Assembly: GCF_009674675.1 (NCBI RefSeq) | Contig: NZ_WKJC01000001.1 | Coordinates: 620,001 to 684,000 of the forward strand | Direction: 5' to 3' | Length of the DNA: 64,000 nucleotides | Source: Kangiella sp. HZ709 | GTDB lineage: Bacteria; Pseudomonadota; Gammaproteobacteria; Enterobacterales; Kangiellaceae | Part shown: piece by piece, positions 1-64,000 of the stretch | Position numbering within the stretch: position 1 is the stretch's first letter | How the letters are laid out: the number at the start of each line of letters is the position of its first letter | Notes under the pieces: model-generated | The model's input: the letters and a program-made list of their open reading frames with translations, nothing else | What the model was told of the DNA's origin: nothing | Databases searched by the model: none | Position numbers and translations under genes: made by a program

Positions 1-509
1 CTTGATAAAACTGTCACAGGAAGTTTTTGTGGATCAGTTGTCGCCAATAAGAAAATCACGTGCTCAGGAGGTTCTTCTAATGTCTTTAATAGCGCATTAA
101 ATGAGCTGTTAGAAAGCATGTGAACTTCATCGATTAAATAGACTTTATAGCGTCCTCTGGTAGGACGATATTGAACGTTATCCAATAACTCGCGAGTATC
201 ATCTACTTTAGTTCGCGATGCGGCATCAACTTCTATCAAGTCAACAAAACGACCTTCATCGATTTCTACGCAGGAACCACACTCACCACAAGGTGAAGCC
301 GTTAGGCCATGAGTTTCGCAGTTTAGACACTTAGCAAGGATACGGGCAATGGTGGTTTTACCAACCCCGCGGGTACCGGTAAATAAATAAGCATGGTGTA
401 AACGCTCAGTTTCAATGGCATTAATCAAGGCACGACTGACGTGTTCTTGACCTTGTAATTCTTTGAAATTTTTCGGTCGCCATTTACGAGCGAGCACTTG
501 GTAGCTCAT
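1..509 (-). CDS. dnaX: DNA polymerase III subunits tau/gamma, N-terminal part (cut by window start)
   Basis: About 169 codons of the clamp-loader ATPase that opens the beta clamp for the replicative polymerase. The translation starts [15 protein letters not shown], the family's hallmark N-terminus. It then shows the Walker A motif GTRGVGKTT near residue 45, the four-cysteine zinc-binding insert (C-x8-C-x2-C-x2-C pattern around residues 64-79) and the Walker B/DEVH sequence LIDEVHMLS near residue 125, followed by the sensor-1 region [16 protein letters not shown]. The ATG is at 507-509; no strong Shine-Dalgarno sequence is visible. The C-terminal part, where the tau/gamma frameshift site would lie, is outside the window. 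The SRP RNA gene lies just upstream on the same strand. Identification is very secure. Confidence 0.97.
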
Positions 510-686
510 ATTTTATTCTTAGTAGCTAGGAGGAATTCAATGAGCAAACTTTACCATAATTAGACTGTGCTATGGAATAGCTTGAGCAAGGCTTTGTCCT
601 GCTTATATGAAATTATTTGGTTATTAAGCAGTCAAGAAGGGATGGTTGTTGAAACGAGAGAAATAATAGAGGTAATCTTAACTAAA

Positions 687-790
<104 letters not shown>

Positions 791-796
791 GCCGGC

Positions 797-826
797 ATTA
801 TCCAACAAAAGCGATTATTAAGTAAA
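797..826 (-). promoter_or_regulatory. Likely sigma-70 promoter of the SRP RNA gene
   Basis: On the minus strand a GATAAT -10 box (797-802) sits 7 bases before the G that starts the RNA hairpin. A TTTACT box (821-826) lies 18 bases further upstream. The -10 matches consensus at 5 of 6 positions and the -35 at 4 of 6. The spacing to the RNA end supports the assignment. Confidence 0.55.
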
Positions 827-842
827 GGCTTAATTAGATCTA

Positions 843-2402
843 TTAAGTAGATTTTTTAACAATCTCAATTTTCACTAAATCCGCATTCTCACAAGTAAGA
901 ATACCTTTGTTACTCACCAGTAATTTGCCTTCTTCAGTTTGAATAATCATATTCTTAGTCATCTTTAACTGCTCATGGGGAGTGAATAAAAAGTGTTGAT
1001 CATTATGATCTGGCCCTATCATTATCAACGAGCCTAGCTCCTTATTGCTAGACTGGACCATTCGCACCGGACCTTTGACATATTGTAAGCCTATGATATT
1101 ACTTGAATTTTTCGATTTGTGCCATCGACTCAAAGCAAACTGCCAAGCACCCCGCTGCCCGGGAAAATCCAGAGCTATCATCATTGGTGTTGAGTTGTTA
1201 ACTTTCAGACCTTTATGCTGATATTCCTCAATACAAGATCCCCCTTGGCTTTGGTTAACTGCTTGCCATACAGTAGGCAAACCTGATTGAGGACTTTTAA
1301 TAGCCGTTTCAAAACTCTCCGATGCTGGGTAGGCATTGAGCTTCAAATCACTAGTTATTAAGGCTTTTATATCATCAAAGCCCCATATAACTTTAGCCTC
1401 AACATCCACTGGGTAACGATCACTTGCTCTAGCGATATACTTAATTGAATAACGGTAAACCATCTGCAAGAGCTTTCCATGCATAACTTTGTTGTTAGGT
1501 GTTAAAAACTGATGATTTAAAGGTTTGCTAGCATTGAATATACTGAGCTCTTGCTTTATTTTCGAAGTAAAACCTAACATATTTAAGTATCGTGAGTTTT
1601 CATCGTGTTTATGATTCTCTTGAACTTGTTCTGGTCGATAAGCCTTTGCATAATTAAATGCAAAATAGCTGCTTTCGCTAGGGATAGTTTTATCTTTTGT
1701 TAGCTTTATTTCTGATACTAAATTATCTAAGTAGCAAAATGTATTCCAACTTTCTTCTCGATTTAACGTATAGGGCTCCATTGAAGCCATTAATGCTGTC
1801 CTACAAAATGAAGACTTTATGTTTCTTGATACTCTAATACTATTGATAGGATCATCCTTTACACTTATTTCCGTGAGTTTATTTACCTCTGAAAACTGGT
1901 AAAGTTGGAATAATTCTTGCCATAAATAGCTTGGTAGAGATTTATCCAATTGATAGTGTTCGAGTTTAAACAATGTTAGATAATGAAGGGCCAAGTTTAT
2001 TGCAAAAGCCAATTTTTTGGGTAGTCCAAAAACCCACTTATTATTGCTTTCTAATTTAACTACACACTGCTTAGTAGCATGTGTCATTTCTCTGGTAAGT
2101 TGATGCAGGTGAATATCGACATCTTTATTTATTAGAATTGCATCATCCGAATAATCTCTAATCATATTACTTATATTAGAATATTTATTATGCAATATTT
2201 TTATAATAATCAATGCATCAGACAGTGATAATTCACAACGATTCAGATCAAAGACAATTTTTGTAGTTTTTAATATTTCAGCCTTGATCGTTTGGGAGTC
2301 ACTGATTGTAAGAATCGATTTCAAACGTCCAGGTTCAGTTTCCGTGAGGAATTGTTGACCTTCTAATACTTCTGGGAAGCTTAAGTCTAACTTTATATTC
2401 AT
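843..2402 (-). CDS. Uncharacterised 519-residue protein, PilZ-like C-terminal region, paralogue of the gene at 20291-21865
   Basis: I do not recognise a named family. It shares a series of motifs in the same order with the 524-residue protein at 20291-21865: an N-terminal LSFPEVLEGQQFLTETEP (LTFPSFQSGQEFITETDP in the partner), a central LNRC, SYLWQEL/SYIWREL, SRYP..V..VWG, VNQSQGGSC/VNHSEGGIC and WQFALSRW..IGLQYVKG/WQLAISRW..IGLEYIHG. The C-terminal portion (about residues 375-450) has the rhythm of a PilZ-like or atypical PilZ beta-barrel (N-x-S-x-G-G, then W...SRW...IGL), so a role in cyclic-di-GMP sensing is possible but unproven. No signal peptide or membrane segment is visible. The sequence is more AT-rich than its paralogue and looks the more diverged copy. 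It stands alone, upstream of the SRP RNA gene and convergent with nothing. Confidence 0.6.
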   Translation of the reverse strand: MNIKLDLSFPEVLEGQQFLTETEPGRLKSILTISDSQTIKAEILKTTKIVFDLNRCELSLSDALIIIKILHNKYSNISNMIRDYSDDAILINKDVDIHLHQLTREMTHATKQCVVKLESNNKWVFGLPKKLAFAINLALHYLTLFKLEHYQLDKSLPSYLWQELFQLYQFSEVNKLTEISVKDDPINSIRVSRNIKSSFCRTALMASMEPYTLNREESWNTFCYLDNLVSEIKLTKDKTIPSESSYFAFNYAKAYRPEQVQENHKHDENSRYLNMLGFTSKIKQELSIFNASKPLNHQFLTPNNKVMHGKLLQMVYRYSIKYIARASDRYPVDVEAKVIWGFDDIKALITSDLKLNAYPASESFETAIKSPQSGLPTVWQAVNQSQGGSCIEEYQHKGLKVNNSTPMMIALDFPGQRGAWQFALSRWHKSKNSSNIIGLQYVKGPVRMVQSSNKELGSLIMIGPDHNDQHFLFTPHEQLKMTKNMIIQTEEGKLLVSNKGILTCENADLVKIEIVKKST

Positions 2403-2472
2403 GTTATGCGCTATATGGAATTATATTTCGATTTAAGTATATCTATTAATATCAACTTTGAAGGATTTGTTA

Positions 2473-3504
2473 TTATTGATTAGCAAAGTTGACCATACGA
2501 GTGAGTGGTGCCAAAGCCTTTTCACTCAAACCTTCATCTACAAAAATTTCATTTTCATTATTTTCAAAAACCTCCGATAGTAGCTGTAATCCATTCATTT
2601 TCATCCAAGGGCAATGGGCACAGCTTCGACAGGTCGCACCCTCTCCTGCCGTAGGAGCTATAATAAGCTCTTTATTAGGCGCTGCTTGTTGCATCTTAAA
2701 AAATATACCTTTATCAGTAGCAACAATCATTTGTTTTTGCGGTAATTCTTTAGCTGCTTTAATCAATTGAGAAGTTGAGCCAACCATATCGGCCAAATCA
2801 ACTACTTTTTGTGGTGATTCAGGATGGACTAGTACCGCGGCTTCCGGGTAAAGCGCTTTAGCCTTTTCTAACCCTTGGAATTTAAACTCATCATGCACAA
2901 TACAAGCGCCCTGCCACAATAACATATCGGCGCCGGTTTTATTTTGAATATAGCGCCCTAGATGTTTATCTGGTCCCCAAATGATTTTTTCACCTTTATC
3001 TTGTAAATACTCAATAACATCAACCGCAATACTGGAAGTCACTACCCAATCAGCCCTTGCTTTTACGGCAGCAGAAGTATTGGCGTAAACAACAACTGTA
3101 CGATCAGGATGCTGGTTGCAAAAGTCATCAAATAGTTCAATCGGACAGCCTAAATCAAGTGAACAGGTCGCCTCTAATGTTGGCATTAAAACACGCTTTG
3201 CTGGACCTAAAATTTTTGCTGTTTCGCCCATAAATTTCACACCGGCAATGATAATAGTATCAGCAGGATGATTGGCTCCAAATTTTGCCATTTCCAGCGA
3301 ATCACCAACAAAGCCACCTGTTTCTTCTGCCAAAGCTTGAATTTCGGGATCGGTATAATAGTGCGCAATTAAAACTGCATTATGCTTTTTTAGCAGAGCT
3401 ATTATTTTTTCCTGATAAGCAGATTTTTGTGACGGTGTTAGGACCTGTGGCGGTTTTGGAAAAGGTATATCTATATCAATAATTGGAACATTGGCTGTAT
3501 TCAT
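2473..3504 (-). CDS. nadA: Quinolinate synthase A
   Basis: A 343-residue [4Fe-4S] enzyme that condenses iminoaspartate with dihydroxyacetone phosphate to quinolinate in de novo NAD synthesis. Visible signatures are [19 protein letters not shown] near the N-terminus, [10 protein letters not shown], the cluster cysteine region [12 protein letters not shown] near residue 115, and the C-terminal [16 protein letters not shown]. Length and motif order are typical. It is monocistronic and divergent from the S9-like lipoprotein gene, with an 89-base AT-rich gap between them that must carry both promoters. Confidence 0.97.
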
Positions 3505-3593
3505 TTACAGGACTGGTACTTTATTAATAATCCTATGAGTATATTCTTATTCGCAAAAGTATAAAACAATTTTATTCTAACATTATGTAGCGT

Positions 3594-5720
3594 ATGATTA
3601 TTTCCAAGTTCAATCAAATATTGGAATCGACCAAGCTAGTGTCTAATAACTATTTCTCTGCATGCACTTATGCAGCCTTAGTTTTTCTATTAATAGCCTG
3701 CACAGAGGATAATGCCACATCTAATACTAGTGCTAACACTGCTGAGTCGGTCAAATACCCAGAAATCGATTATAGTTATCCGCTATTTGGGAAAACACTA
3801 AATAATAAATACCAATGGTTAGAAGATAACGACTCTGAAGCAACTCAAGAATGGTTGGAAATTCAAGAGCAAAATAACCTAGAATATTTTGATAGTAAAG
3901 AATTCCAGCAACTAAAAATCAAGCTAGCAGCAAAAACAAATGTTAGCTTTCCATTTGTTGCTAAGAAAAACTATTTCTATTACTTAATCCGCCTAAATAG
4001 AGTGAGCAATAAAAATAGCTGGCAATTCAGTTTATATAATAAAATTACTCATGAGTTAAGCAATACGGATTTAGACATTCCGCAAGATAAAGAAATCGTC
4101 GCTATGTCGCTATCAAATTCTGGTAGGTTTGTTGGTATTCTAGAAAGCCAAGCAAAGAATTTTCAATGGCGACTATTTGATACTTTTACCAACAGCTTCC
4201 GCTCTATCTCGCTTCCAGTTACCAGTGATAAAACTCAATTATCTTGGGTTGATGATACTCAATTCATTTTCACTTCCAATAACAGCATCTTGAGGGCGGA
4301 TGTTTTTGGGGTTAATCAGAAAACTTTGTTTAATCTTGAAGAGCATTTAAAGGAAACGGAACTAATAACGCAGTGGAAAGCATTAGATGCCACTTTGATT
4401 TTTGGTAATACACAACTCTTTGTTTCGTCTGAGAACTTAAGCTCAAGTGAGAAAAGATTCTGGGTCATCAATGGACTAGGTAAATCTGCGGAAACCTCTG
4501 CAATTCTATTTTCTTCTAAAGCAGAACTTGAGCTTGTAGGTTCAAGTGATAATAACCTTTATTTTCTGACTGATTTAGCGGCATCACGCAACAGAATTAT
4601 TAGTATCGATTTAAACAAACCGCAAAGACGCTATTGGAAAGAAGTTATAGCTCAAACCAGTGGCGTCTTAATTGATGCTCGCTATTTAGGCAATCAATGG
4701 CTCCTGCTTTACCGAGACAACGGACAAAGTGAGTTGTTTTTATCCAAACAGTACGGCAAAAATAAAGTTCAAATCGGCAGTACGCCACCTTACTCAGAGA
4801 TTCATTTTACAAAATCTAACTTAAGCAATGTAAAAGGTAAGGCTCTGTTAAGTGAAAAGCCATTATTGACTATTGAAGCACTGAATCAAGCTGCTAGACC
4901 AATAGAGATCAAAGATAATAATTTGACACCCATTTTTAGTAATGGTGATTTTTCCGATAACTTTAAGAGTAATCTTGCGGATTATGCGCACCAACTTAGT
5001 TTCTATCGTAGTGAAGATTCCAGTAGGATACCTATAAGCTTGTTAGCAAAAGAAAGCATAGCAAAGGATAAGCCAGTTTTATTAATTGCCAATCAAGGTT
5101 TTGGTATGCTGGATGATTACCATTACTCAGCCTTTCTGGAAGCATTTTTAGCCTATGGAGGCACTCTTGCAATTGCCCATATACGCAGTGGCGGGACTTA
5201 TGGAAAAAATTGGCACAAATCGGCAACTGGAAATAAGAAGAATAAAGCTATAGAAGATTTACTTGCGGCGCAAAACTGGCTATTAGATAAGAACTATACA
5301 TCAAGTGGTCGGTTAGCAGTTCTGGGGGACCATTACAATAGTTCTATCATCGCGCAAGCAATCAATAATCGTGAGTCTAAGTTTTCTGCCGCTCTATTGA
5401 TAGATGGTTACTTTAATTTAGTAGAATACTCACAAACTAAGCCGCTGCAAAAGACTTGGCAAGATGAATACGGAGAAGTGAGCAATAAAAACTCTTTGGA
5501 TCAACTGTTAACAATAGACCCTTTTTCTAATATTAACAACAAAGCTTACCCTGCATTATTTGTATTTAGCCAAAGCCATCTAAACGACAATATGCAATAC
5601 TTGGCAAAAATCCAAAACCATACTAAGAATAACTTGCCTTTAATTTTTTCTACCAACCATGTGGAGCTATTGCCTGAAGCTTTATACTTCTTGAAGAATC
5701 AATTAAAAATAAAGCCTTAG
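3594..5720 (+). CDS. S9 prolyl-oligopeptidase-like lipoprotein, probably catalytically inactive
   Basis: 708 residues. A hydrophobic stretch ends in the lipobox LLIAC with Cys36, so the protein should be exported and lipid-anchored. Residues about 50-130 resemble the S9A N-terminus (YPLFGKTLNNKYQWLEDNDSE). The middle is a beta-propeller-like region, and the C-terminal third carries the alpha/beta-hydrolase domain with AIAHIRSGGTYGKNWHKSATG near residue 530, as in oligopeptidase B. Where the family has the nucleophile elbow G-G-S-A-G-G, this protein reads LAVLGDHYNSSIIAQAINN, so His580 stands in place of the catalytic Ser by an ungapped hand alignment. Candidate Asp665 (HLNDNMQY) and His689 (NHVELL) are still present. 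It may be a binding protein rather than a peptidase. The start is the only in-frame ATG before the export signal. Confidence 0.8.
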   Translation: MIISKFNQILESTKLVSNNYFSACTYAALVFLLIACTEDNATSNTSANTAESVKYPEIDYSYPLFGKTLNNKYQWLEDNDSEATQEWLEIQEQNNLEYFDSKEFQQLKIKLAAKTNVSFPFVAKKNYFYYLIRLNRVSNKNSWQFSLYNKITHELSNTDLDIPQDKEIVAMSLSNSGRFVGILESQAKNFQWRLFDTFTNSFRSISLPVTSDKTQLSWVDDTQFIFTSNNSILRADVFGVNQKTLFNLEEHLKETELITQWKALDATLIFGNTQLFVSSENLSSSEKRFWVINGLGKSAETSAILFSSKAELELVGSSDNNLYFLTDLAASRNRIISIDLNKPQRRYWKEVIAQTSGVLIDARYLGNQWLLLYRDNGQSELFLSKQYGKNKVQIGSTPPYSEIHFTKSNLSNVKGKALLSEKPLLTIEALNQAARPIEIKDNNLTPIFSNGDFSDNFKSNLADYAHQLSFYRSEDSSRIPISLLAKESIAKDKPVLLIANQGFGMLDDYHYSAFLEAFLAYGGTLAIAHIRSGGTYGKNWHKSATGNKKNKAIEDLLAAQNWLLDKNYTSSGRLAVLGDHYNSSIIAQAINNRESKFSAALLIDGYFNLVEYSQTKPLQKTWQDEYGEVSNKNSLDQLLTIDPFSNINNKAYPALFVFSQSHLNDNMQYLAKIQNHTKNNLPLIFSTNHVELLPEALYFLKNQLKIKP

Positions 5721-5724
5721 ATTT

Positions 5725-7056
5725 TTACATCAACTCTGAAAGAAAAGCCTCTTTGCTGACTTGATTTGGTGCAAAAACTTTCTCCTCACAAATAATTCCC
5801 TCTTGACTTAATTGCGCTAATATTGGCTCGTAAATATCTTTAGTTACAGGCAGTTGCAAACCTTGGCGACTATATAGACCATCTAACATCAGTTGGCTAG
5901 CAATAGCAACTGGATAGCCTACCGTTTTTGACATCGCTGAATATCCTGAAGCATCACCCTCTGTCCTTAAGGTTGAGCTAATATAATATTCTTCACCTGA
6001 CTCTTTTTCTATGACAAATTTATGCTGCAGGATCACCATATCGCTTTCATTATCTAAATACTGCAATTTCTCAACTAGCAACTCACAGAAAACATCCATT
6101 GGAGTTGTTTTTACTGTGATCACCTTGTCAGAAAAACAGTCAAGCCATTCAAGTGCCGCAAAAGCTTTTTGACTAATTGATTTTTGCAAACTCTCTATAG
6201 AAGCACCATCATTAATAGTTACTAAAAAATCACTCCACGATTGCTCTCGTACTTCAATAATATTTAAAGAAAGCAATCCAAGTTTATGTGCAGCTTGAAT
6301 AATTTCACTAAAACCTTGATACCTTAAAGTTCCTCTTAAAATGGTTTTTGCTTCTTCGATGCCATAAACCTGTTTGTAACTTACTGACTCACGATTTGGG
6401 TAACCTTCTAGTTCTAGACCCGCAATGCTTAAAGGTTTAGTCCAACTCATCAGCTTATCTGAAGAAATAGTAATTGGATTGTTATTGTTTAAATATTTAG
6501 CTTCATTTAACAAAGCCATTAAAACACCTCGAGGTGCCCAAGAAAATTTATAGCCTAATGGATTATTATTAGACTCAGGCGCCGGAAGACCGCCACACCA
6601 TGAAACAAAGCTAGAAATGTTTTCACCTTTGTTATGGGCCTGGTCGATGATTTGCATTGCGGATAAGTGATCGATGCCAGGATCTAAGCCTATTTCGTTC
6701 AAAACAGTTATACCGGCTTCTTTAATATCCTTGGCAAGATTCTTCATCTCTTCTGATTCATAACTTGCAGTAATCATATTAACTTGAGCCTGAATAGCAG
6801 CCTTTGCAATAGTTGGATGAAAAGGTGCAGGCACTAAGCTCACTACTAAATCAAAGCCATCTAGAGCTTCTTGCACTAGAGATTGATTAGACACATCCAG
6901 CTGAATTGATTTAACAGAATTAAAATTTCTGGCCAATTCTTCCGCTTCTGACAATAAATAGCTCGCTACGGTAATATCATTTTCCGCGCGTCGTTTTAGA
7001 AATTCAACTAATGGTCCTGCAACAAAACCAGCACCTAATACTAAAATTTTCTTCAT
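5725..7056 (-). CDS. Saccharopine dehydrogenase family protein (Lys9-like)
   Basis: 443 residues with an N-terminal Rossmann fold KILVLGAGFVAGPLVEFL, then SLVPAPFHPTIAKAAI and the glutamate-forming saccharopine dehydrogenase signature NEIGLDPGIDHLSAM near residue 121, followed by WCGGLPAPESNNNPLGYKF. The C-terminal catalytic part contains GDASGYSAMSKTVGYP. Such enzymes interconvert saccharopine and aminoadipate semialdehyde plus glutamate. In bacteria they usually serve lysine degradation or related metabolism. Ten bases separate it from the upstream carboxypeptidase gene, so the two are probably co-transcribed. Precise substrate is inferred from family only. Confidence 0.88.
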   Translation of the reverse strand: MKKILVLGAGFVAGPLVEFLKRRAENDITVASYLLSEAEELARNFNSVKSIQLDVSNQSLVQEALDGFDLVVSLVPAPFHPTIAKAAIQAQVNMITASYESEEMKNLAKDIKEAGITVLNEIGLDPGIDHLSAMQIIDQAHNKGENISSFVSWCGGLPAPESNNNPLGYKFSWAPRGVLMALLNEAKYLNNNNPITISSDKLMSWTKPLSIAGLELEGYPNRESVSYKQVYGIEEAKTILRGTLRYQGFSEIIQAAHKLGLLSLNIIEVREQSWSDFLVTINDGASIESLQKSISQKAFAALEWLDCFSDKVITVKTTPMDVFCELLVEKLQYLDNESDMVILQHKFVIEKESGEEYYISSTLRTEGDASGYSAMSKTVGYPVAIASQLMLDGLYSRQGLQLPVTKDIYEPILAQLSQEGIICEEKVFAPNQVSKEAFLSELM

Positions 7057-7066
7057 AATAAATTCT

Positions 7067-8176
7067 TTAATTTAAAGTTTGGTAAAGTGCCGCTAATAAT
7101 GAGCCTCCAAGCATATAACTGCGTGATGGAGACCAACCTGTTTCTTTGTTCGGCAAATTAGCATTATCTTTAAATGGCATTTCTAAAGTTAAAGCTAAAC
7201 AGTCAAAGTTCTCACCTACCCAATTACTGGCAATGGTTAAATTGGATTGACCAGGCTCGTCTTTAGGATAGCCAAACTCTGTCTGGAAATCAGGGTTTAT
7301 AGCTTTTAGGTTATCTGAGAAACTCGTTTCTAAGTGTTTGATTGTCTCTGTATAACTAGGGTTGCCCTCGCTTCCTGCCACAAAAACATAGGGCAAGCCT
7401 TCATCTCCATGTAAATCCAAATAAGCTTCCACACCTGTTTTTTGCATCATTCCACGAACATAAAAAACTTCAGGGCTTTTCTCTTTAGACGGCTCTTGCC
7501 ATTCTCGATTGAGGTTTGCTCCAGCAAAATTAGAACGTAAATTGCCATGCACAGAACCATCAGGGTTCATATTTGGAATAATATAGAAGCAATAAGACCT
7601 CAGCAGTTTTTGTGCTATCGCATTATCTTCATCAAGCAATTGCTCAATCATGCCTTCTGCGCACCATTCTGCCATAGTTTCACCAGGGTGTTGACGGGCA
7701 GTAATCCAAATTGGCTTCTTTGCTGAGTCACCTATTAATAGCAAGTCAATATTCCGACCTTCAACGGTTTCACCTAACACTAGATGTGAGCAATTAGCTT
7801 CACATTGTGCTGAGTGAATCAGTTTTTGATGACGTTGATAGCTATAAGGAGCAAAATAAGCAAAATAAACACTATTAGTTTCAAACTTATGAGAAAAAAC
7901 TAACTGTTTATTTTCGTAGTTAGTTTCTACACGAAACCAATAATCACCGTCGTAAGAAGCTGCTACTTGGTAATTTTCCCAGCCTTTTTCATAGGAGCAA
8001 TCAGCAGCATTTAAAATCGAAAATCTAATATCACTACCTACTTCAGCATTAGCATTAAAATGAAACCACTGCTTAAATTCTGAGTTTGTATCATCGCGAA
8101 TTTCTAGCTGAACTGAATTTTCCTGAATGGATTTAACTATTATATTTCCACTATCAAAGTTTTGATTAATGTGCAT
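7067..8176 (-). CDS. M14-family zinc carboxypeptidase, cytosolic carboxypeptidase (CCP/AGBL-like) type
   Basis: 369 residues. The N-terminal 120 residues form a beta-rich domain ending in YFAYFAPYSYQRHQKLI, typical of CCP-type enzymes. The catalytic domain shows the zinc ligands in ARQHPGETMAEW (His and Glu, near residue 165) and YLDLHGDEG (His), the substrate-binding PNMNPDGSVHGNLRSNFAGANLNREW, and the catalytic glutamate in LALTLEMPF. No signal peptide is present, so it acts in the cytoplasm. It lies 10 bases upstream of a saccharopine dehydrogenase gene in the same direction. The physiological substrate in bacteria is not known to me. Confidence 0.9.
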   Translation of the reverse strand: MHINQNFDSGNIIVKSIQENSVQLEIRDDTNSEFKQWFHFNANAEVGSDIRFSILNAADCSYEKGWENYQVAASYDGDYWFRVETNYENKQLVFSHKFETNSVYFAYFAPYSYQRHQKLIHSAQCEANCSHLVLGETVEGRNIDLLLIGDSAKKPIWITARQHPGETMAEWCAEGMIEQLLDEDNAIAQKLLRSYCFYIIPNMNPDGSVHGNLRSNFAGANLNREWQEPSKEKSPEVFYVRGMMQKTGVEAYLDLHGDEGLPYVFVAGSEGNPSYTETIKHLETSFSDNLKAINPDFQTEFGYPKDEPGQSNLTIASNWVGENFDCLALTLEMPFKDNANLPNKETGWSPSRSYMLGGSLLAALYQTLN

Positions 8177-8201
8177 TTGAATTTTCTCTTTTTAATAAAC
8201 T

Positions 8202-8223
8202 AAAGGGGCTAATTAGCCCCTTT
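8202..8223 (-). terminator. Palindromic terminator between the TonB-like gene and the carboxypeptidase gene
   Basis: AAAGGGGCTAATTAGCCCCTTT is a perfect 22-base inverted repeat located 19 bases past the stop codon of the upstream TonB-like gene. On the minus strand it is followed by a T-rich stretch (TAGTTTATT), consistent with an intrinsic terminator of moderate strength. Confidence 0.6.
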
Positions 8224-8242
8224 GTAATAATGGTATGCTCTG

Positions 8243-9484
8243 TTAGGTGCTTGGAGCTGGAATATCAATAGAAAGTACTGTGCTGAAAGTTTCATCTTCT
8301 AGCTCTGACGGCATAGCTGGAAATGGTACCGAATCAAACAAAGCTTTTTGAACCGCCTCATCCAATATTTTCTCACCAGAAGAACGAGTAACGCCGCCGC
8401 TAACCAAATCGCCATCGCGATCAACTTCTATATTAATCTCCACAACTCCGTGCGTACGACCTTTTTTAGGGCGGCTAAATACGGAGTTTCCATAACGCTT
8501 CATTAAAGCTCTTATAGGATACTCAAACTGAGGAGTGTAGTGTCTTTTTATTGCATTCGTATAACTAGTTTTGATTGCTGCTATCTCTTCAGGAGAAGGA
8601 CCCGCTGGAATTTCGACTACGGGAGGTTTGTTTGCCGCTTCTTCAGCGATTCTAGCCTCCTCAGCTAACCTTTGTTTTTCTTTCTCGGCTTCTTGCGCCT
8701 TGGCTTGTGCTGCCAATTGAGATTGTTTTTCTTCTTCTTTGGCAAGTTCTACTTGGCGTTGACGCGCTTCTTCTGCAGCTTTTTCTTGGGCTATTTTACG
8801 TTCTTCAGCTAATCGAGCCTCTTCTTCCTTTTGTTGTTGCAAAGCAATCTGCTCTTGCAACTTTTTATCAAATGCTGCGATTCTGGCTTCTGTAGGCTGT
8901 ATAGCTTGGTAACGAGTAAGAAGTGTATCAAAGTTAGTTTGTCCTAAGATCGCTTCTTTAAATTCATTTGACGGCGGTAAATCACCCACCCAACTCTTTA
9001 ACACCATATTGAATAAGTCAGGAGATAAGTTTGCATTTACCGAACCATTAATGGTTACTCGAGTAGCTTGTCCTGGAACAAAATCAATCGCTATCACATC
9101 ATTTGCTTCTAAGTTTTGGCCCATTACATTGGCAAAATCTCGAACTTGCTTAGCCAAAGCTAAAACTTCACTCGGTTGGTTATTACTTCTTATACGCTCA
9201 ACCCAAAACCTTTTTAAACGTCTGCCAGATAAAGTATCTGCCAAAACTTTCATTTCCATACGTTTAGGGCTAACATCGGTCAATATAGATTGGGAGTCTG
9301 TGCTTTTTTCACTCAGATATAGAGCATTAATAAACCAATCACTGCGCAGCTCGCTTTGAATAGCAATGCCATTAAGTTGCAATGTCACTGAGCCTACGGT
9401 GATAGTTGCAGCTGAATGAAGTGACGATGGTAGCAGTGCCAAAAACAAAAAAACCGATAAGCTAAAAGATAATATTTTATTCAT
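8243..9484 (-). CDS. Exported fusion of a chalcone-isomerase-like domain, a charged coiled coil and a TonB C-terminal domain
   Basis: 413 residues. A clear signal peptide (residues 1-25, LFLALLPSSLHSA) precedes a chalcone-isomerase-like domain at about 28-180 (VGSVTLQLNGIAIQSELR..FINALYLSEKS..MEMKVLADTLSGRRLKRFW). Residues about 195-290 are an A/E/K/Q-rich coiled coil like those of TolA and TonB-type spacers. The end (about 325-413) is a TonB C-terminal fold: HGVVEINIEVDRDGDLVSG, SSGEKILDEAVQKAL, VPFPAMP. Unlike classical TonB there is no ExbB/ExbD gene nearby, and the N-terminus looks cleavable rather than a permanent anchor. It may act as a periplasmic structural or linking protein rather than an energy transducer. 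It is divergent from the response regulator gene. Confidence 0.82.
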   Translation of the reverse strand: MNKILSFSLSVFLFLALLPSSLHSAATITVGSVTLQLNGIAIQSELRSDWFINALYLSEKSTDSQSILTDVSPKRMEMKVLADTLSGRRLKRFWVERIRSNNQPSEVLALAKQVRDFANVMGQNLEANDVIAIDFVPGQATRVTINGSVNANLSPDLFNMVLKSWVGDLPPSNEFKEAILGQTNFDTLLTRYQAIQPTEARIAAFDKKLQEQIALQQQKEEEARLAEERKIAQEKAAEEARQRQVELAKEEEKQSQLAAQAKAQEAEKEKQRLAEEARIAEEAANKPPVVEIPAGPSPEEIAAIKTSYTNAIKRHYTPQFEYPIRALMKRYGNSVFSRPKKGRTHGVVEINIEVDRDGDLVSGGVTRSSGEKILDEAVQKALFDSVPFPAMPSELEDETFSTVLSIDIPAPST

Positions 9485-9638
9485 TATGTAATTAATTGAG
9501 TATTTCTATTAAGGTTATATAAATTTGCATAACTCATTTTAAGGTCTATACCTTTAATTGCAAGTAATATATCATCAGCTTCAAGCTACTGTTTTTAATA
9601 GCTTTTAAATGTACATTAAACTTTAAAAATATAAGAAT

Positions 9639-10328
9639 ATGTCAAACACTGTATTGCTAGTAGAAGATGACCGCAAATTAGCCGAGCTCACCGCTGATTT
9701 TCTTGAGATCAATGATTTTAAAGTTAAGATCATTGATAATGGAGCGGATGCGATAGAATATGTCAGAACCTCTCCTCCGCTTGCCATTATCTTAGATGTC
9801 ATGTTGCCAGGCGTTGATGGGCTGGTGGTATGCCGCCAAGTACGCGAATTCTATCAGGGTCCTATTTTGATGCTAACGGCGATGGATAATGACATTGATG
9901 AAGTGGTTGGGTTAGAAACCGGAGCCGATGATTACCTCACTAAGCCGACTAAACCTAGAGTTCTACTGGCTCATTTGCGTGCTTTATTAAGACGCGTAGA
10001 ACAATACGACTCTAATCAGGTCGAATCTTCAGAAGTCCAAGTGGGCCTAGTGTCAATTGATCCTAAAAGTCGTTCGGTTAAGATTTCTGGTAAAGACGTT
10101 CACTTAACCACCGCAGAATACAACTTACTTTGGCTACTCGCAGAACAATCAGGAAAAATCATTAGTCGTGAAGAGTTACATCAAAAAACCTTCCGCCTAG
10201 AGTATGACGGCCTGGATAGAAGCATTGATTTACGAATTTCTAGGTTACGCAAAAAATTGGGGGATGACCCCAAAACCCCCTACATCATCAAAACCATCCG
10301 CGGTCAGGGTTACCTTCTTGCCCAGTAA
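9639..10328 (+). CDS. OmpR-family response regulator, RstA-like
   Basis: 229 residues: an N-terminal receiver domain with VLLVEDD (acidic pair at 9-10), the phosphorylatable Asp in ILDVMLPGVDG (near residue 53), Thr in LMLTAMD and Lys in YLTKPTKP. A C-terminal winged helix shows LTTAEYNLLWLLAEQSGKIISREELH and the recognition-helix region SIDLRISRLRKKLGDDPKTPYIIKTIRGQGYLL. The gene is followed after 26 bases by its kinase. The pair most resembles RstA/RstB by eye, but the regulon cannot be read from sequence here. Confidence 0.9.
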   Translation: MSNTVLLVEDDRKLAELTADFLEINDFKVKIIDNGADAIEYVRTSPPLAIILDVMLPGVDGLVVCRQVREFYQGPILMLTAMDNDIDEVVGLETGADDYLTKPTKPRVLLAHLRALLRRVEQYDSNQVESSEVQVGLVSIDPKSRSVKISGKDVHLTTAEYNLLWLLAEQSGKIISREELHQKTFRLEYDGLDRSIDLRISRLRKKLGDDPKTPYIIKTIRGQGYLLAQ

Positions 10329-10354
10329 AATCTACCCATAAAGAGTATCGCCTA

Positions 10355-11671
10355 ATGAAAAAGCAATTTACGATATTCTTGTTTGCGCTTGCTTTAGTCA
10401 ATGCCATCGCAGGTATTTTATTATTTTATGTGTACTTCCCTTGGTCTAGTAATGTGGACTATAGAACCAGCCAGCAAGAAATTCGGGGGGATCTACTTGA
10501 CCTGAACTTGCGAATGGCATCTAACGAGTACCGTTTTTCTAAAGCTATTGTAGACAGAGCTAGTTTCGACTTAAACCGAAGCATTAACCAAAAGCGCCCT
10601 TCAGAGTTAGAGTTATCAGAAGATATCTCAGAAAAACTGCTCAAAGAACGTTACAAAGTTTTTATGGAGTATGAAGAAGGCCCTGTTGGAATTCTAAAAT
10701 TAAATGAGCAAAATTACTTAGTTCTAGGCCCATATGAAGCTACTTATGATGATGTTAAGCTCAAAGATGGTTTTGCTTATTTATTATTATTACTTTTGTT
10801 TAATGGTGCCTGTTTATGGACAGGCTTAAGCTATTTGCGTTCTAAGTTTTCAAAAGCCAACCAAGCAATAAATCAAGTCGCTTCCAGCATCTATTTAGAT
10901 AAACAGGATGATGTGTTTGAAAATGTTGCTACTAATACTCCTGAAATCGCCTCAAAGATATCCTTATTGCAAAGCGAGCATAGAAAGAATCTTCGCAATC
11001 AAAGAGACCTAATGCATGCCGTTGCGCATGAGTTTAGAAGCCCCATGGCGCGTATTAGTATGGCGGTTGACTTATTGACGGCAGGACAAAAACCGCAAAA
11101 ATCAGAGCAATTAAAAGTTGATATAGAAGAATCTTTGGAAGAGTTAGATGCGTTAGTTAAAGAAGTTCTTGATTATTCAAGGTTAAAAGATGGCCAACAA
11201 TCTTTAAGCCCTAACTATTTCAATATGATTGAGCTGATAGAAGCTGTCATCAACAAAGTTTCTCCTTTGTACCCTACAAAAATTTTCAATATAGAAACAG
11301 AGGAACAAACAAGCATTGAATGTTTTTTAGATCAAAAACTTATCGAACGAGCCTTATTAAACTTAATTAGAAATGCGGCTAAGTTTAGTTTTTCAAAAGT
11401 TTTAGTTTCAGTGAAAACCAACCAAACTCATCTAGTGATTAGTGTTGCCGATGATGGCAATGGAGTTCCGCCTGGCAAACGTGACCGTATTTTTGAACCA
11501 TTTACCCGCTTAGATCACAGTCGAAGCAGAGACTCAGGAGGCGCTGGCCTGGGCTTAGCCATTGTTTGGGGTATCGCCAATAGACATCAAGGAAAAATTG
11601 AAGTAAAAGATAGTGGCTTACTTGGTGGGGCGGACTTCCATCTTAAAGTTCCTTTTAAGATTTCGCCATAA
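10355..11671 (+). CDS. Membrane sensor histidine kinase, RstB-like
   Basis: 438 residues. Two hydrophobic segments (about 6-25 and 140-158) flank a periplasmic sensor of roughly 110 residues. The cytoplasmic part has the H-box HAVAHEFRSPMARISMAVDLL, an N-box ERALLNLIRNAAKFS, the G1 box VADDGNGVPPGKRDRIFEPFTRLD and the G2 box GGAGLGLAIVWGIANRHQG. It phosphorylates the regulator encoded 26 bases upstream. The stimulus is unknown. The next gene downstream converges on it. Confidence 0.9.
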   Translation: MKKQFTIFLFALALVNAIAGILLFYVYFPWSSNVDYRTSQQEIRGDLLDLNLRMASNEYRFSKAIVDRASFDLNRSINQKRPSELELSEDISEKLLKERYKVFMEYEEGPVGILKLNEQNYLVLGPYEATYDDVKLKDGFAYLLLLLLFNGACLWTGLSYLRSKFSKANQAINQVASSIYLDKQDDVFENVATNTPEIASKISLLQSEHRKNLRNQRDLMHAVAHEFRSPMARISMAVDLLTAGQKPQKSEQLKVDIEESLEELDALVKEVLDYSRLKDGQQSLSPNYFNMIELIEAVINKVSPLYPTKIFNIETEEQTSIECFLDQKLIERALLNLIRNAAKFSFSKVLVSVKTNQTHLVISVADDGNGVPPGKRDRIFEPFTRLDHSRSRDSGGAGLGLAIVWGIANRHQGKIEVKDSGLLGGADFHLKVPFKISP

Positions 11672-11694
11672 ATACAATTTTAAGTCCTTGAAAT

Positions 11695-12471
11695 TCAAGT
11701 AGCTAACTCTATCCAATCTAGTCCTTGTTCTTGATTAGCCACTTTGTAGACAATTGCCTTATTTTCAAAAGTTTCTGCTAATAAGCTCTCTACTATTCTA
11801 GGGCAGTTATTCTGCTCACTTAAGTGGGTAGCAACCATCAACTCTAACCGGTCAAAATCCAGTTGTTTGAGTAGTTCGATAGATTGCTGGTTATTCAGAT
11901 GACCAAGCTTTCCACCTACTCGACGCTTTAAAGACATAGGGTAAACACCTGTCATAAGCATTTCATAATCATGATTCATTTCAAGTAACAAAGCATGGCA
12001 GCTCTGCATTTTCTCAATGATTGGTTGAGTTATAGAACCTAAATCACTAACCACTGCCAAACGCTTATCGTTATATTGCAGAACAAATTGGCAAGGCTCT
12101 CGCGCATCATGTGGAACTGAAAACGCTTCTACCATTAGTTTATCAATAGAAAAATGCTGGAAAGGACTAATTGCGCGAAAATCACACTCTCCTATTTTGC
12201 CACTTAGAAAAGTACCTTGAGTGGTAAATACAGGAATGTTAAATCGGCGACTTAAGGCTCCAGCACCTTTAATGTGATCTTGATGTTCATGAGTGACTAA
12301 AATCGCACTCAGAGATTGAGGCGAAAACTCTAATGCTGCAAATCTCTTTAAAGTTTCTTTTACCGTAAAGCCGCAATCAATTAATAGATTAGTGCTGCCT
12401 GCTGAAACTAGTGTGCCATTTCCTTTTGAGCCAGAACCTAAAGAAGCAACCTTAAATACAGTTTTATTCAT
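11695..12471 (-). CDS. MBL-fold metallohydrolase, YycJ-like
   Basis: 258 residues. The start MNKTVFKVASLGSGSKGNGTLV and the metal-binding motif ILVTHEHQDHIKGAGAL (HxHxDH near residue 60) are typical of the YycJ/WalJ branch of beta-lactamase-fold hydrolases, as are LLIDCGFTVKETLKRF, SVPHDAREPCQFVL, VVSDLGSITQPI and LEMNHDYEMLMTG. Such proteins are thought to act as nucleases or RNA-processing-type phosphodiesterases. The gene lies just downstream of bamC (63-base gap) in the dapA-bamC-MBL direction and may be co-transcribed. Confidence 0.88.
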   Translation of the reverse strand: MNKTVFKVASLGSGSKGNGTLVSAGSTNLLIDCGFTVKETLKRFAALEFSPQSLSAILVTHEHQDHIKGAGALSRRFNIPVFTTQGTFLSGKIGECDFRAISPFQHFSIDKLMVEAFSVPHDAREPCQFVLQYNDKRLAVVSDLGSITQPIIEKMQSCHALLLEMNHDYEMLMTGVYPMSLKRRVGGKLGHLNNQQSIELLKQLDFDRLELMVATHLSEQNNCPRIVESLLAETFENKAIVYKVANQEQGLDWIELAT

Positions 12472-12534
12472 GCTAGGGAGAATACCGCTAAGCTACTATT
12501 AGTCACAGCTTAGCGATTTAGGTATTAGAATTAA

Positions 12535-13614
12535 TTAGAGTTCTTTTTTACGAAAAGCAGCTTTAAATTCAGGGTAAATTTTACCTACCAAATTTGGTGA
12601 CAGCTTCTGCCCTTCCTCATCTTGGAAACTTATACTGCTACCACCATTCGCTAACGTTTCAACTAAAATACGATAGTTTCCAGGCAACATATCAACCCGA
12701 GAGTCAGTATTTTTTCCAAATAACGAATTCCAAAAACCAGAGTTTTCTGCAACTTTAAAGAAGAACAAACCTTGCGATTGGTCCCTATCAATAATAGGCA
12801 AATTCAATGATTCTAAAACGGCAGGGGTTTGCTGCCAAATTGCTTGAAAATCTCTATCCGAAACAATTGCAATTGAACCTCTTGAATTCGTTCCTAAGCG
12901 AGTCTCAATGATACCTTCTGCTAGAATTCGGGCACGCGCTTGACGGTTACGCACACCGTCGTAATAACCAATAAATTGATTCAGAAATTGTCTGGCCACG
13001 CGATTAGATGTACTGACATCTTTCCAACTCCCATCAATTTCTTGCTGACTAGTTAGATGAATAGCTTGAATAGCAAATTCATTCGCATTTTCAGCAATCA
13101 AGTTTAGTGAAAACTTATGGCGCTGGTCATCGATATTATAAGAACCGAGACCTTCACCAAGCCCTTCTTCCTCATCCGACAACCAGTCTGTCACTAAAGC
13201 ATCGTTAGAAACGGACTCAACATTAAGATTATTGGCTTCTACAAAACCATCTAATAACGATTTTAGTTCGCTAGATTGAGCACGTAACCAAACCGTTGGA
13301 TAGCTCGCATCAGTATCTTCACGAACACCGTCACCACTAGTGAGCAACAATTGAGGTGGTTCTAAATTTAAAAGATTACCTTTGGCTTGTCGATTAACTA
13401 TCACCGCACCTTCAGGAATTTGAAAATTATCGTTTTGGATAATTTCGTCTGCATTAGCTGGTATTTGAAGCTCCTTGCCTTGCTTGCTATTTAAATAGCT
13501 GTCATCAATATCTTCGCGACCGTCATTAGCTGAAAACCAACTACAGCCAGATAACATTAAATTACTCCCAAGGGCTATAGACAACAGAAGGTATTTTTTA
13601 TTGTGTTTTAACAT
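12535..13614 (-). CDS. bamC: Outer membrane assembly lipoprotein BamC
   Basis: 359 residues, BamC-like, part of the BAM complex that inserts beta-barrel proteins into the outer membrane. It has a lipoprotein signal with lipobox LSGC (Cys near residue 24) and then the unstructured N-terminal stretch that contacts BamD (LQIPANADEI, LNLEPPQLLLTSGDGVREDTDASYPTVWLRAQSS). Two helix-grip domains follow. The start overlaps the dapA stop by 17 bases, and dapA-bamC order is the classical gammaproteobacterial arrangement. Confidence 0.93.
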   Translation of the reverse strand: MLKHNKKYLLLSIALGSNLMLSGCSWFSANDGREDIDDSYLNSKQGKELQIPANADEIIQNDNFQIPEGAVIVNRQAKGNLLNLEPPQLLLTSGDGVREDTDASYPTVWLRAQSSELKSLLDGFVEANNLNVESVSNDALVTDWLSDEEEGLGEGLGSYNIDDQRHKFSLNLIAENANEFAIQAIHLTSQQEIDGSWKDVSTSNRVARQFLNQFIGYYDGVRNRQARARILAEGIIETRLGTNSRGSIAIVSDRDFQAIWQQTPAVLESLNLPIIDRDQSQGLFFFKVAENSGFWNSLFGKNTDSRVDMLPGNYRILVETLANGGSSISFQDEEGQKLSPNLVGKIYPEFKAAFRKKEL

Positions 13615-14482
13615 TTGCTTGTTCCAATGCTTTTAAAATAGCAGGTTGAAAATTATTTTCTAAAGGGGTCAATGGTAACTTGATAGTATCACCTATCAAT
13701 CCCATCACATACATTGCCCACTTAACGGGTATTGGGTTTGCTTCCAAGAATAAATCTCTATGTAATAACTCAAGTTTTTGATCAACTATCTGCGCTTGCT
13801 TGTGATTAGCATCCAAAGTTAACTGACACATTTCACTCATTAAAGCTGGTGCCACGTTTGCCGTCACCGATATAACGCCATCACCACCCTCTTTTATAAA
13901 CTCGCGAGCCGTGGCATCGTCACCACTTAATAACTGGATTGGAGTCTTACACTTAGCAATAAGTTCCTTAACTCTTGAAACATTACCCGTTGCTTCTTTG
14001 ATAGCAACGATATTGCGATGCTCTGAAAGCTTAGCCACGGTTTCTGGTAACAAATCGCAGGCGGTTCGACCAGGCACATTATATAAAACCACAGGCACTT
14101 TGGCTGCATCAGCGACCGCGATATAATGCTGATATAGGCCAGATTGTGAGGGCTTACAGTAATATGGAGTCACCACCAGCACAGCATCTACACCTAAAGC
14201 CGCAGCTTTATTGCTCAAACTAATAGTTTTGTCAGTGCCAATCGCACCACTACCTGCAATCACAGGAACTCTGGAATTAACCTGTTGAACCGTTGTCTTA
14301 ATTGCCGTTAGGTAGTCACTTTCTGAGACGGTAGCAGACTCGCCTGTCGTTCCCATGACTACTATACCATTGGTACCTTGTTCGATATGCCAATCGCATA
14401 GTTTACGCAATGCATTTAGATCAATACTTTGATCGCTTTTCATTGGTGTCACAATCGCAACTATACTACCGCTTAACTTCAT
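13598..14482 (-). CDS. dapA: 4-hydroxy-tetrahydrodipicolinate synthase
   Basis: 294 residues from the ATG at 14480-14482, giving MKLSGSIVAIVTPMKSD, the family's usual N-terminus. An in-frame upstream ATG at 14584 would add 34 residues that have no counterpart in the family. The enzyme condenses pyruvate with aspartate semialdehyde in lysine and peptidoglycan precursor synthesis. Visible motifs are GTTGESATV (Thr-Thr proton relay), the tyrosine in LYNVPGRTACDL, the Schiff-base lysine in VAIKEATGN, and GGDGVISVTANVAP. The start codon is preceded only by a weak GAG. It overlaps bamC by 17 bases. Confidence 0.95.
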   Translation of the reverse strand: MKLSGSIVAIVTPMKSDQSIDLNALRKLCDWHIEQGTNGIVVMGTTGESATVSESDYLTAIKTTVQQVNSRVPVIAGSGAIGTDKTISLSNKAAALGVDAVLVVTPYYCKPSQSGLYQHYIAVADAAKVPVVLYNVPGRTACDLLPETVAKLSEHRNIVAIKEATGNVSRVKELIAKCKTPIQLLSGDDATAREFIKEGGDGVISVTANVAPALMSEMCQLTLDANHKQAQIVDQKLELLHRDLFLEANPIPVKWAMYVMGLIGDTIKLPLTPLENNFQPAILKALEQANVKTQ

Positions 14483-14738
14483 TTTGGCACTCGGTAAACT
14501 TAGGCTCATTAATAAGCAAGATATGGTATCGATGCAAGCCTTTAAAAACAAGCTTAAATAGTGGCTATTGTTGGTTTTAGTCATTAAAAATTTACCACTT
14601 GCTATCTATTTTTTTCTGACGTAGAGTTAAATTATGTTTTTCATTAGCGATCGTGCAAAAAACGTACAGGTAAGCAATTAAGAACATGGATACCATTACC
14701 AAATTGCTAAGATAAATTTTACACAAAAGAACTAACAC

Positions 14739-15209
14739 GTGCCTCAAACTATAAAACTTAAAAACAAAGCCCCAAATTTTTCTCTGCCAGCTACTGGCGA
14801 CCAAATGCTGTCTCTAAGCGATTTCAAAGGTAAAAACCTTGTTATCTATTTCTACCCAAAAGACAACACTCCAGGTTGCACTACTGAAGGGCAAAATTTC
14901 CGCGATCTGCATAGCGAATTCCAACAGCTCAATACAGTTATTTTAGGTGTTTCGCGAGACAGTGTTCGAGTTCATGAAAACTTCAAAAAGAAACAAGAAT
15001 TTCCTTTTGATTTACTTTCCGATGCAGACGAAGAAATGTGTAATGCGTATGACGTCATTAAATTGAAAAAAATGTATGGCAAAGAATATATGGGCATTGA
15101 ACGAAGCACTTTTCTTATTGATAGCGCTTCAAAACTGCAGGCTGAATGGCGCAAGGTAAAAGTTAAAGGACATGTTGATGAGGTACTTGAAGCTGTAAAA
15201 AAATTATAA
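14739..15209 (+). CDS. bcp: Thiol peroxidase of the Bcp/PrxQ family
   Basis: 156 residues from a GTG start. The peroxidatic cysteine lies in YPKDNTPGCTTEGQNFRDL near residue 46. Many Bcp proteins have a resolving cysteine five residues later; here that position is not a cysteine, leaving MCNAYDVI (Cys near 98) as the only other obvious candidate. The protein reduces organic hydroperoxides using thioredoxin or a similar donor. The gene is divergent from dapA and ends in a strong terminator. Confidence 0.92.
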   Translation: MPQTIKLKNKAPNFSLPATGDQMLSLSDFKGKNLVIYFYPKDNTPGCTTEGQNFRDLHSEFQQLNTVILGVSRDSVRVHENFKKKQEFPFDLLSDADEEMCNAYDVIKLKKMYGKEYMGIERSTFLIDSASKLQAEWRKVKVKGHVDEVLEAVKKL

Positions 15210-15210
15210 T

Positions 15211-15243
15211 AAAAGCCCGCTCTTTAAGTGCGGGCTTTTTTTT
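15211..15243 (+). terminator. Intrinsic terminator after bcp
   Basis: AAAAGCCCGC and GCGGGCTTTTTTTT form a GC-rich stem with a 9-base loop and an 8-base T-run directly after the bcp stop codon. Confidence 0.9.
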
Positions 15244-15295
15244 AACTTACAAAACCTAACTCAGATAATTAGCTATAACACAAAGAGGATAAAGA

Positions 15296-16720
15296 ATGGT
15301 AAGAAAGAAAATCGATGGTAATAGATTATTTGTACTCGACACCAACGTTTTAATGCACGATCCAACCGCTCTTTTCCGTTTTGAAGAACACGATATTTTA
15401 ATCCCTATGGTGGTCCTTGAAGAACTGGACGCCGGAAAAAAAGGTCTGTCCGAGACCGCTCGTAACGTTAGACAAGTTTCCCGTTATATAGATGATTTAA
15501 TGTCCTCTGCAGAAGATGGCGAAGATCCTATGGTCAATGGTATTCATCTAGGCGCTTTACCGCAAATTGGCGATATCACTAAGCACGGAAAAATCTACTT
15601 CCAAATCAGAGAACACACGGATCGCCTGCCAGACTCTTTACCAAGCTCTAAAGCTGATAACACTATTTTAAATGTTGCTCTTGCCTTACAAGAAAAAGAA
15701 CCCGAAAAAACCGTCACTTTAGTATCGAAAGATATTAACTTGCGAATTAAAGCGAATATTGTTGGAGTCCATGCCGAAGACTACTTTAACGACAAGGTAC
15801 TTGATGATGTTGAACAGTTGCATACTGGCTATTACGAATTGCCCAATGATTTTTGGGACAACCATAGCCGTGATATGGACTCGTGGCAGGAAGATGGCCA
15901 TACCTATTATCGTATCAAAGGGCCGCTGATTGAAGATTGGTTCACCAATCAATGCCTGTATCATGACGCCGATCATTTTGAAGCCATCGTCCGCTCTTTT
16001 GAAAATGATGATGCTGGTGAACCCACTGCCCTTATTGAGCTGCTTACTGATTATCGCACCGATAGTCATAATGTTTGGGGCATCACCGCCAGAAACCGTG
16101 AGCAAAGTTACGCTTTAAATCTTTTGATGGATCCTGAAATAGATTTTGTCACTCTGCAAGGCCCTGCTGGTACTGGTAAAACGCTGTTGGCTTTAGCGGC
16201 AGCACTAGAGCAAGCGATTGAGTTAAAGCGATACAAAGAAATCATTGTCACTCGAGTCACGGTTTCGGTTGGCGAAGACATAGGTTTTTTACCCGGAACC
16301 GAAGAAGAAAAAATGACTCCTTGGATGGGCGCCTTAATGGATAACCTAGAGGTATTAGCGCCATCAGATAATGACGAATGGGGGGCTGCTGCAACTCATG
16401 ATCTATTGCGTAAGTGGGTAAAAGTTCGGTCACTGAACTTTATGCGCGGCAGAACCTTCTTGAATAAAATTATCATTATCGATGAAGCGCAAAATTTAAC
16501 TTCAAAGCAAATGAAAACTCTGATTACTCGAGCAGGACCAGGCACAAAAGTAGTCTGCATGGGTAACGTTGCACAAATTGATACGCCCTACCTCACTGAA
16601 ACCACTTCCGGCATTACTTATGTGGTGGATAGATTTAAAAACTGGGGGCATGCCGGCCATATCACTTTACAACGTGGTGAGCGTTCGAGATTAGCCGATT
16701 TTGCTTCGGATATTTTATGA
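15296..16720 (+). CDS. PIN domain-PhoH ATPase (YlaK-like)
   Basis: 474 residues. An N-terminal PIN ribonuclease domain (about 10-145: FVLDTNVLMHDPTALF, LEELDAGKKG, SKADNTILNVAL with acidic active-site residues) is followed by a PhoH-type ATPase with Walker A LQGPAGTGKTLLALAAALEQ near residue 290 and Walker B IIIIDEAQNLT near 400. The family is associated with RNA unwinding and cleavage. The gene stands alone between a strong terminator and a convergent permease gene. Identification of both domains is secure; the biological target is not. Confidence 0.93.
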   Translation: MVRKKIDGNRLFVLDTNVLMHDPTALFRFEEHDILIPMVVLEELDAGKKGLSETARNVRQVSRYIDDLMSSAEDGEDPMVNGIHLGALPQIGDITKHGKIYFQIREHTDRLPDSLPSSKADNTILNVALALQEKEPEKTVTLVSKDINLRIKANIVGVHAEDYFNDKVLDDVEQLHTGYYELPNDFWDNHSRDMDSWQEDGHTYYRIKGPLIEDWFTNQCLYHDADHFEAIVRSFENDDAGEPTALIELLTDYRTDSHNVWGITARNREQSYALNLLMDPEIDFVTLQGPAGTGKTLLALAAALEQAIELKRYKEIIVTRVTVSVGEDIGFLPGTEEEKMTPWMGALMDNLEVLAPSDNDEWGAAATHDLLRKWVKVRSLNFMRGRTFLNKIIIIDEAQNLTSKQMKTLITRAGPGTKVVCMGNVAQIDTPYLTETTSGITYVVDRFKNWGHAGHITLQRGERSRLADFASDIL

Positions 16721-16841
16721 TCTATCTCTCACAATTAGAGATCATCAGCGTAAATGCTTATGACGTATGTATGTTTGGTGAACGATGTTGCGTTAGAAAC
16801 AGTTAAATAATTTAACGATACTTTAGAACGATAAAATAAAG

Positions 16842-17936
16842 TTATATCGTTTTTGTTTCTTCATTGGACGCAGACTCATCTTGCCCCTCTCTATGCCCTT
16901 TTACTGCATCCAGTACCGCATTCACCAAAATGGCCAAGGGAATGGCAAAAAATACGCCCCAAAAGCCCCATAAACCACCAAACAATAAAATAGCACCAAT
17001 AATAGCTACCGGGTGCAAGCTTACAGCTTCAGAGAACAATAACGGAACCAATACATTGCCGTCTAAAATTTGAATAATGAAATAGGCAATGGTCAGAATA
17101 TAAAACGGTTGACTAAAACCCCACTGGAAAAAGCCTATCAACAATACCGGAATAGTGACAAGAGCCGCGCCAACATAAGGTATCAATACTGAAAAACCGA
17201 CTAATACACCCAATAACAAGGCGTAATTTAGCCCCATGATGGCGAATGTAATGTAGGAGACAGTTCCAACAATGATAATCTCCATCACTTTGCCGCGAAT
17301 ATAGTTACCAATTTGTCGATTGACTTCACTCCAAACCGATTCAGCTAGTTGTCTCTCCTCTGGTAACCATTGTCCAAACCAACCTAATAAAAGGTTTCTA
17401 TCTTTCAGGAAGAAGAAGACTAACAAAGGAACTAATACTATATAAATCAATAAGCTAGCAACACCAACTAAAGAAGAAACTGAGGCCGACAATAGGCCTT
17501 GTCCAATGGCTCCTAGCTCAGTTCCTACATTGGTAAGAATATCATTCACCTGTTCCGAAGAGACCACGTTGGGATACTTCTGCGGAAGCTCTAAAATTGC
17601 TTGTTTTGCTTTTGCGCCAATGCTTGGCAACTCAGAGACTAATAAGCTTCCTTGTTTCCAAATAAGCGGAACTAGCCCTAAAACAATGAGAAGCGTCACT
17701 GTAATAAAACCTATGAAGACTCCTAATACCGCCCAAATACGCTTCACCCCACGCTTTTCAATGGCGGTCACCACCCATTCAAGTAAATAAGCGATCACAA
17801 GAGCCCATAAGATCGGCGCCAAAATCTCGCCAAGCGTTAAAATAAAAACAAAACCTAACAACAACAACATAGACAGGACTATGGTTGCTGGGCTCGAAAA
17901 ATTACGCTTAAACCAGCGAGTAAAGATTGATGTCAT
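16842..17936 (-). CDS. AI-2E family transporter (PerM-like permease)
   Basis: 364 residues with about eight hydrophobic segments and the family's usual features: an N-terminal pair of helices (IVLSMLLLLGFVFILTLG, ILAPILWALVIAYLLEWVV), a periplasmic loop of about 90 residues, PLLVFFFLKDRNLLLGW, the QIGNYIRGKVMEIIIVG region and the C-terminal LHPVAIIGAILLFGGLWGFWGVFFAIPLA. The relatives include TqsA and PerM, and substrates are mostly unproven. The C-terminus is hydrophilic and acidic. It is divergent from bepA; the 257-base gap between them is AT-rich with no clear structure. Confidence 0.9.
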   Translation of the reverse strand: MTSIFTRWFKRNFSSPATIVLSMLLLLGFVFILTLGEILAPILWALVIAYLLEWVVTAIEKRGVKRIWAVLGVFIGFITVTLLIVLGLVPLIWKQGSLLVSELPSIGAKAKQAILELPQKYPNVVSSEQVNDILTNVGTELGAIGQGLLSASVSSLVGVASLLIYIVLVPLLVFFFLKDRNLLLGWFGQWLPEERQLAESVWSEVNRQIGNYIRGKVMEIIIVGTVSYITFAIMGLNYALLLGVLVGFSVLIPYVGAALVTIPVLLIGFFQWGFSQPFYILTIAYFIIQILDGNVLVPLLFSEAVSLHPVAIIGAILLFGGLWGFWGVFFAIPLAILVNAVLDAVKGHREGQDESASNEETKTI

Positions 17937-18205
17937 AAGTGCTACTAATAATGGTTTTTACATTTTCGTTAATGATTATAGTGAATAGCAGTATTGAATG
18001 AATAGTAAAAAATCTATTTTTGAACAAATACTTCAATATACTTTCACACATTTACCTATTTATACAAAAGACTATTTGAACTTTTTATGATTCAGCACCA
18101 TCATATAGTGTAATGATTGAGTTAAAGTCTCATCCAATAAATTGAAGTGTTAAGTAAAGAGTTCCTAAATTAACTATTCTAGCCATTAAAATCGTGCTTA
18201 AAAGT

Positions 18206-19660
18206 ATGTTGAAAACATTAATCAAAATTAGTTCCATCAGTTGCTTGTGCTTCGCCTTAGGGCTGAGCGCTCAAGTTGGTAATCAATTACCAAAACTGGG
18301 CGAAGCTGCTGGTGCGACATTATCCATTGCAAAAGAGCAACAAATCGGCGATCAAATCATGTCGCAAATTCGTGGGAGCCGCTTTTTAATGCAAGATCCA
18401 TTGGTAAATGATTATATTCAACAAATAGGTTATCGATTAGTGGCCGCCAATCCAGACGCTTTGGGGCGAAGCTTTCGCTTCTTTATCATTCAAGAAGCAA
18501 GCATCAACGCTTTTGCCCTTCCTGGCGGTTATATTGGTATTCATTCAGGCTTAATCACTGCTTCACGAAGCGAAAGTGAACTTGCTTCTGTTTTAGGACA
18601 TGAGGTGGCGCATGTCACACAAAGACATTTGGCTAGACGTTTAGAAAAACAAAACCAAATTTCTCTACCTACTATTTTAGCTTCTATCGGTGCTATTTTG
18701 GTTGCCACGCAAAATCCGGACGCAGGAGTTGGCGCTTTGTCCGCTACTCAGGCAGCTAGTCAACAATCTATTATTTCTCACACCCGAGATAATGAAAAAG
18801 AAGCAGACCGAATTGGGATTGCAATGTTATCAGGCGCTGGCTTTGATGTTAGGGCTGCAGCTGATTTTTTTGAAACACTTTCAAGGCAATCGCGTTATGT
18901 CCGTAAGCCTCCTGAGATTTTATTGACCCATCCCCTTTCAGAAAACCGCAAGAATGATGCTGAAAGACGCGCTAGACTTTATCCTAATGTAGAACATCAA
19001 AGCTCTATTGATTATCAACTAGTAAAAGCTCGGATCAAGAGTCTAGAAAATCAAAGTAACGAAGTTTACTTTTCTCAGTTTAAGAGCAAAGCCAATAAAC
19101 CCGAATCAAGTATAGCTGATCAGTATCAATATGCCGAGTTACTAAAATCACGTGGCAACAATCAAAAAGCCATAAACATACTCGACAAGCTATATCAAAA
19201 GATGCCTAATAATCATATTGTGCTTTACAGTTTATCCGAAGCGCATTTAGCTAATAACTCTAGCAAAGCTGCGCTACCATTGTTACAGCAACAATTACAC
19301 CGAAACCCTGGTAATACTAAGTTAGTATTAGCCACCGCCAATGCTTATATGTCAATGCAGCAGCCACAAAAAGCAGAAAGCCTATTACTCCGCTATGCCG
19401 ACTTAAACAAAACCAATCCTAACTATCTTTTTGCACTAGCAAAATCTCAGCAAGAGTCGAATCATATCCCTGAAATGCATGAAACTACTGGGCAATATAT
19501 GGTTCTTGTTGGTCAATATAAGAATGCAAAAAAACACTTTGAATTAGCGCTTGGACACTTTTCAGAAGATCCTTATGCGCAAACCCGAATTCAAGCTCGA
19601 CTACAAAATGTACGGCAAAAGCTTCGTGAATTAATTGAAAATAAAAACCGCAGAAGTTGA
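18206..19660 (+). CDS. bepA: Periplasmic M48 metalloprotease/chaperone BepA (YfgC)
   Basis: 484 residues from the ATG at 18206; an in-frame GTG at 18194 would add four residues, and neither has a clear Shine-Dalgarno. A signal peptide is followed by the M48 domain with ASVLGHEVAHVTQRHLARR (HExxH zinc site near residue 135), FALPGGYIGIHSGLI and the third ligand region NEKEADRIGIAMLSGAGFD. From about residue 300 there are TPR-like repeats (PNNHIVLYSLSEAHLANN, KLVLATANAYMSM). The protein works with the BAM complex, degrading or assisting outer membrane proteins such as LptD. bamC lies 5 kb away. Confidence 0.93.
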   Translation: MLKTLIKISSISCLCFALGLSAQVGNQLPKLGEAAGATLSIAKEQQIGDQIMSQIRGSRFLMQDPLVNDYIQQIGYRLVAANPDALGRSFRFFIIQEASINAFALPGGYIGIHSGLITASRSESELASVLGHEVAHVTQRHLARRLEKQNQISLPTILASIGAILVATQNPDAGVGALSATQAASQQSIISHTRDNEKEADRIGIAMLSGAGFDVRAAADFFETLSRQSRYVRKPPEILLTHPLSENRKNDAERRARLYPNVEHQSSIDYQLVKARIKSLENQSNEVYFSQFKSKANKPESSIADQYQYAELLKSRGNNQKAINILDKLYQKMPNNHIVLYSLSEAHLANNSSKAALPLLQQQLHRNPGNTKLVLATANAYMSMQQPQKAESLLLRYADLNKTNPNYLFALAKSQQESNHIPEMHETTGQYMVLVGQYKNAKKHFELALGHFSEDPYAQTRIQARLQNVRQKLRELIENKNRRS

Positions 19661-19666
19661 TTTTAA

Positions 19667-20149
19667 CTAGTTCTGAGTATTCACCACTGAATTCTCAACT
19701 TTCCGGATAATTTCCAGCAAAGACTCTTTCGTTTGAGTGCCCAATAAGGGGCCTATCATCTGCCCTTGAGGCGTAAATAAATAATTAGCAGGTAACCCAG
19801 TTGGTCGCTCCATTGGTAAGTAAGGCATCGGTTCGCTGGCCAGCATAGGATATTGCATATTATACTTTGCTTTTTGTGCAGCAAGCTGTTGATTGCTTAA
19901 TTTATCGTAGCTTACCGCCAAAACCTGCACTCCACTCTTATTCAAAGCATTCAGTTCAGGTATTTCTTTTATACATGGCGGGCACCACTCAGCATAAAAA
20001 TTGACCAACAGCCATTGGCCTTTATAATCATCCAGCGACTTACCTTCTCCTGAAAGCAACTGAAACTGATTTACTGGCTGACAGGCTGCTAGCAAGATAA
20101 TGGTTAAAAGAATAAATAGCTTGTTTTTAACTTTTGAATAAATAATCAT
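19667..20149 (-). CDS. TlpA-like thioredoxin-fold lipoprotein
   Basis: 160 residues. The N-terminal signal ends in lipobox LLAAC (Cys near residue 23), so the protein is anchored in the envelope. The fold is thioredoxin-like with the redox motif AEWCPPCIKEIPELN near residue 55 and the cis-proline region GLPANYLFTPQG. It probably reduces or exchanges disulfides in periplasmic partners. It converges on bepA, 6 bases from its stop. Confidence 0.87.
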   Translation of the reverse strand: MIIYSKVKNKLFILLTIILLAACQPVNQFQLLSGEGKSLDDYKGQWLLVNFYAEWCPPCIKEIPELNALNKSGVQVLAVSYDKLSNQQLAAQKAKYNMQYPMLASEPMPYLPMERPTGLPANYLFTPQGQMIGPLLGTQTKESLLEIIRKVENSVVNTQN

Positions 20150-20290
20150 AAAATCAGTGGCTTAGCTTTAAAAAAAGCCTCGTTTATTGTGGCAATATTA
20201 AAATTTATAAGGCATTATAAAGCTTTATTATGTGGCAACAAAGAGCCAATATTCCTCTTGAATGAATATTAGTTAATATTAAGGACGATC

Positions 20291-21865
20291 ATGGATTCAC
20301 TGAAGTTAACTTTCCCATCATTTCAAAGTGGGCAAGAATTTATTACCGAAACGGACCCTAAAGAAACTCAGGCATGGCTTGACCAACTCGCCTACGTTGA
20401 AACCACTCAAACCTTAAATGAACTTACCCGTACAATTAGTACCCTAAATCGTTGCCAGCAAAAATTAGCCCATCGTGAAAAGAACTTAGAAATTATTAGT
20501 CAAGGCTATTTAACCTTAAGCCGTCATATGCGTGAACAGCATGATAGGCACAAAGCTTTTGTCGATAAAGATCAATATAAAGCTCTGCATAAGCTCTCTA
20601 CCGAAATGGCCTTTGGCTACAAACGGTTAATAGATGAGCTGACTGAACAAAAATTTTTAATGCGCAAGAATCGTTTAGCTGAAGCTATCAATTATGCCCA
20701 GCACTATCTTGGTATTATGCTTATAGAGCAATATCAACTGTACCAGCCTATTCCCAGTTATATTTGGCGTGAATTACATTTACTCTATGAATATGCTGAA
20801 AAATCAGGTTTTTCTGATAAGAAATTATCCAAAACTTTACCGGACGCTTTAGAACCTTGTCAGACCATTCGCCAAAGCTACGCCCGTAGCTGTTTAATGT
20901 CTGTGATTGATCCCTACCATGTGGAAGACAATCAACATTGGCAAATATTTAAATATCTTGCATATCACTCAAACCTAGCGGAAGTGACTGCAAATCTTAA
21001 AAAATATAGTCCTACTCGTTGTTTTGTTATTGATTTGTCCGATAACGACAAACCGCACATTGCTCATGATGATAATGACTACGACAACGATGAGCTAATT
21101 AGGCTTTTATTAACTAATTCATTGCTTGAAAATATTGAAAGTCAAATTGCCGAGTACGAAGCCAAGGGTAAACTGCCGGCTGAAGGTTTTTATCAGGGTA
21201 TAGAAGCTTCTAATGCTTTAATTTTACTTAAGCGTATCTACGAATACTGTGATACCTATAAAGATCGAGAACACAGCCGATACCCGCTAATGACTCAAGT
21301 CGATACTGTTTGGGGATTACCTGCAATCAAGCAGATTTTAAATCATGAAGCAGCTTCAGAAAGCTCAATAAACTCTGTATCAAAATTAAAAGACGTGATT
21401 GGTGATAAATACAAAGCCCCGTTTAATTGGCTTGCGGTGAACCATAGTGAAGGTGGTATTTGTTTACAAAATAAAAGTAAGCAAGTTGAAGAACTTTATA
21501 TTGGTAACCTAGTTATACTCAAGCGTTACATTAATAAGAAACCACAGAAACAATGGCAACTAGCCATCTCCCGTTGGCTACAAACGGGTACCCGTCGAGG
21601 TACTAGTATCGGTTTGGAATATATTCATGGCAATCTTGAGTTTGTTGAATACCTTACTAAAAGCAAGCAAGACAGAACCATTTCGCACGAAGTATTGCTA
21701 GTCAGGCCTTTTGATCAATCAAATCCATTTTTGATTACCGCAAAAAACCTAATTGGTGGTCACAAAATAATCCAAATCAATATGCAAAATGAAGCTAGAG
21801 AGCTACATTTAACGCATTTATTAGAAACCAATTCGAAAATCAGTATTTATGGCGCTAGATTTTAA
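20291..21865 (+). CDS. Uncharacterised 524-residue protein, PilZ-like C-terminal region, paralogue of the gene at 843-2402
   Basis: Function not recognised. It matches the protein at 843-2402 in length and in at least six ordered motifs (see that entry). An N-terminal helical region (about 25-130) contains STLNRCQQKLAHREKNL and LSRHMREQHDRH. A second helical block has HYLGIMLIEQYQLYQPIPSYIWRELHLLYEYAE. The C-terminal third (about 375-470) has WLAVNHSEGGIC, LYIGNLVILK, WQLAISRW and IGLEYIHGNLEFVE, suggestive of a PilZ-like barrel. Residues about 255-270 are strikingly acidic (HDDNDYDNDE). No signal peptide. An AGGA sequence sits about 6 bases before the ATG. It is monocistronic. Confidence 0.65.
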   Translation: MDSLKLTFPSFQSGQEFITETDPKETQAWLDQLAYVETTQTLNELTRTISTLNRCQQKLAHREKNLEIISQGYLTLSRHMREQHDRHKAFVDKDQYKALHKLSTEMAFGYKRLIDELTEQKFLMRKNRLAEAINYAQHYLGIMLIEQYQLYQPIPSYIWRELHLLYEYAEKSGFSDKKLSKTLPDALEPCQTIRQSYARSCLMSVIDPYHVEDNQHWQIFKYLAYHSNLAEVTANLKKYSPTRCFVIDLSDNDKPHIAHDDNDYDNDELIRLLLTNSLLENIESQIAEYEAKGKLPAEGFYQGIEASNALILLKRIYEYCDTYKDREHSRYPLMTQVDTVWGLPAIKQILNHEAASESSINSVSKLKDVIGDKYKAPFNWLAVNHSEGGICLQNKSKQVEELYIGNLVILKRYINKKPQKQWQLAISRWLQTGTRRGTSIGLEYIHGNLEFVEYLTKSKQDRTISHEVLLVRPFDQSNPFLITAKNLIGGHKIIQINMQNEARELHLTHLLETNSKISIYGARF

Positions 21866-21888
21866 TTGAAGACTTTTATTAAACTTCT

Positions 21889-23082
21889 TTACTTCTTATC
21901 GGCCACACCTTTCAACAAAGGCACGCTTAACTCTTGATCTAAATGCAAATTTGCAGACTCAACCCTAGCAATTAAAACATCACCGCTATTAGCTGTTTCT
22001 TGACTGTTAGGTAAACGCCAATCCCCTCTTCGATAGATATCGGCAATAGTTAAATCTTCGCCATTCACTGTTAGGCAATAAGCTTCGTCCTCAAGCTTGG
22101 CGACAAAACTTAACTCGATCAGCTTATCAACCACGTTAAAAATGGTTTGCTCGTGCATCATTGGAAACTCTTTTTTTAACAATGATAAATTAACCGTAAA
22201 CTCTGCTTTTTGTGCTTTGGCAAAAAACTGTGCCACTTGTAAAGCCGAAATAAAGGGATCTTGCGAACGCTTATAACTGACATCAAAGCGATGCAATGCA
22301 TAACAAATTACTGCACCAAACAGTAAGATCACCCAAGATAAAAAGACCCAAAGGAAAAATAAAGGAATGGCAGTAATGGCACCATAAATAACTTCGTATG
22401 TAGAAAACTTGGTAACGAAAATGGCAAAGCCATATTTGGCAACTTCAAACAAAACGGCAGTGATTGAAGAAGCCAATAAAGCTTTTTTAAAGCTAACCCG
22501 ACTGTAAGGCGTAATGGTATATAAGGCGGTAAATGCGAATACGATAAGGATAAAAGGCAAGCCAATGCTTAATATACCACTAATTTTATCAAATACAGGC
22601 AAAGCGGCGAACGAGGATGAAGCCAATAAGCTAGCTCCAATTAAGATTGGCGCCATAGTTAACATAGCCCAATAAGCTAACCACTTATGAATCCCTTGGC
22701 GTTTATTGGTCGTTTCCCAAATGGTATTAATCGATTTATCAATCGATCGCATTAATAATAATGCTGTAATAAATAAGAAAATAAACCCAATCGCAGAAAG
22801 ATTCTTCGACTTAGAAACGTAATCATTCAAGTACTCTTGAACTGCCAAGCCCTTCTCAGGGAGTAGGTTTTTAAAGATTAACTCTTGAACTTGACTGTTT
22901 AATCCTTCAAAAGCAGGAAAAACCGCCATCAAACTAACCGCCACTGTCATTAAGGGTACTAGCGCCAACATGTTATTTAATGTCAGCTCAGATGCCATTG
23001 CTGTGCCTTTTTTCAGATTAAATTGGCTAAATACGAACTTTGTGAAAGCTTTTAGCCATTGCCACCTTTTTTCCATGCTCAT
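21889..23082 (-). CDS. YihY/UPF0761 family inner membrane protein
   Basis: 397 residues. Six hydrophobic segments lie in the first 270 residues with family motifs LTLNNMLALVPLMTVAVSL, FLFITALLLMRSIDKSINTIWE and FFLWVFLSWVILLFGAVICYALH. A C-terminal soluble winged-helix-like extension of about 120 residues follows (FTVNLSLLKKEFPMMHEQTIFNVVDKLIELSF). Family members were once called RNase BN, a name now considered wrong. The gene is divergent from arsC-wrbA, an arrangement also found in Pseudomonas. Confidence 0.88.
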   Translation of the reverse strand: MSMEKRWQWLKAFTKFVFSQFNLKKGTAMASELTLNNMLALVPLMTVAVSLMAVFPAFEGLNSQVQELIFKNLLPEKGLAVQEYLNDYVSKSKNLSAIGFIFLFITALLLMRSIDKSINTIWETTNKRQGIHKWLAYWAMLTMAPILIGASLLASSSFAALPVFDKISGILSIGLPFILIVFAFTALYTITPYSRVSFKKALLASSITAVLFEVAKYGFAIFVTKFSTYEVIYGAITAIPLFFLWVFLSWVILLFGAVICYALHRFDVSYKRSQDPFISALQVAQFFAKAQKAEFTVNLSLLKKEFPMMHEQTIFNVVDKLIELSFVAKLEDEAYCLTVNGEDLTIADIYRRGDWRLPNSQETANSGDVLIARVESANLHLDQELSVPLLKGVADKK

Positions 23083-23144
23083 TTGCGCCTAAAATAGCCC
23101 CATAAGATTTTTAACTATTAAATCATAGGACAAGCTAAAAAGTC

Positions 23145-23498
23145 ATGAGTGAATTCAATATCTTACATAATCCTCGCTGCTCGAAATCACGTCAAACATT
23201 GGCACTTTTACAAGAAAATGGTGTTGAGCCAACAATTATCGAATATTTAAAAGATGCACCGAGTAAAAATAAAATTAAAACTATTCTTAAATTACTAGGT
23301 GTTGAGCCCCGCGATATTATGCGTAAAAAAGAAGCTGAATATAAAGAAGCGGGACTAAATGACGAATCGCTAACCAAAGAGCAGCAAATTGCCTTGATGG
23401 TGGAATATCCAAAAGTGATTGAGCGCCCTATCGTCTTCACCAAAGATAAAGCTGCTGTTGGCCGTCCGCCAGAAAATGTTCTTGAGCTTTTAAAATAA
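23145..23498 (+). CDS. arsC: ArsC-family reductase, glutaredoxin-dependent type
   Basis: 117 residues with thioredoxin-like fold and the ArsC active-site motif ILHNPRCSKSRQTLALL (single catalytic Cys near residue 11) and the arginine-bearing PKVIERPIVFTKDKAAVGRPPE. Real arsenate reduction or a housekeeping role cannot be separated from sequence, and no other ars genes are near. It starts a four-gene co-directional set with wrbA 16 bases downstream. Confidence 0.9.
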   Translation: MSEFNILHNPRCSKSRQTLALLQENGVEPTIIEYLKDAPSKNKIKTILKLLGVEPRDIMRKKEAEYKEAGLNDESLTKEQQIALMVEYPKVIERPIVFTKDKAAVGRPPENVLELLK

Positions 23499-23505
23499 AT
23501 TATAG

Positions 23506-24108
<603 letters not shown>

Positions 24109-24119
24109 AAGTGACTCAT

Positions 24120-24521
24120 ATGAATATTCACCTTAAAAAAGCGCTAAGAGCTCGTTTAATTGCCGTAGCTTCGTACCTGGCCATCGTTATAGCATTACCG
24201 ATCTTTATTTGGCTTAATCACCAACATATGGCTTTCAAAGCGACTTCATTAATACTCTGGTGGTTACCCTTAACCATAGCGCTACCAGGAATGTTTAAAG
24301 GCAAAACCTACACCTATGGCTGGACCGGATTTATTATCCTACTGCCCTTCTTCTACGCCTTTTACTACATTATCGAACCCGATAAACTCTTTTGGTCAGT
24401 TAGCATTGTGGTTTTATCCATCATCTACTTCTTAACCTCTATGAGTTATATAAAACAATACGCATTATCACAAGGGATTAAAACTAATGCAGAGGCTAAG
24501 AAGGTTAAAGGGATAGAATGA
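24120..24521 (+). CDS. DUF2069 family membrane protein
   Basis: 133 residues from the ATG at 24120. A GTG at 24111 is an alternative, and a longer frame back into wrbA is unlikely. Four hydrophobic segments (LIAVASYLAIVIALPIFIW, LILWWLPLTIALPGMFKG, WTGFIILLPFFYAFYYII, FWSVSIVVLSIIYFLTSM) match the DUF2069 pattern, including the LPGMFKGKTYTYGWTGF core. Function unknown. It commonly follows wrbA. Confidence 0.8.
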   Translation: MNIHLKKALRARLIAVASYLAIVIALPIFIWLNHQHMAFKATSLILWWLPLTIALPGMFKGKTYTYGWTGFIILLPFFYAFYYIIEPDKLFWSVSIVVLSIIYFLTSMSYIKQYALSQGIKTNAEAKKVKGIE

Positions 24522-24733
24522 AAAAATTTGAGCATCTAAAATTAGAATTAAAAGGGATGACTGTGAATGAAAGATTAGGAGTTTGCGGACTACTTGATGA
24601 GTGGGACAAAGCAGTAATAGCTAAAGATGCAAAAGCCATGATACACATTCTAATGGAAACTTTCCTGACGAAAGAGCAAGCTAAAGAAACAGTGAATGCG
24701 TTGCTGAAAAATCCCGAGTTTTATGGGTATTAA
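24518..24733 (+). CDS. Small uncharacterised 71-residue protein
   Basis: The ATG overlaps the stop of the DUF2069 gene in an ATGA arrangement, which supports translation by coupling. The product is helical and charged ([47 protein letters not shown]), with no signal peptide. No family recognised. Its last four bases overlap the convergent aroC stop. Confidence 0.6.
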
Positions 24734-25830
24734 AGTTTTATATCAAACAATCCCTTATAAGCCCTAAACCTCAAAAAATGATCACATAAAACTAACGCTG
24801 CCATGGCTTCTACAATGGGCACTGCTCTTGGTAAGACGCAAGGATCATGTCGGCCTCTTCCATGAAAAACAGTTTCTTCACCTTGGGTGTTCACTGTAGC
24901 TTGTTCTTTAATAATAGTGGGCGTTGGCTTAAACGCAACTCGAAACACAATGGGCATGCCGTTAGAAATTCCGCCTAATACACCGCCGGAATTGTTGGTT
25001 TTTGTTTTTACTTTGCCATCTTGATTAATAAAAACATCATTGTGATTAGTTCCTGTTTCGAGTGTTCCGGCAAAGCCAGAACCAATCTCAAAGCCCTTGC
25101 TAGCATTAATCGCCATCATAGCTTTAGCTAAATCAGCTTCAAGCTTATCGAATACCGGCTCGCCTAAGCCAACGGGGACTGAATTAATTCGACACTCAAC
25201 CACGCCACCTAAAGAGTCACCAGACTTTCGGGCTTTTTCAATACGCTCTATCATTTGTGCAGCAAGATCTAAATCAGGGCAACGCACCGCCGTTTGTTCT
25301 ATGTTCGCGGGATCTATTTGTGATGAGTCTATATCTAAAATCAAGTCATTCACTGACTTAACGTAACCGACAATATCCGTACCTAATGCTTTAGTTAAGA
25401 TTTTCTGGGCAATTGCGCCAGCAGCCACATGCCCTGCAGTAATTCTGGCTGAACTTCTTCCGCCACCCGCAACATCACGAATTCCGTATTTTTCTTGGTA
25501 AGTAAAATCAGCATGACTAGGACGATAAATTTTAGCCATTTCTGAATAATCTTTGGATTTTTGATCTTGGTTTTCAATCATTAAACTGATTGGAGTTCCT
25601 GTAGTGATCCCATTAACAGTCCCCGATAAAATCTTAACTTGATCTTTTTCATCGCGACGAGTGGTAATTTTACTTTGCCCCGGACGACGCTTATCCAAAA
25701 AAGGCTGAATATCTTGTTCGGTAAGCTCTAAACCCGCCGGACAGCCTTCAACCACAACGCCGATAGCCTTGCCATGTGACTCACCCCAGTTAGTAACTTT
25801 AAATAATTTTCCGAAACTATCGCCTGCCAT
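24730..25830 (-). CDS. aroC: Chorismate synthase
   Basis: 366 residues; converts EPSP to chorismate with reduced FMN. Family signatures are all present: [19 protein letters not shown] at the N-terminus, [42 protein letters not shown] in the middle, [13 protein letters not shown] and [22 protein letters not shown] near the end. Last gene of the aromatic block, 23 bases downstream of aroA. Confidence 0.97.
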
Positions 25831-25853
25831 GAATGCTTCTCTTAATAGTTAAT

Positions 25854-27131
25854 TTAAATTTCTTTTGTGACAATACCAATCTGTTCAAGGTATTGCCAAT
25901 AGTGTGGAAATGATTTTTCTACTGCTTGCGCGTCTTCGATTATAATTCCTGGGACTTTTATTCCCAGCAATGCTAATGACATCGCTAACCGGTGATCGTG
26001 ACAACTTGAAACCTTTGCCGCGGATAATTTTGCATTACCCATAATCTTTATAAAATCTTCACCATAGTCACATTCAACGCCGACTCGCTTTAATTGCTCA
26101 CATAAATCCACAATCCGATTGGATTCTTTAAAAGCCAAGTGAGCAATATTAGTAATATAAGTTTCGCCACTAGCAAAAGCTGCGATAACCGCAAGCGTTG
26201 GAACTACATCAGGCATATTACCCATAGCAACAGTTACTGCTTCTAACGGCTTAGTATAAGAAACGACTAAGTCATCACCTTGACGCTTAACTTCTGCACC
26301 CATCGCCTCTAATACTTGTGGGAATTTTGCCTCGCCCTGTACCGAGTCAAAGTCATAATTTTTAATTTGAATTGTCGTTTCAGCAATTAAAGCTGCCGCC
26401 ATAAAATAACTGCAGGAAACCACATCACTAGCAACATTTATGGTAGGAGCTTGTAATGCTTGTGAATGTTCGATTAAAAACTCTCGCTCAGATAAGCGTT
26501 CAACTTTACCTGAAAATTTTTCTATCGCTTTTAAAGTTAATTCAATATAGCTTTCAGAAACAGGGTTGGACTTCAGTTGAATCAAAGTGTTTTTATTGGC
26601 TTTGAAAGCTGCTATCAATAAGCCGCTTAAAAATTGACTAGAACGTGAAGCATCTAACTGACAGTTTCCGCCGGCTATTGGCCCAGACAACTCTATCGGT
26701 AGATAACCACTGTTTGACTCAACCTTAACCCCTAGCTCTGATAATGAATCTATGATTTCCTGCATCGGTCTGGAGCGCATCTGTTCGCTAGCATCAACAA
26801 TCACTTTTGCTTCAATAGTTGCGGCGACTGCCGTGATAAAGCGACTTAAAGTTCCACTGTCCTGACAATTGAGCTGTATCTTATGTCGCGGGCTAAAATT
26901 ACTAATTCCTGTAATTTGAATAACCTCATTAACGCGCTCTACTTTGGCCCCTAGAGATCCAATGGCTGCTAAAGCCGCCCTAATATCTTCATTATCAGGA
27001 ACATTGTTTAAAACCGTTGTACCATCAGTAATAGCTGCAATAGCAATATACCGGTTAGCTAAGTACTTACTACCAGCTATAGAAACCGTTGGTTTTGTTA
27101 TATTACTGCTTACTAGCTGCCTAGCTGCCAA
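25854..27131 (-). CDS. aroA: 3-phosphoshikimate 1-carboxyvinyltransferase (EPSP synthase), divergent
   Basis: 425 residues, EPSP synthase by length and motif order: GSKYLANRY at 20-28, SGTLSRF, SEQMRSRPMQEI, SRSSQFLSGLLIAA, MPDVVPTLAVIAAFASGET, HLAFKESNRI, DHRLAMSLALLG and VEKSFPHYW. The N-terminal motif is unusual: most family members have K-S-x-S-N-R, and this one has Lys22, Tyr23, Leu24, Ala25, Asn26, Arg27, so the substrate-contacting Ser23 of E. coli is a tyrosine. The PEP/glyphosate loop reads DSGT rather than NAGT. Other catalytic residues appear retained. It lies between the yfcL-like gene (44-base gap) and aroC. Confidence 0.92.
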   Translation of the reverse strand: MAARQLVSSNITKPTVSIAGSKYLANRYIAIAAITDGTTVLNNVPDNEDIRAALAAIGSLGAKVERVNEVIQITGISNFSPRHKIQLNCQDSGTLSRFITAVAATIEAKVIVDASEQMRSRPMQEIIDSLSELGVKVESNSGYLPIELSGPIAGGNCQLDASRSSQFLSGLLIAAFKANKNTLIQLKSNPVSESYIELTLKAIEKFSGKVERLSEREFLIEHSQALQAPTINVASDVVSCSYFMAAALIAETTIQIKNYDFDSVQGEAKFPQVLEAMGAEVKRQGDDLVVSYTKPLEAVTVAMGNMPDVVPTLAVIAAFASGETYITNIAHLAFKESNRIVDLCEQLKRVGVECDYGEDFIKIMGNAKLSAAKVSSCHDHRLAMSLALLGIKVPGIIIEDAQAVEKSFPHYWQYLEQIGIVTKEI

Positions 27132-27175
27132 GTGCCCACCTACTTTTACTGTCGCTTTTTTGTTATGTTTATTTA

Positions 27176-27427
27176 TTACGCTTCTTCTGGTTGCAGAGCC
27201 TCGAAAATTTCAGCTAACTGCTCAACGTCACGATCATTTAATCCATCTGACTCCACTGCGTCTTCTACAAACAAAGCAAACTCAGCGAACCATTCAAGAT
27301 CATTTAAATCCCCTTGTGGAATTAAATCCACCATAGGGATCAAATAACCTACTAAAAATAATTTCTCTTCTTCAACTTGTTGCTCCATGCCCAACAGTTG
27401 TTCTTTGATCGTTTCCGCTATCGACAT
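27176..27427 (-). CDS. yfcL: YfcL family small protein
   Basis: 83 residues, acidic, resembling E. coli YfcL in length and in the pattern GYLIPMVDLI..LNDLEWFAEFALFVEDAVESDGLNDRDVEQLAEIFE. In E. coli yfcL lies close to aroC, which agrees with the position here. An AGAAGGG Shine-Dalgarno 7 bases before the ATG supports this start, although the gene then overlaps the end of trpA by 56 bases in another frame. Function unknown. Confidence 0.72.
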   Translation of the reverse strand: MSIAETIKEQLLGMEQQVEEEKLFLVGYLIPMVDLIPQGDLNDLEWFAEFALFVEDAVESDGLNDRDVEQLAEIFEALQPEEA

Positions 27428-28259
27428 TGATAAGCCCTTCTCGAATTAAGTTACGCGCCTGATGGGCTGCGGTCGCTATAGTTTTAGCGTATTTCGCAAT
27501 GGCATCAAGCATAATGTGTGGCTCATTATAGTATTGATTAATGATCTTCACTAGAGCAGAACCGGTAATTACGCCATCAACACCAGCTTCAGCGGCTTGA
27601 TAAACATGTTCAGCTGTTGATATGCCAAAACCTTGTACTAATGGAGCACTATTAAAGGTTCTTAGTTTTTCCAAAAAATCGGTTTTAGCCTGATTGGCAC
27701 TCACCTCTGTTCCGGTAATACCTTTACGGCTTAAGACATAAGTATAACCTTGTGAATGCTTGGCCACTTGAGCCAGTGTCTCATCGGTTGCATCCGGCGG
27801 TGCAATAAAAACCGTATCGATATTATGAGCAGCTGCCTGCTCGGCAAACAATGAAGCTTCTTGAACAGGACAATCTGCCACTAAAACTGAGTCAACCCCT
27901 GCTTCTTTCGCCATTGCGTAATAGTGGGAAATACCTTGGGCAAAAACTAAATTGGCATAAGTTAAAATTCCAATAGGGATATCCGGATATTGCATTCTAA
28001 CTTTCTGAATTAATATAAAGCCATCTTTCAAACTAAAGCCATTGTCTAAAGGACGCAAGCTGGCTTCTTGAATCACAGGACCATCAGCAACCGGATCGGA
28101 AAAAGCAAAACCCAACTCTAAAGCATCCGCCCCACTTTCTATTAGTTTTTCAATAATTTGGAAAGAATGATCAAAAGTCGGATCGCCAAGCAATACAAAT
28201 GGAATATAGGCTAATGCATTATTAGCTTTTTTAGTTTCAAACATCTTTTGATAACGCAT
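27372..28259 (-). CDS. trpA: Tryptophan synthase alpha chain
   Basis: 295 residues; cleaves indole-3-glycerol phosphate to indole, which is channelled to TrpB. Motifs: MFETKKANNALAYIPFVLLGDP, the catalytic Glu in ALELGFAFSDPVADGPVIQEA, VADCPVQEA, FIAPPDATDE, YVLSRKGITG, VQGFGISTAEHV and GVITGSALV. It is about 25 residues longer than usual: the hydrophilic tail LIREGLINVDSGNDQRTT is unlike the family and is encoded by bases that also hold the ribosome-binding site and first 19 codons of the yfcL-like gene. Its start overlaps the trpB stop by one base. Confidence 0.95.
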   Translation of the reverse strand: MRYQKMFETKKANNALAYIPFVLLGDPTFDHSFQIIEKLIESGADALELGFAFSDPVADGPVIQEASLRPLDNGFSLKDGFILIQKVRMQYPDIPIGILTYANLVFAQGISHYYAMAKEAGVDSVLVADCPVQEASLFAEQAAAHNIDTVFIAPPDATDETLAQVAKHSQGYTYVLSRKGITGTEVSANQAKTDFLEKLRTFNSAPLVQGFGISTAEHVYQAAEAGVDGVITGSALVKIINQYYNEPHIMLDAIAKYAKTIATAAHQARNLIREGLINVDSGNDQRTTVGHGATS

Positions 28260-29470
28260 TAGTTACTACCTCTTTGCGCAAGCTCATCCATAACCATGGT
28301 TAAATCCTTATCGCCACGACCAGACAAGTTCAGCAGAATATTCATTGGCTCAGTAGCTTCCTCGGCAAGCTTTTTCACATAGGCAAGCGCATGGGAAGAT
28401 TCCAATGCAGGAATAATACCTTCGGTTCGTGAAAGCTCTTGGAAAGCCTCTAAAGCTTCATCATCACTAATGCCGACGTATTGAGCACGTCCTGTTTTCA
28501 TTAAATGCACATGCTCGGGACCTACTGCAGGATAATCTAAGCCCGCAGATACAGAATGAGACTCCACTATCTGCCCTTCTTTAGTTTGCAAGGTTTGAGT
28601 TCGAGCACCATGGATAATGCCTTCAGTACCTTTAATCAAAGTTGCGCCATGCTCTTTTGAATCTAAACCTTTTCCTGCTGGTTCAACACCAATTAACTGC
28701 ACATTTTTTTCTTTGATAAAATCCGCAAAAATACCAATCGCATTAGAGCCGCCGCCAACACAAGCTACAACGGCATCGGGCAACTGACCAATTTGCTCGA
28801 GCATTTGCTGCTTTGCTTCTTCACCGATAATTTTTTGATAAGTCTTTACCATCTTCGGAAATGGGTGTGGACCCGCAGCGGTTCCCAATAGGTAATGAGT
28901 AGAATCGTACGAAGCTGCCCAATCTCTTAAAGCCTCATTAATCGCATCCTTTAAGCTACCGCTACCGTTATCAACAGCGATAACATTTGCCCCCATTAAT
29001 TTCATTCGAAAAACATTAGGCGCTTGCCGGTCAATATCTTTACTGCCCATATAAATAGTGGCTTCTAAGCCTAACAAAGCGCATGCCAAAGCCGTTGCTA
29101 CTCCATGCTGGCCGGCACCAGTCTCAGCGATAATTCGGTTTTTACCCATACGCTTTGCTAGTAAAGCCTGCGCTAAAACTTGGTTAGTTTTATGCGCGCC
29201 ACCATGCAATAAATCTTCTCGCTTTAAAAAAACGCGGACACCATTTTGTTTCGCGAAACTAGAGCACTCCGTTAGCGGTGTTGGACGGCCAGCATAATCA
29301 TTTAATAACCCAGTCAATTCGGACTGAAATTCATGATCGGTTAAAGAGCTTTCAAATGCTTCTTCAAGCTGCTGCAAAGCCGGCATTAAAATTTGCGGCA
29401 CAAATTGACCGCCATATTGCCCTATATAGGCACCTTGAAACTCATATTGACTTTCTACTGCTGTTGTCAT
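28259..29470 (-). CDS. trpB: Tryptophan synthase beta chain
   Basis: 403 residues; PLP enzyme joining indole and serine. Signature [29 protein letters not shown] contains the PLP lysine near residue 94. [10 protein letters not shown] binds the PLP phosphate, and [11 protein letters not shown] lies near the end. Start ATG overlaps the trpC-trpF stop by four bases (ATGA), with AAGG about 10 bases upstream. Confidence 0.97.
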
Positions 29471-30825
29471 CTTGAAAAACCTTTTACTTTACAATTTTTA
29501 AATAAGTTATCGAGCTTGTTTGGACACTTAATTCCTGCTACCGACTCACTACCACTACAAATATCTAGCTTGCTAAAACCCAGAGATTTAAGCTGTGCTA
29601 CATTATCTGCATCCAAACCACCAGCTATTCTAAACATGGCTTTATTTATCTGTATTTCCTCGCTTTCTAACAGTCGCCAATCAAAGGCCTCGCCTGTTCC
29701 ACCTTGCTGTTCTTTAACTTGTGTATCTAATAATATTTCTGAAAGATTTTTATAATTTAAATTGGGCAAAACACCATCAACATGAACCACTTTAGATATA
29801 AAAAAATCACCGCCCAACTCCTGTCTTAGCTCATCGATTAACACTTGAGACTCATCACCATGCAACTGCACACCATTTAATCGATACTCAGAGATTTTAT
29901 GTAAGATAAAATCCTTAGTTTGATTTTGAAAAACACCAATCAATGGCTTCTTTTTAGCTGATAGAAGCTGCTCGACTTTGCGCTTAGACTTATCAGCAAA
30001 AATCACGCCAATACTTGAAGTTGCTAACTTATCAACCAAAGACAGATCTTGCTGATTGGTTAGTCCGCAGATTTTGATATCTCCATAAACCAACTCAGCA
30101 CAAGCCATTTCAAGATTCTCTTTGGACATCAATGAAGAACCAACTAAACAAGAGTCCGCATATTGCGATAACTCCAAAACGTCTTGGTGAGAATTGATAC
30201 CTGACTCAGTCACAATCACTCTATCTTTAGGAATTGAATCAAATAACTGCTTGGTATTGTCTAAACTTGTCGATAAATCTTTTAAATCTCTATTGTTAAT
30301 TCCGATTATTTCAGCGCCTAAATCTATTGCTCTTTGCAATTCTGCTTTATCATGAACTTCCGTTAAAATATCTAACTGATATTTCTTTGCTTCTTCAGCG
30401 CAAACTCTATATTCCTCATCAGTCAAAACTGAAAGCATTAATAAAATAGCATCCGCGCCATAATATCTTGCTTGCCTTATTTGCTTAGGCTCTAAAATGA
30501 AGTCTTTACACAGAACTGGTTTATCCGTATTTTTTGCTACGTATTCGAGGTTCTTATAGCTCCCTTGAAAGAAACGTTCTTCAGTTAATACTGATATCGC
30601 ATCTGCATATTGATTGTAGATAGGAACTATTTCGGTCAAATCAAAACCGTCTCTAATAAGTCCTTTTGATGGAGATGCTTTTTTGCATTCCATAATAAAA
30701 CCAAATTGTGGTTTTGATAGTGCTTGCATTAAACTTCTTGTACTTTTTTCAGTAGGCACTACATCTTGAGAATTGGTTACCAATTGTCTTTTATAATTAA
30801 CTATAGAGGCTAAGACATTAGACAT
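29467..30825 (-). CDS. trpC: Bifunctional indole-3-glycerol phosphate synthase / phosphoribosylanthranilate isomerase
   Basis: 452 residues, a TrpC-TrpF fusion as in E. coli. Residues 1-255 are [64 protein letters not shown]. Residues about 256-452 are [19 protein letters not shown] with the catalytic cysteine, [23 protein letters not shown] and [12 protein letters not shown] with the catalytic Asp. A perfect TAAGGAGG lies 6 bases before the ATG at 30823-30825. The start overlaps trpD by 8 bases. Fusion is common in Enterobacteria and Vibrio but not in Pseudomonas. Confidence 0.96.
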
Positions 30826-31825
30826 TTGATTCCTCCTTAATGAGCTCTAAATGCTCTTTTACCTTGCCCGATAGCATAGTCTTTTTTGCTAGTAAAACCC
30901 CTTCTTTTAAAGACTCAGCTTTATCATTTAAAAAAAGCAATGCGCCTGTATTGGCTGCAATCATATCAGTATGAGCTTCAGTACCCTTGCCTGCTATGAC
31001 TTCTAACGCTGCTGTTAAATTATCTTCAATAGAAGCCACTTTTAAATCATCTATAGAGTATTTTTGTAAGCCAAGCGCCTCTGGAGATATCTTCATTTCA
31101 GTAATATTGCCATGATTTAGCATGACAGCGTAAGTATCGGCATGTAACGCAATTTCATCTAATCCTGCGCCATGAACAATCAAAGCTTTTTTAGTGCCAA
31201 GAATATTTAATATTTCTGCAAAAGGTTTGCAGTACTTTTTATCATAAACGCCAAGAAGCTGGACTTCAGGCTCAGCCGGGTTTGCCAAAGGACCAATTAA
31301 ATTAAAGATTGTCCTAGTTTTTAATGACTGTCTTATAGGCATCACATGCTTCACGCCATGATGGTAATCAGGGGCAAATAAAAAACAAAAATTAGTTTTA
31401 TCCAGCAGTTCTTTACTGGCCGCTGGAGATAGATGGGTATTAATACCTAGCGCCTCCATCAGATCAGATGAACCGCACTTGGAAGAAACAGAACGATTTC
31501 CATGCTTAACGACTTTGACTCCAAGCGTAGCTGCGACAAAAGCTGAAATAGTCGATACATTAATCGTATTAAAGCCATCACCTCCAGTACCACAACAGTC
31601 ATTAGTCACATAATCGGTTTTCGGAAATTTAACTGCTCGCTTTCTTAAAGCATGCGCGGCGCCTGCAATTTCTTCTACTGACTCTCCTTTAGTCTTCAGG
31701 GCTGCCAATAATGCTGCCGCTATTGGCATTTCTACTTGACCTGCTAATAATTCATCAAAAGAATCATTCGCCTGCTCAAAGCTTAAACTTTGCCCTTGAT
31801 AAATAGTTTCAAGCATTTGCAACAT
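30818..31825 (-). CDS. trpD: Anthranilate phosphoribosyltransferase
   Basis: About 335 residues. ATGs at 31840, 31825 and 31816 are possible; 31825 is preferred because GGAG lies 9 bases upstream. Family motifs: the PRPP-binding CCGTGGDGFNTINVSTISAFVAA, KHGNRSVSSKCGSSDLMEALG, MPIRQSLKTRTIFNLIGPLANPA and VHGAGLDEIA. It transfers phosphoribose to anthranilate. It overlaps trpG upstream and trpC downstream, so translation is probably coupled. Confidence 0.95.
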   Translation of the reverse strand: MLQMLETIYQGQSLSFEQANDSFDELLAGQVEMPIAAALLAALKTKGESVEEIAGAAHALRKRAVKFPKTDYVTNDCCGTGGDGFNTINVSTISAFVAATLGVKVVKHGNRSVSSKCGSSDLMEALGINTHLSPAASKELLDKTNFCFLFAPDYHHGVKHVMPIRQSLKTRTIFNLIGPLANPAEPEVQLLGVYDKKYCKPFAEILNILGTKKALIVHGAGLDEIALHADTYAVMLNHGNITEMKISPEALGLQKYSIDDLKVASIEDNLTAALEVIAGKGTEAHTDMIAANTGALLFLNDKAESLKEGVLLAKKTMLSGKVKEHLELIKEESNV

Positions 31826-32420
31826 GAGAAATTTCTCCATTGGTTTTATGATTCTTTATAACTGCTTTAAAGTTATCGAAAATATTCGAGCCTTTTAAAG
31901 TCATAATGCTTTCTGGATGGAATTGCAGTCCAAATATTGGGTAATCTTTATGCTCTATGGCCATAACTTCTCCTACCTCAGAAGTAGCCGTGACAGTTAA
32001 TTCTTTGGGTATATTTTTTGCAATTAAGGAATGATATCTTGCTACAGAAATATTATTGCCCAAGCCTGAAAATAAAGCCGAGTCTAACAAATCAATCAGT
32101 GAACTTTTCCCATGAATGGTTTTTTTAGCATGAGTAATGCTTGCATCCATAGCTTGCGCAATGACCTGATGGCCTAGACAGATTCCAAGTATTGGTTTTT
32201 TGTCATAAAAATCTTTTACTAACTGTAGGCAGTGCCCTGCATTTTCTGGGTTAGATGGGCCTGGGGAAATAATGATTGCATCATGTTTTAAAACCAGCGA
32301 TCGCATTTGTGAATAATCAATATCATTGCGACAAACTTTCACTTCAATATCTTGCGCATTTAATTCGTATCGAAGGTTATAAATAAACGAATCATAATTA
32401 TCGATTAATAAAACTTTCAT
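31809..32420 (-). CDS. trpG: Anthranilate synthase component II (glutamine amidotransferase)
   Basis: 203 residues: LLIDNYDSFIYNLRYEL at the start, oxyanion region ISPGPSNPENAG, nucleophile elbow GICLGHQVIAQA with the catalytic cysteine near residue 80, and the His-Glu pair in GLQFHPESIMTLKG. It delivers ammonia to TrpE. The start codon overlaps the trpE stop (ATGA). It is not fused to TrpD, unlike in E. coli. Confidence 0.96.
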   Translation of the reverse strand: MKVLLIDNYDSFIYNLRYELNAQDIEVKVCRNDIDYSQMRSLVLKHDAIIISPGPSNPENAGHCLQLVKDFYDKKPILGICLGHQVIAQAMDASITHAKKTIHGKSSLIDLLDSALFSGLGNNISVARYHSLIAKNIPKELTVTATSEVGEVMAIEHKDYPIFGLQFHPESIMTLKGSNIFDNFKAVIKNHKTNGEISHVANA

Positions 32421-33982
32421 GCCGCCACCTCAGAATCGCAAGTAACACTCAAGCAGGCACTAAGCACAGCCTTTGCTTTATTATCAGTTTCTTGCGCTTC
32501 ATCACTAGGTATAGAATCGAAAACGACCCCAGCGCCAGCAGTAACGGTCGCCACATTATTTTTAACGAGGGCTGAACGAATAATGATAGCGCTATCAAAT
32601 TCATCATTAGCATTGAGCACTGCAACTGCCCCACCATAAAAACCACGACTTTTTTGTTCATAATCGCGGATGATTTCCATTGCCTTAATTTTCGGAGCGC
32701 CGGTTAAGGTTCCCATATTGCTGCATGCTTTATAGGCATCCAGAGAATCGATCTCTTCTTTTAGAACACCTTTCACCTCTGACACGAGATGCATCACATG
32801 CGAATATTTAACAATCTTTTTTAACTGAGTTATTTTGCGTGAGCCATTGCGAATAATTCGCGCTAAGTCATTACGAGCCAAATCTACTAACATCATGTGT
32901 TCAGCCGCTTCTTTTCGATCTTCAATTAATTCATATTCAACTTGTGAGTCACGTTCAAAATCTATAACATCATTTTTAAATGCACGTTTTCGAGTTCCCG
33001 CAATTGGATATAAGCTTACTTCCTTTTGCGGTGTGACTTTAAGACAACTTTCTGGGCTTGCTCCGAACAACTGTTTATCGCCAAAGTTTAAGAAATACAT
33101 ATAGGGACTTGGATTAGAACTGCGCAGCTTTTCATAAGCAATAATTGGTTTAGGACAATCAAGCTGATAATCACGCGATAAAACCACCTGAAACACATCA
33201 CCATCAATAATATGCTTTTTTGCCTGTTTAACTTGTTTTTTAAACTCTTCATCCGATAAATTAACGGATACTTTATTTGAAACAGTGATCTTTGGCTCTT
33301 GAGCTTCGCAGTGTCCTTCTTGCAGCAGCTCTTCTTGCAGAGACTCTTCTAACTGAGTTATGTTAAGTCCTAATCTAATATCGTTAGTAGCATTTTGACC
33401 GAAGCCTTTGACGATAATTTGTGCTGAGTTGTTATCCATTGATTGAATAAGAAGTTGATCAGCCAAATAAAAAATATAGTCCTCGTAAGATTTGTTAATC
33501 TTAGGCAAAGCTTCAAACTGATCCACCAGATCAAAACTAAATGCACCTAATAATAGTGAAGATTCATCGTTTTCACGGTTACCTGTTTGGATAGCCGATT
33601 GAACTAATTTCAAGACGTCTAAAATACTGGATTGGCCTAATCGCTCATCTTCATCGGTAACAATTGGCAATGGATTTAAAACAAGCTCTAAACACAATTC
33701 AGTTTTTTTAACACTAAAATCACTCAGTACGTCTGTATCTAATCGCTGCAAGAAAGCGACACCATTGTCATTAAGAGCAGTTAGCATTACTCGATTGTTC
33801 AGCGCCTTAATTTCCACTGCGCTAGATATCGCGATAATGCTTTTTCTATGAGCTTGAGTGCCAGCTTCAGCCGTTTCGAGTAGCGCGGTATGCTCTTTTA
33901 GTCCCTTATCACAGAGTCTTTTATACACTTCTAAAGGACTTAAGGATAAACTGATTTTTTTAACCAAAGTATTAACTTGCAT
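32417..33982 (-). CDS. trpE: Anthranilate synthase component I
   Basis: 521 residues from the ATG at 33980-33982, which follows GAGGTTGTA and sits 7 bases after the DAHP synthase stop. A longer frame starting at 34036 overlaps the DAHP synthase gene and adds residues not seen in the family. The chorismate-binding domain is complete: IDGDVFQVVLSRDYQLD, PSPYMYFLNFGDKQLFGASPESCLKV, YPIAGTRKRA, DLARNDLARI, SHVMHLVSEVKG and GTLTGAPKIKAMEII. The N-terminal part carries the LLESAE-like element LLETAEAGTQAHRKSIIA, where tryptophan feedback binding is expected. Confidence 0.95.
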   Translation of the reverse strand: MQVNTLVKKISLSLSPLEVYKRLCDKGLKEHTALLETAEAGTQAHRKSIIAISSAVEIKALNNRVMLTALNDNGVAFLQRLDTDVLSDFSVKKTELCLELVLNPLPIVTDEDERLGQSSILDVLKLVQSAIQTGNRENDESSLLLGAFSFDLVDQFEALPKINKSYEDYIFYLADQLLIQSMDNNSAQIIVKGFGQNATNDIRLGLNITQLEESLQEELLQEGHCEAQEPKITVSNKVSVNLSDEEFKKQVKQAKKHIIDGDVFQVVLSRDYQLDCPKPIIAYEKLRSSNPSPYMYFLNFGDKQLFGASPESCLKVTPQKEVSLYPIAGTRKRAFKNDVIDFERDSQVEYELIEDRKEAAEHMMLVDLARNDLARIIRNGSRKITQLKKIVKYSHVMHLVSEVKGVLKEEIDSLDAYKACSNMGTLTGAPKIKAMEIIRDYEQKSRGFYGGAVAVLNANDEFDSAIIIRSALVKNNVATVTAGAGVVFDSIPSDEAQETDNKAKAVLSACLSVTCDSEVAA

Positions 33983-33989
33983 TACAACC

Positions 33990-35024
33990 TCAAACTGCTG
34001 CTGACAAAGGTTTAAAAGTACGGCCGCTTGCTTCAATGAATGGTTTAAGCTGTTGTAGTAACTCAGAAAAATCCGTTGGCGACAATGCTTGAGCAGCGTC
34101 TGAAACCGACTCTACAGGTCTTCTGTGGCACTCAATAATAAGGCCATCAGCACCACAAGCCACTCCAGCCTTAGCCATTGGTGAAACTAAGTTTCTAACT
34201 CCAGTACCGTGCGAAGGATCAACGATGACTGGTAAATGACTTTTTTCTTTAATATAAGCTACCGCATTTAAATCTAAAGTATTTCTAGTCGCTGTTTCAA
34301 AAGTGCGAATACCTCTCTCGCAAATCATTACGTTAGGGTTGCCAGTAGCAACAATGTATTCCGCCGCTAATAAAAGTTCTTCGATAGTCGCAGATAAACC
34401 GCGTTTTAATAGAATTGGTTTTTGTGTTTCACCAACTGCTTTTAGCAAAGAATAGTTTTGCATATTTCGTGCGCCAATCTGGATGGCTGAAATATGATTG
34501 GCAACATCATCTAAATCTTTAATATCCATCAATTCAGTAATGGTATCTAAGCCTGTTTCTTTACCTACCTGCTCCATGATTTTCAAACCGTCAACACCTA
34601 AACCTTGGAATGAATAAGGGCTAGTTCTAGGCTTAAAAGCGCCGCCACGTAAAACCGTAGCACCAGCAGATTTCACGTATTGCGCGGTCTCTAATAACTG
34701 CTCTTCGCTTTCAATAGCGCATGGTCCGCCCATTAAGGCGAACTGCTGAGAGCCCACAGGGGTATTTCCTAACTGAATAACCGTATCTTGTGGATAAATT
34801 TCTCGACTAACCAGTTTATACTTACTTAAAACAGGTTTTACTTTCTCAACTTGAGGATATTTCTCCAAATTAAGCGCATCCAAGATTCGCTCATCACCTA
34901 AAGCGCCTAAGACCGTTCTTTCGACCCCAGGCATGTGTAGGGGCTGTAGGCCGGCAGTTTCAATTTCATGCAATACTTCCTTAGCTTGGGCATCGGTTGT
35001 ATTGGCTTTTAATATAATAATCAT
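33990..35024 (-). CDS. aroF: DAHP synthase, type I-beta with N-terminal ferredoxin-like regulatory domain
   Basis: 344 residues from the ATG at 35022-35024, preceded by CAGGAAA at proper spacing. The first step of the shikimate pathway, joining PEP and erythrose 4-phosphate. Residues 1-75 (MIIILKANTTDAQAKEVL..GLQPLHMPGVERTVLGALGD) form the ferredoxin-like or ACT-like domain that mediates feedback inhibition in the Thermotoga-type enzymes. The barrel carries GGPCAIESEEQLL, LRGGAFKPRTSPYSFQGLG, IQIGARNMQN, LKRGLSATIEE, CERGIRTFE, PVIVDPSHGTG and IIECHRRP. An open frame extends 40 codons upstream to 35144, but it runs through the attenuator hairpin and is not expected to be translated. First structural gene of the trp operon. 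Paralogue names vary, so the symbol is approximate. Confidence 0.93.
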   Translation of the reverse strand: MIIILKANTTDAQAKEVLHEIETAGLQPLHMPGVERTVLGALGDERILDALNLEKYPQVEKVKPVLSKYKLVSREIYPQDTVIQLGNTPVGSQQFALMGGPCAIESEEQLLETAQYVKSAGATVLRGGAFKPRTSPYSFQGLGVDGLKIMEQVGKETGLDTITELMDIKDLDDVANHISAIQIGARNMQNYSLLKAVGETQKPILLKRGLSATIEELLLAAEYIVATGNPNVMICERGIRTFETATRNTLDLNAVAYIKEKSHLPVIVDPSHGTGVRNLVSPMAKAGVACGADGLIIECHRRPVESVSDAAQALSPTDFSELLQQLKPFIEASGRTFKPLSAAV

Positions 35025-35069
35025 AGTGTTTTCCTGACTGTAAATTTTAAATAATGTTTCAAATAGGCA

Positions 35070-35106
35070 TAAAAAAACCCGCATTCTTTTCGATATGCGG
35101 GCTTTG
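35070..35106 (-). terminator. Attenuator terminator 2, just upstream of the DAHP synthase gene
   Basis: On the minus strand GCCCGCAT (35095-35102) pairs with ATGCGGG (35078-35084), followed by seven T residues (complement of 35071-35077). Flanking AAA/TTT extend the stem. It lies 16 bases after the stop codon of leader peptide 2 and 46 bases before the DAHP synthase start, the position expected of a transcription attenuator. Confidence 0.88.
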
Positions 35107-35152
35107 GAATGGATAGTTTTATTAAATAAAAAACTCCCGAACAAAAGCCCGC
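35097..35152 (-). promoter_or_regulatory. Antiterminator pairing of trp attenuator 2
   Basis: GCGGGCTTT at 35152-35144 (minus strand, inside the leader 2 frame just after the Trp codons) is perfectly complementary over 9 bases to AAAGCCCGC at 35105-35097, the 5' arm of terminator 2. A ribosome held at Trp13 or Trp14 would leave the first segment free and favour this structure. A ribosome reaching the stop codon would cover it and allow the terminator. Confidence 0.75.
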
Positions 35153-35205
35153 GTTAGCCATAGCCACCAGCAATGCATTAAGTTGTGAGTTGTTAGTTGT
35201 TTCAT
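35122..35205 (-). CDS. Second trp leader peptide, 27 residues with Trp-Trp-Leu-Trp
   Basis: ATG at 35203-35205, TAA at 35122-35124. The peptide begins MKQLTTHNLMHC, has Trp at 13, 14 and 16, and ends in TRAFVREFFI. Three Trp codons in four are far above chance and they precede an antiterminator segment and a terminator. No Shine-Dalgarno is evident before the ATG, which follows the T-run of terminator 1 by about 24 AT-rich bases. An internal ATG at codon 10 is an alternative start. Three Phe codons follow (21, 25, 26), of uncertain meaning. Predicted to regulate the downstream DAHP synthase-trp genes by ribosome stalling. Confidence 0.75.
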   Translation of the reverse strand: MKQLTTHNLMHCWWLWLTRAFVREFFI

Positions 35206-35228
35206 AAAATTTTTTATAAAATTAGTTC

Positions 35229-35257
35229 AAAAAAAAAGCCCGCTTTATGCGGGCTTT
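35229..35257 (-). terminator. Attenuator terminator 1, trp leader
   Basis: On the minus strand AAAGCCCGC, a 5-base loop ATAAA and GCGGGCTTT are followed by a run of nine T residues in total. The stem is identical in core (AGCCCGC/GCGGGCT) to the E. coli trp attenuator. It lies 52 bases after the stop of leader peptide 1. Confidence 0.92.
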
Positions 35258-35305
35258 ATAATCTTTTCTGTTAAACACATTTTCTGTAAACATAAAGTTG
35301 CCCGC
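35249..35305 (-). promoter_or_regulatory. Antiterminator pairing of trp attenuator 1
   Basis: GCGGGC and TTTAT within 35305-35292 (minus strand, separated by AAC) can pair with ATAAA-GCCCGC at 35259-35249, the 5' arm of terminator 1, giving an 11-base-pair alternative helix with a small bulge. Segment 2 begins just after the leader 1 stop codon, as in the classical enterobacterial trp leader. Confidence 0.78.
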
Positions 35306-35308
35306 TAC

Positions 35309-35353
35309 CTACGTAACGTGCCACCAAGAAATATTTGCGTTTAATCTTTTCAT
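35309..35353 (-). CDS. trpL: trp operon leader peptide 1 (14 residues, tandem Trp)
   Basis: ATG at 35351-35353, TAG at 35309-35311; peptide MKRLNANISWWHVT. E. coli TrpL is also 14 residues and also has Trp at 10 and 11. The following RNA carries the competing helices described for attenuator 1. Ribosome stalling at the Trp pair when charged tRNA-Trp is scarce should prevent termination. A GCGGA lies directly before the ATG and gives at best a weak ribosome-binding site. Confidence 0.88.
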   Translation of the reverse strand: MKRLNANISWWHVT

Positions 35354-35404
35354 TCCGCTAATCTAAAGTAATAGATATTTAGGGTCAAGCTTTTAATTCA
35401 ATTT

Positions 35405-35432
35405 ATTTTACTTTTATCTTAAAGCTCTTCAA
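35405..35432 (-). promoter_or_regulatory. Candidate promoter of the DAHP synthase-trp operon
   Basis: Minus strand TTGAAG (35427-35432), 16-base spacer, TAAAAT (35405-35410), predicting a start near 35398 and a 45-base 5' leader before leader peptide 1. A rival TTGACC-17-TAGATT (35383-35388 and 35360-35365) would start at the leader ATG itself and seems less likely. A short inverted repeat ATCTA-N6-TAGAT overlaps that second site and might be a repressor site; there is no clear CTAG-type TrpR box. Confidence 0.4.
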
Positions 35433-35449
35433 TATCACGCCTGAGGTAT

Positions 35450-36163
35450 TTAATTTTTACCTTTGGCAAACTTTTCGACTTGCGCTTCGGTCTTGATCCG
35501 ATGACTGCCCTGCTTATCTAAAAGACGCTCAATACCGGAAGTTAAAGACCAGATCTCCACTTTAGCTGCTTGATCATGCCATTCAGCTACTGTCAGGCCT
35601 TGAGCGAAAGAGTCTAAATAGGCCACTCGATTACCTAATTTTACTGGTAAGGCATCAATTTTCAATAACTCTTTAGCTTCATTAACAACCGCTTCTGCTG
35701 AGTTGGTTCTTACTCTATAACGATTCCAACAAAGGCGTGTCTCTAGATGTGTGTTCGCCTTTTTCGCTTCTTTCACAATCTCGGCTAAGTGTTTGGTTGA
35801 CCAGACTTCCACTTGCGAAGGACTTAAAGGAATTAACGCTAAATCAGATAACATCAATACCGCGCGAGTAATATTAGTAATTCTGGGGTGACCATCAATT
35901 AAAATATAATCGTAATCATCAAGGTTATCTCTCACTAATTTTTGTAACTGAGTTAGGTTTTTTGCTGTTTTTACCTGCATATTCTCAATTACATACTTCT
36001 CATTACGAATTTGATACCAAGTTTCTAGCGAACTTTGCGGATAGTCGGTATCAATCATTAAAACATTAGAGCGATCGGATAAGGTTGACGCTATATTTAC
36101 ACACAGAGTTGTTTTCCCTGCGCCACCTTTCATTTGTACAAAACTCAAAACTTTCGCACGCAT
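35450..36163 (-). CDS. Orphan ParA/MinD-type ATPase
   Basis: 237 residues with the deviant Walker A motif FVQMKGGAGKTTLCVNIAS near the N-terminus, Walker A' LMIDTDYPQSSLETWY and Walker B YILIDGHPRI. A good GAGGGG ribosome-binding site is 8 bases before the ATG. There is no parB-like gene or obvious parS next to it, so it is not a standard chromosome or plasmid partition locus. The positioned cargo could be a pilus, chemosensory or other complex. It sits between the pilus genes and the trp leader, both on the same strand. Confidence 0.85.
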   Translation of the reverse strand: MRAKVLSFVQMKGGAGKTTLCVNIASTLSDRSNVLMIDTDYPQSSLETWYQIRNEKYVIENMQVKTAKNLTQLQKLVRDNLDDYDYILIDGHPRITNITRAVLMLSDLALIPLSPSQVEVWSTKHLAEIVKEAKKANTHLETRLCWNRYRVRTNSAEAVVNEAKELLKIDALPVKLGNRVAYLDSFAQGLTVAEWHDQAAKVEIWSLTSGIERLLDKQGSHRIKTEAQVEKFAKGKN

Positions 36164-36270
36164 TACTTATCCCCTCTTTCTTGTTTATTGATAGGTCATA
36201 ATTATTCTACATCGGAAATGTAGATTGGCAAGTATCGCCAGGGATTTTTACGCTAAATAATTGATAGTTA

Positions 36271-36300
36271 AAGAAAAGCCCCAGAAATGGGGCTTTAAAA
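36271..36300 (-). terminator. Terminator after pilE
   Basis: AAAGCCCCA-GAAA-TGGGGCTTT is a perfect 9-base-pair stem with a 4-base loop (36275-36296), 19 bases after the pilE stop. The downstream T content on the minus strand is modest (TCTTT). On the plus strand it is followed by A residues, so termination is in the minus direction. Confidence 0.75.
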
Positions 36301-36315
36301 AATATTGTATACAAT

Positions 36316-36747
36316 TTAACAAGTCGAACCTGACTCAGGCCAGCAAGTTTTACCATTCCAACCTTTATTGCCAGCTTGGTCAATAGAAATAGCACCGTCT
36401 GAAGCTGGCTGAGAACCCGTTGGGCTTGCCGTAATGGTATATGTTGAAGCTGTTACATTACTGATTGCTACAGTGTAATAAGCCGAGCCTCCATCAGCTG
36501 GTACTTGAGTAGAAAATAAGGCATTACTAGCACCAGTATAACTAAAGTTGTTATTTGCTTTAAAGCGCTCAACCGCTTGTGAGGCAGCTAATACTGCCCC
36601 CATAGCATCAGCACGCTTAGAGCGAATCACCTGATTCTGATACGAGGGTATAGCGATAGCTGCTAAAATAGCAACTGCCGCCACCACTATCATAAGCTCA
36701 ATTAAACTAAATCCTTTCGAGTTCTTATTAATTGATTTAATGCTCAT
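36316..36747 (-). CDS. pilE: Type IV minor pilin PilE
   Basis: 143 residues from the ATG at 36745-36747, which overlaps the pilY1 stop by one base (TAATG). The prepilin leader MSIKSINKNSKG is followed by mature FSLIELMIVVAAVAILAAIA with Glu5, the N-methylated phenylalanine and the long hydrophobic helix. Two cysteines near the C-terminus (GKTCWPESGSTC) probably form the D-region disulfide loop. In Pseudomonas a pilE of this kind ends the fimT-pilY1 operon, as here. Confidence 0.9.
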   Translation of the reverse strand: MSIKSINKNSKGFSLIELMIVVAAVAILAAIAIPSYQNQVIRSKRADAMGAVLAASQAVERFKANNNFSYTGASNALFSTQVPADGGSAYYTVAISNVTASTYTITASPTGSQPASDGAISIDQAGNKGWNGKTCWPESGSTC

Positions 36748-39700
36748 TATTTCTTCTCTCTCCATTTAACGGTTCTAACGCCACCTTTGTAGAAGTCACA
36801 ATCATCACCTGTACATACTGTCTGAGTACCAACCAGTGTAGCAATTGAGGTGTCTTCTGGGAAGAGGATCGTCACACCTGGAGCAATACCTACATAGTTA
36901 ACATTTGTATATCTATCTGTAGGATCTGCTAACAATCCTGTTTCAAAGGCTCTTACAGATGGAGCTCCTTCTAACAGACTAACACCGTACAAGCGGTTCA
37001 CAGTAGAGCTCACACCGCAGTTTGCACCCTGCGCCGGAATAAAGGTTGTAAAGAAGATGTTAAAATCAATGGTGGTGCTGTTCGCTAACACTTTCTCACC
37101 AGAAGCTAGCTCTATATACCAACCCACATCACCAGCGGCGATAATATCATCTAACTCGTAAAAACTCGTTTCACCATTAGCATCAGTAGTACCCGTAGTA
37201 ACATCAAATAATTTATTCGGTGTAATAGGATCATTATCATTCGCCGCTTGGTCTCCAGTTATCTCGCGATCAAAGAAAGCGTAGAATTTATCCACTGAGG
37301 TATTATTTTTAGGATCACTTCTATGGCCAGTACCAATGGCTACTGTGGCAAAACTTACTCCTTTATAGTCCGCAAACACCACATCCGGTTTAGAATAGAA
37401 ACGATAAGAACCATCTGAGTCAGCACCCACATCTGCTAATAAATCAACTGTAGAGGTAGTAGTGGTTAAGTCTGCACGGTATATTTTACCACCTACATCC
37501 GCAGCATAAATACTATCAACCACTTCATCATTATTCAGGTCAATAAAAGTTAAATTAGAAGCAATGCTATTGCTAATCACACCCGTTCCAATAAGCGTCG
37601 TTGCAGAAATGCTAGCAGGAACACTGGCGGTACTTTCGTAGAAAGGTAAGCTATAAATGGCGTTGCCTTTAATACCTGCACCAGGATTTATTGCATTAGT
37701 GGTATCATCATAATAAGTATCAAAACCACCAGGGAATACAAGGCGTTTTTCATACTTATTAGTATTGTTAGCCGGTAATTGTACAATAACGGGCAATGAC
37801 CATGACTGAGCCAGATTCGTAATAGTTGCTCTATTCTCAGTATCGCCTGCCTTGTTATACCCCAGTTGCCCAGTAGTTAAATCAAATTGATCAGATACCG
37901 TATATAACATTTGTGGAGGGTTAGTTTCACTACTGACATCCATCGCATAGATATTATTACCGCCTCTTCTCATACCAAAGTACAAGTGGTGCTTTTGATT
38001 ACCTCCGCTGTCAACAAAGCTGTGTATGTGCATTTGTCCATCTAAACCGTATTGGCGCTCGACATTAGTAGGATCTAACGATTGATCTGATCTCCAAGTT
38101 TCTACTTTATTCAATAATTGACGAGGGAAGAAAGACCAAAGTTCATCACCTGTTGCTGTGTCTATTGCATGTAAATAACCTTCATTAGTACTGATAAAAG
38201 CAACAGTTTTGTTGGTATATTCTAAAATTTGTGGACGTGAATGCAGAGCATCACCAAAACGATTAGTACTACCGTTTACGCGATCTCTTATCCAGTCAAA
38301 ATTTTCTTGAGCTATATCTTTTGTTAATAAGCTATTTCCAAACAAGGTTTTGAGAACGTTTAAGTTTGTATCATTTACATAAGTCTTAGTAAAAGTTTCT
38401 GTTAACTGATTAAGACTGTTCGAGTTTAAGTTACTATAGACTTTAGGAGTTGTGCCAACAGAAATCTTTGGCATGGCACCACCTAAAGCAATCTCATTAC
38501 CATCGGCCACAATAGGGTTATTAGGATCTGTGTAGTCCTTGACGAACCAGTGGCTTTCAGCAGTATCTAAGAAAGTACCATTATTTACATCAACTGCCAC
38601 AACGCCGTTAGCATCTACTATATTACCTTCTTTTAAGCTGTACTTTTTTAAGTTACCAGACCAGGTTTCTTTACCTTCTGGTTTAAACATCGCCATATAT
38701 AAATCATTACTATGCTTCAAACGATTGCTTTGGCTTAAGGGAACACTTGGAGCTACAAAAGAAGTACTGTCCTGAGTCGACAATAAAATATTCTTGAATA
38801 CTTGTGCTAACTCTTTTGCATCAGTTGGTTTGAAGAACAATTTCTCGCCATTTAATGTTGATGCTGTATTTTCTAGAAATGTCTCAGCAACGGTATCATT
38901 CAAAGCAAAAGCTACTGTAGATGTATTAATGGTTGAGCCAGGAAAATTACTTTTAACGTCGTTAACAAAATAGTGAGCCGATAAATCTTCCGTACATTCT
39001 TTACCGTAATTTGTAGCGTTCGCACCACCAGAGTCACTGTCATCACAAGTACCAATGATTTTTTCCACACTACTATGGGTATTACTGTCAAAGGCTGTCG
39101 GTGTACCATCCGTCAACAACACAATCGAGTTATTAAAGCCACAAGCACCATCTAAAATTGGAGACGGCACAGCTGAGCCATTTTGAGTATAAGAGCCGCC
39201 TAAGTATTGAGTTGCTCTATAATAACCCTCTGCTGTTGGAGTTGATGCAACGGGCCACATCTCAAAAATTGAATTAACTAGAGTATCACGATGAGTTTCC
39301 CCGCCCGTGACTTTGCTTAGTGGTCTAATTTGCTCAATTAAATCAACATTTGGATTTCTAGTGTAATAATCGCTACCCGTTGCATAAGTCATCATACCAA
39401 TTTGGTCAATATCTCGAGTCACGGTTGTATCGGCTAGAAAGTCGTAGATAGCTTCTTTTAATTGCGTAATACGGTTGTCTTTATAATACCAACGGTATCT
39501 TTCATCTTTGTTTAACCGACCTAAATTCTGCTTCTCATCAATATACCCAGGGAAGACGTTCCAAGGAACCCAATCTAGCCAGTAATCTACGCCATCATCT
39601 TCGTACCAGAATACTTGAAGGTGTGGATATCTCGCTTTTGGATTTACCGACGGATCTGGTAGTAAAGCAACAGCGTCATCGAAGGTAAAGTTATTCTTGG

Positions 39701-39977
39701 TTACCGTCCACTCTTTGACAATAAGCTCATCTTCAGAAGCAACAACATCACCATCTCCATCGACATGAATACCGTCACCATTAACAGCGAAGTACTCTCG
39801 TCCGTTGGGATAAAAAGCCATGGAACCTGATAAATCAAGAACCAACATCATATTCGCTGTTTTAGCTTCACCAAAGAAAATCTCAATGTCTTCAGACATT
39901 GCAGGAGAAGCTACCATTGCGGATATAGCACCCGAAATAGCGACTAACTTTAATTTTTTAAATAAATTACTAAACAT
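36747..39977 (-). CDS. pilY1: Type IV pilus tip-associated adhesin/assembly protein PilY1
   Basis: 1076 residues from the ATG at 39975-39977, preceded by CAGGAG 8 bases upstream. The 17 codons further upstream lack a counterpart. A signal peptide (LVAISGAISAMVASPAMS) leads to a von Willebrand A-like domain with the MIDAS motif DLSGSM near residue 48 and a large cysteine-containing insert. The C-terminal half is the PilY1 beta-propeller (TVAFISTNEGYLHAIDTATG, LWSFFPRQLL, YFGMRRGGNNIYAMDVS), including the calcium-binding loop DLNNDEVVD near residue 810 and the downstream KIYRADL. PilY1 primes minor pilin assembly, counters retraction and may mediate surface adhesion. Confidence 0.94.
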   Translation of the reverse strand: MFSNLFKKLKLVAISGAISAMVASPAMSEDIEIFFGEAKTANMMLVLDLSGSMAFYPNGREYFAVNGDGIHVDGDGDVVASEDELIVKEWTVTKNNFTFDDAVALLPDPSVNPKARYPHLQVFWYEDDGVDYWLDWVPWNVFPGYIDEKQNLGRLNKDERYRWYYKDNRITQLKEAIYDFLADTTVTRDIDQIGMMTYATGSDYYTRNPNVDLIEQIRPLSKVTGGETHRDTLVNSIFEMWPVASTPTAEGYYRATQYLGGSYTQNGSAVPSPILDGACGFNNSIVLLTDGTPTAFDSNTHSSVEKIIGTCDDSDSGGANATNYGKECTEDLSAHYFVNDVKSNFPGSTINTSTVAFALNDTVAETFLENTASTLNGEKLFFKPTDAKELAQVFKNILLSTQDSTSFVAPSVPLSQSNRLKHSNDLYMAMFKPEGKETWSGNLKKYSLKEGNIVDANGVVAVDVNNGTFLDTAESHWFVKDYTDPNNPIVADGNEIALGGAMPKISVGTTPKVYSNLNSNSLNQLTETFTKTYVNDTNLNVLKTLFGNSLLTKDIAQENFDWIRDRVNGSTNRFGDALHSRPQILEYTNKTVAFISTNEGYLHAIDTATGDELWSFFPRQLLNKVETWRSDQSLDPTNVERQYGLDGQMHIHSFVDSGGNQKHHLYFGMRRGGNNIYAMDVSSETNPPQMLYTVSDQFDLTTGQLGYNKAGDTENRATITNLAQSWSLPVIVQLPANNTNKYEKRLVFPGGFDTYYDDTTNAINPGAGIKGNAIYSLPFYESTASVPASISATTLIGTGVISNSIASNLTFIDLNNDEVVDSIYAADVGGKIYRADLTTTTSTVDLLADVGADSDGSYRFYSKPDVVFADYKGVSFATVAIGTGHRSDPKNNTSVDKFYAFFDREITGDQAANDNDPITPNKLFDVTTGTTDANGETSFYELDDIIAAGDVGWYIELASGEKVLANSTTIDFNIFFTTFIPAQGANCGVSSTVNRLYGVSLLEGAPSVRAFETGLLADPTDRYTNVNYVGIAPGVTILFPEDTSIATLVGTQTVCTGDDCDFYKGGVRTVKWREKK

Positions 39978-39997
39978 TTTAAATTCTCCTGTTTCTA

Positions 39998-40543
39998 TTA
40001 AGAACAAGCTGAAATCAATAGTGACCATTGATCAATTTGGCTGGCTGTTTCATCGGCATCAAGGGCTGCATCGCCATCTTTATCTAACCAACCTTCACCA
40101 TCATGTTCAAAGACATTACAGCCGATAGTATTATCCGAAAACAAACCCGATGAATTACCAGTACACTTCTGGGCTTTCAAACACTCTTTGTATTCGGTTT
40201 TGGTTTGCGCAAGTAAAATGCCACCTGACTTATCGATTGAGGTAGGCGTTGTACAATTCATTGTGACTTTACCTTTCTCGTCTAAACACGTATCTAAAGT
40301 CGCATTAGGACTAAGCGTTACGGCTTGAGCCAAAATGGTTTGGTCGTAACGATAACTTTCAATAGTGGCATTATTGGCAGACTGTGCGCTATGAAAAGTT
40401 ACACTTTTCTCTTGAACATTTGCTGACTGCTTTTCAGATAAGATTCCTGAGCGCATAATCGCAAGCCCAACTACCGTCAATGCTGCCAATAAAAGCAAAC
40501 TCGTTAATAAAGAAAAGCCGGATTTTTTTGTTGACAATATCAT
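39998..40543 (-). CDS. pilX: Type IV minor pilin PilX
   Basis: 181 residues. The N-terminus MILSTKKSG followed by FSLLTSLLLLAALTVVGLAIM is a prepilin signal with Gly at -1. Residue 5 of the mature form is Thr instead of Glu, a deviation often seen in PilX/GspK-like minor pilins. Several cysteines follow (CLDEKGKVTMNC, CLKAQKC). Positioned 2 bases after pilW and 20 bases before pilY1. Works in the priming complex at the pilus tip. Confidence 0.87.
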   Translation of the reverse strand: MILSTKKSGFSLLTSLLLLAALTVVGLAIMRSGILSEKQSANVQEKSVTFHSAQSANNATIESYRYDQTILAQAVTLSPNATLDTCLDEKGKVTMNCTTPTSIDKSGGILLAQTKTEYKECLKAQKCTGNSSGLFSDNTIGCNVFEHDGEGWLDKDGDAALDADETASQIDQWSLLISACS

Positions 40544-40545
40544 AA

Positions 40546-41313
40546 TTAAATTCCGAAATTCGAAGTAAATGGTTTATTTAAGACAACTACTGTTGACTCA
40601 TATTTCAACCTGACCCTTTTATCATTAGAAGTAACTGTCTTATCTAAAAGCTCTATCGTTCTAGATGTATCATTGCTAGAAGTATTGATATCTGAACTAA
40701 CAATCATGCCAAATCTGACGCTGTGAACTCTTGATCTATCGGTAATATTTGACGCTGTAACATATTCAATTCCACTGGATGTCACTTGGCCATACAGTAC
40801 TTGAAAGTTTTCCACGTTAGAAATAATAGGCTGGTTGTTGCAAACTAACTCTTTGCTACCATTCACACTGTAGGTGTTAGTAATAATAGAACCTCCTGCA
40901 ACAGCAGTACCATTACAGTCAGCAGAGTCAACTCCAGTTGTGGAGCAACCATTATCAAGATCAGAGTTGTCGCATGACTCATATTGTAAGCTAATAGAGT
41001 CAGATCCGGCGCCACCATCTAAGGTAGTAATGGTAGCAGGGAAAGGACTAGACAATGTATACGCTGATGAATTGTTATTTGCCCAACCAGCTTTGGCTAT
41101 ATCGTCTTTTAATAAACCAAGCGCCAACTGTACATCTGATTTAGCATTTAACAATCCTTGACTGGTTCTGTTGGTTTGAGTGCTGGAAAGATACACTGTA
41201 GCTGCTGCTGCGATTAACAACAATCCTAGAAGGCCACCGACCATCAACTCAACTAAAGTAAAACCTTGTTGGCTTTTTATATTAGGTAATGATTTTGCAT
41301 CCGTTATTTTCAT
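40546..41313 (-). CDS. pilW: Type IV minor pilin PilW
   Basis: 255 residues from the ATG at 41311-41313, which lies just past the pilV stop. The leader ends KSQQG and the mature protein starts FTLVELMVGGLLGLLLIAAAATVYL with Glu5. Then comes ALGLLKDDIAKAGWANN, the conserved PilW helix. The C-terminal region is beta-rich (VENFQVLYG, SVRFGMIVSS). Member of the pilV-pilW-pilX tip complex. Confidence 0.9.
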   Translation of the reverse strand: MKITDAKSLPNIKSQQGFTLVELMVGGLLGLLLIAAAATVYLSSTQTNRTSQGLLNAKSDVQLALGLLKDDIAKAGWANNNSSAYTLSSPFPATITTLDGGAGSDSISLQYESCDNSDLDNGCSTTGVDSADCNGTAVAGGSIITNTYSVNGSKELVCNNQPIISNVENFQVLYGQVTSSGIEYVTASNITDRSRVHSVRFGMIVSSDINTSSNDTSRTIELLDKTVTSNDKRVRLKYESTVVVLNKPFTSNFGI

Positions 41314-41314
41314 A

Positions 41315-41977
41315 TTAAGGCACCAACTCCACAATTACACAAGAAAACCCTTTATCCACACCTGTCGCCGCCACTTGAGCAGCATTAGCTCCTAGCTGGG
41401 TTTGGCAGCGAGTATTCTCAATTTCCACTTCACCTTTTCTTAAATCTTGTTCCCAAGCGACGTAAACCGCCATTTTCGAGCCCGGGCTACAATTATCTGA
41501 GTCGTCTGCACCCGCATCTCGATCAAAACAAGTAGCACCAATTGTCGCGCTTTTCATACCAGAGTTATCTAAAGCTAAACAGACTTGATCAATATCGGAC
41601 AATGCTAGTTCACGAGCTGTACAAGAGCCGGAGCATTGATTTGATGCTGTATAAGGCGTGGCTCCAGCCTGACACCATTGATAGTAAGAACCTGACGTAC
41701 CGTTATTAGTATAAGGATTAGCTAATTCGACTGTATTACCGTCAGCGTCAGTACCTGAAACAGACTCAGGTTCAGTAGCAAAATACTCTCGATTTGCTCG
41801 AATCTTACTGGTCGCATCCTCAATAATGGCCACAGCTTGCGAGCGTGAATAACTTTCTTGGGTCGTGGTTAAAGTTTTAATCTGAATAGCCGCAATTCCC
41901 AACATCCCGATAGACAAAATCAAAATGGTAATAAGGACTTCCAGCAGAGTTAAACCCTGAACTTTATAATTCATCAT
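41315..41977 (-). CDS. pilV: Type IV minor pilin PilV
   Basis: 220 residues from the ATG at 41975-41977, which overlaps the fimT stop (ATGA) and has GAGG about 10 bases upstream. Prepilin leader MMNYKVQG, mature LTLLEVLITILILSIGMLGIAAIQ with Glu5 and the PilV-typical GMLGIAA. Rich in cysteine and aspartate in the second half. Second gene of the minor pilin operon. Confidence 0.9.
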   Translation of the reverse strand: MMNYKVQGLTLLEVLITILILSIGMLGIAAIQIKTLTTTQESYSRSQAVAIIEDATSKIRANREYFATEPESVSGTDADGNTVELANPYTNNGTSGSYYQWCQAGATPYTASNQCSGSCTARELALSDIDQVCLALDNSGMKSATIGATCFDRDAGADDSDNCSPGSKMAVYVAWEQDLRKGEVEIENTRCQTQLGANAAQVAATGVDKGFSCVIVELVP

Positions 41978-42453
41978 GAGCAAGTTGCCTCAGTAATTCT
42001 AATTGAACCCGATGGGGCAACATCAACTTTCTTGCCTTTCTTATTAGTCCGACAAAAAGTAACGCCATTAGTACCCCAATGATTAGTACGGCTTTGCCCT
42101 GCTGAGTTAAAAACAACAGTCCCCGTGGCAGATGAAGAATCAACGCTGATGCTTTTTCCCACTTCATTTTGCTGATAAATTTTGATAGCAGGTGTTGCTG
42201 TTTCATAAACTTCCCAGCCCCCAGACCAGCCAGAGCCTGAATTAGCGAGTGTAACACTGGTATTACGCTTTATAGCCTCAGAGCGGGCAATTGAAAGACT
42301 AGAATACAAATCATTGGCAGAAGCCGTTAATCGATTTGAATCCACAAATTGAGATAAGCCGGGCACTGCAAAAGCAGCAACTACAGCAATTATAGCCGTT
42401 ACTATCATTAGTTCTGGCAAGGTAAAAGCTTTACTTTTTGAATTTAAACTCAT
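41974..42453 (-). CDS. fimT: Type IV pilus minor pilin FimT/FimU-like (GspH family)
   Basis: 159 residues from the ATG at 42451-42453; an ATG five codons upstream (42468) is also possible. The mature form begins FTLPELMIVTAIIAVVAAFAVP with Glu5, followed by the GspH/FimT helix ANDLYSSLSIARSEAIKRN and a beta domain (VVFNSAGQSRTNHWGTNGVTFC). The residue before the cleavage site is Ala (SKA/FTL), where prepilins normally have Gly. First gene of the pilus operon; the 236 bases upstream, before ispH, hold no other gene that I can see. Confidence 0.88.
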   Translation of the reverse strand: MSLNSKSKAFTLPELMIVTAIIAVVAAFAVPGLSQFVDSNRLTASANDLYSSLSIARSEAIKRNTSVTLANSGSGWSGGWEVYETATPAIKIYQQNEVGKSISVDSSSATGTVVFNSAGQSRTNHWGTNGVTFCRTNKKGKKVDVAPSGSIRITEATCS

Positions 42454-42689
42454 TTGCTTAACATCCATCCTAAAATTTTTGGTTTTAGCTAAGTTTTATC
42501 ACCAATGCTTAAGCCACTGCAAAGCTAAAACATCTTTATTTTGCTAGGATGTTTATACCGTAAGTGATTGTAAATAACAGTGAAATTTGGATGAAAGGTA
42601 TTAATTAGATGATAAACGGCAAAAAAGTATGTTGAAACCATGAATACACAATAAACTCAATGCATTACCTGACTTAATGACCGTTGTTT

Positions 42690-43619
42690 CTAGCGTAATT
42701 CTGCGGGTAAGACAAAAACGATGTTTTCTTCAACGCCATTGGACTCCTGAGTAGTTTTTCCACCATTTTTTTCAAGAAACTCTATCACTTCTTTTACTAG
42801 AACTTCTGGCGCAGAGGCTCCTGCAGTCACTCCAATCGTAGAGATACCTTCTAGCCACTCTTTTTGTATCTCTGTTGCATTGTTGATCAAGTAAGATTTA
42901 CGGCCTTTATGGACAGCTAACTCTTGTAATCTTGAGGAATTCGATGAATTTTTGGCACCAACTACTAAAATTAGCTCACACTCTTTAGCCAGTTGCTTTA
43001 CCGCATCTTGACGGTTTTGAGTGGCATAACATATATCATCCTTTTTGGGGCCTTTAATACTTGGAAACCTTAGCCTTAATGCTTCAACGATTCTTTGGGT
43101 GTCATCCACTGACAAGGTGGTCTGCGAAACATAATAAAGCTCGCTTTCATTATTCACACGCAATTGATGAACATCTGCAATATCTTCAATCAGATAAATG
43201 CCCGCGTCAGTATTATCATACTGGCCCATAGTTCCTTCTACTTCTGGGTGCCCTTTGTGCCCAATCAAGACACACTCTTCACCGCGACGGCTATGACGTG
43301 CAACTTCCATATGCACTTTAGTCACTAATGGACAAGTAGCATCAAAAACTTTTAAATTTCTTTCTTTAGCATCTTTGCGAACCTGCTGTGAAACGCCATG
43401 TGCACTAAATATCAGGGTTGAGTCGCGCGGTACATCGTTTAAATCTTCGATAAAAACGGCACCTTTATCGCGCAAGCCATCGACCACAAATTTGTTATGC
43501 ACCACTTCATGCTTTACATAAATAGGCGCACCAAAGATCTCTATAGCACGATTAACGATTTCTATTGCTCGGTCAACGCCAGCACAAAAGCCACGTGGGT
43601 TGGCTAAAATAATTTCCAT
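42690..43619 (-). CDS. ispH: 4-hydroxy-3-methylbut-2-enyl diphosphate reductase
   Basis: 309 residues; final step of the MEP isoprenoid pathway, a [4Fe-4S] enzyme. The three cluster cysteines are in [17 protein letters not shown] (near 12), [13 protein letters not shown] (near 96) and [14 protein letters not shown] (near 197). Also [19 protein letters not shown]-like [25 protein letters not shown] and [10 protein letters not shown]. Last gene of the ribF-ileS-lspA-fkpB-ispH operon. Confidence 0.97.
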
Positions 43620-43657
43620 TGATGTTATCTCTAACTTTTCAAATAAGTTCTAAATGA

Positions 43658-44086
43658 TTATTTAACTTCTAAAATCTCTACTTCCAAAATGATCTCTTGG
43701 CCCGCTAAAGGATGATTAAAATCAACTTTTACTGAGTGACCTTGAGTTCCGCATATCATACCAGGAATGGAGCCTCCGCCCATTTGTTCAAATGCGACAA
43801 TGGCGCCCTCTTCTAGCTTTAGATCTGCTGGAAACTGATCAATATCCATAAAGTGTATATTATCTGGATTTTCTGGACCAAAAATATCGCTGCCTGCTAA
43901 TTCAAACTTTTTAGTTTCACCCTGCTGCATGCCAATCAAATGCAACTCTAATGAATTGGTTAGACTACCATCACCCAAAACAAACCATACAGGTTTGCCG
44001 TCAACTCGAGTAGAGTCTGCTGCTGAACCATCTTTTAATAATACATTAAAATGAACTAATGCCTTTGAGTCAGTTTTAATCTGCAT
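43658..44086 (-). CDS. fkpB: FKBP-type peptidyl-prolyl isomerase, SlpA type
   Basis: 142 residues with the SlpA/FkpB architecture: a compact FKBP core interrupted by an insert-in-flap domain (LVHFNVLLKDGSAADSTRVDGKPVWFVLGDGSL, GMQQGETKKFEL, DIFGPENPDNIHFMDIDQFP, VDFNHPLAGQEIILEVEILEV). Cytoplasmic proline isomerase/chaperone. Its place between lspA and ispH is the conserved one. Confidence 0.93.
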   Translation of the reverse strand: MQIKTDSKALVHFNVLLKDGSAADSTRVDGKPVWFVLGDGSLTNSLELHLIGMQQGETKKFELAGSDIFGPENPDNIHFMDIDQFPADLKLEEGAIVAFEQMGGGSIPGMICGTQGHSVKVDFNHPLAGQEIILEVEILEVK

Positions 44087-44136
44087 TTATCGATCTTCTT
44101 TTACTATTAATTTCTTAACCATTGATGAGTCGCTTT

Positions 44137-44673
44137 TTAATTTTTAGTTTCAGGGTTCTTAATTGAATCTATTATCAAGAGACCAACGCCAAACAAAATA
44201 ACGCTATCGGCAATATTAAACGTTGGCCAATGCTTTTCTACACCATCCCAAATAATATACCAATCGATAAAATCAATGACCTTACCGTCATTAAAGATTC
44301 GATCATAAATGTTACCGAAGGCGCCGCCTAAAATTAATGACAAACCTATGTTAACAAGCTTATTTTGTTTTGGTGTTTGCCACATCCAAAAAATTAAGGC
44401 GATAACAATAATAATAGGCAAAACAATTAGCATAAAAGTCCAGCCTTCAAATGAGCTGAACGCTGCACCTTCATTGTAAGCCAGTTTAAAATTAAAATAA
44501 GGCATGACTTCGATAACTGGCCCATAAAAAGCAGGCGCCAACTCTTTATCTGCCCATTGCTTTGTCCAATAATCAGCTACAAAAGCAATCACCGTTAACC
44601 AGAGCCAAACAAAACCTGACTCTTTAATCGGTAGTAACTTTATTTTGCTTTTAATACTATCTATAAAGCTCAT
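44137..44673 (-). CDS. lspA: Lipoprotein signal peptidase
   Basis: 178 residues with four hydrophobic segments. Catalytic aspartates are in FGNIYDRIFNDGKVIDFIDW and FNIADSVILFGVGLLII. LAYNEGAAFSSFEGW is the family's conserved first-loop motif. Cleaves prolipoproteins after diacylglyceryl modification. Overlaps the ileS stop by one base. Confidence 0.95.
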   Translation of the reverse strand: MSFIDSIKSKIKLLPIKESGFVWLWLTVIAFVADYWTKQWADKELAPAFYGPVIEVMPYFNFKLAYNEGAAFSSFEGWTFMLIVLPIIIVIALIFWMWQTPKQNKLVNIGLSLILGGAFGNIYDRIFNDGKVIDFIDWYIIWDGVEKHWPTFNIADSVILFGVGLLIIDSIKNPETKN

Positions 44674-47486
44674 TAAGCGAACTTCCTTACTTCGCCATCG
44701 CCTACTACATTTTCAACGCAGCGATTACAAATAGTTGGATGTTCGGTATGAGATCCAACATCTTCACGCGACACTTCCTCACGATAGTGCCAACAACGCT
44801 CGCACTTTTCATTATCCGACTTTTCAATAACTAAGCTTAGCCCTTCTAAATCAGTAACTTCGCCTTCTCTCGACTGCTGCAATTTTGCTTGAGAAGTGAT
44901 GGTTACAAATCGAATTTCATCTTCAAGTTTAGAAAGCACTTTAAACAACTCATCGTTAACACACAGCGTAACTTCTGCTTCTAATGAACCGCCAATAACA
45001 CCATCTTTCCTTTTAGCCTCTAAAGCTTTATTCACTTCAGTTTTAACCGCAGCAATAGTTACCCAGTCTTGCTGCGAAAGGGCTAGTTTTTCAGCAGCAA
45101 ACAAACCTTGATACCATTCAGCCACGAATACATTCGCTTCGCGTTCACCATCATTAGCTGCAGGAATATGCGGCCAAATTTCATTAGCAGTAAAACTTAA
45201 AATGGGCGCCATCCAACGCACTAGAGCTTCTACGATATGATACATAGCGGTTTGACAAGAGCGCTGTGCTAATGAACCATTTTTAGCAGTATATTGGCGA
45301 TCTTTAATGATATCTAAATAGAAAGACCCCATATCAATCGAACAGAAATGTTGGATTTTTTGCGCTACAATCCAGAAGTTATAATTGTCATACGCTTCCA
45401 CAATGTCTTGTTGCGCTTTAAGCGCCTTATCAACAGCCCAACGATCCAAAGCAACCATGTCTTCTTTGGCAACTAAATCAGTTTTAGGGTTAAAACCCTC
45501 TAAATTGGATAATAAGAATCGCGAAGTGTTTCGGATACGACGGTAGCTATCGCCGGTTCTTTTAATGATTTCGTCTGAAACTGCCATTTCTCCACGGTAA
45601 TCCGCAGAAGAAACCCACAGGCGTAAAACGTCCGCGCCGAATTTATTAATCACATCTTTAGGTGCTATAACATTACCTAGAGACTTTGACATTTTTTTGC
45701 CGTCTTTATCGACCACAAAGCCGTGCGTTAAACAATGCTTATAAGGTGCCTCTTCATAAATTCCAACAGAAGTAAGCAGCGACGACTGGAACCAACCACG
45801 GTGTTGATCAGAACCTTCTAAATATAAATCAGCAGGACGATTTAAATAATCACGCGCCGCTAACACACAATAATGAGTGACCCCTGAGTCAAACCAAACA
45901 TCTAAGGTATCATCAATTTTTTCGTATTTATCAGCATCAACTAATTCAGCAGCATCTAAATCGTACCAAGCTTGAATACCACTTTCTTCAATTTTTTCTG
46001 CCACCTTTTCCATCAGCCCAGCTGAATCAGGATGCGGCAAGCCTGTTTGTTTATCAGTAAATAAACACAGCGGAACGCCCCAAGTTCTTTGACGAGAAAT
46101 ACACCAATCCGGACGCGACTCCATCATAGATTCGATACGTGCTTCACCCCACTCAGGTACCCACTTAACCTTTTTAATTTCTTGCATGGCAGTAGATTGC
46201 AAAGCATTTTGCTCCATTGAGATAAACCACTGCGGTGTAGCACGAAATATCAGTGGGGTTTTAGTGCGCCAGCAATGAGGATAAGAATGGTGGAATTTAT
46301 CCTGATGCAACAAGCGCTCTTTTTCGATTAACAAATCAATAACAGGCTGGTCGACTTTATAAACATGCTGACCTTCAAAAATTGGAGTTTCGTCATTAAA
46401 AACACCATTGGCCATCACGTAATTTAAAACACCTAAACCATATTTTTTACCTACAACAAAATCGTCAGGACCATGATCGGGAGCTGTGTGTACCAAACCA
46501 GTACCGGCATCTGTGGTGACATGCTCACCACAAATCACTGGCAAAGTCTTATCGTAAAAAGGATGTTGCACTTGCAAATTTTCCAGCGCAGAACCTTGGC
46601 AAGAGCCAACTACTTGATACTCTTCAATGCCAGCTTCTTGCATAACACTTGCAACTAAAGCTTCTGCTAAAACGAAACACTCATCGCCGGCTTTAACTAA
46701 CTGGTACTCTAACTCTTTATGCACCGTTACCGCCTGGCTTGATGGTAAAGTCCAAGGAGTTGTCGTCCAGATAACGACCGAAGCTTCACCCGTTAATTCC
46801 GGATTACCGAACGCAGTTAAGAAGTGTTCTTTATCCGCTAGAGGATAACGCACATAAATGGAGAAGGATGTTTTGTCTTGATATTCAACCTCAGCTTCTG
46901 CTAATGATGAACCGCCAACCACACTCCAATACACTGGCTTAGCATCTTTTTTCAGGTGATTATTTTTAACTAAACGAGATAAGGCACGAACAATGTTTGC
47001 TTCAAAGCCGAAATCCATAGTCAGGTAAGGATTATCCCACTCACCTAAAACGCCCAAACGAATAAAGTCTTCTCGCTGCGCATCCACTTGTTTTTGCGCA
47101 TATTGACGACATTTCTCGCGAAATTCGGCATGAGAAACTTTAACGCCTGCTTTGCCTACTTTCTTTTCAACATTGTTTTCAATCGGTAAGCCATGACAAT
47201 CCCAACCCGGAACATAAGGTGAATCAAAACCGCTTAGAGTTTTGCTTTTTACCACCATGTCTTTAAGAATTTTATTTACTGAGTGGCCAATATGAATATT
47301 ACCATTGGCATATGGAGGGCCGTCATGCAAAACAAATTGCTCGCGCCCTGCACGCGCTTTACGAATTTGTTGATACAAATCGTTTTTTGCCCATTGCGCA
47401 AGCATTTTTGGTTCGCGTTGCGGTAAATTACCTCGCATTTCAAATTGCGTTTTCGGTAAATTCAAAGTGTCTTTATAATCACTCAT
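44673..47486 (-). CDS. ileS: Isoleucyl-tRNA synthetase
   Basis: 937 residues, class I. HIGH motif [21 protein letters not shown] near residue 60, editing-domain [24 protein letters not shown] near residue 603, and C-terminal zinc site [11 protein letters not shown] plus CNRCVENV. Length matches the E. coli enzyme (938). Located between ribF and lspA as in most gammaproteobacteria; 22 bases after ribF. Confidence 0.98.
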
Positions 47487-47508
47487 TAGTATTCTCAGTA
47501 TTTACTTT

Positions 47509-48471
47509 TCAGTATTGATTTTTAAAATAATGTTTAGCTGTTTGAATATCTTTTTCGATCTGCTCTTTAAGCAAATCTAAGGTTGCAAACTTTTGTTCAT
47601 CCCGAATCTTCTTTAGCGGTTGAACTGTTAATTTTTTACCATAAATCGACTCGGCAAAGTCCAACAGGTGTATCTCTAACCTTTCTCGATAATCACCCAA
47701 GGTTGGTTTAACACCAACATTGGCAACGCCTTTCAAACTTTCATTACTGTTAGTATTAGCGTCAACAATGGTAACTCGAACTGCATAAACACCTTTTAGT
47801 GGGCTTTGCAGCCTTTTTAAATTTATATTGGCAGTAGCAAAGCCTAGCTTTCTGCCCTGCTTTTGACCATGGGCAACTTTACCGGCTATTTGATAGCTTC
47901 GACCAAGTAATGCCTCGGCAATATCAAAATTGCCGCGGGCAATTTCTTGTCGTACTTTGCTACTACTGATACGAACTTTCCCTGTCAATTCACCATTAAG
48001 GGGAAAAGTCACCGACTGATTCGCTTCAACCACAAAGTTATAGCTTTTTAATAGTTCAAAATCGCCTTTTCGTTGATGTCCAAATCTAAAGTCATCACCA
48101 ATAAATAAATGCTTAACCTTTAGTCTTTCGACTAATACTCTGCGTACAAAGTCTTCCGCAGAAAGGTTGGCCAACTCCTCGGCAAAGCGCAAACATAAAA
48201 CAAAATCGACGCCCAACTCTTTTAAAGCTTCAATTTTATCGGTTAATTTAAATAACCTTGCTGGCGCTTCAGTTGGACAAAAAAATTCTTGTGCATGAGG
48301 CTCAAAGAGCACCACCACACTTGGCAAGTTCAAATCATTAGCTTTAGCCGTTAAACGCTTAATAATGGCTTGATGCCCTAAATGCACTCCATCAAAATTG
48401 CCAATAGTTCCCACACAACCCTTAGTAAAGAGTTGTTCGGGGCAATTATAAAGTCCGCGTAATAGGCGCAT
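47509..48471 (-). CDS. ribF: Bifunctional riboflavin kinase / FAD synthetase
   Basis: 320 residues. The adenylyltransferase half has GTIGNFDGVHLGHQAII and FIGDDFRFGHQRKGD and VRISSSKVRQEIARGNFDIAEALLGRSY. The C-terminal kinase half has GRKLGFATANINL and GVYAVRV and DFAESIYGKKLTV. It makes FMN and FAD. First gene of the operon with ileS. Divergent from the crotonase gene. Confidence 0.97.
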   Translation of the reverse strand: MRLLRGLYNCPEQLFTKGCVGTIGNFDGVHLGHQAIIKRLTAKANDLNLPSVVVLFEPHAQEFFCPTEAPARLFKLTDKIEALKELGVDFVLCLRFAEELANLSAEDFVRRVLVERLKVKHLFIGDDFRFGHQRKGDFELLKSYNFVVEANQSVTFPLNGELTGKVRISSSKVRQEIARGNFDIAEALLGRSYQIAGKVAHGQKQGRKLGFATANINLKRLQSPLKGVYAVRVTIVDANTNSNESLKGVANVGVKPTLGDYRERLEIHLLDFAESIYGKKLTVQPLKKIRDEQKFATLDLLKEQIEKDIQTAKHYFKNQY

Positions 48472-48635
48472 TCAATAGATTTAAAGCAAGGTCAAAGCGG
48501 GCAATTATAGCCATAAATGACGCAAGAATTAACCTTTTAATCATAAGAATCAGCTTAAGATGGCAAACTTATCTTCATTATGCCATTATCTTGCCTAAAG
48601 CTTTTTATTTTCCTATATAAATTAAAGACTTAAAC

Positions 48636-49448
48636 ATGACAGCAAAAGCTAATCCGCAAACTGAAAAATCGGCCAGAGTGCTGCTCAAGATAGAGCAGCA
48701 AATTGCTTGGGTGCAGTTAAATCGAGCCAATAAAAGAAATGCCTTGGATCTAGCTATGTTCGAGGCGATCCGAGATTGCCAAAAACTAATAGCCAAAGAC
48801 CAGTCTATTCGAGCAGTCATAGTAGCCGGTAATGGCGAAGACTTTTGCTCAGGCTTGGATATTAAAGCGGTCATGAGCAATAAATGGAACGCGATTAAAT
48901 TGCTATGGAAATGGCTACCAGGTAATGCCAACTTAGCGCAAAAAGTTTCTGTGGGTTGGCGCCGGCTTAAAGTTCCGGTAATAGTCGCGATCCATGGGCG
49001 TTGCTGGGGTGGTGGTATGCAAATAGCATTAGGGGCAGATTTTAGAATTGCCAGTCCCTCCTCTTCCTTATCCATTATGGAAACCAAATGGGGATTAATA
49101 CCGGATATGGCTGGAAATCTAGCGCTACGAGACTGCATGAGCAAAGATCAAGCCATGAAGCTAAGCATGACCGCTGAAGAAATAAGCTCGCAACAGGCGC
49201 TAGAACTCAATTTAATCACTGAAATATCCGAACAACCAGTTGCAGCGGCTAAACAATTAGCAGAACAAATCAAACAACAATCTCCTGATGCCATCAAGGC
49301 GATTAAGAAACTATTTCATAAACGCTGGCAAGATTTTGACCGTTATATTCTGGCCAGTGAAACCTTGTCTCAGTGGCGAATCCTATTGGGCAAAAACCAA
49401 ACTATTGCCGTTAAGCGTCAGTCCGGTAAAAACATCGAATATAAATAA
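48636..49448 (+). CDS. Crotonase-fold enoyl-CoA hydratase/isomerase family protein
   Basis: 270 residues. The oxyanion-hole motifs are AGNGEDFCSGLDIKAVM (near 68) and AIHGRCWGGGMQIALGADFRIAS (near 118), followed by METKWGLIPDMAGNLALRDCM, where the hydratase glutamate/aspartate positions would lie. The protein acts on an acyl-CoA, but the reaction (hydratase, isomerase or other) cannot be fixed by eye. It sits between ribF and murJ, which are neighbours in Pseudomonas, so it is probably a later insertion. Confidence 0.85.
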   Translation: MTAKANPQTEKSARVLLKIEQQIAWVQLNRANKRNALDLAMFEAIRDCQKLIAKDQSIRAVIVAGNGEDFCSGLDIKAVMSNKWNAIKLLWKWLPGNANLAQKVSVGWRRLKVPVIVAIHGRCWGGGMQIALGADFRIASPSSSLSIMETKWGLIPDMAGNLALRDCMSKDQAMKLSMTAEEISSQQALELNLITEISEQPVAAAKQLAEQIKQQSPDAIKAIKKLFHKRWQDFDRYILASETLSQWRILLGKNQTIAVKRQSGKNIEYK

Positions 49449-49488
49449 TTTGGACGCACAACCGTAACGAACTACCAGAGCAAACAAT

Positions 49489-50109
49489 ATGAAAAAAATA
49501 CTATTAGCCGTCATCTCAGTTGGCCTTCTAGCCGCCTGCGAAACTCAAATGAAATCTAAAAAACATAACCCTAAGGATTTAAAAACAGCACGAGAAGAAA
49601 CTAGAACAAAAGCTGATACTGCGATGCAAGACGCCTATTTTCAGAGCCTTATCCTGCAGTGTGGCAAAACCTTTGTTGGTAAAACGGTATTCCCGGATGA
49701 TCCGAATCATGATTTTGCAGGAAAGACCTTAGTTGCTCACTTGCAGTCATGCACAGACAAAGAAATACGTATTCCTTTTCAAGTAGGCGAAGATAAGTCT
49801 AGAACCTGGATTGTTACAAAAACCGAACAAGGCTTATTATTGAAGCATGATCATCGACACAAAGATGGTACTCCAGACGAAATCACTATGTACGGTGGTT
49901 ACGCAGGAAGCTACAAAGGCTCTAAGGGAGCTCCTTTCAAGCAACACTTTTTAGCCGATAAATATACCGCCAAACTAATTCCAGCAGCCAGTAGCAATGT
50001 TTGGACCATTAGTTTAGACCCAGAAAAGATGCAACTCACCTATGACTTAGAAAGACACCAAAAACCTAGGTATAAGGCCATATTAAATGTGCAAACTAGT
50101 AATGACTGA
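49489..50109 (+). CDS. Uncharacterised lipoprotein
   Basis: 206 residues. Signal peptide MKKILLAVISVGLLAAC with lipobox LAAC (Cys17). A lysine-rich linker follows, then a compact domain with two cysteines (ILQCGKTFVGK, LQSCTDKE) and a histidine-rich loop (LLKHDHRHKDGTPDE). The C-terminus is beta-rich (SNVWTISLDPEKMQLTYDLERH). I do not recognise a family. It follows the crotonase gene by 40 bases and its end overlaps the convergent murJ stop by 14 bases. Confidence 0.78.
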   Translation: MKKILLAVISVGLLAACETQMKSKKHNPKDLKTAREETRTKADTAMQDAYFQSLILQCGKTFVGKTVFPDDPNHDFAGKTLVAHLQSCTDKEIRIPFQVGEDKSRTWIVTKTEQGLLLKHDHRHKDGTPDEITMYGGYAGSYKGSKGAPFKQHFLADKYTAKLIPAASSNVWTISLDPEKMQLTYDLERHQKPRYKAILNVQTSND

Positions 50110-51637
50110 GTTTAAAATGTTTAGGACGAATCCCCATTAGGCTCAAGAGTACACAATAGGAAACAATAGTTGCACTAATAGTTGCTATAATCATACCAAT
50201 AGCTTCTATCCGACTCCAAGCTTGCCATTGTTCGATACTAAAGTCGAAATACCATAATCCGACTAGTAAGAGTCCACTAGCAATAACTAATTTTAAAATC
50301 CAAAGCGCAGTTGATTTCGAAATTTTTAACTGATCATGCTTATGTAAATAACGGTACAATAATATGGCATTAATAAAGGCTGAAATACTGGTAGCAATGG
50401 CTAAACCTACATGACCAAAAGGTTTAAATAAAGCCAGGTTTAAAACAATGTTACTGACCACGGCAATGATACCTATCTTCACTGGCGTTTTAGGATCTTG
50501 GCGAGAATAAAAGCCTGTCAAGAAGACTTTAACCATCATAAAAGCAATTAAACCTAGCGAATAGGCTTGTAAACTTTGGCCAGCTTTGAATGAGTCATGT
50601 GCGTCAAAAGCACCATGTTGAAATACGCTGATCATAATCGGTTCTGCAAGCCACAATAAGCCCATAGCCGCAGGGATCCCAATCATTAATACCATGCGCA
50701 ACCCCCAATCTAAGGTGCCAGAAAAATGTTGCATATCATTCTTTGCAAAATACTTAGACAAGGTTGGCAGCAATACCGTCGCAATCGCGATGCCGAAAAT
50801 GCCTAAAGGAAATTCCAACATACGATCCGAATAATACAACCAAGAAATACTGCCCTCTTCTAAGAAGGAAGCAATTTGCGAGTCAATCAGTAAATTAATT
50901 TGGCTGACCGATGCGCCAAAAATAACGGGTAGCATTAATTTGAAAATTCTCTGGACAGAGGAATCTTTCCAAGCCCAGCGAGGCTTTGGCAAATAACCAG
51001 CTTTCCATAAGAAAGGAAAAAACAATAACAGCTGCAATATGCCGGCAATAAAAATACCCCAAGCTAAAGCAACATTGGCGTGTTCCATATGCGGAGCAAC
51101 AAATAACGCCATACCAATAATGGATAAATTCAGTAGCACTGGCGCAAAAGCTGGCAGCGCAAATTTATTCAAGGTATTCATCACAGCGCTGTACATGGCC
51201 ACCAGCGAAATAAAGAAGATATAAGGAAAGGTAATTCTTAATAGTTCCGACGCGCGAAAGAATTTTTCTGGATCAGTATGATAAAAACCATAACCAAAAA
51301 TTCCCATTAACAATTGAGGGACTATAACCCCAACCATGGTAATTAAAAATAAGAAACCACCTAGAGTTCCTGACACTTTACTGAGTAATAAAACCGTTTC
51401 TTCTTTAGTGCGCTTTTCATGATATTCAGAAAAAACTGGCACAAAGGCGGTGGCGAAAGCGCCCTCACCAAATAAACGACGCAAGAAGTTCGGAATTTTT
51501 TGGGCCAACAAGAATATATCGGCACGCCCTTCTGCACCAAGCAAATTGGCTAAAACAATATCTCTTGCCAAACCCAAGAATCGAGACATCATGGTCCAAA
51601 AGCTAACGATAGTGCTTGATTTGAGTAAATTTGCCAT
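50096..51637 (-). CDS. murJ: Lipid II flippase MurJ
   Basis: 513 residues with about 14 hydrophobic segments. MOP-superfamily signatures include SFWTMMSRFLGLARDIVLANLLGA near the N-terminus, AFATAFVPVFSEY, SWLYYSDRMLEFPLGIFGIAIATVLLPTLS in the middle and QAYSLGLIAFMMVKVFLTGFYSRQDPKTP. It flips the peptidoglycan precursor across the inner membrane. Divergent from rpsT; the order rpsT-murJ is conserved. Confidence 0.96.
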   Translation of the reverse strand: MANLLKSSTIVSFWTMMSRFLGLARDIVLANLLGAEGRADIFLLAQKIPNFLRRLFGEGAFATAFVPVFSEYHEKRTKEETVLLLSKVSGTLGGFLFLITMVGVIVPQLLMGIFGYGFYHTDPEKFFRASELLRITFPYIFFISLVAMYSAVMNTLNKFALPAFAPVLLNLSIIGMALFVAPHMEHANVALAWGIFIAGILQLLLFFPFLWKAGYLPKPRWAWKDSSVQRIFKLMLPVIFGASVSQINLLIDSQIASFLEEGSISWLYYSDRMLEFPLGIFGIAIATVLLPTLSKYFAKNDMQHFSGTLDWGLRMVLMIGIPAAMGLLWLAEPIMISVFQHGAFDAHDSFKAGQSLQAYSLGLIAFMMVKVFLTGFYSRQDPKTPVKIGIIAVVSNIVLNLALFKPFGHVGLAIATSISAFINAILLYRYLHKHDQLKISKSTALWILKLVIASGLLLVGLWYFDFSIEQWQAWSRIEAIGMIIATISATIVSYCVLLSLMGIRPKHFKLSHY

Positions 51638-51813
51638 TCTGGCTTCTCTTTGGGCTTAGTAAGCTCTGATTATGACGGCTTAATATTTATATTTATTGAA
51701 GGCAAGTTTAAGGCAAAATGGAGCGCCTCACCAGCCAATCCAATCAATTGCCAGACAATTGCCATAATTTTCTTTAAATCCGCCAGAAAACTGCTAAATC
51801 GGAGCGATTTTTC

Positions 51814-51842
51814 TTGAAAATAAAAGGAATAACCGGTATATT
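51814..51842 (+). promoter_or_regulatory. Sigma-70 promoter of rpsT
   Basis: TTGAAA (51814-51819), 17-base spacer, TATATT (51837-51842): five of six and five of six consensus matches. Predicted start near 51849, leaving a leader of about 47 bases before the TTG start codon. Confidence 0.7.
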
Positions 51843-51895
51843 TCGCGACCTTGAATTTATGTATTTTTTCGTGAAACCCTTTTAGGAGAAACACC

Positions 51896-52156
51896 TTGGC
51901 TAACATCAAATCTGCCAAAAAGCGTGCAAAGCAAGCTGAAAACCGTCGTCAACACAACGCTAGCCGTCGTTCTATGTTACGTAGCTACTTAAAGAAAGTA
52001 GTTTATGCCATTGAAGCTGGTGATAAGAAAGCTGCTCAATCTGCATATGAGCGTGCTGTACCAATGATTGACGTAGCTGCAAACAAAGGCTTAATTCACA
52101 AGAATAAAGCTGCACGTCATAAGAGCCGTTTAAACGCGCGTATTCAAGCGCTATAA
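51896..52156 (+). CDS. rpsT: 30S ribosomal protein S20
   Basis: 86 residues, very basic ([63 protein letters not shown]), matching S20 in length and sequence. It starts with TTG at 51896-51898 behind AGGAG at proper spacing. E. coli rpsT also uses UUG, where the weak codon takes part in autogenous control, so the same may apply here. Confidence 0.97.
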
Positions 52157-52200
52157 TCTAGTTTTTCTATCTAAAACAGATTAGAAGCAAAAAGAATATA

Positions 52201-52233
52201 AAAAGCCGCACTGGGTTCCAGTTGCGGCTTTTT
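52201..52233 (+). terminator. Intrinsic terminator after rpsT
   Basis: AAAAGCCGCA-CTGG and CCAG-TTGCGGCTTTTT form a stem with a 3-base loop and a single bulged base, then a T-run, 44 bases after the rpsT stop. Confidence 0.88.
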
Positions 52234-52324
52234 GCGTTAAGTTGAATTTGCTCGCTAGGTTTTATTATTTATCAGTGATAAGGTGACTCTAAATTTAGAG
52301 CCCGCTTATACTGCAAAAATTATT

Positions 52325-52840
52325 GTGAAAAAACTCCTTAACTACTTCAAATTAATCACTTTTTCAGTTTTAGTTTTAATAGGCATTCAAGCACCTGGTT
52401 TCGTTTCCGATTACGGTAAAAATTTAGATGCTCGTCTAGCTGAATCTAAACTCTCCATCACTCCTTTCCAAAATACAGCCGATAAGCACTTTAATGGCAA
52501 TATAGATAAACTCATCAATCATTACAATAATAATGGCGATCAAGTGTTAATCGAGGGTGGTGAATCAATTAGCCAAGTATTAATGCGTCATAAACTATTA
52601 CAAGAAGCTCATGCCAGTTTTAAAGCCTCTACTTTTGCTAGTTATCAACACACTCTGCTCAACCCTATTGCAGATATTCGTCAGCAGGCTTGGGATAGCT
52701 ATGATTTCCAGGTTTTATTGAATAAAGAAGCATTACTGTTTGGTTTAATTTTTGCTCTGATAATTATGAGCATTGTTGAAATACTGATGAGTCTTTTGGG
52801 GTTACTAAAAAGAAGAAATAGCCGAAGTTCATTAGTTTAA
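52325..52840 (+). CDS. DUF2937 family membrane protein
   Basis: 171 residues from the GTG at 52325, giving KKLLNYFKLITFSVLVLIGIQAPGFVSDYG, the family's usual start; another GTG at 52283 would add 14 residues and neither start has a clear ribosome-binding site. Pattern: N-terminal membrane helix, periplasmic helical domain (LDARLAESKLSITPFQNTADKHFNGNIDKLINHY) and a C-terminal membrane helix (EALLFGLIFALIIMSIVEILMSLLGLL). Function unknown. Its last bases overlap the convergent marR stop. Confidence 0.75.
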   Translation: MKKLLNYFKLITFSVLVLIGIQAPGFVSDYGKNLDARLAESKLSITPFQNTADKHFNGNIDKLINHYNNNGDQVLIEGGESISQVLMRHKLLQEAHASFKASTFASYQHTLLNPIADIRQQAWDSYDFQVLLNKEALLFGLIFALIIMSIVEILMSLLGLLKRRNSRSSLV

Positions 52841-53272
52841 TAGCTCTAATAAGGTTTGCAACTCGGTTTGCTGCTCTGCATTCAATTGGCTAACCTTGTT
52901 CACGATTCTTTCAATCCTTTTAGTTCTAGTTTGCTCCATCAAAACAATACTTTTACGAGTCGCAGAAACAAAAACCACTCTCTGATCCGCGCGCGACTTA
53001 GCTTTAATCACATAACCTTCTTTTTCTAGACTTTTCACGGTACGAGTAATAGCTGGTGCACTAACCTGCTCCATTGATGCGAGTTCATTCACCGTTTTCG
53101 AGCCGGTATAAACTAGAATAGAAAGAATCGACAATCGCTCAGGCGTTAATCCTGAAGTTAGATCATTTTTGCGAGCATCACGCAATATATGAATACTGAG
53201 GCTGTGTAGTTGATTGGCCAGCTGATTTTCTAGCGTATCAGACATCCCTTCTGGCAGATTTAAGTTTGACAT
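52832..53272 (-). CDS. MarR-family transcriptional regulator
   Basis: 146 residues with a winged helix-turn-helix: TPERLSILSILVYTGSKTVNELASMEQVSAPAITRTVKSLEKEGYVIKAKSRADQRVVFVSATRKSIVLM. It is divergent from a VOC-family gene across 67 bases that hold a perfect 8-base inverted repeat, the expected layout for a regulator that represses itself and its neighbour. Ligand unknown. Confidence 0.88.
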   Translation of the reverse strand: MSNLNLPEGMSDTLENQLANQLHSLSIHILRDARKNDLTSGLTPERLSILSILVYTGSKTVNELASMEQVSAPAITRTVKSLEKEGYVIKAKSRADQRVVFVSATRKSIVLMEQTRTKRIERIVNKVSQLNAEQQTELQTLLELLN

Positions 53273-53291
53273 TGGTTAAGTTTTGAGGAAT

Positions 53292-53311
53292 TATTTAACA
53301 GAGGTTAAATA
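53292..53311. promoter_or_regulatory. Candidate MarR operator, perfect inverted repeat
   Basis: TATTTAAC-AGAG-GTTAAATA: two 8-base arms, exact reverse complements, 4-base spacer, between the divergent marR and VOC genes. Size and symmetry suit a MarR dimer. Confidence 0.6.
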
Positions 53312-53339
53312 TATCTTATCTTAACAGGACAGAAAAGCA

Positions 53340-53702
53340 ATGATTACTGGGATTCAGCAAATACATGTACAAGTAGAAGACATTAACCGGGCAATTGATT
53401 TCTATCAAAATACTTTAGGCATGCCGTTAATGATGTCCTTTCCCGAACAAAATATGGCTTTCTTTGATTGTGCGGGTACACGACTTTATTTAGGAAAAAA
53501 TCCTGAATATGAATCAAAAGCATTTATTTATTATCAAACTTCAAATATCGATAAAGCTTATCTACAACTTATAGATAAACAGGTTTCTATTATAAAAGAA
53601 CCTATGATAATCCATAAAGCTGATGACTCTGAAAGCTGGTTATGTGCCTTCAAGGACTCAGAAGGAAACACATTGCATTTAGTGCAAGATAAAAGAATTT
53701 AG
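53340..53702 (+). CDS. VOC (glyoxalase/bleomycin resistance) superfamily protein
   Basis: 120 residues, a pair of beta-alpha-beta-beta-beta modules: IQQIHVQVEDINRAIDFYQNTLGMPL with a potential metal-binding His, FDCAGTRLYLG, IYYQTSNIDKAYLQL and CAFKDSEGNTLHLVQ with a metal-binding Glu/His region. Substrate unknown. AGGA lies about 10 bases upstream. Probably controlled by the divergent MarR protein. Confidence 0.85.
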   Translation: MITGIQQIHVQVEDINRAIDFYQNTLGMPLMMSFPEQNMAFFDCAGTRLYLGKNPEYESKAFIYYQTSNIDKAYLQLIDKQVSIIKEPMIIHKADDSESWLCAFKDSEGNTLHLVQDKRI

Positions 53703-53710
53703 GGGGGGGG
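53702..53710. repeat. Nine-base G homopolymer between convergent genes
   Basis: The stop codon TAG of the VOC gene runs straight into a tract of nine G. The tract ends 9 bases before the stop codon of the convergent diguanylate cyclase gene. It is the only G run of this length I noticed in an otherwise AT-rich window. Confidence 0.9.
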
Positions 53711-53719
53711 TTAAACTCA

Positions 53720-54835
53720 TTATAGCGTTTTTTCTTGCCATACCACTTGATCGCGGCCATTGTTTTTAGCTTGCAACATCCGATCATCGGCCAAAGTTAT
53801 AATGGATATTGGATCGTCAGACTCAGTAGGACATTCTACAATACCCGCGCTTAACTTCAGATATAAAATTAAGTTTGGCCGTACTTCGACTCCTTGTGAT
53901 AACTCTTTTCTGATCTGAACCATAATATTCAATACTTCTTCTTTAGTATGATTTGGATAAAAAATCACAAACTCCTCCCCTCCCCAACGAGCCACTTGAG
54001 ATGATCTTTCTGCACGCTTTAACAAAACGTCTGCAACTGCTTGCAACGCCAAGTCTCCAATCGCATGGCCAAATTTATCATTAACATTCTTAAAATGATC
54101 AAAATCCATGAAAACAAACGATAACGGACGTTTTGATTTACAACTTTTAGCAACTTCAGCGGGGAAAACATGCTCAAAATAAGCTCTATTTTTTAAGCCT
54201 GTTAAGCTATCAGTTCCAGAATATATGACTAATTTACGAGCTCTTGATACAAAGCTATATGCAACAAGGGTAAATAAAATCAAAATGATAATTCTAGCTA
54301 CTTGAATATACCAACTAAATGCACCATATTCTGCAGACTCTTGAATAAGACTGGATAAATCAAAACGATAGTCGAAGAATAGTATTAATAAGAAGTACTG
54401 CGCTATAGCCAGCACACCAGCAAATAGAGTAATTTGCGGATTGAGCCTTAATGTTGTGGAAAAAATTAAAACCCCATATATTTGCCAAATAACTAAGCTA
54501 TTTGTTGCTATTAGCGGGTTGCTATATATCGCAACAAGAAAAAGAACCAGAGAAACGACCGAAATATCCAGAGCAGTTAGAACCCAACCAACGGCATTTA
54601 CATGAATTTGCTTCCTAATTAGCCAGTAACTAAATATCGCGATAATGCATGCAGATAAAGCTATGCCTAAAGAAATAATGACTTCAGCCCGATTATCTTC
54701 AAAAACAAAGTACAGAATAAATGGAATGAGTCCTATTAAAGAATGAATAGTAACTCGAATAAGTGCAATCAAACGTTCGCCAGAATAGTTTGCCTCTAAC
54801 AACAAAGTATCTGAAAAGCGATTTCTAACGTTCAA
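53720..54835 (-). CDS. Membrane-bound diguanylate cyclase (GGDEF)
   Basis: 371 residues. Six hydrophobic segments occupy residues about 25-200 (IRVTIHSLIGLIPFILYFVF, LGIALSACIIAIFSYWLI, ALDISVVSLVLFLVAIY, ITLFAGVLAIAQYFLLILFF and others). The GGDEF domain then shows DSLTGLKNRAYFEHV, FVFMDFDHFKNVNDKFGHAIGD and the active-site RWGGEEFVIFYP near residue 285. The inhibitory I-site R-x-x-D reads R-S-S-Q, so product inhibition may be lost. It makes cyclic-di-GMP; no EAL domain. Confidence 0.92.
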   Translation of the reverse strand: MNVRNRFSDTLLLEANYSGERLIALIRVTIHSLIGLIPFILYFVFEDNRAEVIISLGIALSACIIAIFSYWLIRKQIHVNAVGWVLTALDISVVSLVLFLVAIYSNPLIATNSLVIWQIYGVLIFSTTLRLNPQITLFAGVLAIAQYFLLILFFDYRFDLSSLIQESAEYGAFSWYIQVARIIILILFTLVAYSFVSRARKLVIYSGTDSLTGLKNRAYFEHVFPAEVAKSCKSKRPLSFVFMDFDHFKNVNDKFGHAIGDLALQAVADVLLKRAERSSQVARWGGEEFVIFYPNHTKEEVLNIMVQIRKELSQGVEVRPNLILYLKLSAGIVECPTESDDPISIITLADDRMLQAKNNGRDQVVWQEKTL

Positions 54836-55092
54836 AACCTCTCCTTATGTCCTTTTCCTCAATTCGCAAACAGTTCTATTTAATTGCGAAACATAATACC
54901 TTTTATCCTAAAAGCTATGCAAGCCATTGATTTTATTAAATTAGAATAAAATAAATCATTAGATTAATTTATACATATAAGTTAACACGCTAATCCGAAT
55001 TGTAAAATTTCTCAACACTCATCGTACCAGTGTAGACATCTCTATTTATGTGTATAAAATTACGCCCGTTTCCAATTGTACGAGAGTAAATC

Positions 55093-56439
55093 ATGAAAAA
55101 CATAACATCTATAATTAGCTTAGTAGCGCTAACCTTACTTAGTCAAGCTGGGTTCGCAAAAGTTGATGAAGCCGCTGCAGCTAAGTTAAAGGGTGAGTTA
55201 ACTCCTATCGGCGCGGAGCGTGCTGGTAATGAAACCGGTACTATTCCTGCCTGGACTGGTGGAATTCAAACTGCTCCAAGTGAATACAAAGTTGGTGATC
55301 ACCACCAAGACCCTTTTGCCGATGAAAAGCCTCTGTTCGTTATAAATAGAAAAAACTTAGAGCAACATAAGGATAAACTATCTGCAGGCCAGATAGCTAT
55401 GTTTAAGAACTATCCTGACTATAAAATCCAAGTTTTCCCGAGTCATAGAACTGCTTCTTATCCACAAAAAGTCTATGACTATTCGATTAAAAATGCAACT
55501 CAAGCTACTTTGAGCGATGATGGCGCTGGTCTAAAAAGTGCACAAGTAGGTGTGCCCTTCCCTATGCCTAACAGTGGTTTAGAAGCCATTTGGAACCACT
55601 TAACTCGCTATCGTGGTGAATCAGTTAAAGGCGAGTACTTACAAGTAGCAGCGCAAAAAAATGGTAGCTTTACACCATTTAAGTTCACGCAAGAGACATT
55701 GCAATTCTATGTACAAGAGCAACCTGAAAAGAACGATTTTTTATTCTTGTATAAGCAACGTGTAACGGCTCCATCTCGAAAAGCGGGCGAAGTCGTATTG
55801 GTGCATGAAACCTTAAATCAACTTAAAGATCCTCGTCGTGCTTGGAGATACGACCCAGGTCGTCGAAGAGCTTCTCGTACTCCTACTGTTGCTTACGATG
55901 CTCCTGCATTAGGCGCTGATGGTTTAGCTACAGTTGATAATTTCGATATGTTCAGTGGCTCGCCAGACCGTTATAACTGGAAATTAGTTGGCAAGAAGGA
56001 AATGTATGTCCCTTATAATGCTTATAAGTTGCACAGCAAGAACCTTAAGTATGAAGACATCATTCAGCCGGGGCACTTGAACCAAGACTATACACGTTAC
56101 GAATTACACCGCGTGTGGGTTTTAGAAGCCAATTTAAAAGAAGGCGAAGACCATATCTATTCTCGTCGCACCGTTTACTTAGACGAAGATAGCTGGCAAG
56201 CAGTATTAATTGACCATTATGACAATGATGGTGAATTATGGAGAGTGGCTGAAGCACACGTTATCAATTACTACGAAGTACCAGTTCTTTGGAGTACCGT
56301 AACCAATATCTACGACTTAAAAGAAAAGCGTTATGTTGCTCAAGGTTTGAATAACCAAGAAGAAATGTACAGCTTTAACGATGAAGAGTTTAAATATAAG
56401 CAATTTACTTCATCAGCTTTAAGGCGAGAAGGAAGATAA
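55093..56439 (+). CDS. DUF1329 family exported protein
   Basis: 448 residues with signal peptide (SIISLVALTLLSQAGFA) and the DUF1329 pattern: AAAKLKGELTPIGAERAGNETGTIPAWTGG, GVPFPMPNSGLEAIWNHLTRYRG, DPRRAWRYDPGRRRASRTPTVAYDAP, FSGSPDRYNWKLVGKKEMYVPYNAYKL, YSRRTVYLDEDSWQAVLIDHYD. The fold is LolB/LolA-like, and members often accompany a DUF1302 protein and an RND exporter; neither is present nearby. The 253 bases upstream are AT-rich and show nothing definite. Confidence 0.88.
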   Translation: MKNITSIISLVALTLLSQAGFAKVDEAAAAKLKGELTPIGAERAGNETGTIPAWTGGIQTAPSEYKVGDHHQDPFADEKPLFVINRKNLEQHKDKLSAGQIAMFKNYPDYKIQVFPSHRTASYPQKVYDYSIKNATQATLSDDGAGLKSAQVGVPFPMPNSGLEAIWNHLTRYRGESVKGEYLQVAAQKNGSFTPFKFTQETLQFYVQEQPEKNDFLFLYKQRVTAPSRKAGEVVLVHETLNQLKDPRRAWRYDPGRRRASRTPTVAYDAPALGADGLATVDNFDMFSGSPDRYNWKLVGKKEMYVPYNAYKLHSKNLKYEDIIQPGHLNQDYTRYELHRVWVLEANLKEGEDHIYSRRTVYLDEDSWQAVLIDHYDNDGELWRVAEAHVINYYEVPVLWSTVTNIYDLKEKRYVAQGLNNQEEMYSFNDEEFKYKQFTSSALRREGR

Positions 56440-56457
56440 GCTAATTCTCGTATCAAT

Positions 56458-56497
56458 AAAAAAGCCGCGGCTAATCTAATTGCCGCGGCTTTTTTTT
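56458..56497 (+). terminator. Intrinsic terminator after the DUF1329 gene
   Basis: AAGCCGCGGC and GCCGCGGCTT form a 10-base-pair stem with a 10-base loop, followed by a T-run. A-residues on the 5' side mean it can also serve obgE on the opposite strand. Confidence 0.92.
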
Positions 56498-56517
56498 GTT
56501 TTGGTTTTGCTTATAAC

Positions 56518-57768
<1,251 letters not shown>

Positions 57769-57867
57769 TCAGTCATTGCGATTGGCTTTAGCCGGCTCGC
57801 AATCTAGATTTTCGATAAAAATATTATGAAGATTACTCTGCTCATATAAGAGCTTAAAATAACCTGC

Positions 57868-57899
57868 AAAAAAAAGCCCCGACAATTGCCGAGGCTTTC
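57868..57899 (-). terminator. Terminator between rpmA and obgE
   Basis: Minus strand AAAGCCTCGGCAATTGTCGGGGCTTT followed by eight T in all: a stem with one G-T wobble, 33 bases past the rpmA stop. It may separate the ribosomal protein genes from obgE or reduce read-through. Confidence 0.82.
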
Positions 57900-57932
57900 T
57901 CATCTCTTATAAAGAGGTTAAGCTAATTCGAA

Positions 57933-58187
57933 TTAAGCGTCGATAGAAACAAACTTACGGTTGTTTTTACCTTTAACTTCGAATTTAACTTTGCCGTCAG
58001 CTTTAGCAAACAAAGTATGGTCACGACCAATACCTACGTTAGCACCAGCGTGGAAACGAGTACCACGTTGACGAACAATAATAGAGCCTGCAGAAACTTC
58101 TTCACCACCGTAGCGCTTAACACCAAGGCGTTTACTTTCGGAATCGCGTCCGTTTTTAGTACTACCACCAGCTTTCTTATGAGCCAT
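57933..58187 (-). CDS. rpmA: 50S ribosomal protein L27
   Basis: 84 residues. [27 protein letters not shown] at the N-terminus (which reaches toward the peptidyl transferase centre), then [32 protein letters not shown]. Starts 3 bases after the rplU stop. Confidence 0.98.
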
Positions 58188-58190
58188 CGT

Positions 58191-58763
58191 TTACTCTCCC
58201 ATGAATTCTTTAGCTTGAGCGATCCAGTTATCACGCTCAATACGACCTTTGAAGCTTAACGCTTCGTCAAATTTAGCGATATCTTCAGCTGTCCATTCTG
58301 CGATTTGCGCAAAACTAGTGATGCCTTTATCTGCTAATTTACCTACGATTACAGGACCTACGCCTGAAATACGAGTTAAGTCGTCACCGTCTGTTTTCTT
58401 AGCTGCTTTTTTTGGAGCTGCTTTCTTAGCTGGAGCTTTTTTCTTAGCGCCGCCAACAACGATGTCGTTAATTTTAACTTCGGTGAACCACTGACGGTGG
58501 CCCATTTGTTTCATGTGGTGCTTACGACGCTTGAACTTTAAGATTTTAACTTTCTTAGCACGACCGTGATTTACCACTTCAGCTGAAACAGAAGCACCTT
58601 CTACTAATGGCTGACCTAAAGTCACGTTATCGCCATCAGCAACCATCAATACTTCTTCAAAATCGATATTTGATCCAGTTTCCGCTTCGATCTTCTCTAA
58701 GCGTACTACTTGACCAGCTTTAACGCGGTGTTGCTTACCACCACTTTTGATTACTGCGTACAT
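58191..58763 (-). CDS. rplU: 50S ribosomal protein L21 with C-terminal helix-hairpin-helix extension
   Basis: 190 residues from the ATG at 58761-58763, which follows GGAG 8 bases upstream. A 47-codon in-frame extension upstream has no counterpart in L21 and is ignored. Residues 1-104 are a complete L21 ([34 protein letters not shown]). Residues 106-124 are a Lys/Ala/Pro linker ([17 protein letters not shown]) and 127-190 a helix-hairpin-helix domain ([37 protein letters not shown]). Similar tails are known on L21 of Alphaproteobacteria, while E. coli L21 stops at 103. Confidence 0.94.
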
Positions 58764-59103
58764 ATTTATTCTCCGGTTAACGACCTTTCTGTATCTCTCA
58801 ACAGAATGGTTAATATGTATAGCTACTTTTAGCCTAACTGAGTAAAAAACTAAGATAGACCGTTTGAGGGCGCGAATTTTAAGGGAATTAACCCTCTGAG
58901 GCAAGTGCTATCTACTAAAATAACCAATAAAAATAAGGATTTTCTTCATTTTTTGAAGAAACATCACTGAAGCAGGTCATATCAGCAATAGAATCCTTAA
59001 TAAATAGCCGTTTAGGAGCAATTAGCACTTGACCAAATGTTCCACTCTCACTAGGATTGCGAGGCATTTTAATGATAAACAATCGACAATTCCAGCTGCA
59101 GAC

Positions 59104-60084
59104 ATGATGACACTTGAGCAAATCCGCGCTTTAGTAAAAAGCGAATTTGAAAATACTAACCAAATTATCTTGGATCGCCTCCAATCGGATGTGGTTTTGG
59201 TTAACCAAGTGGGTCAGTACATTGTCGCTGCTGGCGGTAAACGATTGCGCCCCATGTTACTGTTATTAGCGACTAAAGCGCTTAAGTTTCAAGAAGATCC
59301 TAAAAAATCTCAGTCTATTTTAGCCGCTGTCATCGAACTTATTCATACTGCTACCCTATTGCATGATGACGTTGTTGATGAGTCTGATTTACGTCGCGGA
59401 CGCGAAACTGCAAATTCCATGTTTGGCAATCAGGCCTCGGTGCTAGTCGGCGATTACCTCTACAGTCGTGCTTTCCAGATGATGGTTGAAGTGGGTGAAA
59501 TGCGCGTTATGGATGTTTTATCGGACACCACCAATCAAATTGCTGCCGGCGAAGTATTGCAACTGATGAATGTCAATGATCCCGATGTGACCGAAGCCAG
59601 TTACTATGAAGTGATAGAGCGAAAAACGGCCATTCTATTTGCAGCCGCTACTCAACTGGCTGCAATCTTAAGTGGTGCTGATCAAAAAATCGAACTGGCA
59701 CTCAAAGAGTACGGTATGCAACTCGGTATAGCCTTTCAGTTAATTGACGATGCACTGGATTATGCTGCCGATACTGAAGAGCTAGGCAAAAACGTTGGTG
59801 ATGACTTAGCAGAAGGCAAACCAACCTTGCCATTAATCCATGCAATGGAGAATGCCGATCAAGCTGGCGCAGAATTGATTCGTAGCACCATCGAAAATGG
59901 CGGTTTGGATAATATGGATGCGATAATGCAGATTATCAAATCCACCGACTCAATTGCTTATACCTATCAAGCGGCAGAAAAAGCCGTGGAAAAAGCTTTA
60001 AACGCTCTATCAGTTTTAGAGCCTTCCGTACATAAAGATGCATTAATCGCGATTGCTAAATTATCTTTAAGACGCTCTTCTTAA
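59104..60084 (+). CDS. ispB: Octaprenyl (polyprenyl) diphosphate synthase
   Basis: 326 residues from the ATG at 59104 (an adjacent ATG at 59107 is equally possible). An upstream in-frame ATG at 59029 adds 25 residues absent from the family. Makes the quinone side chain. Motifs: GGKRLRPMLLLLATKAL, first aspartate-rich LIHTATLLHDDVVDESDLRRG, KTAILFAAATQLAAILSG and second aspartate-rich QLIDDALDYAADTEELGKNVGDDLAEGKPTLP. Divergent from rplU, the conserved arrangement. Confidence 0.95.
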   Translation: MMTLEQIRALVKSEFENTNQIILDRLQSDVVLVNQVGQYIVAAGGKRLRPMLLLLATKALKFQEDPKKSQSILAAVIELIHTATLLHDDVVDESDLRRGRETANSMFGNQASVLVGDYLYSRAFQMMVEVGEMRVMDVLSDTTNQIAAGEVLQLMNVNDPDVTEASYYEVIERKTAILFAAATQLAAILSGADQKIELALKEYGMQLGIAFQLIDDALDYAADTEELGKNVGDDLAEGKPTLPLIHAMENADQAGAELIRSTIENGGLDNMDAIMQIIKSTDSIAYTYQAAEKAVEKALNALSVLEPSVHKDALIAIAKLSLRRSS

Positions 60085-60334
60085 CAACAAATAAAAACAA
60101 CTCAATCTTTAACTAGTCCGACCATAAGCCCTTAAATCTATTGATTTATTCGGCGATTTAACCCCAACCAAGTTTTTATTGCATTGCGATGCAAATAATT
60201 ATTATTAAGGCTCGCGCCTAATAATTTTTTCTGAGATAATGTTGCGCAATTTTATATGTATTGATTTTGCAATCGTTTATTAAGCCTAGGTTGCTTCGGT
60301 ACGATGATTTTGACGACACATTCAGGAGTGGAGA

Positions 60335-61930
60335 ATGTCACTTGACCTTAGCCAATATGGCATCAGCAACGTTACAGAAGTTATCTATAACCCTTCTTAC
60401 GAACTATTATTTGAAGAAGAAACTCGTGCCGACAATCAAGGTTATGAGCGTGGTGTTATAACTGAATCTGGCGCCGTAAACGTAGATACAGGCATTTTCA
60501 CAGGCCGCTCTCCAAAAGATAAATACATTGTAATGGATGATGTAACTCGAGATACCGTTTGGTGGTCTAAAAACGGCGTTAACGATAACAAATCCATTTC
60601 GCCTGAAGTGTGGAGCGATTTAAAATCTTTAGTTACAGAACAACTTTCTGAGAGTCGCTTGTTCGTGGTTGACGCTTTTTGCGGTGCGAATGAAGACACT
60701 CGTTTAAAAGTTCGTTTTATCACCCAAGTTGCATGGCAGGCTCACTTCGTCAAAAACATGTTTATTCGTCCTTCTGATGACGAGTTAGTGGAGTTTGAAC
60801 CTGACTTTGTGGTCATGAATGGCTCAAAAACCACTAATCCTGATTACGAAAAGCATGGCTTGAACTCTGAGAATTTTGTTGCCTTCAACGTAACTGAAAA
60901 AATTCAGTTAATTGGTGGTACTTGGTACGGCGGTGAGATGAAAAAAGGTATGTTCTCAATGATGAACTACCTGTTGCCACTTAAAGGTATCGCTTCTATG
61001 CACTGCTCTGCTAACGTTGGCAAAGATGGTGACACAGCAATCTTTTTCGGTTTATCCGGAACGGGTAAAACCACCCTTTCAACTGATCCAAAGCGCGCTT
61101 TGATTGGTGATGATGAGCATGGCTGGGATGATAATGGTGTATTCAACTTTGAAGGTGGTTGTTATGCAAAAACCATCAAGCTAAGCAAAGAAGCTGAGCC
61201 AGACATTTACAATGCAATTCGTCGCGATGCTTTATTAGAAAACGTAACTGTCGATGCCGATGGTAAGATCGATTATGACGATAATAGCAAAACTGAAAAC
61301 ACGCGCGTTTCTTATCCAATTTATCATATCGATAATATCGTTAAGCCAGTTTCAAAAGCTGGTCATGCAAAAAAAGTCGTTTTCTTAACAGCTGATGCTT
61401 TCGGTGTATTACCACCAGTTGCCAAACTAACGCCTGAGCAAACTCAATATTATTTCTTGTCAGGGTTCACGGCAAAATTAGCCGGTACAGAACGTGGCGT
61501 GACAGAACCAACTCCAACATTCTCATCATGTTTCGGTGAAGCTTTCTTAAGCTTACATCCGACTCAGTATGCAGAAGTTTTAGAGAAACGTATCTCTGAT
61601 GCTGGCGCAGAAGTTTACTTAGTAAACACCGGTTGGAACGGAACAGGCAAACGTATTTCTATCCAAGATACACGCGGTATTATTGATGCGATTATGGATG
61701 GTTCAATTGAGCAATCTAACTTTACTCAATTACCTTACTTTAACTTAGCCATTCCAACAGAACTAACGGGCGTTGATACCAATATCTTAGATCCTCAAGA
61801 TACTTATGCGGACAAAGTTGAATGGGATGCAAAAGCTAAAAAGCTCGCCGGTATGTTTGTTGATAACTTCAACCGCTTTGCCGACAATGAAGCAGCTCAA
61901 GCATTGATAGCTGCGGGTCCTAAGGCCTAA
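60335..61930 (+). CDS. pckA: Phosphoenolpyruvate carboxykinase (ATP)
   Basis: 531 residues, ATP-dependent type. Motifs: [54 protein letters not shown], Walker [41 protein letters not shown] and [16 protein letters not shown]. Turns oxaloacetate into PEP for gluconeogenesis. GGAG precedes the ATG directly. The 250 bases upstream hold no gene; I see an AT-rich region with no defined regulatory site. Confidence 0.97.
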
Positions 61931-61937
61931 CAATATT

Positions 61938-61963
61938 GTCATTCTCGCGTAAGCGGGAATCAT
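61938..61963. repeat. REP-like palindrome
   Basis: ATTCTCGC-GTAA-GCGGGAAT with one wobble position, flanked by TC and C. It resembles the widespread GTCATTCCCGC..GCGGGAATC dispersed repeat. Only one copy was noticed in this window. Confidence 0.5.
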
Positions 61964-61964
61964 T

Positions 61965-61995
61965 AAAAAAGCCTAGCTAATGCTGGGCTTTTTTA
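61965..61995. terminator. Bidirectional terminator between pckA and the convergent beta-propeller gene
   Basis: AAAAAAGCCTAGC-TAAT-GCTGGGCTTTTTTA: a stem with one wobble pair, A-run on the left and T-run on the right, placed between two convergent stop codons. Confidence 0.85.
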
Positions 61996-62880
61996 TTTGC
62001 GGCTATAAACTAAGGCCAATCGATTAGTTATTTCGTCAATAGCCAAACGACTGATGCTATTAACCCCTAATTCTTTTAGATCTATAATTTCAACTTTTTG
62101 CCCGGCATCCATTAAATACAGCTTCGAATCTTCTCCAAAGATGACTTCTTTTTCGCTAAGCCAGGCATAGTCTTGCACACCCTTAGGCAAAACGATTCCT
62201 GTGTCGTGACTATCATGATTACCATCTAAAATATAAATACGGTGCTTGCCCTCTTCTTCTACCGTATAGCTGACTTTGTTTTCAGCTATACGATGAAACG
62301 AACGTCCAATATTTTCTGCTAATACTGTAGGTTTTCGATTTGCGTTTGTAGGAAGTACTTGCAATGTCATGACATCACCTAAGACAAATACAGCGGCATT
62401 TTTGTCGTCTAACCAAGCATGGTAACCAATCGGTTCAATTGCCGTAGTAAAGGTTTTTTGTTCACCTGCTTCTATAGATAGCTGATTAAGATATTGCTTG
62501 CCATTGTCATCCGCGACTCCAATAATGGTCAGGAGTCCATCTTGATAAGGTGTTGGTGAATATTCACTAGAGTCTGGTGAGTTAGAGATATTTTTAAATG
62601 ATTCTTGAGCGAAACTATAAGCCATAATATCAGTTTGCGACTTGCCACTCTCATTAGTGATACCACGAGTAAAATAAAGTACTTTTCCATCATTAGAAAA
62701 CTTTGGCTGGTTGTCGTACCCATCCCTTTTAGTCAAAGGTTTAAAATCAACGGTTTTATTGTTGGCTTTGGAAATTAGTTTACCTAGATCCAAAATACCG
62801 ATATCTGTTGTAGGTAATGAATGAACAGACAGGTTGTAAAACGCAAATACGAAAACGAGCAGTATTTTCAATAATGTCAT
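61993..62880 (-). CDS. Exported TolB-like beta-propeller protein
   Basis: 295 residues with signal peptide (LLKILLVFVFAFYNLSVHS). PD40-type propeller blades are visible: GYDNQPKFSNDGKVLYFTRG, SSEYSPTPYQDGLLTIIG, YHAWLDDKNAAVFVLGD, VQDYAWLSEKEVIFGEDSKLYLMD. Such proteins bind partners rather than catalyse. Its start overlaps the stop of the upstream cyclase gene by one base, so the two are co-translated and may work together. Confidence 0.8.
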   Translation of the reverse strand: MTLLKILLVFVFAFYNLSVHSLPTTDIGILDLGKLISKANNKTVDFKPLTKRDGYDNQPKFSNDGKVLYFTRGITNESGKSQTDIMAYSFAQESFKNISNSPDSSEYSPTPYQDGLLTIIGVADDNGKQYLNQLSIEAGEQKTFTTAIEPIGYHAWLDDKNAAVFVLGDVMTLQVLPTNANRKPTVLAENIGRSFHRIAENKVSYTVEEEGKHRIYILDGNHDSHDTGIVLPKGVQDYAWLSEKEVIFGEDSKLYLMDAGQKVEIIDLKELGVNSISRLAIDEITNRLALVYSRK

Positions 62881-64000
62881 TACTTTAAATCATCCGCACT
62901 TTGTGCCATAAAGCAAACCACAATATCGCCTGCTTGGCGGTCACCAACCGACTTATTTAAAGGGATTCTGTGCTCTTTAAAAATGAACGGTGAATCACTT
63001 TGAATTGCATAATGCCTAACATTTTCTGAAACTAATACAGCTCCAGGCTCAGCCATGCTTTCTAAACGGGCAGCGAAATTCAAGGCATCGCCCTCAATAT
63101 CTAGCTGATCTGTAATTTCATTATGAGTAATTTTTACATCTCCAATATCCAAGCCAATTCTAACTACAAAGCCGGCCCCATGCAGAACTTTTTGCATCAT
63201 GGCTGCACAACCCAAGGCATGATTAACCGTAGAAAAGGTCGCTCTTAATGAGTCGCCTTCCATATTTGGATAACTTGCTTGCCATTGTTTCATTACGGGT
63301 TTTAATAATCCGCGGAATAAAGCAAGCTTTTCAGTTCGTTCGCGATTATCCCAATTTGAAAAACCTTTTAAGTCGGTAAATAGCACAGCCATACGGCGCA
63401 TTTTTGCATCACTGTCTTGCTCTGATAGCTCTAGTAGTTTTGGCCAATAACGATCTTTGATACCTTGCATCGATTCTCGAATTTCAGATTGAAGACGACG
63501 TTCCGATTGCAAGCTAATTTGGATGGACTGCAACTTATCCGCTTCAAGTTGTAGGCTTGATTCAAGCATTGAAGGATTCAAACCGCCAGTATCTTCTACC
63601 ACCATAACCACAATCGTATCGCCGGGCTCATTTCTTATTTCTCGAATACGTAATTTACAGCCCCAGAAACTTGCTTCTAAGTGCTCAATCAAAAATGGCA
63701 AGGTCGCTAAATCTTGATAAGATAAAAGTCTTTGGTAATAAAGCTGAAAGCTGATTTTATCAGCGAACAACTTTTCAAATTGATTGCGAGTATAGTGCGT
63801 ATATTCACGTCCTTTTTGATCCCAGCTAGCATGAGTACATTGAACGCCTCGAATAGACCAACCTTTTGTTTGCACTTGCCACAGCTTTGCTGAGCTCAAG
63901 TCAACCCCATCAAGTTTTGCTTTTGAAAGATTAGCCTCACGCAAATCAACGCCCTTCATTTCACTGCCCGAAAAATTAAAGTTAGTTAAATCTTGTTGAG
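62880..64000 (-). CDS. Pentapeptide-repeat protein with class III adenylate/guanylate cyclase domain (cut by window end)
   Basis: The frame is open to base 64000 on the minus strand. The upstream 13 codons (DLTNFNFSGSE) continue a pentapeptide repeat into MKGVDLREANLSKAKLDGVDLSSAKL, so the ATG at 63959 is internal. After a linker and a coiled coil (LQSIQISLQSERRLQSEIRE) comes the cyclase domain: AVLFTDLKGFSNWDNRERTE with the first metal-binding Asp, MEGDSLRATFSTVN with the second, GLDIGDVKITH and GDALNFAARLESMAEPGAVLVSENVR. Which nucleotide is cyclised is not determined. About 373 residues are visible. Confidence 0.85.
   Translation of the reverse strand, partial: QQDLTNFNFSGSEMKGVDLREANLSKAKLDGVDLSSAKLWQVQTKGWSIRGVQCTHASWDQKGREYTHYTRNQFEKLFADKISFQLYYQRLLSYQDLATLPFLIEHLEASFWGCKLRIREIRNEPGDTIVVMVVEDTGGLNPSMLESSLQLEADKLQSIQISLQSERRLQSEIRESMQGIKDRYWPKLLELSEQDSDAKMRRMAVLFTDLKGFSNWDNRERTEKLALFRGLLKPVMKQWQASYPNMEGDSLRATFSTVNHALGCAAMMQKVLHGAGFVVRIGLDIGDVKITHNEITDQLDIEGDALNFAARLESMAEPGAVLVSENVRHYAIQSDSPFIFKEHRIPLNKSVGDRQAGDIVVCFMAQSADDLK

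Follow-up and report, generated by a model that had tools for sequence, protein, structure and literature searches.

Textbooks present transcription attenuation as a one-gate device, backed in E. coli by a repressor. The E. coli trp leader trpL (RF00513) has one module, with an upstream ribosome-binding site and with TrpR repression in addition. In Salmonella, the mgtCBR leader contains two short ORFs, each coupled to attenuation, that sense ATP and proline, and is contrasted by its describers with metE, which has two terminators (PMC3641672). Tandem T-boxes are reported to precede histidine transporter operons in Enterococcus (PMC9413887). In Sinorhizobium meliloti, the rnTrpL RNA and the peTrpL peptide derived from trpL act in trans (PMC7298713).

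The leader of the DAHP synthase-trp operon of Kangiella sp. HZ709 (the host genome), located in the 64,000-nt stretch of DNA analysed here (the window), shares with E. coli trpL the Trp-codon leader, segments 1-4, the GCCCGC/GCGGGC core and the T-run terminator, at nearly identical spacing. The differences are the second module, the absence of TrpR and a near-leaderless first leader ORF. Comparison of the sequences makes it highly likely that polymerases starting at a single promoter have to pass two ribosome-mediated trp attenuators in series.

Anatomy and predicted action of the double leader

The first-pass annotation of the window had proposed two tandem trp-type attenuators before one operon. 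This arrangement, preceded by one promoter, can be read directly from the minus strand, positions 35388 to 35024 (Table 1). The order is promoter, leader 1, antiterminator, terminator, leader 2, second antiterminator, second terminator and DAHP synthase, the first structural gene of the operon. Both modules present a translatable short ORF with clustered Trp codons ahead of the trp operon, and in both the antiterminator and the intrinsic terminator share segment 3 and are mutually exclusive. The same annotation assigned a GCCCGC/GCGGGC core to all arms; the last arm is GCGGGT rather than GCGGGC. Upstream of the operon, the 3' end of a ParA/MinD-like gene is recognisable in most genus members (upstream sequences of L002-L020); further upstream in the window, 36316-40543 holds type IV pilin-like and PilY1-like ORFs (a pilin starting GFSLIELMIVVA, a 1093-aa protein and another pilus-like ORF).

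Table 1. Features of the double trp leader and its surroundings, in positions of the window.
Feature	Position	Strand	Remarks
ParA/MinD-like ATPase gene	35450-36163	minus	directly upstream of the trp promoter
sigma-70-type promoter TTGACC-17-TAGATT	35360..35388	minus	sole such promoter before both gates
leader peptide 1, MKRLNANISWWHVT (stop)	35309..35353	minus	14 codons; Trp at codons 10-11 (35326-35321)
gate 1 segment 1:2 hairpin, CGTTAC/GTAGCG	35303..35318	minus	fold prediction
gate 1 segment 2, GCGGGC	35300..35305	minus	antiterminator pairing with 35254-35249
gate 1 terminator, segments 3:4, AAAGCCCGC/GCGGGCTTT	35229..35257	minus	9 bp; T9 run
leader peptide 2, MKQLTTHNLMHCWWLWLTRAFVREFFI (stop)	35122..35205	minus	27 codons; Trp-Trp-Leu-Trp
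leader 2 Trp codons 13, 14, 16	35169-35164 and 35160-35158	minus	
gate 2 segment 2, GCGGGC	35147..35152	minus	antiterminator pairing with 35102-35097
gate 2 terminator, segments 3:4, AAAGCCCGCAT/ATGCGGGTTT	35071..35105	minus	T-run
type I-beta DAHP synthase, ferredoxin-like domain	33990..35024	minus	Pfam PF00793, PF18152; ATG at 35024
trpE-trpG-trpD-trpCF-trpB-trpA-aroA	25854..34036	minus	downstream operon; trpC-trpF fused; aroA encodes EPSP synthase

A scanner requiring a Trp-cluster ORF, a terminator and an antiterminator recovered two modules from the real 460-nt region and none from 1000 dinucleotide shuffles; it reported no further module on either strand of the window. The two terminator stretches have fold z-scores of -4.3 and -4.9. 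The Rfam model RF00513 (Trp_leader) matches module 1 at 38.8 bits, against a gathering score of 41, and reaches 41.0 bits for the orthologous module 1 in genome G014 and 42.1 for one module in G022. Module 2, at 27.1 bits, lies under the 41-bit cut-off and is not filed as a member of the family. No T-box or riboswitch model matched the leader at E values up to 1.

Judged from its sequence, each module would work as an ordinary ribosome-mediated trp attenuator, the short Trp-codon ORF of the gate being translated by a ribosome. Were charged tRNA-Trp scarce, this ribosome would stall on the Trp codons and leave segment 2 free to pair with segment 3, blocking the 3:4 terminator so that the polymerase continues. 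With plentiful Trp, the ribosome would reach the stop codon and mask segment 2, allowing the terminator to form. A transcript would get to DAHP synthase and trpE only with both gates open, so the two read-through probabilities should multiply. The first-pass annotation predicted that two gates would give lower basal expression and a steeper response than one. The gates are of similar predicted stability, with mean energies of -17.2 (antiterminator) and -15.5 kcal/mol (terminator) for gate 1 and of -18.2 and -14.5 kcal/mol for gate 2.

The distances between these elements agree with such a mechanism. E. coli trpL has 19 nt from its first Trp codon to segment 2, with the stop at -4 (4 nt ahead of that segment). 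The corresponding medians are 21 nt and -6 for module 1, and 19 nt and +5 for module 2, so that a ribosome on the Trp codons would leave segment 2 free while one at the stop would cover it. Gate 1 and, in most relatives, gate 2 conform to this geometry; the exception is gate 2 of the host genome and of its nearest relatives (L001-L006), in which the leader 2 ORF extends 28-31 nt beyond the first base of segment 2. Since leader 2 runs through segment 2 in this clade, masking of the E. coli type at the stop codon would not apply there; we infer that with plentiful Trp the terminating ribosome would instead sit between segments 2 and 3, separating them.

Promoters were located by their conserved pattern, a generic scorer having given spurious sites in AT-rich DNA. 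The pattern TTGACN-17-TANNNT occurs in all 20 genus members, its -10 box being followed after 6-7 nt (6 nt in the host) by the ATG of leader 1, which is therefore probably leaderless. A comparable arrangement (spacer 17-18, gap 6-8 nt) is present in most other two-gate loci; a real 5' leader precedes leader 1 in L035, L037, L038 and most f15 loci. Across 33 loci, neither the stretch separating the gates nor that downstream of gate 2 contains such a promoter.

The predicted leaderless start, in all 20 genus members and most other two-gate loci, would also suit a scheme in which the product of termination at gate 1, a leaderless mRNA of about 125 nt, acts in trans besides in cis, through either the RNA or the 14-residue peptide. 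Transcription of S. meliloti trpL likewise begins at the ATG, and the encoded peptide has 14 aa (PMC7298713). The residues ahead of the leader 1 Trp codons vary among genera, however, and we regard an additional role in trans as improbable.

Conservation and covariation of the two modules

Alignment of 33 family loci revealed the covariation within modules that the first-pass annotation had asked for. The covariation statistics refer to module 1; module 2 was assessed by anchored triples, since MAFFT misaligned its segment 2. In module 1, 99.6% of terminator cells and 96.5% of antiterminator cells are paired. The terminator has 10 double-changed cells, against 2.0 in shuffles that keep relatedness, and the antiterminator 7, against 1.8 (none of 500 shuffles as high in either case). 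A three-way switch in L033, L034, L035 and L040 is the stronger indication: module 1 segments 2/3/4 have changed together from GCGGG/CCCGC/GCGGG to ACGGG/CCCGT/ACGGG, while module 2 of these loci stays G-C. Segment 2 pairs better with its own segment 3 than with that of the other module at 13 loci and worse at one, with ties at 19. The gate 1 1:2 hairpin is kept in L003 through changes on both sides (CGCTAT/ATGGCG), and is CGCTC/GAGCG in L031.

These data also bear on the hairpin of gate 1, which resembles a terminator on both strands and lies downstream of a ParA-like gene on the same strand; terminator 1 could accordingly be the end of that gene and the leader ORF accidental. A conserved promoter and a Trp-Trp leader nevertheless lie between gene and hairpin in 20 of 20 genus members, and segment 2 covaries with the hairpin, making this origin very improbable.

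Both modules precede the orthologous DAHP synthase gene in every one of the 20 genus genomes; the absence of the second module from all close relatives, which the first-pass annotation had named as counter-evidence, is thus not observed. Two modules occur in members of all six family genera, although genus g5 is represented by L031 alone, with its second module reduced. L041, L042 and L047 have lost gate 2, L050 is probably single-gate, and in L031 and L048 the second module is reduced to lone Trp codons. Given the losses in the first three and the reductions in the last two, gate 2 is dispensable in some relatives. The L044 and L049 loci are cut by contig ends. In genus g3 (L041, L042, L045), repeated elements such as ATGTCCAGGGATGGACTGTATG occupy the stretch before the DAHP synthase gene where relatives have gate 2; they sit downstream of the last trp terminator, and a comparable element follows the first terminator of L230.

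The order-wide search with RF00513 was too insensitive for module 2, and upstream regions of DAHP synthase genes and trpE were compared instead. Outside the family, two modules precede the DAHP synthase gene in families f4, f13, f14 and f15. No second complete gate was present in 40 regions before trpE within the order, and loci examined from other orders of the class have at most one gate. Among the matches listed from named close relatives are one-gate loci of Enterovibrio and Ferrimonas, together with a single family locus that is cut.

Gate 1 might alone sense Trp, gate 2 being either a relic or a fixed, partial terminator with no effect beyond reduced expression. Five family members have a lost or degenerate gate 2, as described above, and leader 2 of the host genome lacks a Shine-Dalgarno sequence (+1.6 kcal/mol). 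The family median for leader 2 is -2.7 kcal/mol, near the background of -2.2, compared with -6.0 for the DAHP synthase gene, and a start of leader 2 driven by a Shine-Dalgarno sequence is thus not supported. Leader 2 nonetheless has a start codon and an open ORF before its Trp codons at 33 of 33 family loci, and in six genera as well as four other families the gate 2 antiterminator and spacing are kept. None of these features would be needed by a fixed terminator, so sensing by gate 1 alone is unlikely, and two Trp-responsive gates in series remains the favoured reading.

Second gates, the DAHP synthase gene and TrpR

Family f7 carries a different kind of second element. In L087, L095, L097, L098 and L100 (before DAHP synthase) and in L230 and L238 (before trpE), a single attenuator is followed by a 20-codon ORF encoding ML(T/I/K)xKVKSWFIWWLQP(I/L)YAG, which lies before the first gene without a terminator of its own. 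Over codons 8-20, mean dN is 0.04 against a dS of 1.08, so selection seems to act on the peptide itself. Its role may be that of a Trp-sensing or arrest peptide, the nascent chain affecting translation in a sequence-specific manner. Further terminator-less ORFs with Trp codons (WRWW, WRWR, WRWQ) lie just before trpE or DAHP synthase in L222 (f11), L215 (f12), L223, L233, L090, L096 (f25) and L225 (f7, genus g43).

The first-pass annotation had suggested that the second gate arose by duplication when the DAHP synthase gene joined the operon. This origin is unsupported, because DAHP synthase-trp operons with one terminator exist (f6, f7, f23, f25) and second Trp-codon ORFs occur before trpE with no DAHP synthase gene in front. 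In a DAHP synthase tree, two-gate loci appear among the deep branches and also inside a clade with one-gate loci, the unresolved backbone being compatible with an ancestral tandem and losses as well as with repeated gain. Members of the genus also encode a class II DAHP synthase elsewhere in the genome. The enzyme of the operon can therefore be a Trp-dedicated isoenzyme, and closure of the operon need not starve Phe and Tyr synthesis.

A better correlate of the second gate than the joining of DAHP synthase to the operon is the absence of TrpR. No TrpR (PF01371) scored above cut-off in any of 40 family genomes, with E. coli positive in the control, or in the 12 genomes checked from f4, f13, f14 and f15. 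Across the order, TrpR was found in none of the nine families that have either a second gate or a second Trp-codon ORF, compared with 8 of 13 other families (Fisher p = 0.0055, treating families as independent, which they are not fully). At the one-gate locus L111 (Enterovibrio), CTAGTTAACTAGTA, a likely TrpR operator, lies at the promoter just upstream of the trp leader ORF.

When E. coli lacks TrpR, about 70% of cells still transcribe trpE under attenuation alone (PMC13178558). A second gate is therefore plausible as a replacement for TrpR, and the two-gate series is expected to stand in for the missing repressor as a second layer of control. More tentatively, it is possible that TrpR-less lineages across the order add a second Trp-sensing gate, either as a full attenuator (f1, f4, f13, f14, f15) or as a terminator-less Trp-codon ORF immediately ahead of the first gene (f7, f11, f12, f25).

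A conserved two-gate series for one signal, in genomes without TrpR, allows the replacement of initiation control by gate number to be tested directly. The tandem would also offer a ready-made part for steep, repressor-free control by an amino acid.

Comparison with known serial and trp leaders

In the literature searched, mostly outside subscription papers, we found no description of a tandem trp leader-peptide attenuator, and an earlier mention is possible. The related systems each share part of the arrangement. The two mgtCBR ORFs sense different signals, whereas here Trp codons occur in both gates, with a separate terminator for each. Double T-boxes resemble the present leader in placing more than one serial sensor before one amino-acid pathway, but they bind tRNA directly without translation, while sensing here is predicted to occur by ribosome stalling. 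The S. meliloti trpL/rnTrpL leader (PMC7298713) likewise has a leaderless 14-codon trp leader ORF and an operon unrepressed at initiation, although it is a single attenuator where the present leader has two. The rimP-leader of some Gammaproteobacteria (PMC2965389) also places tandem terminators before one operon, by means of a second upstream terminator; unlike the leader described here, it is not a leader-peptide system. Each module is of a known kind, and what appears to be new is their conserved pairing for the same signal.
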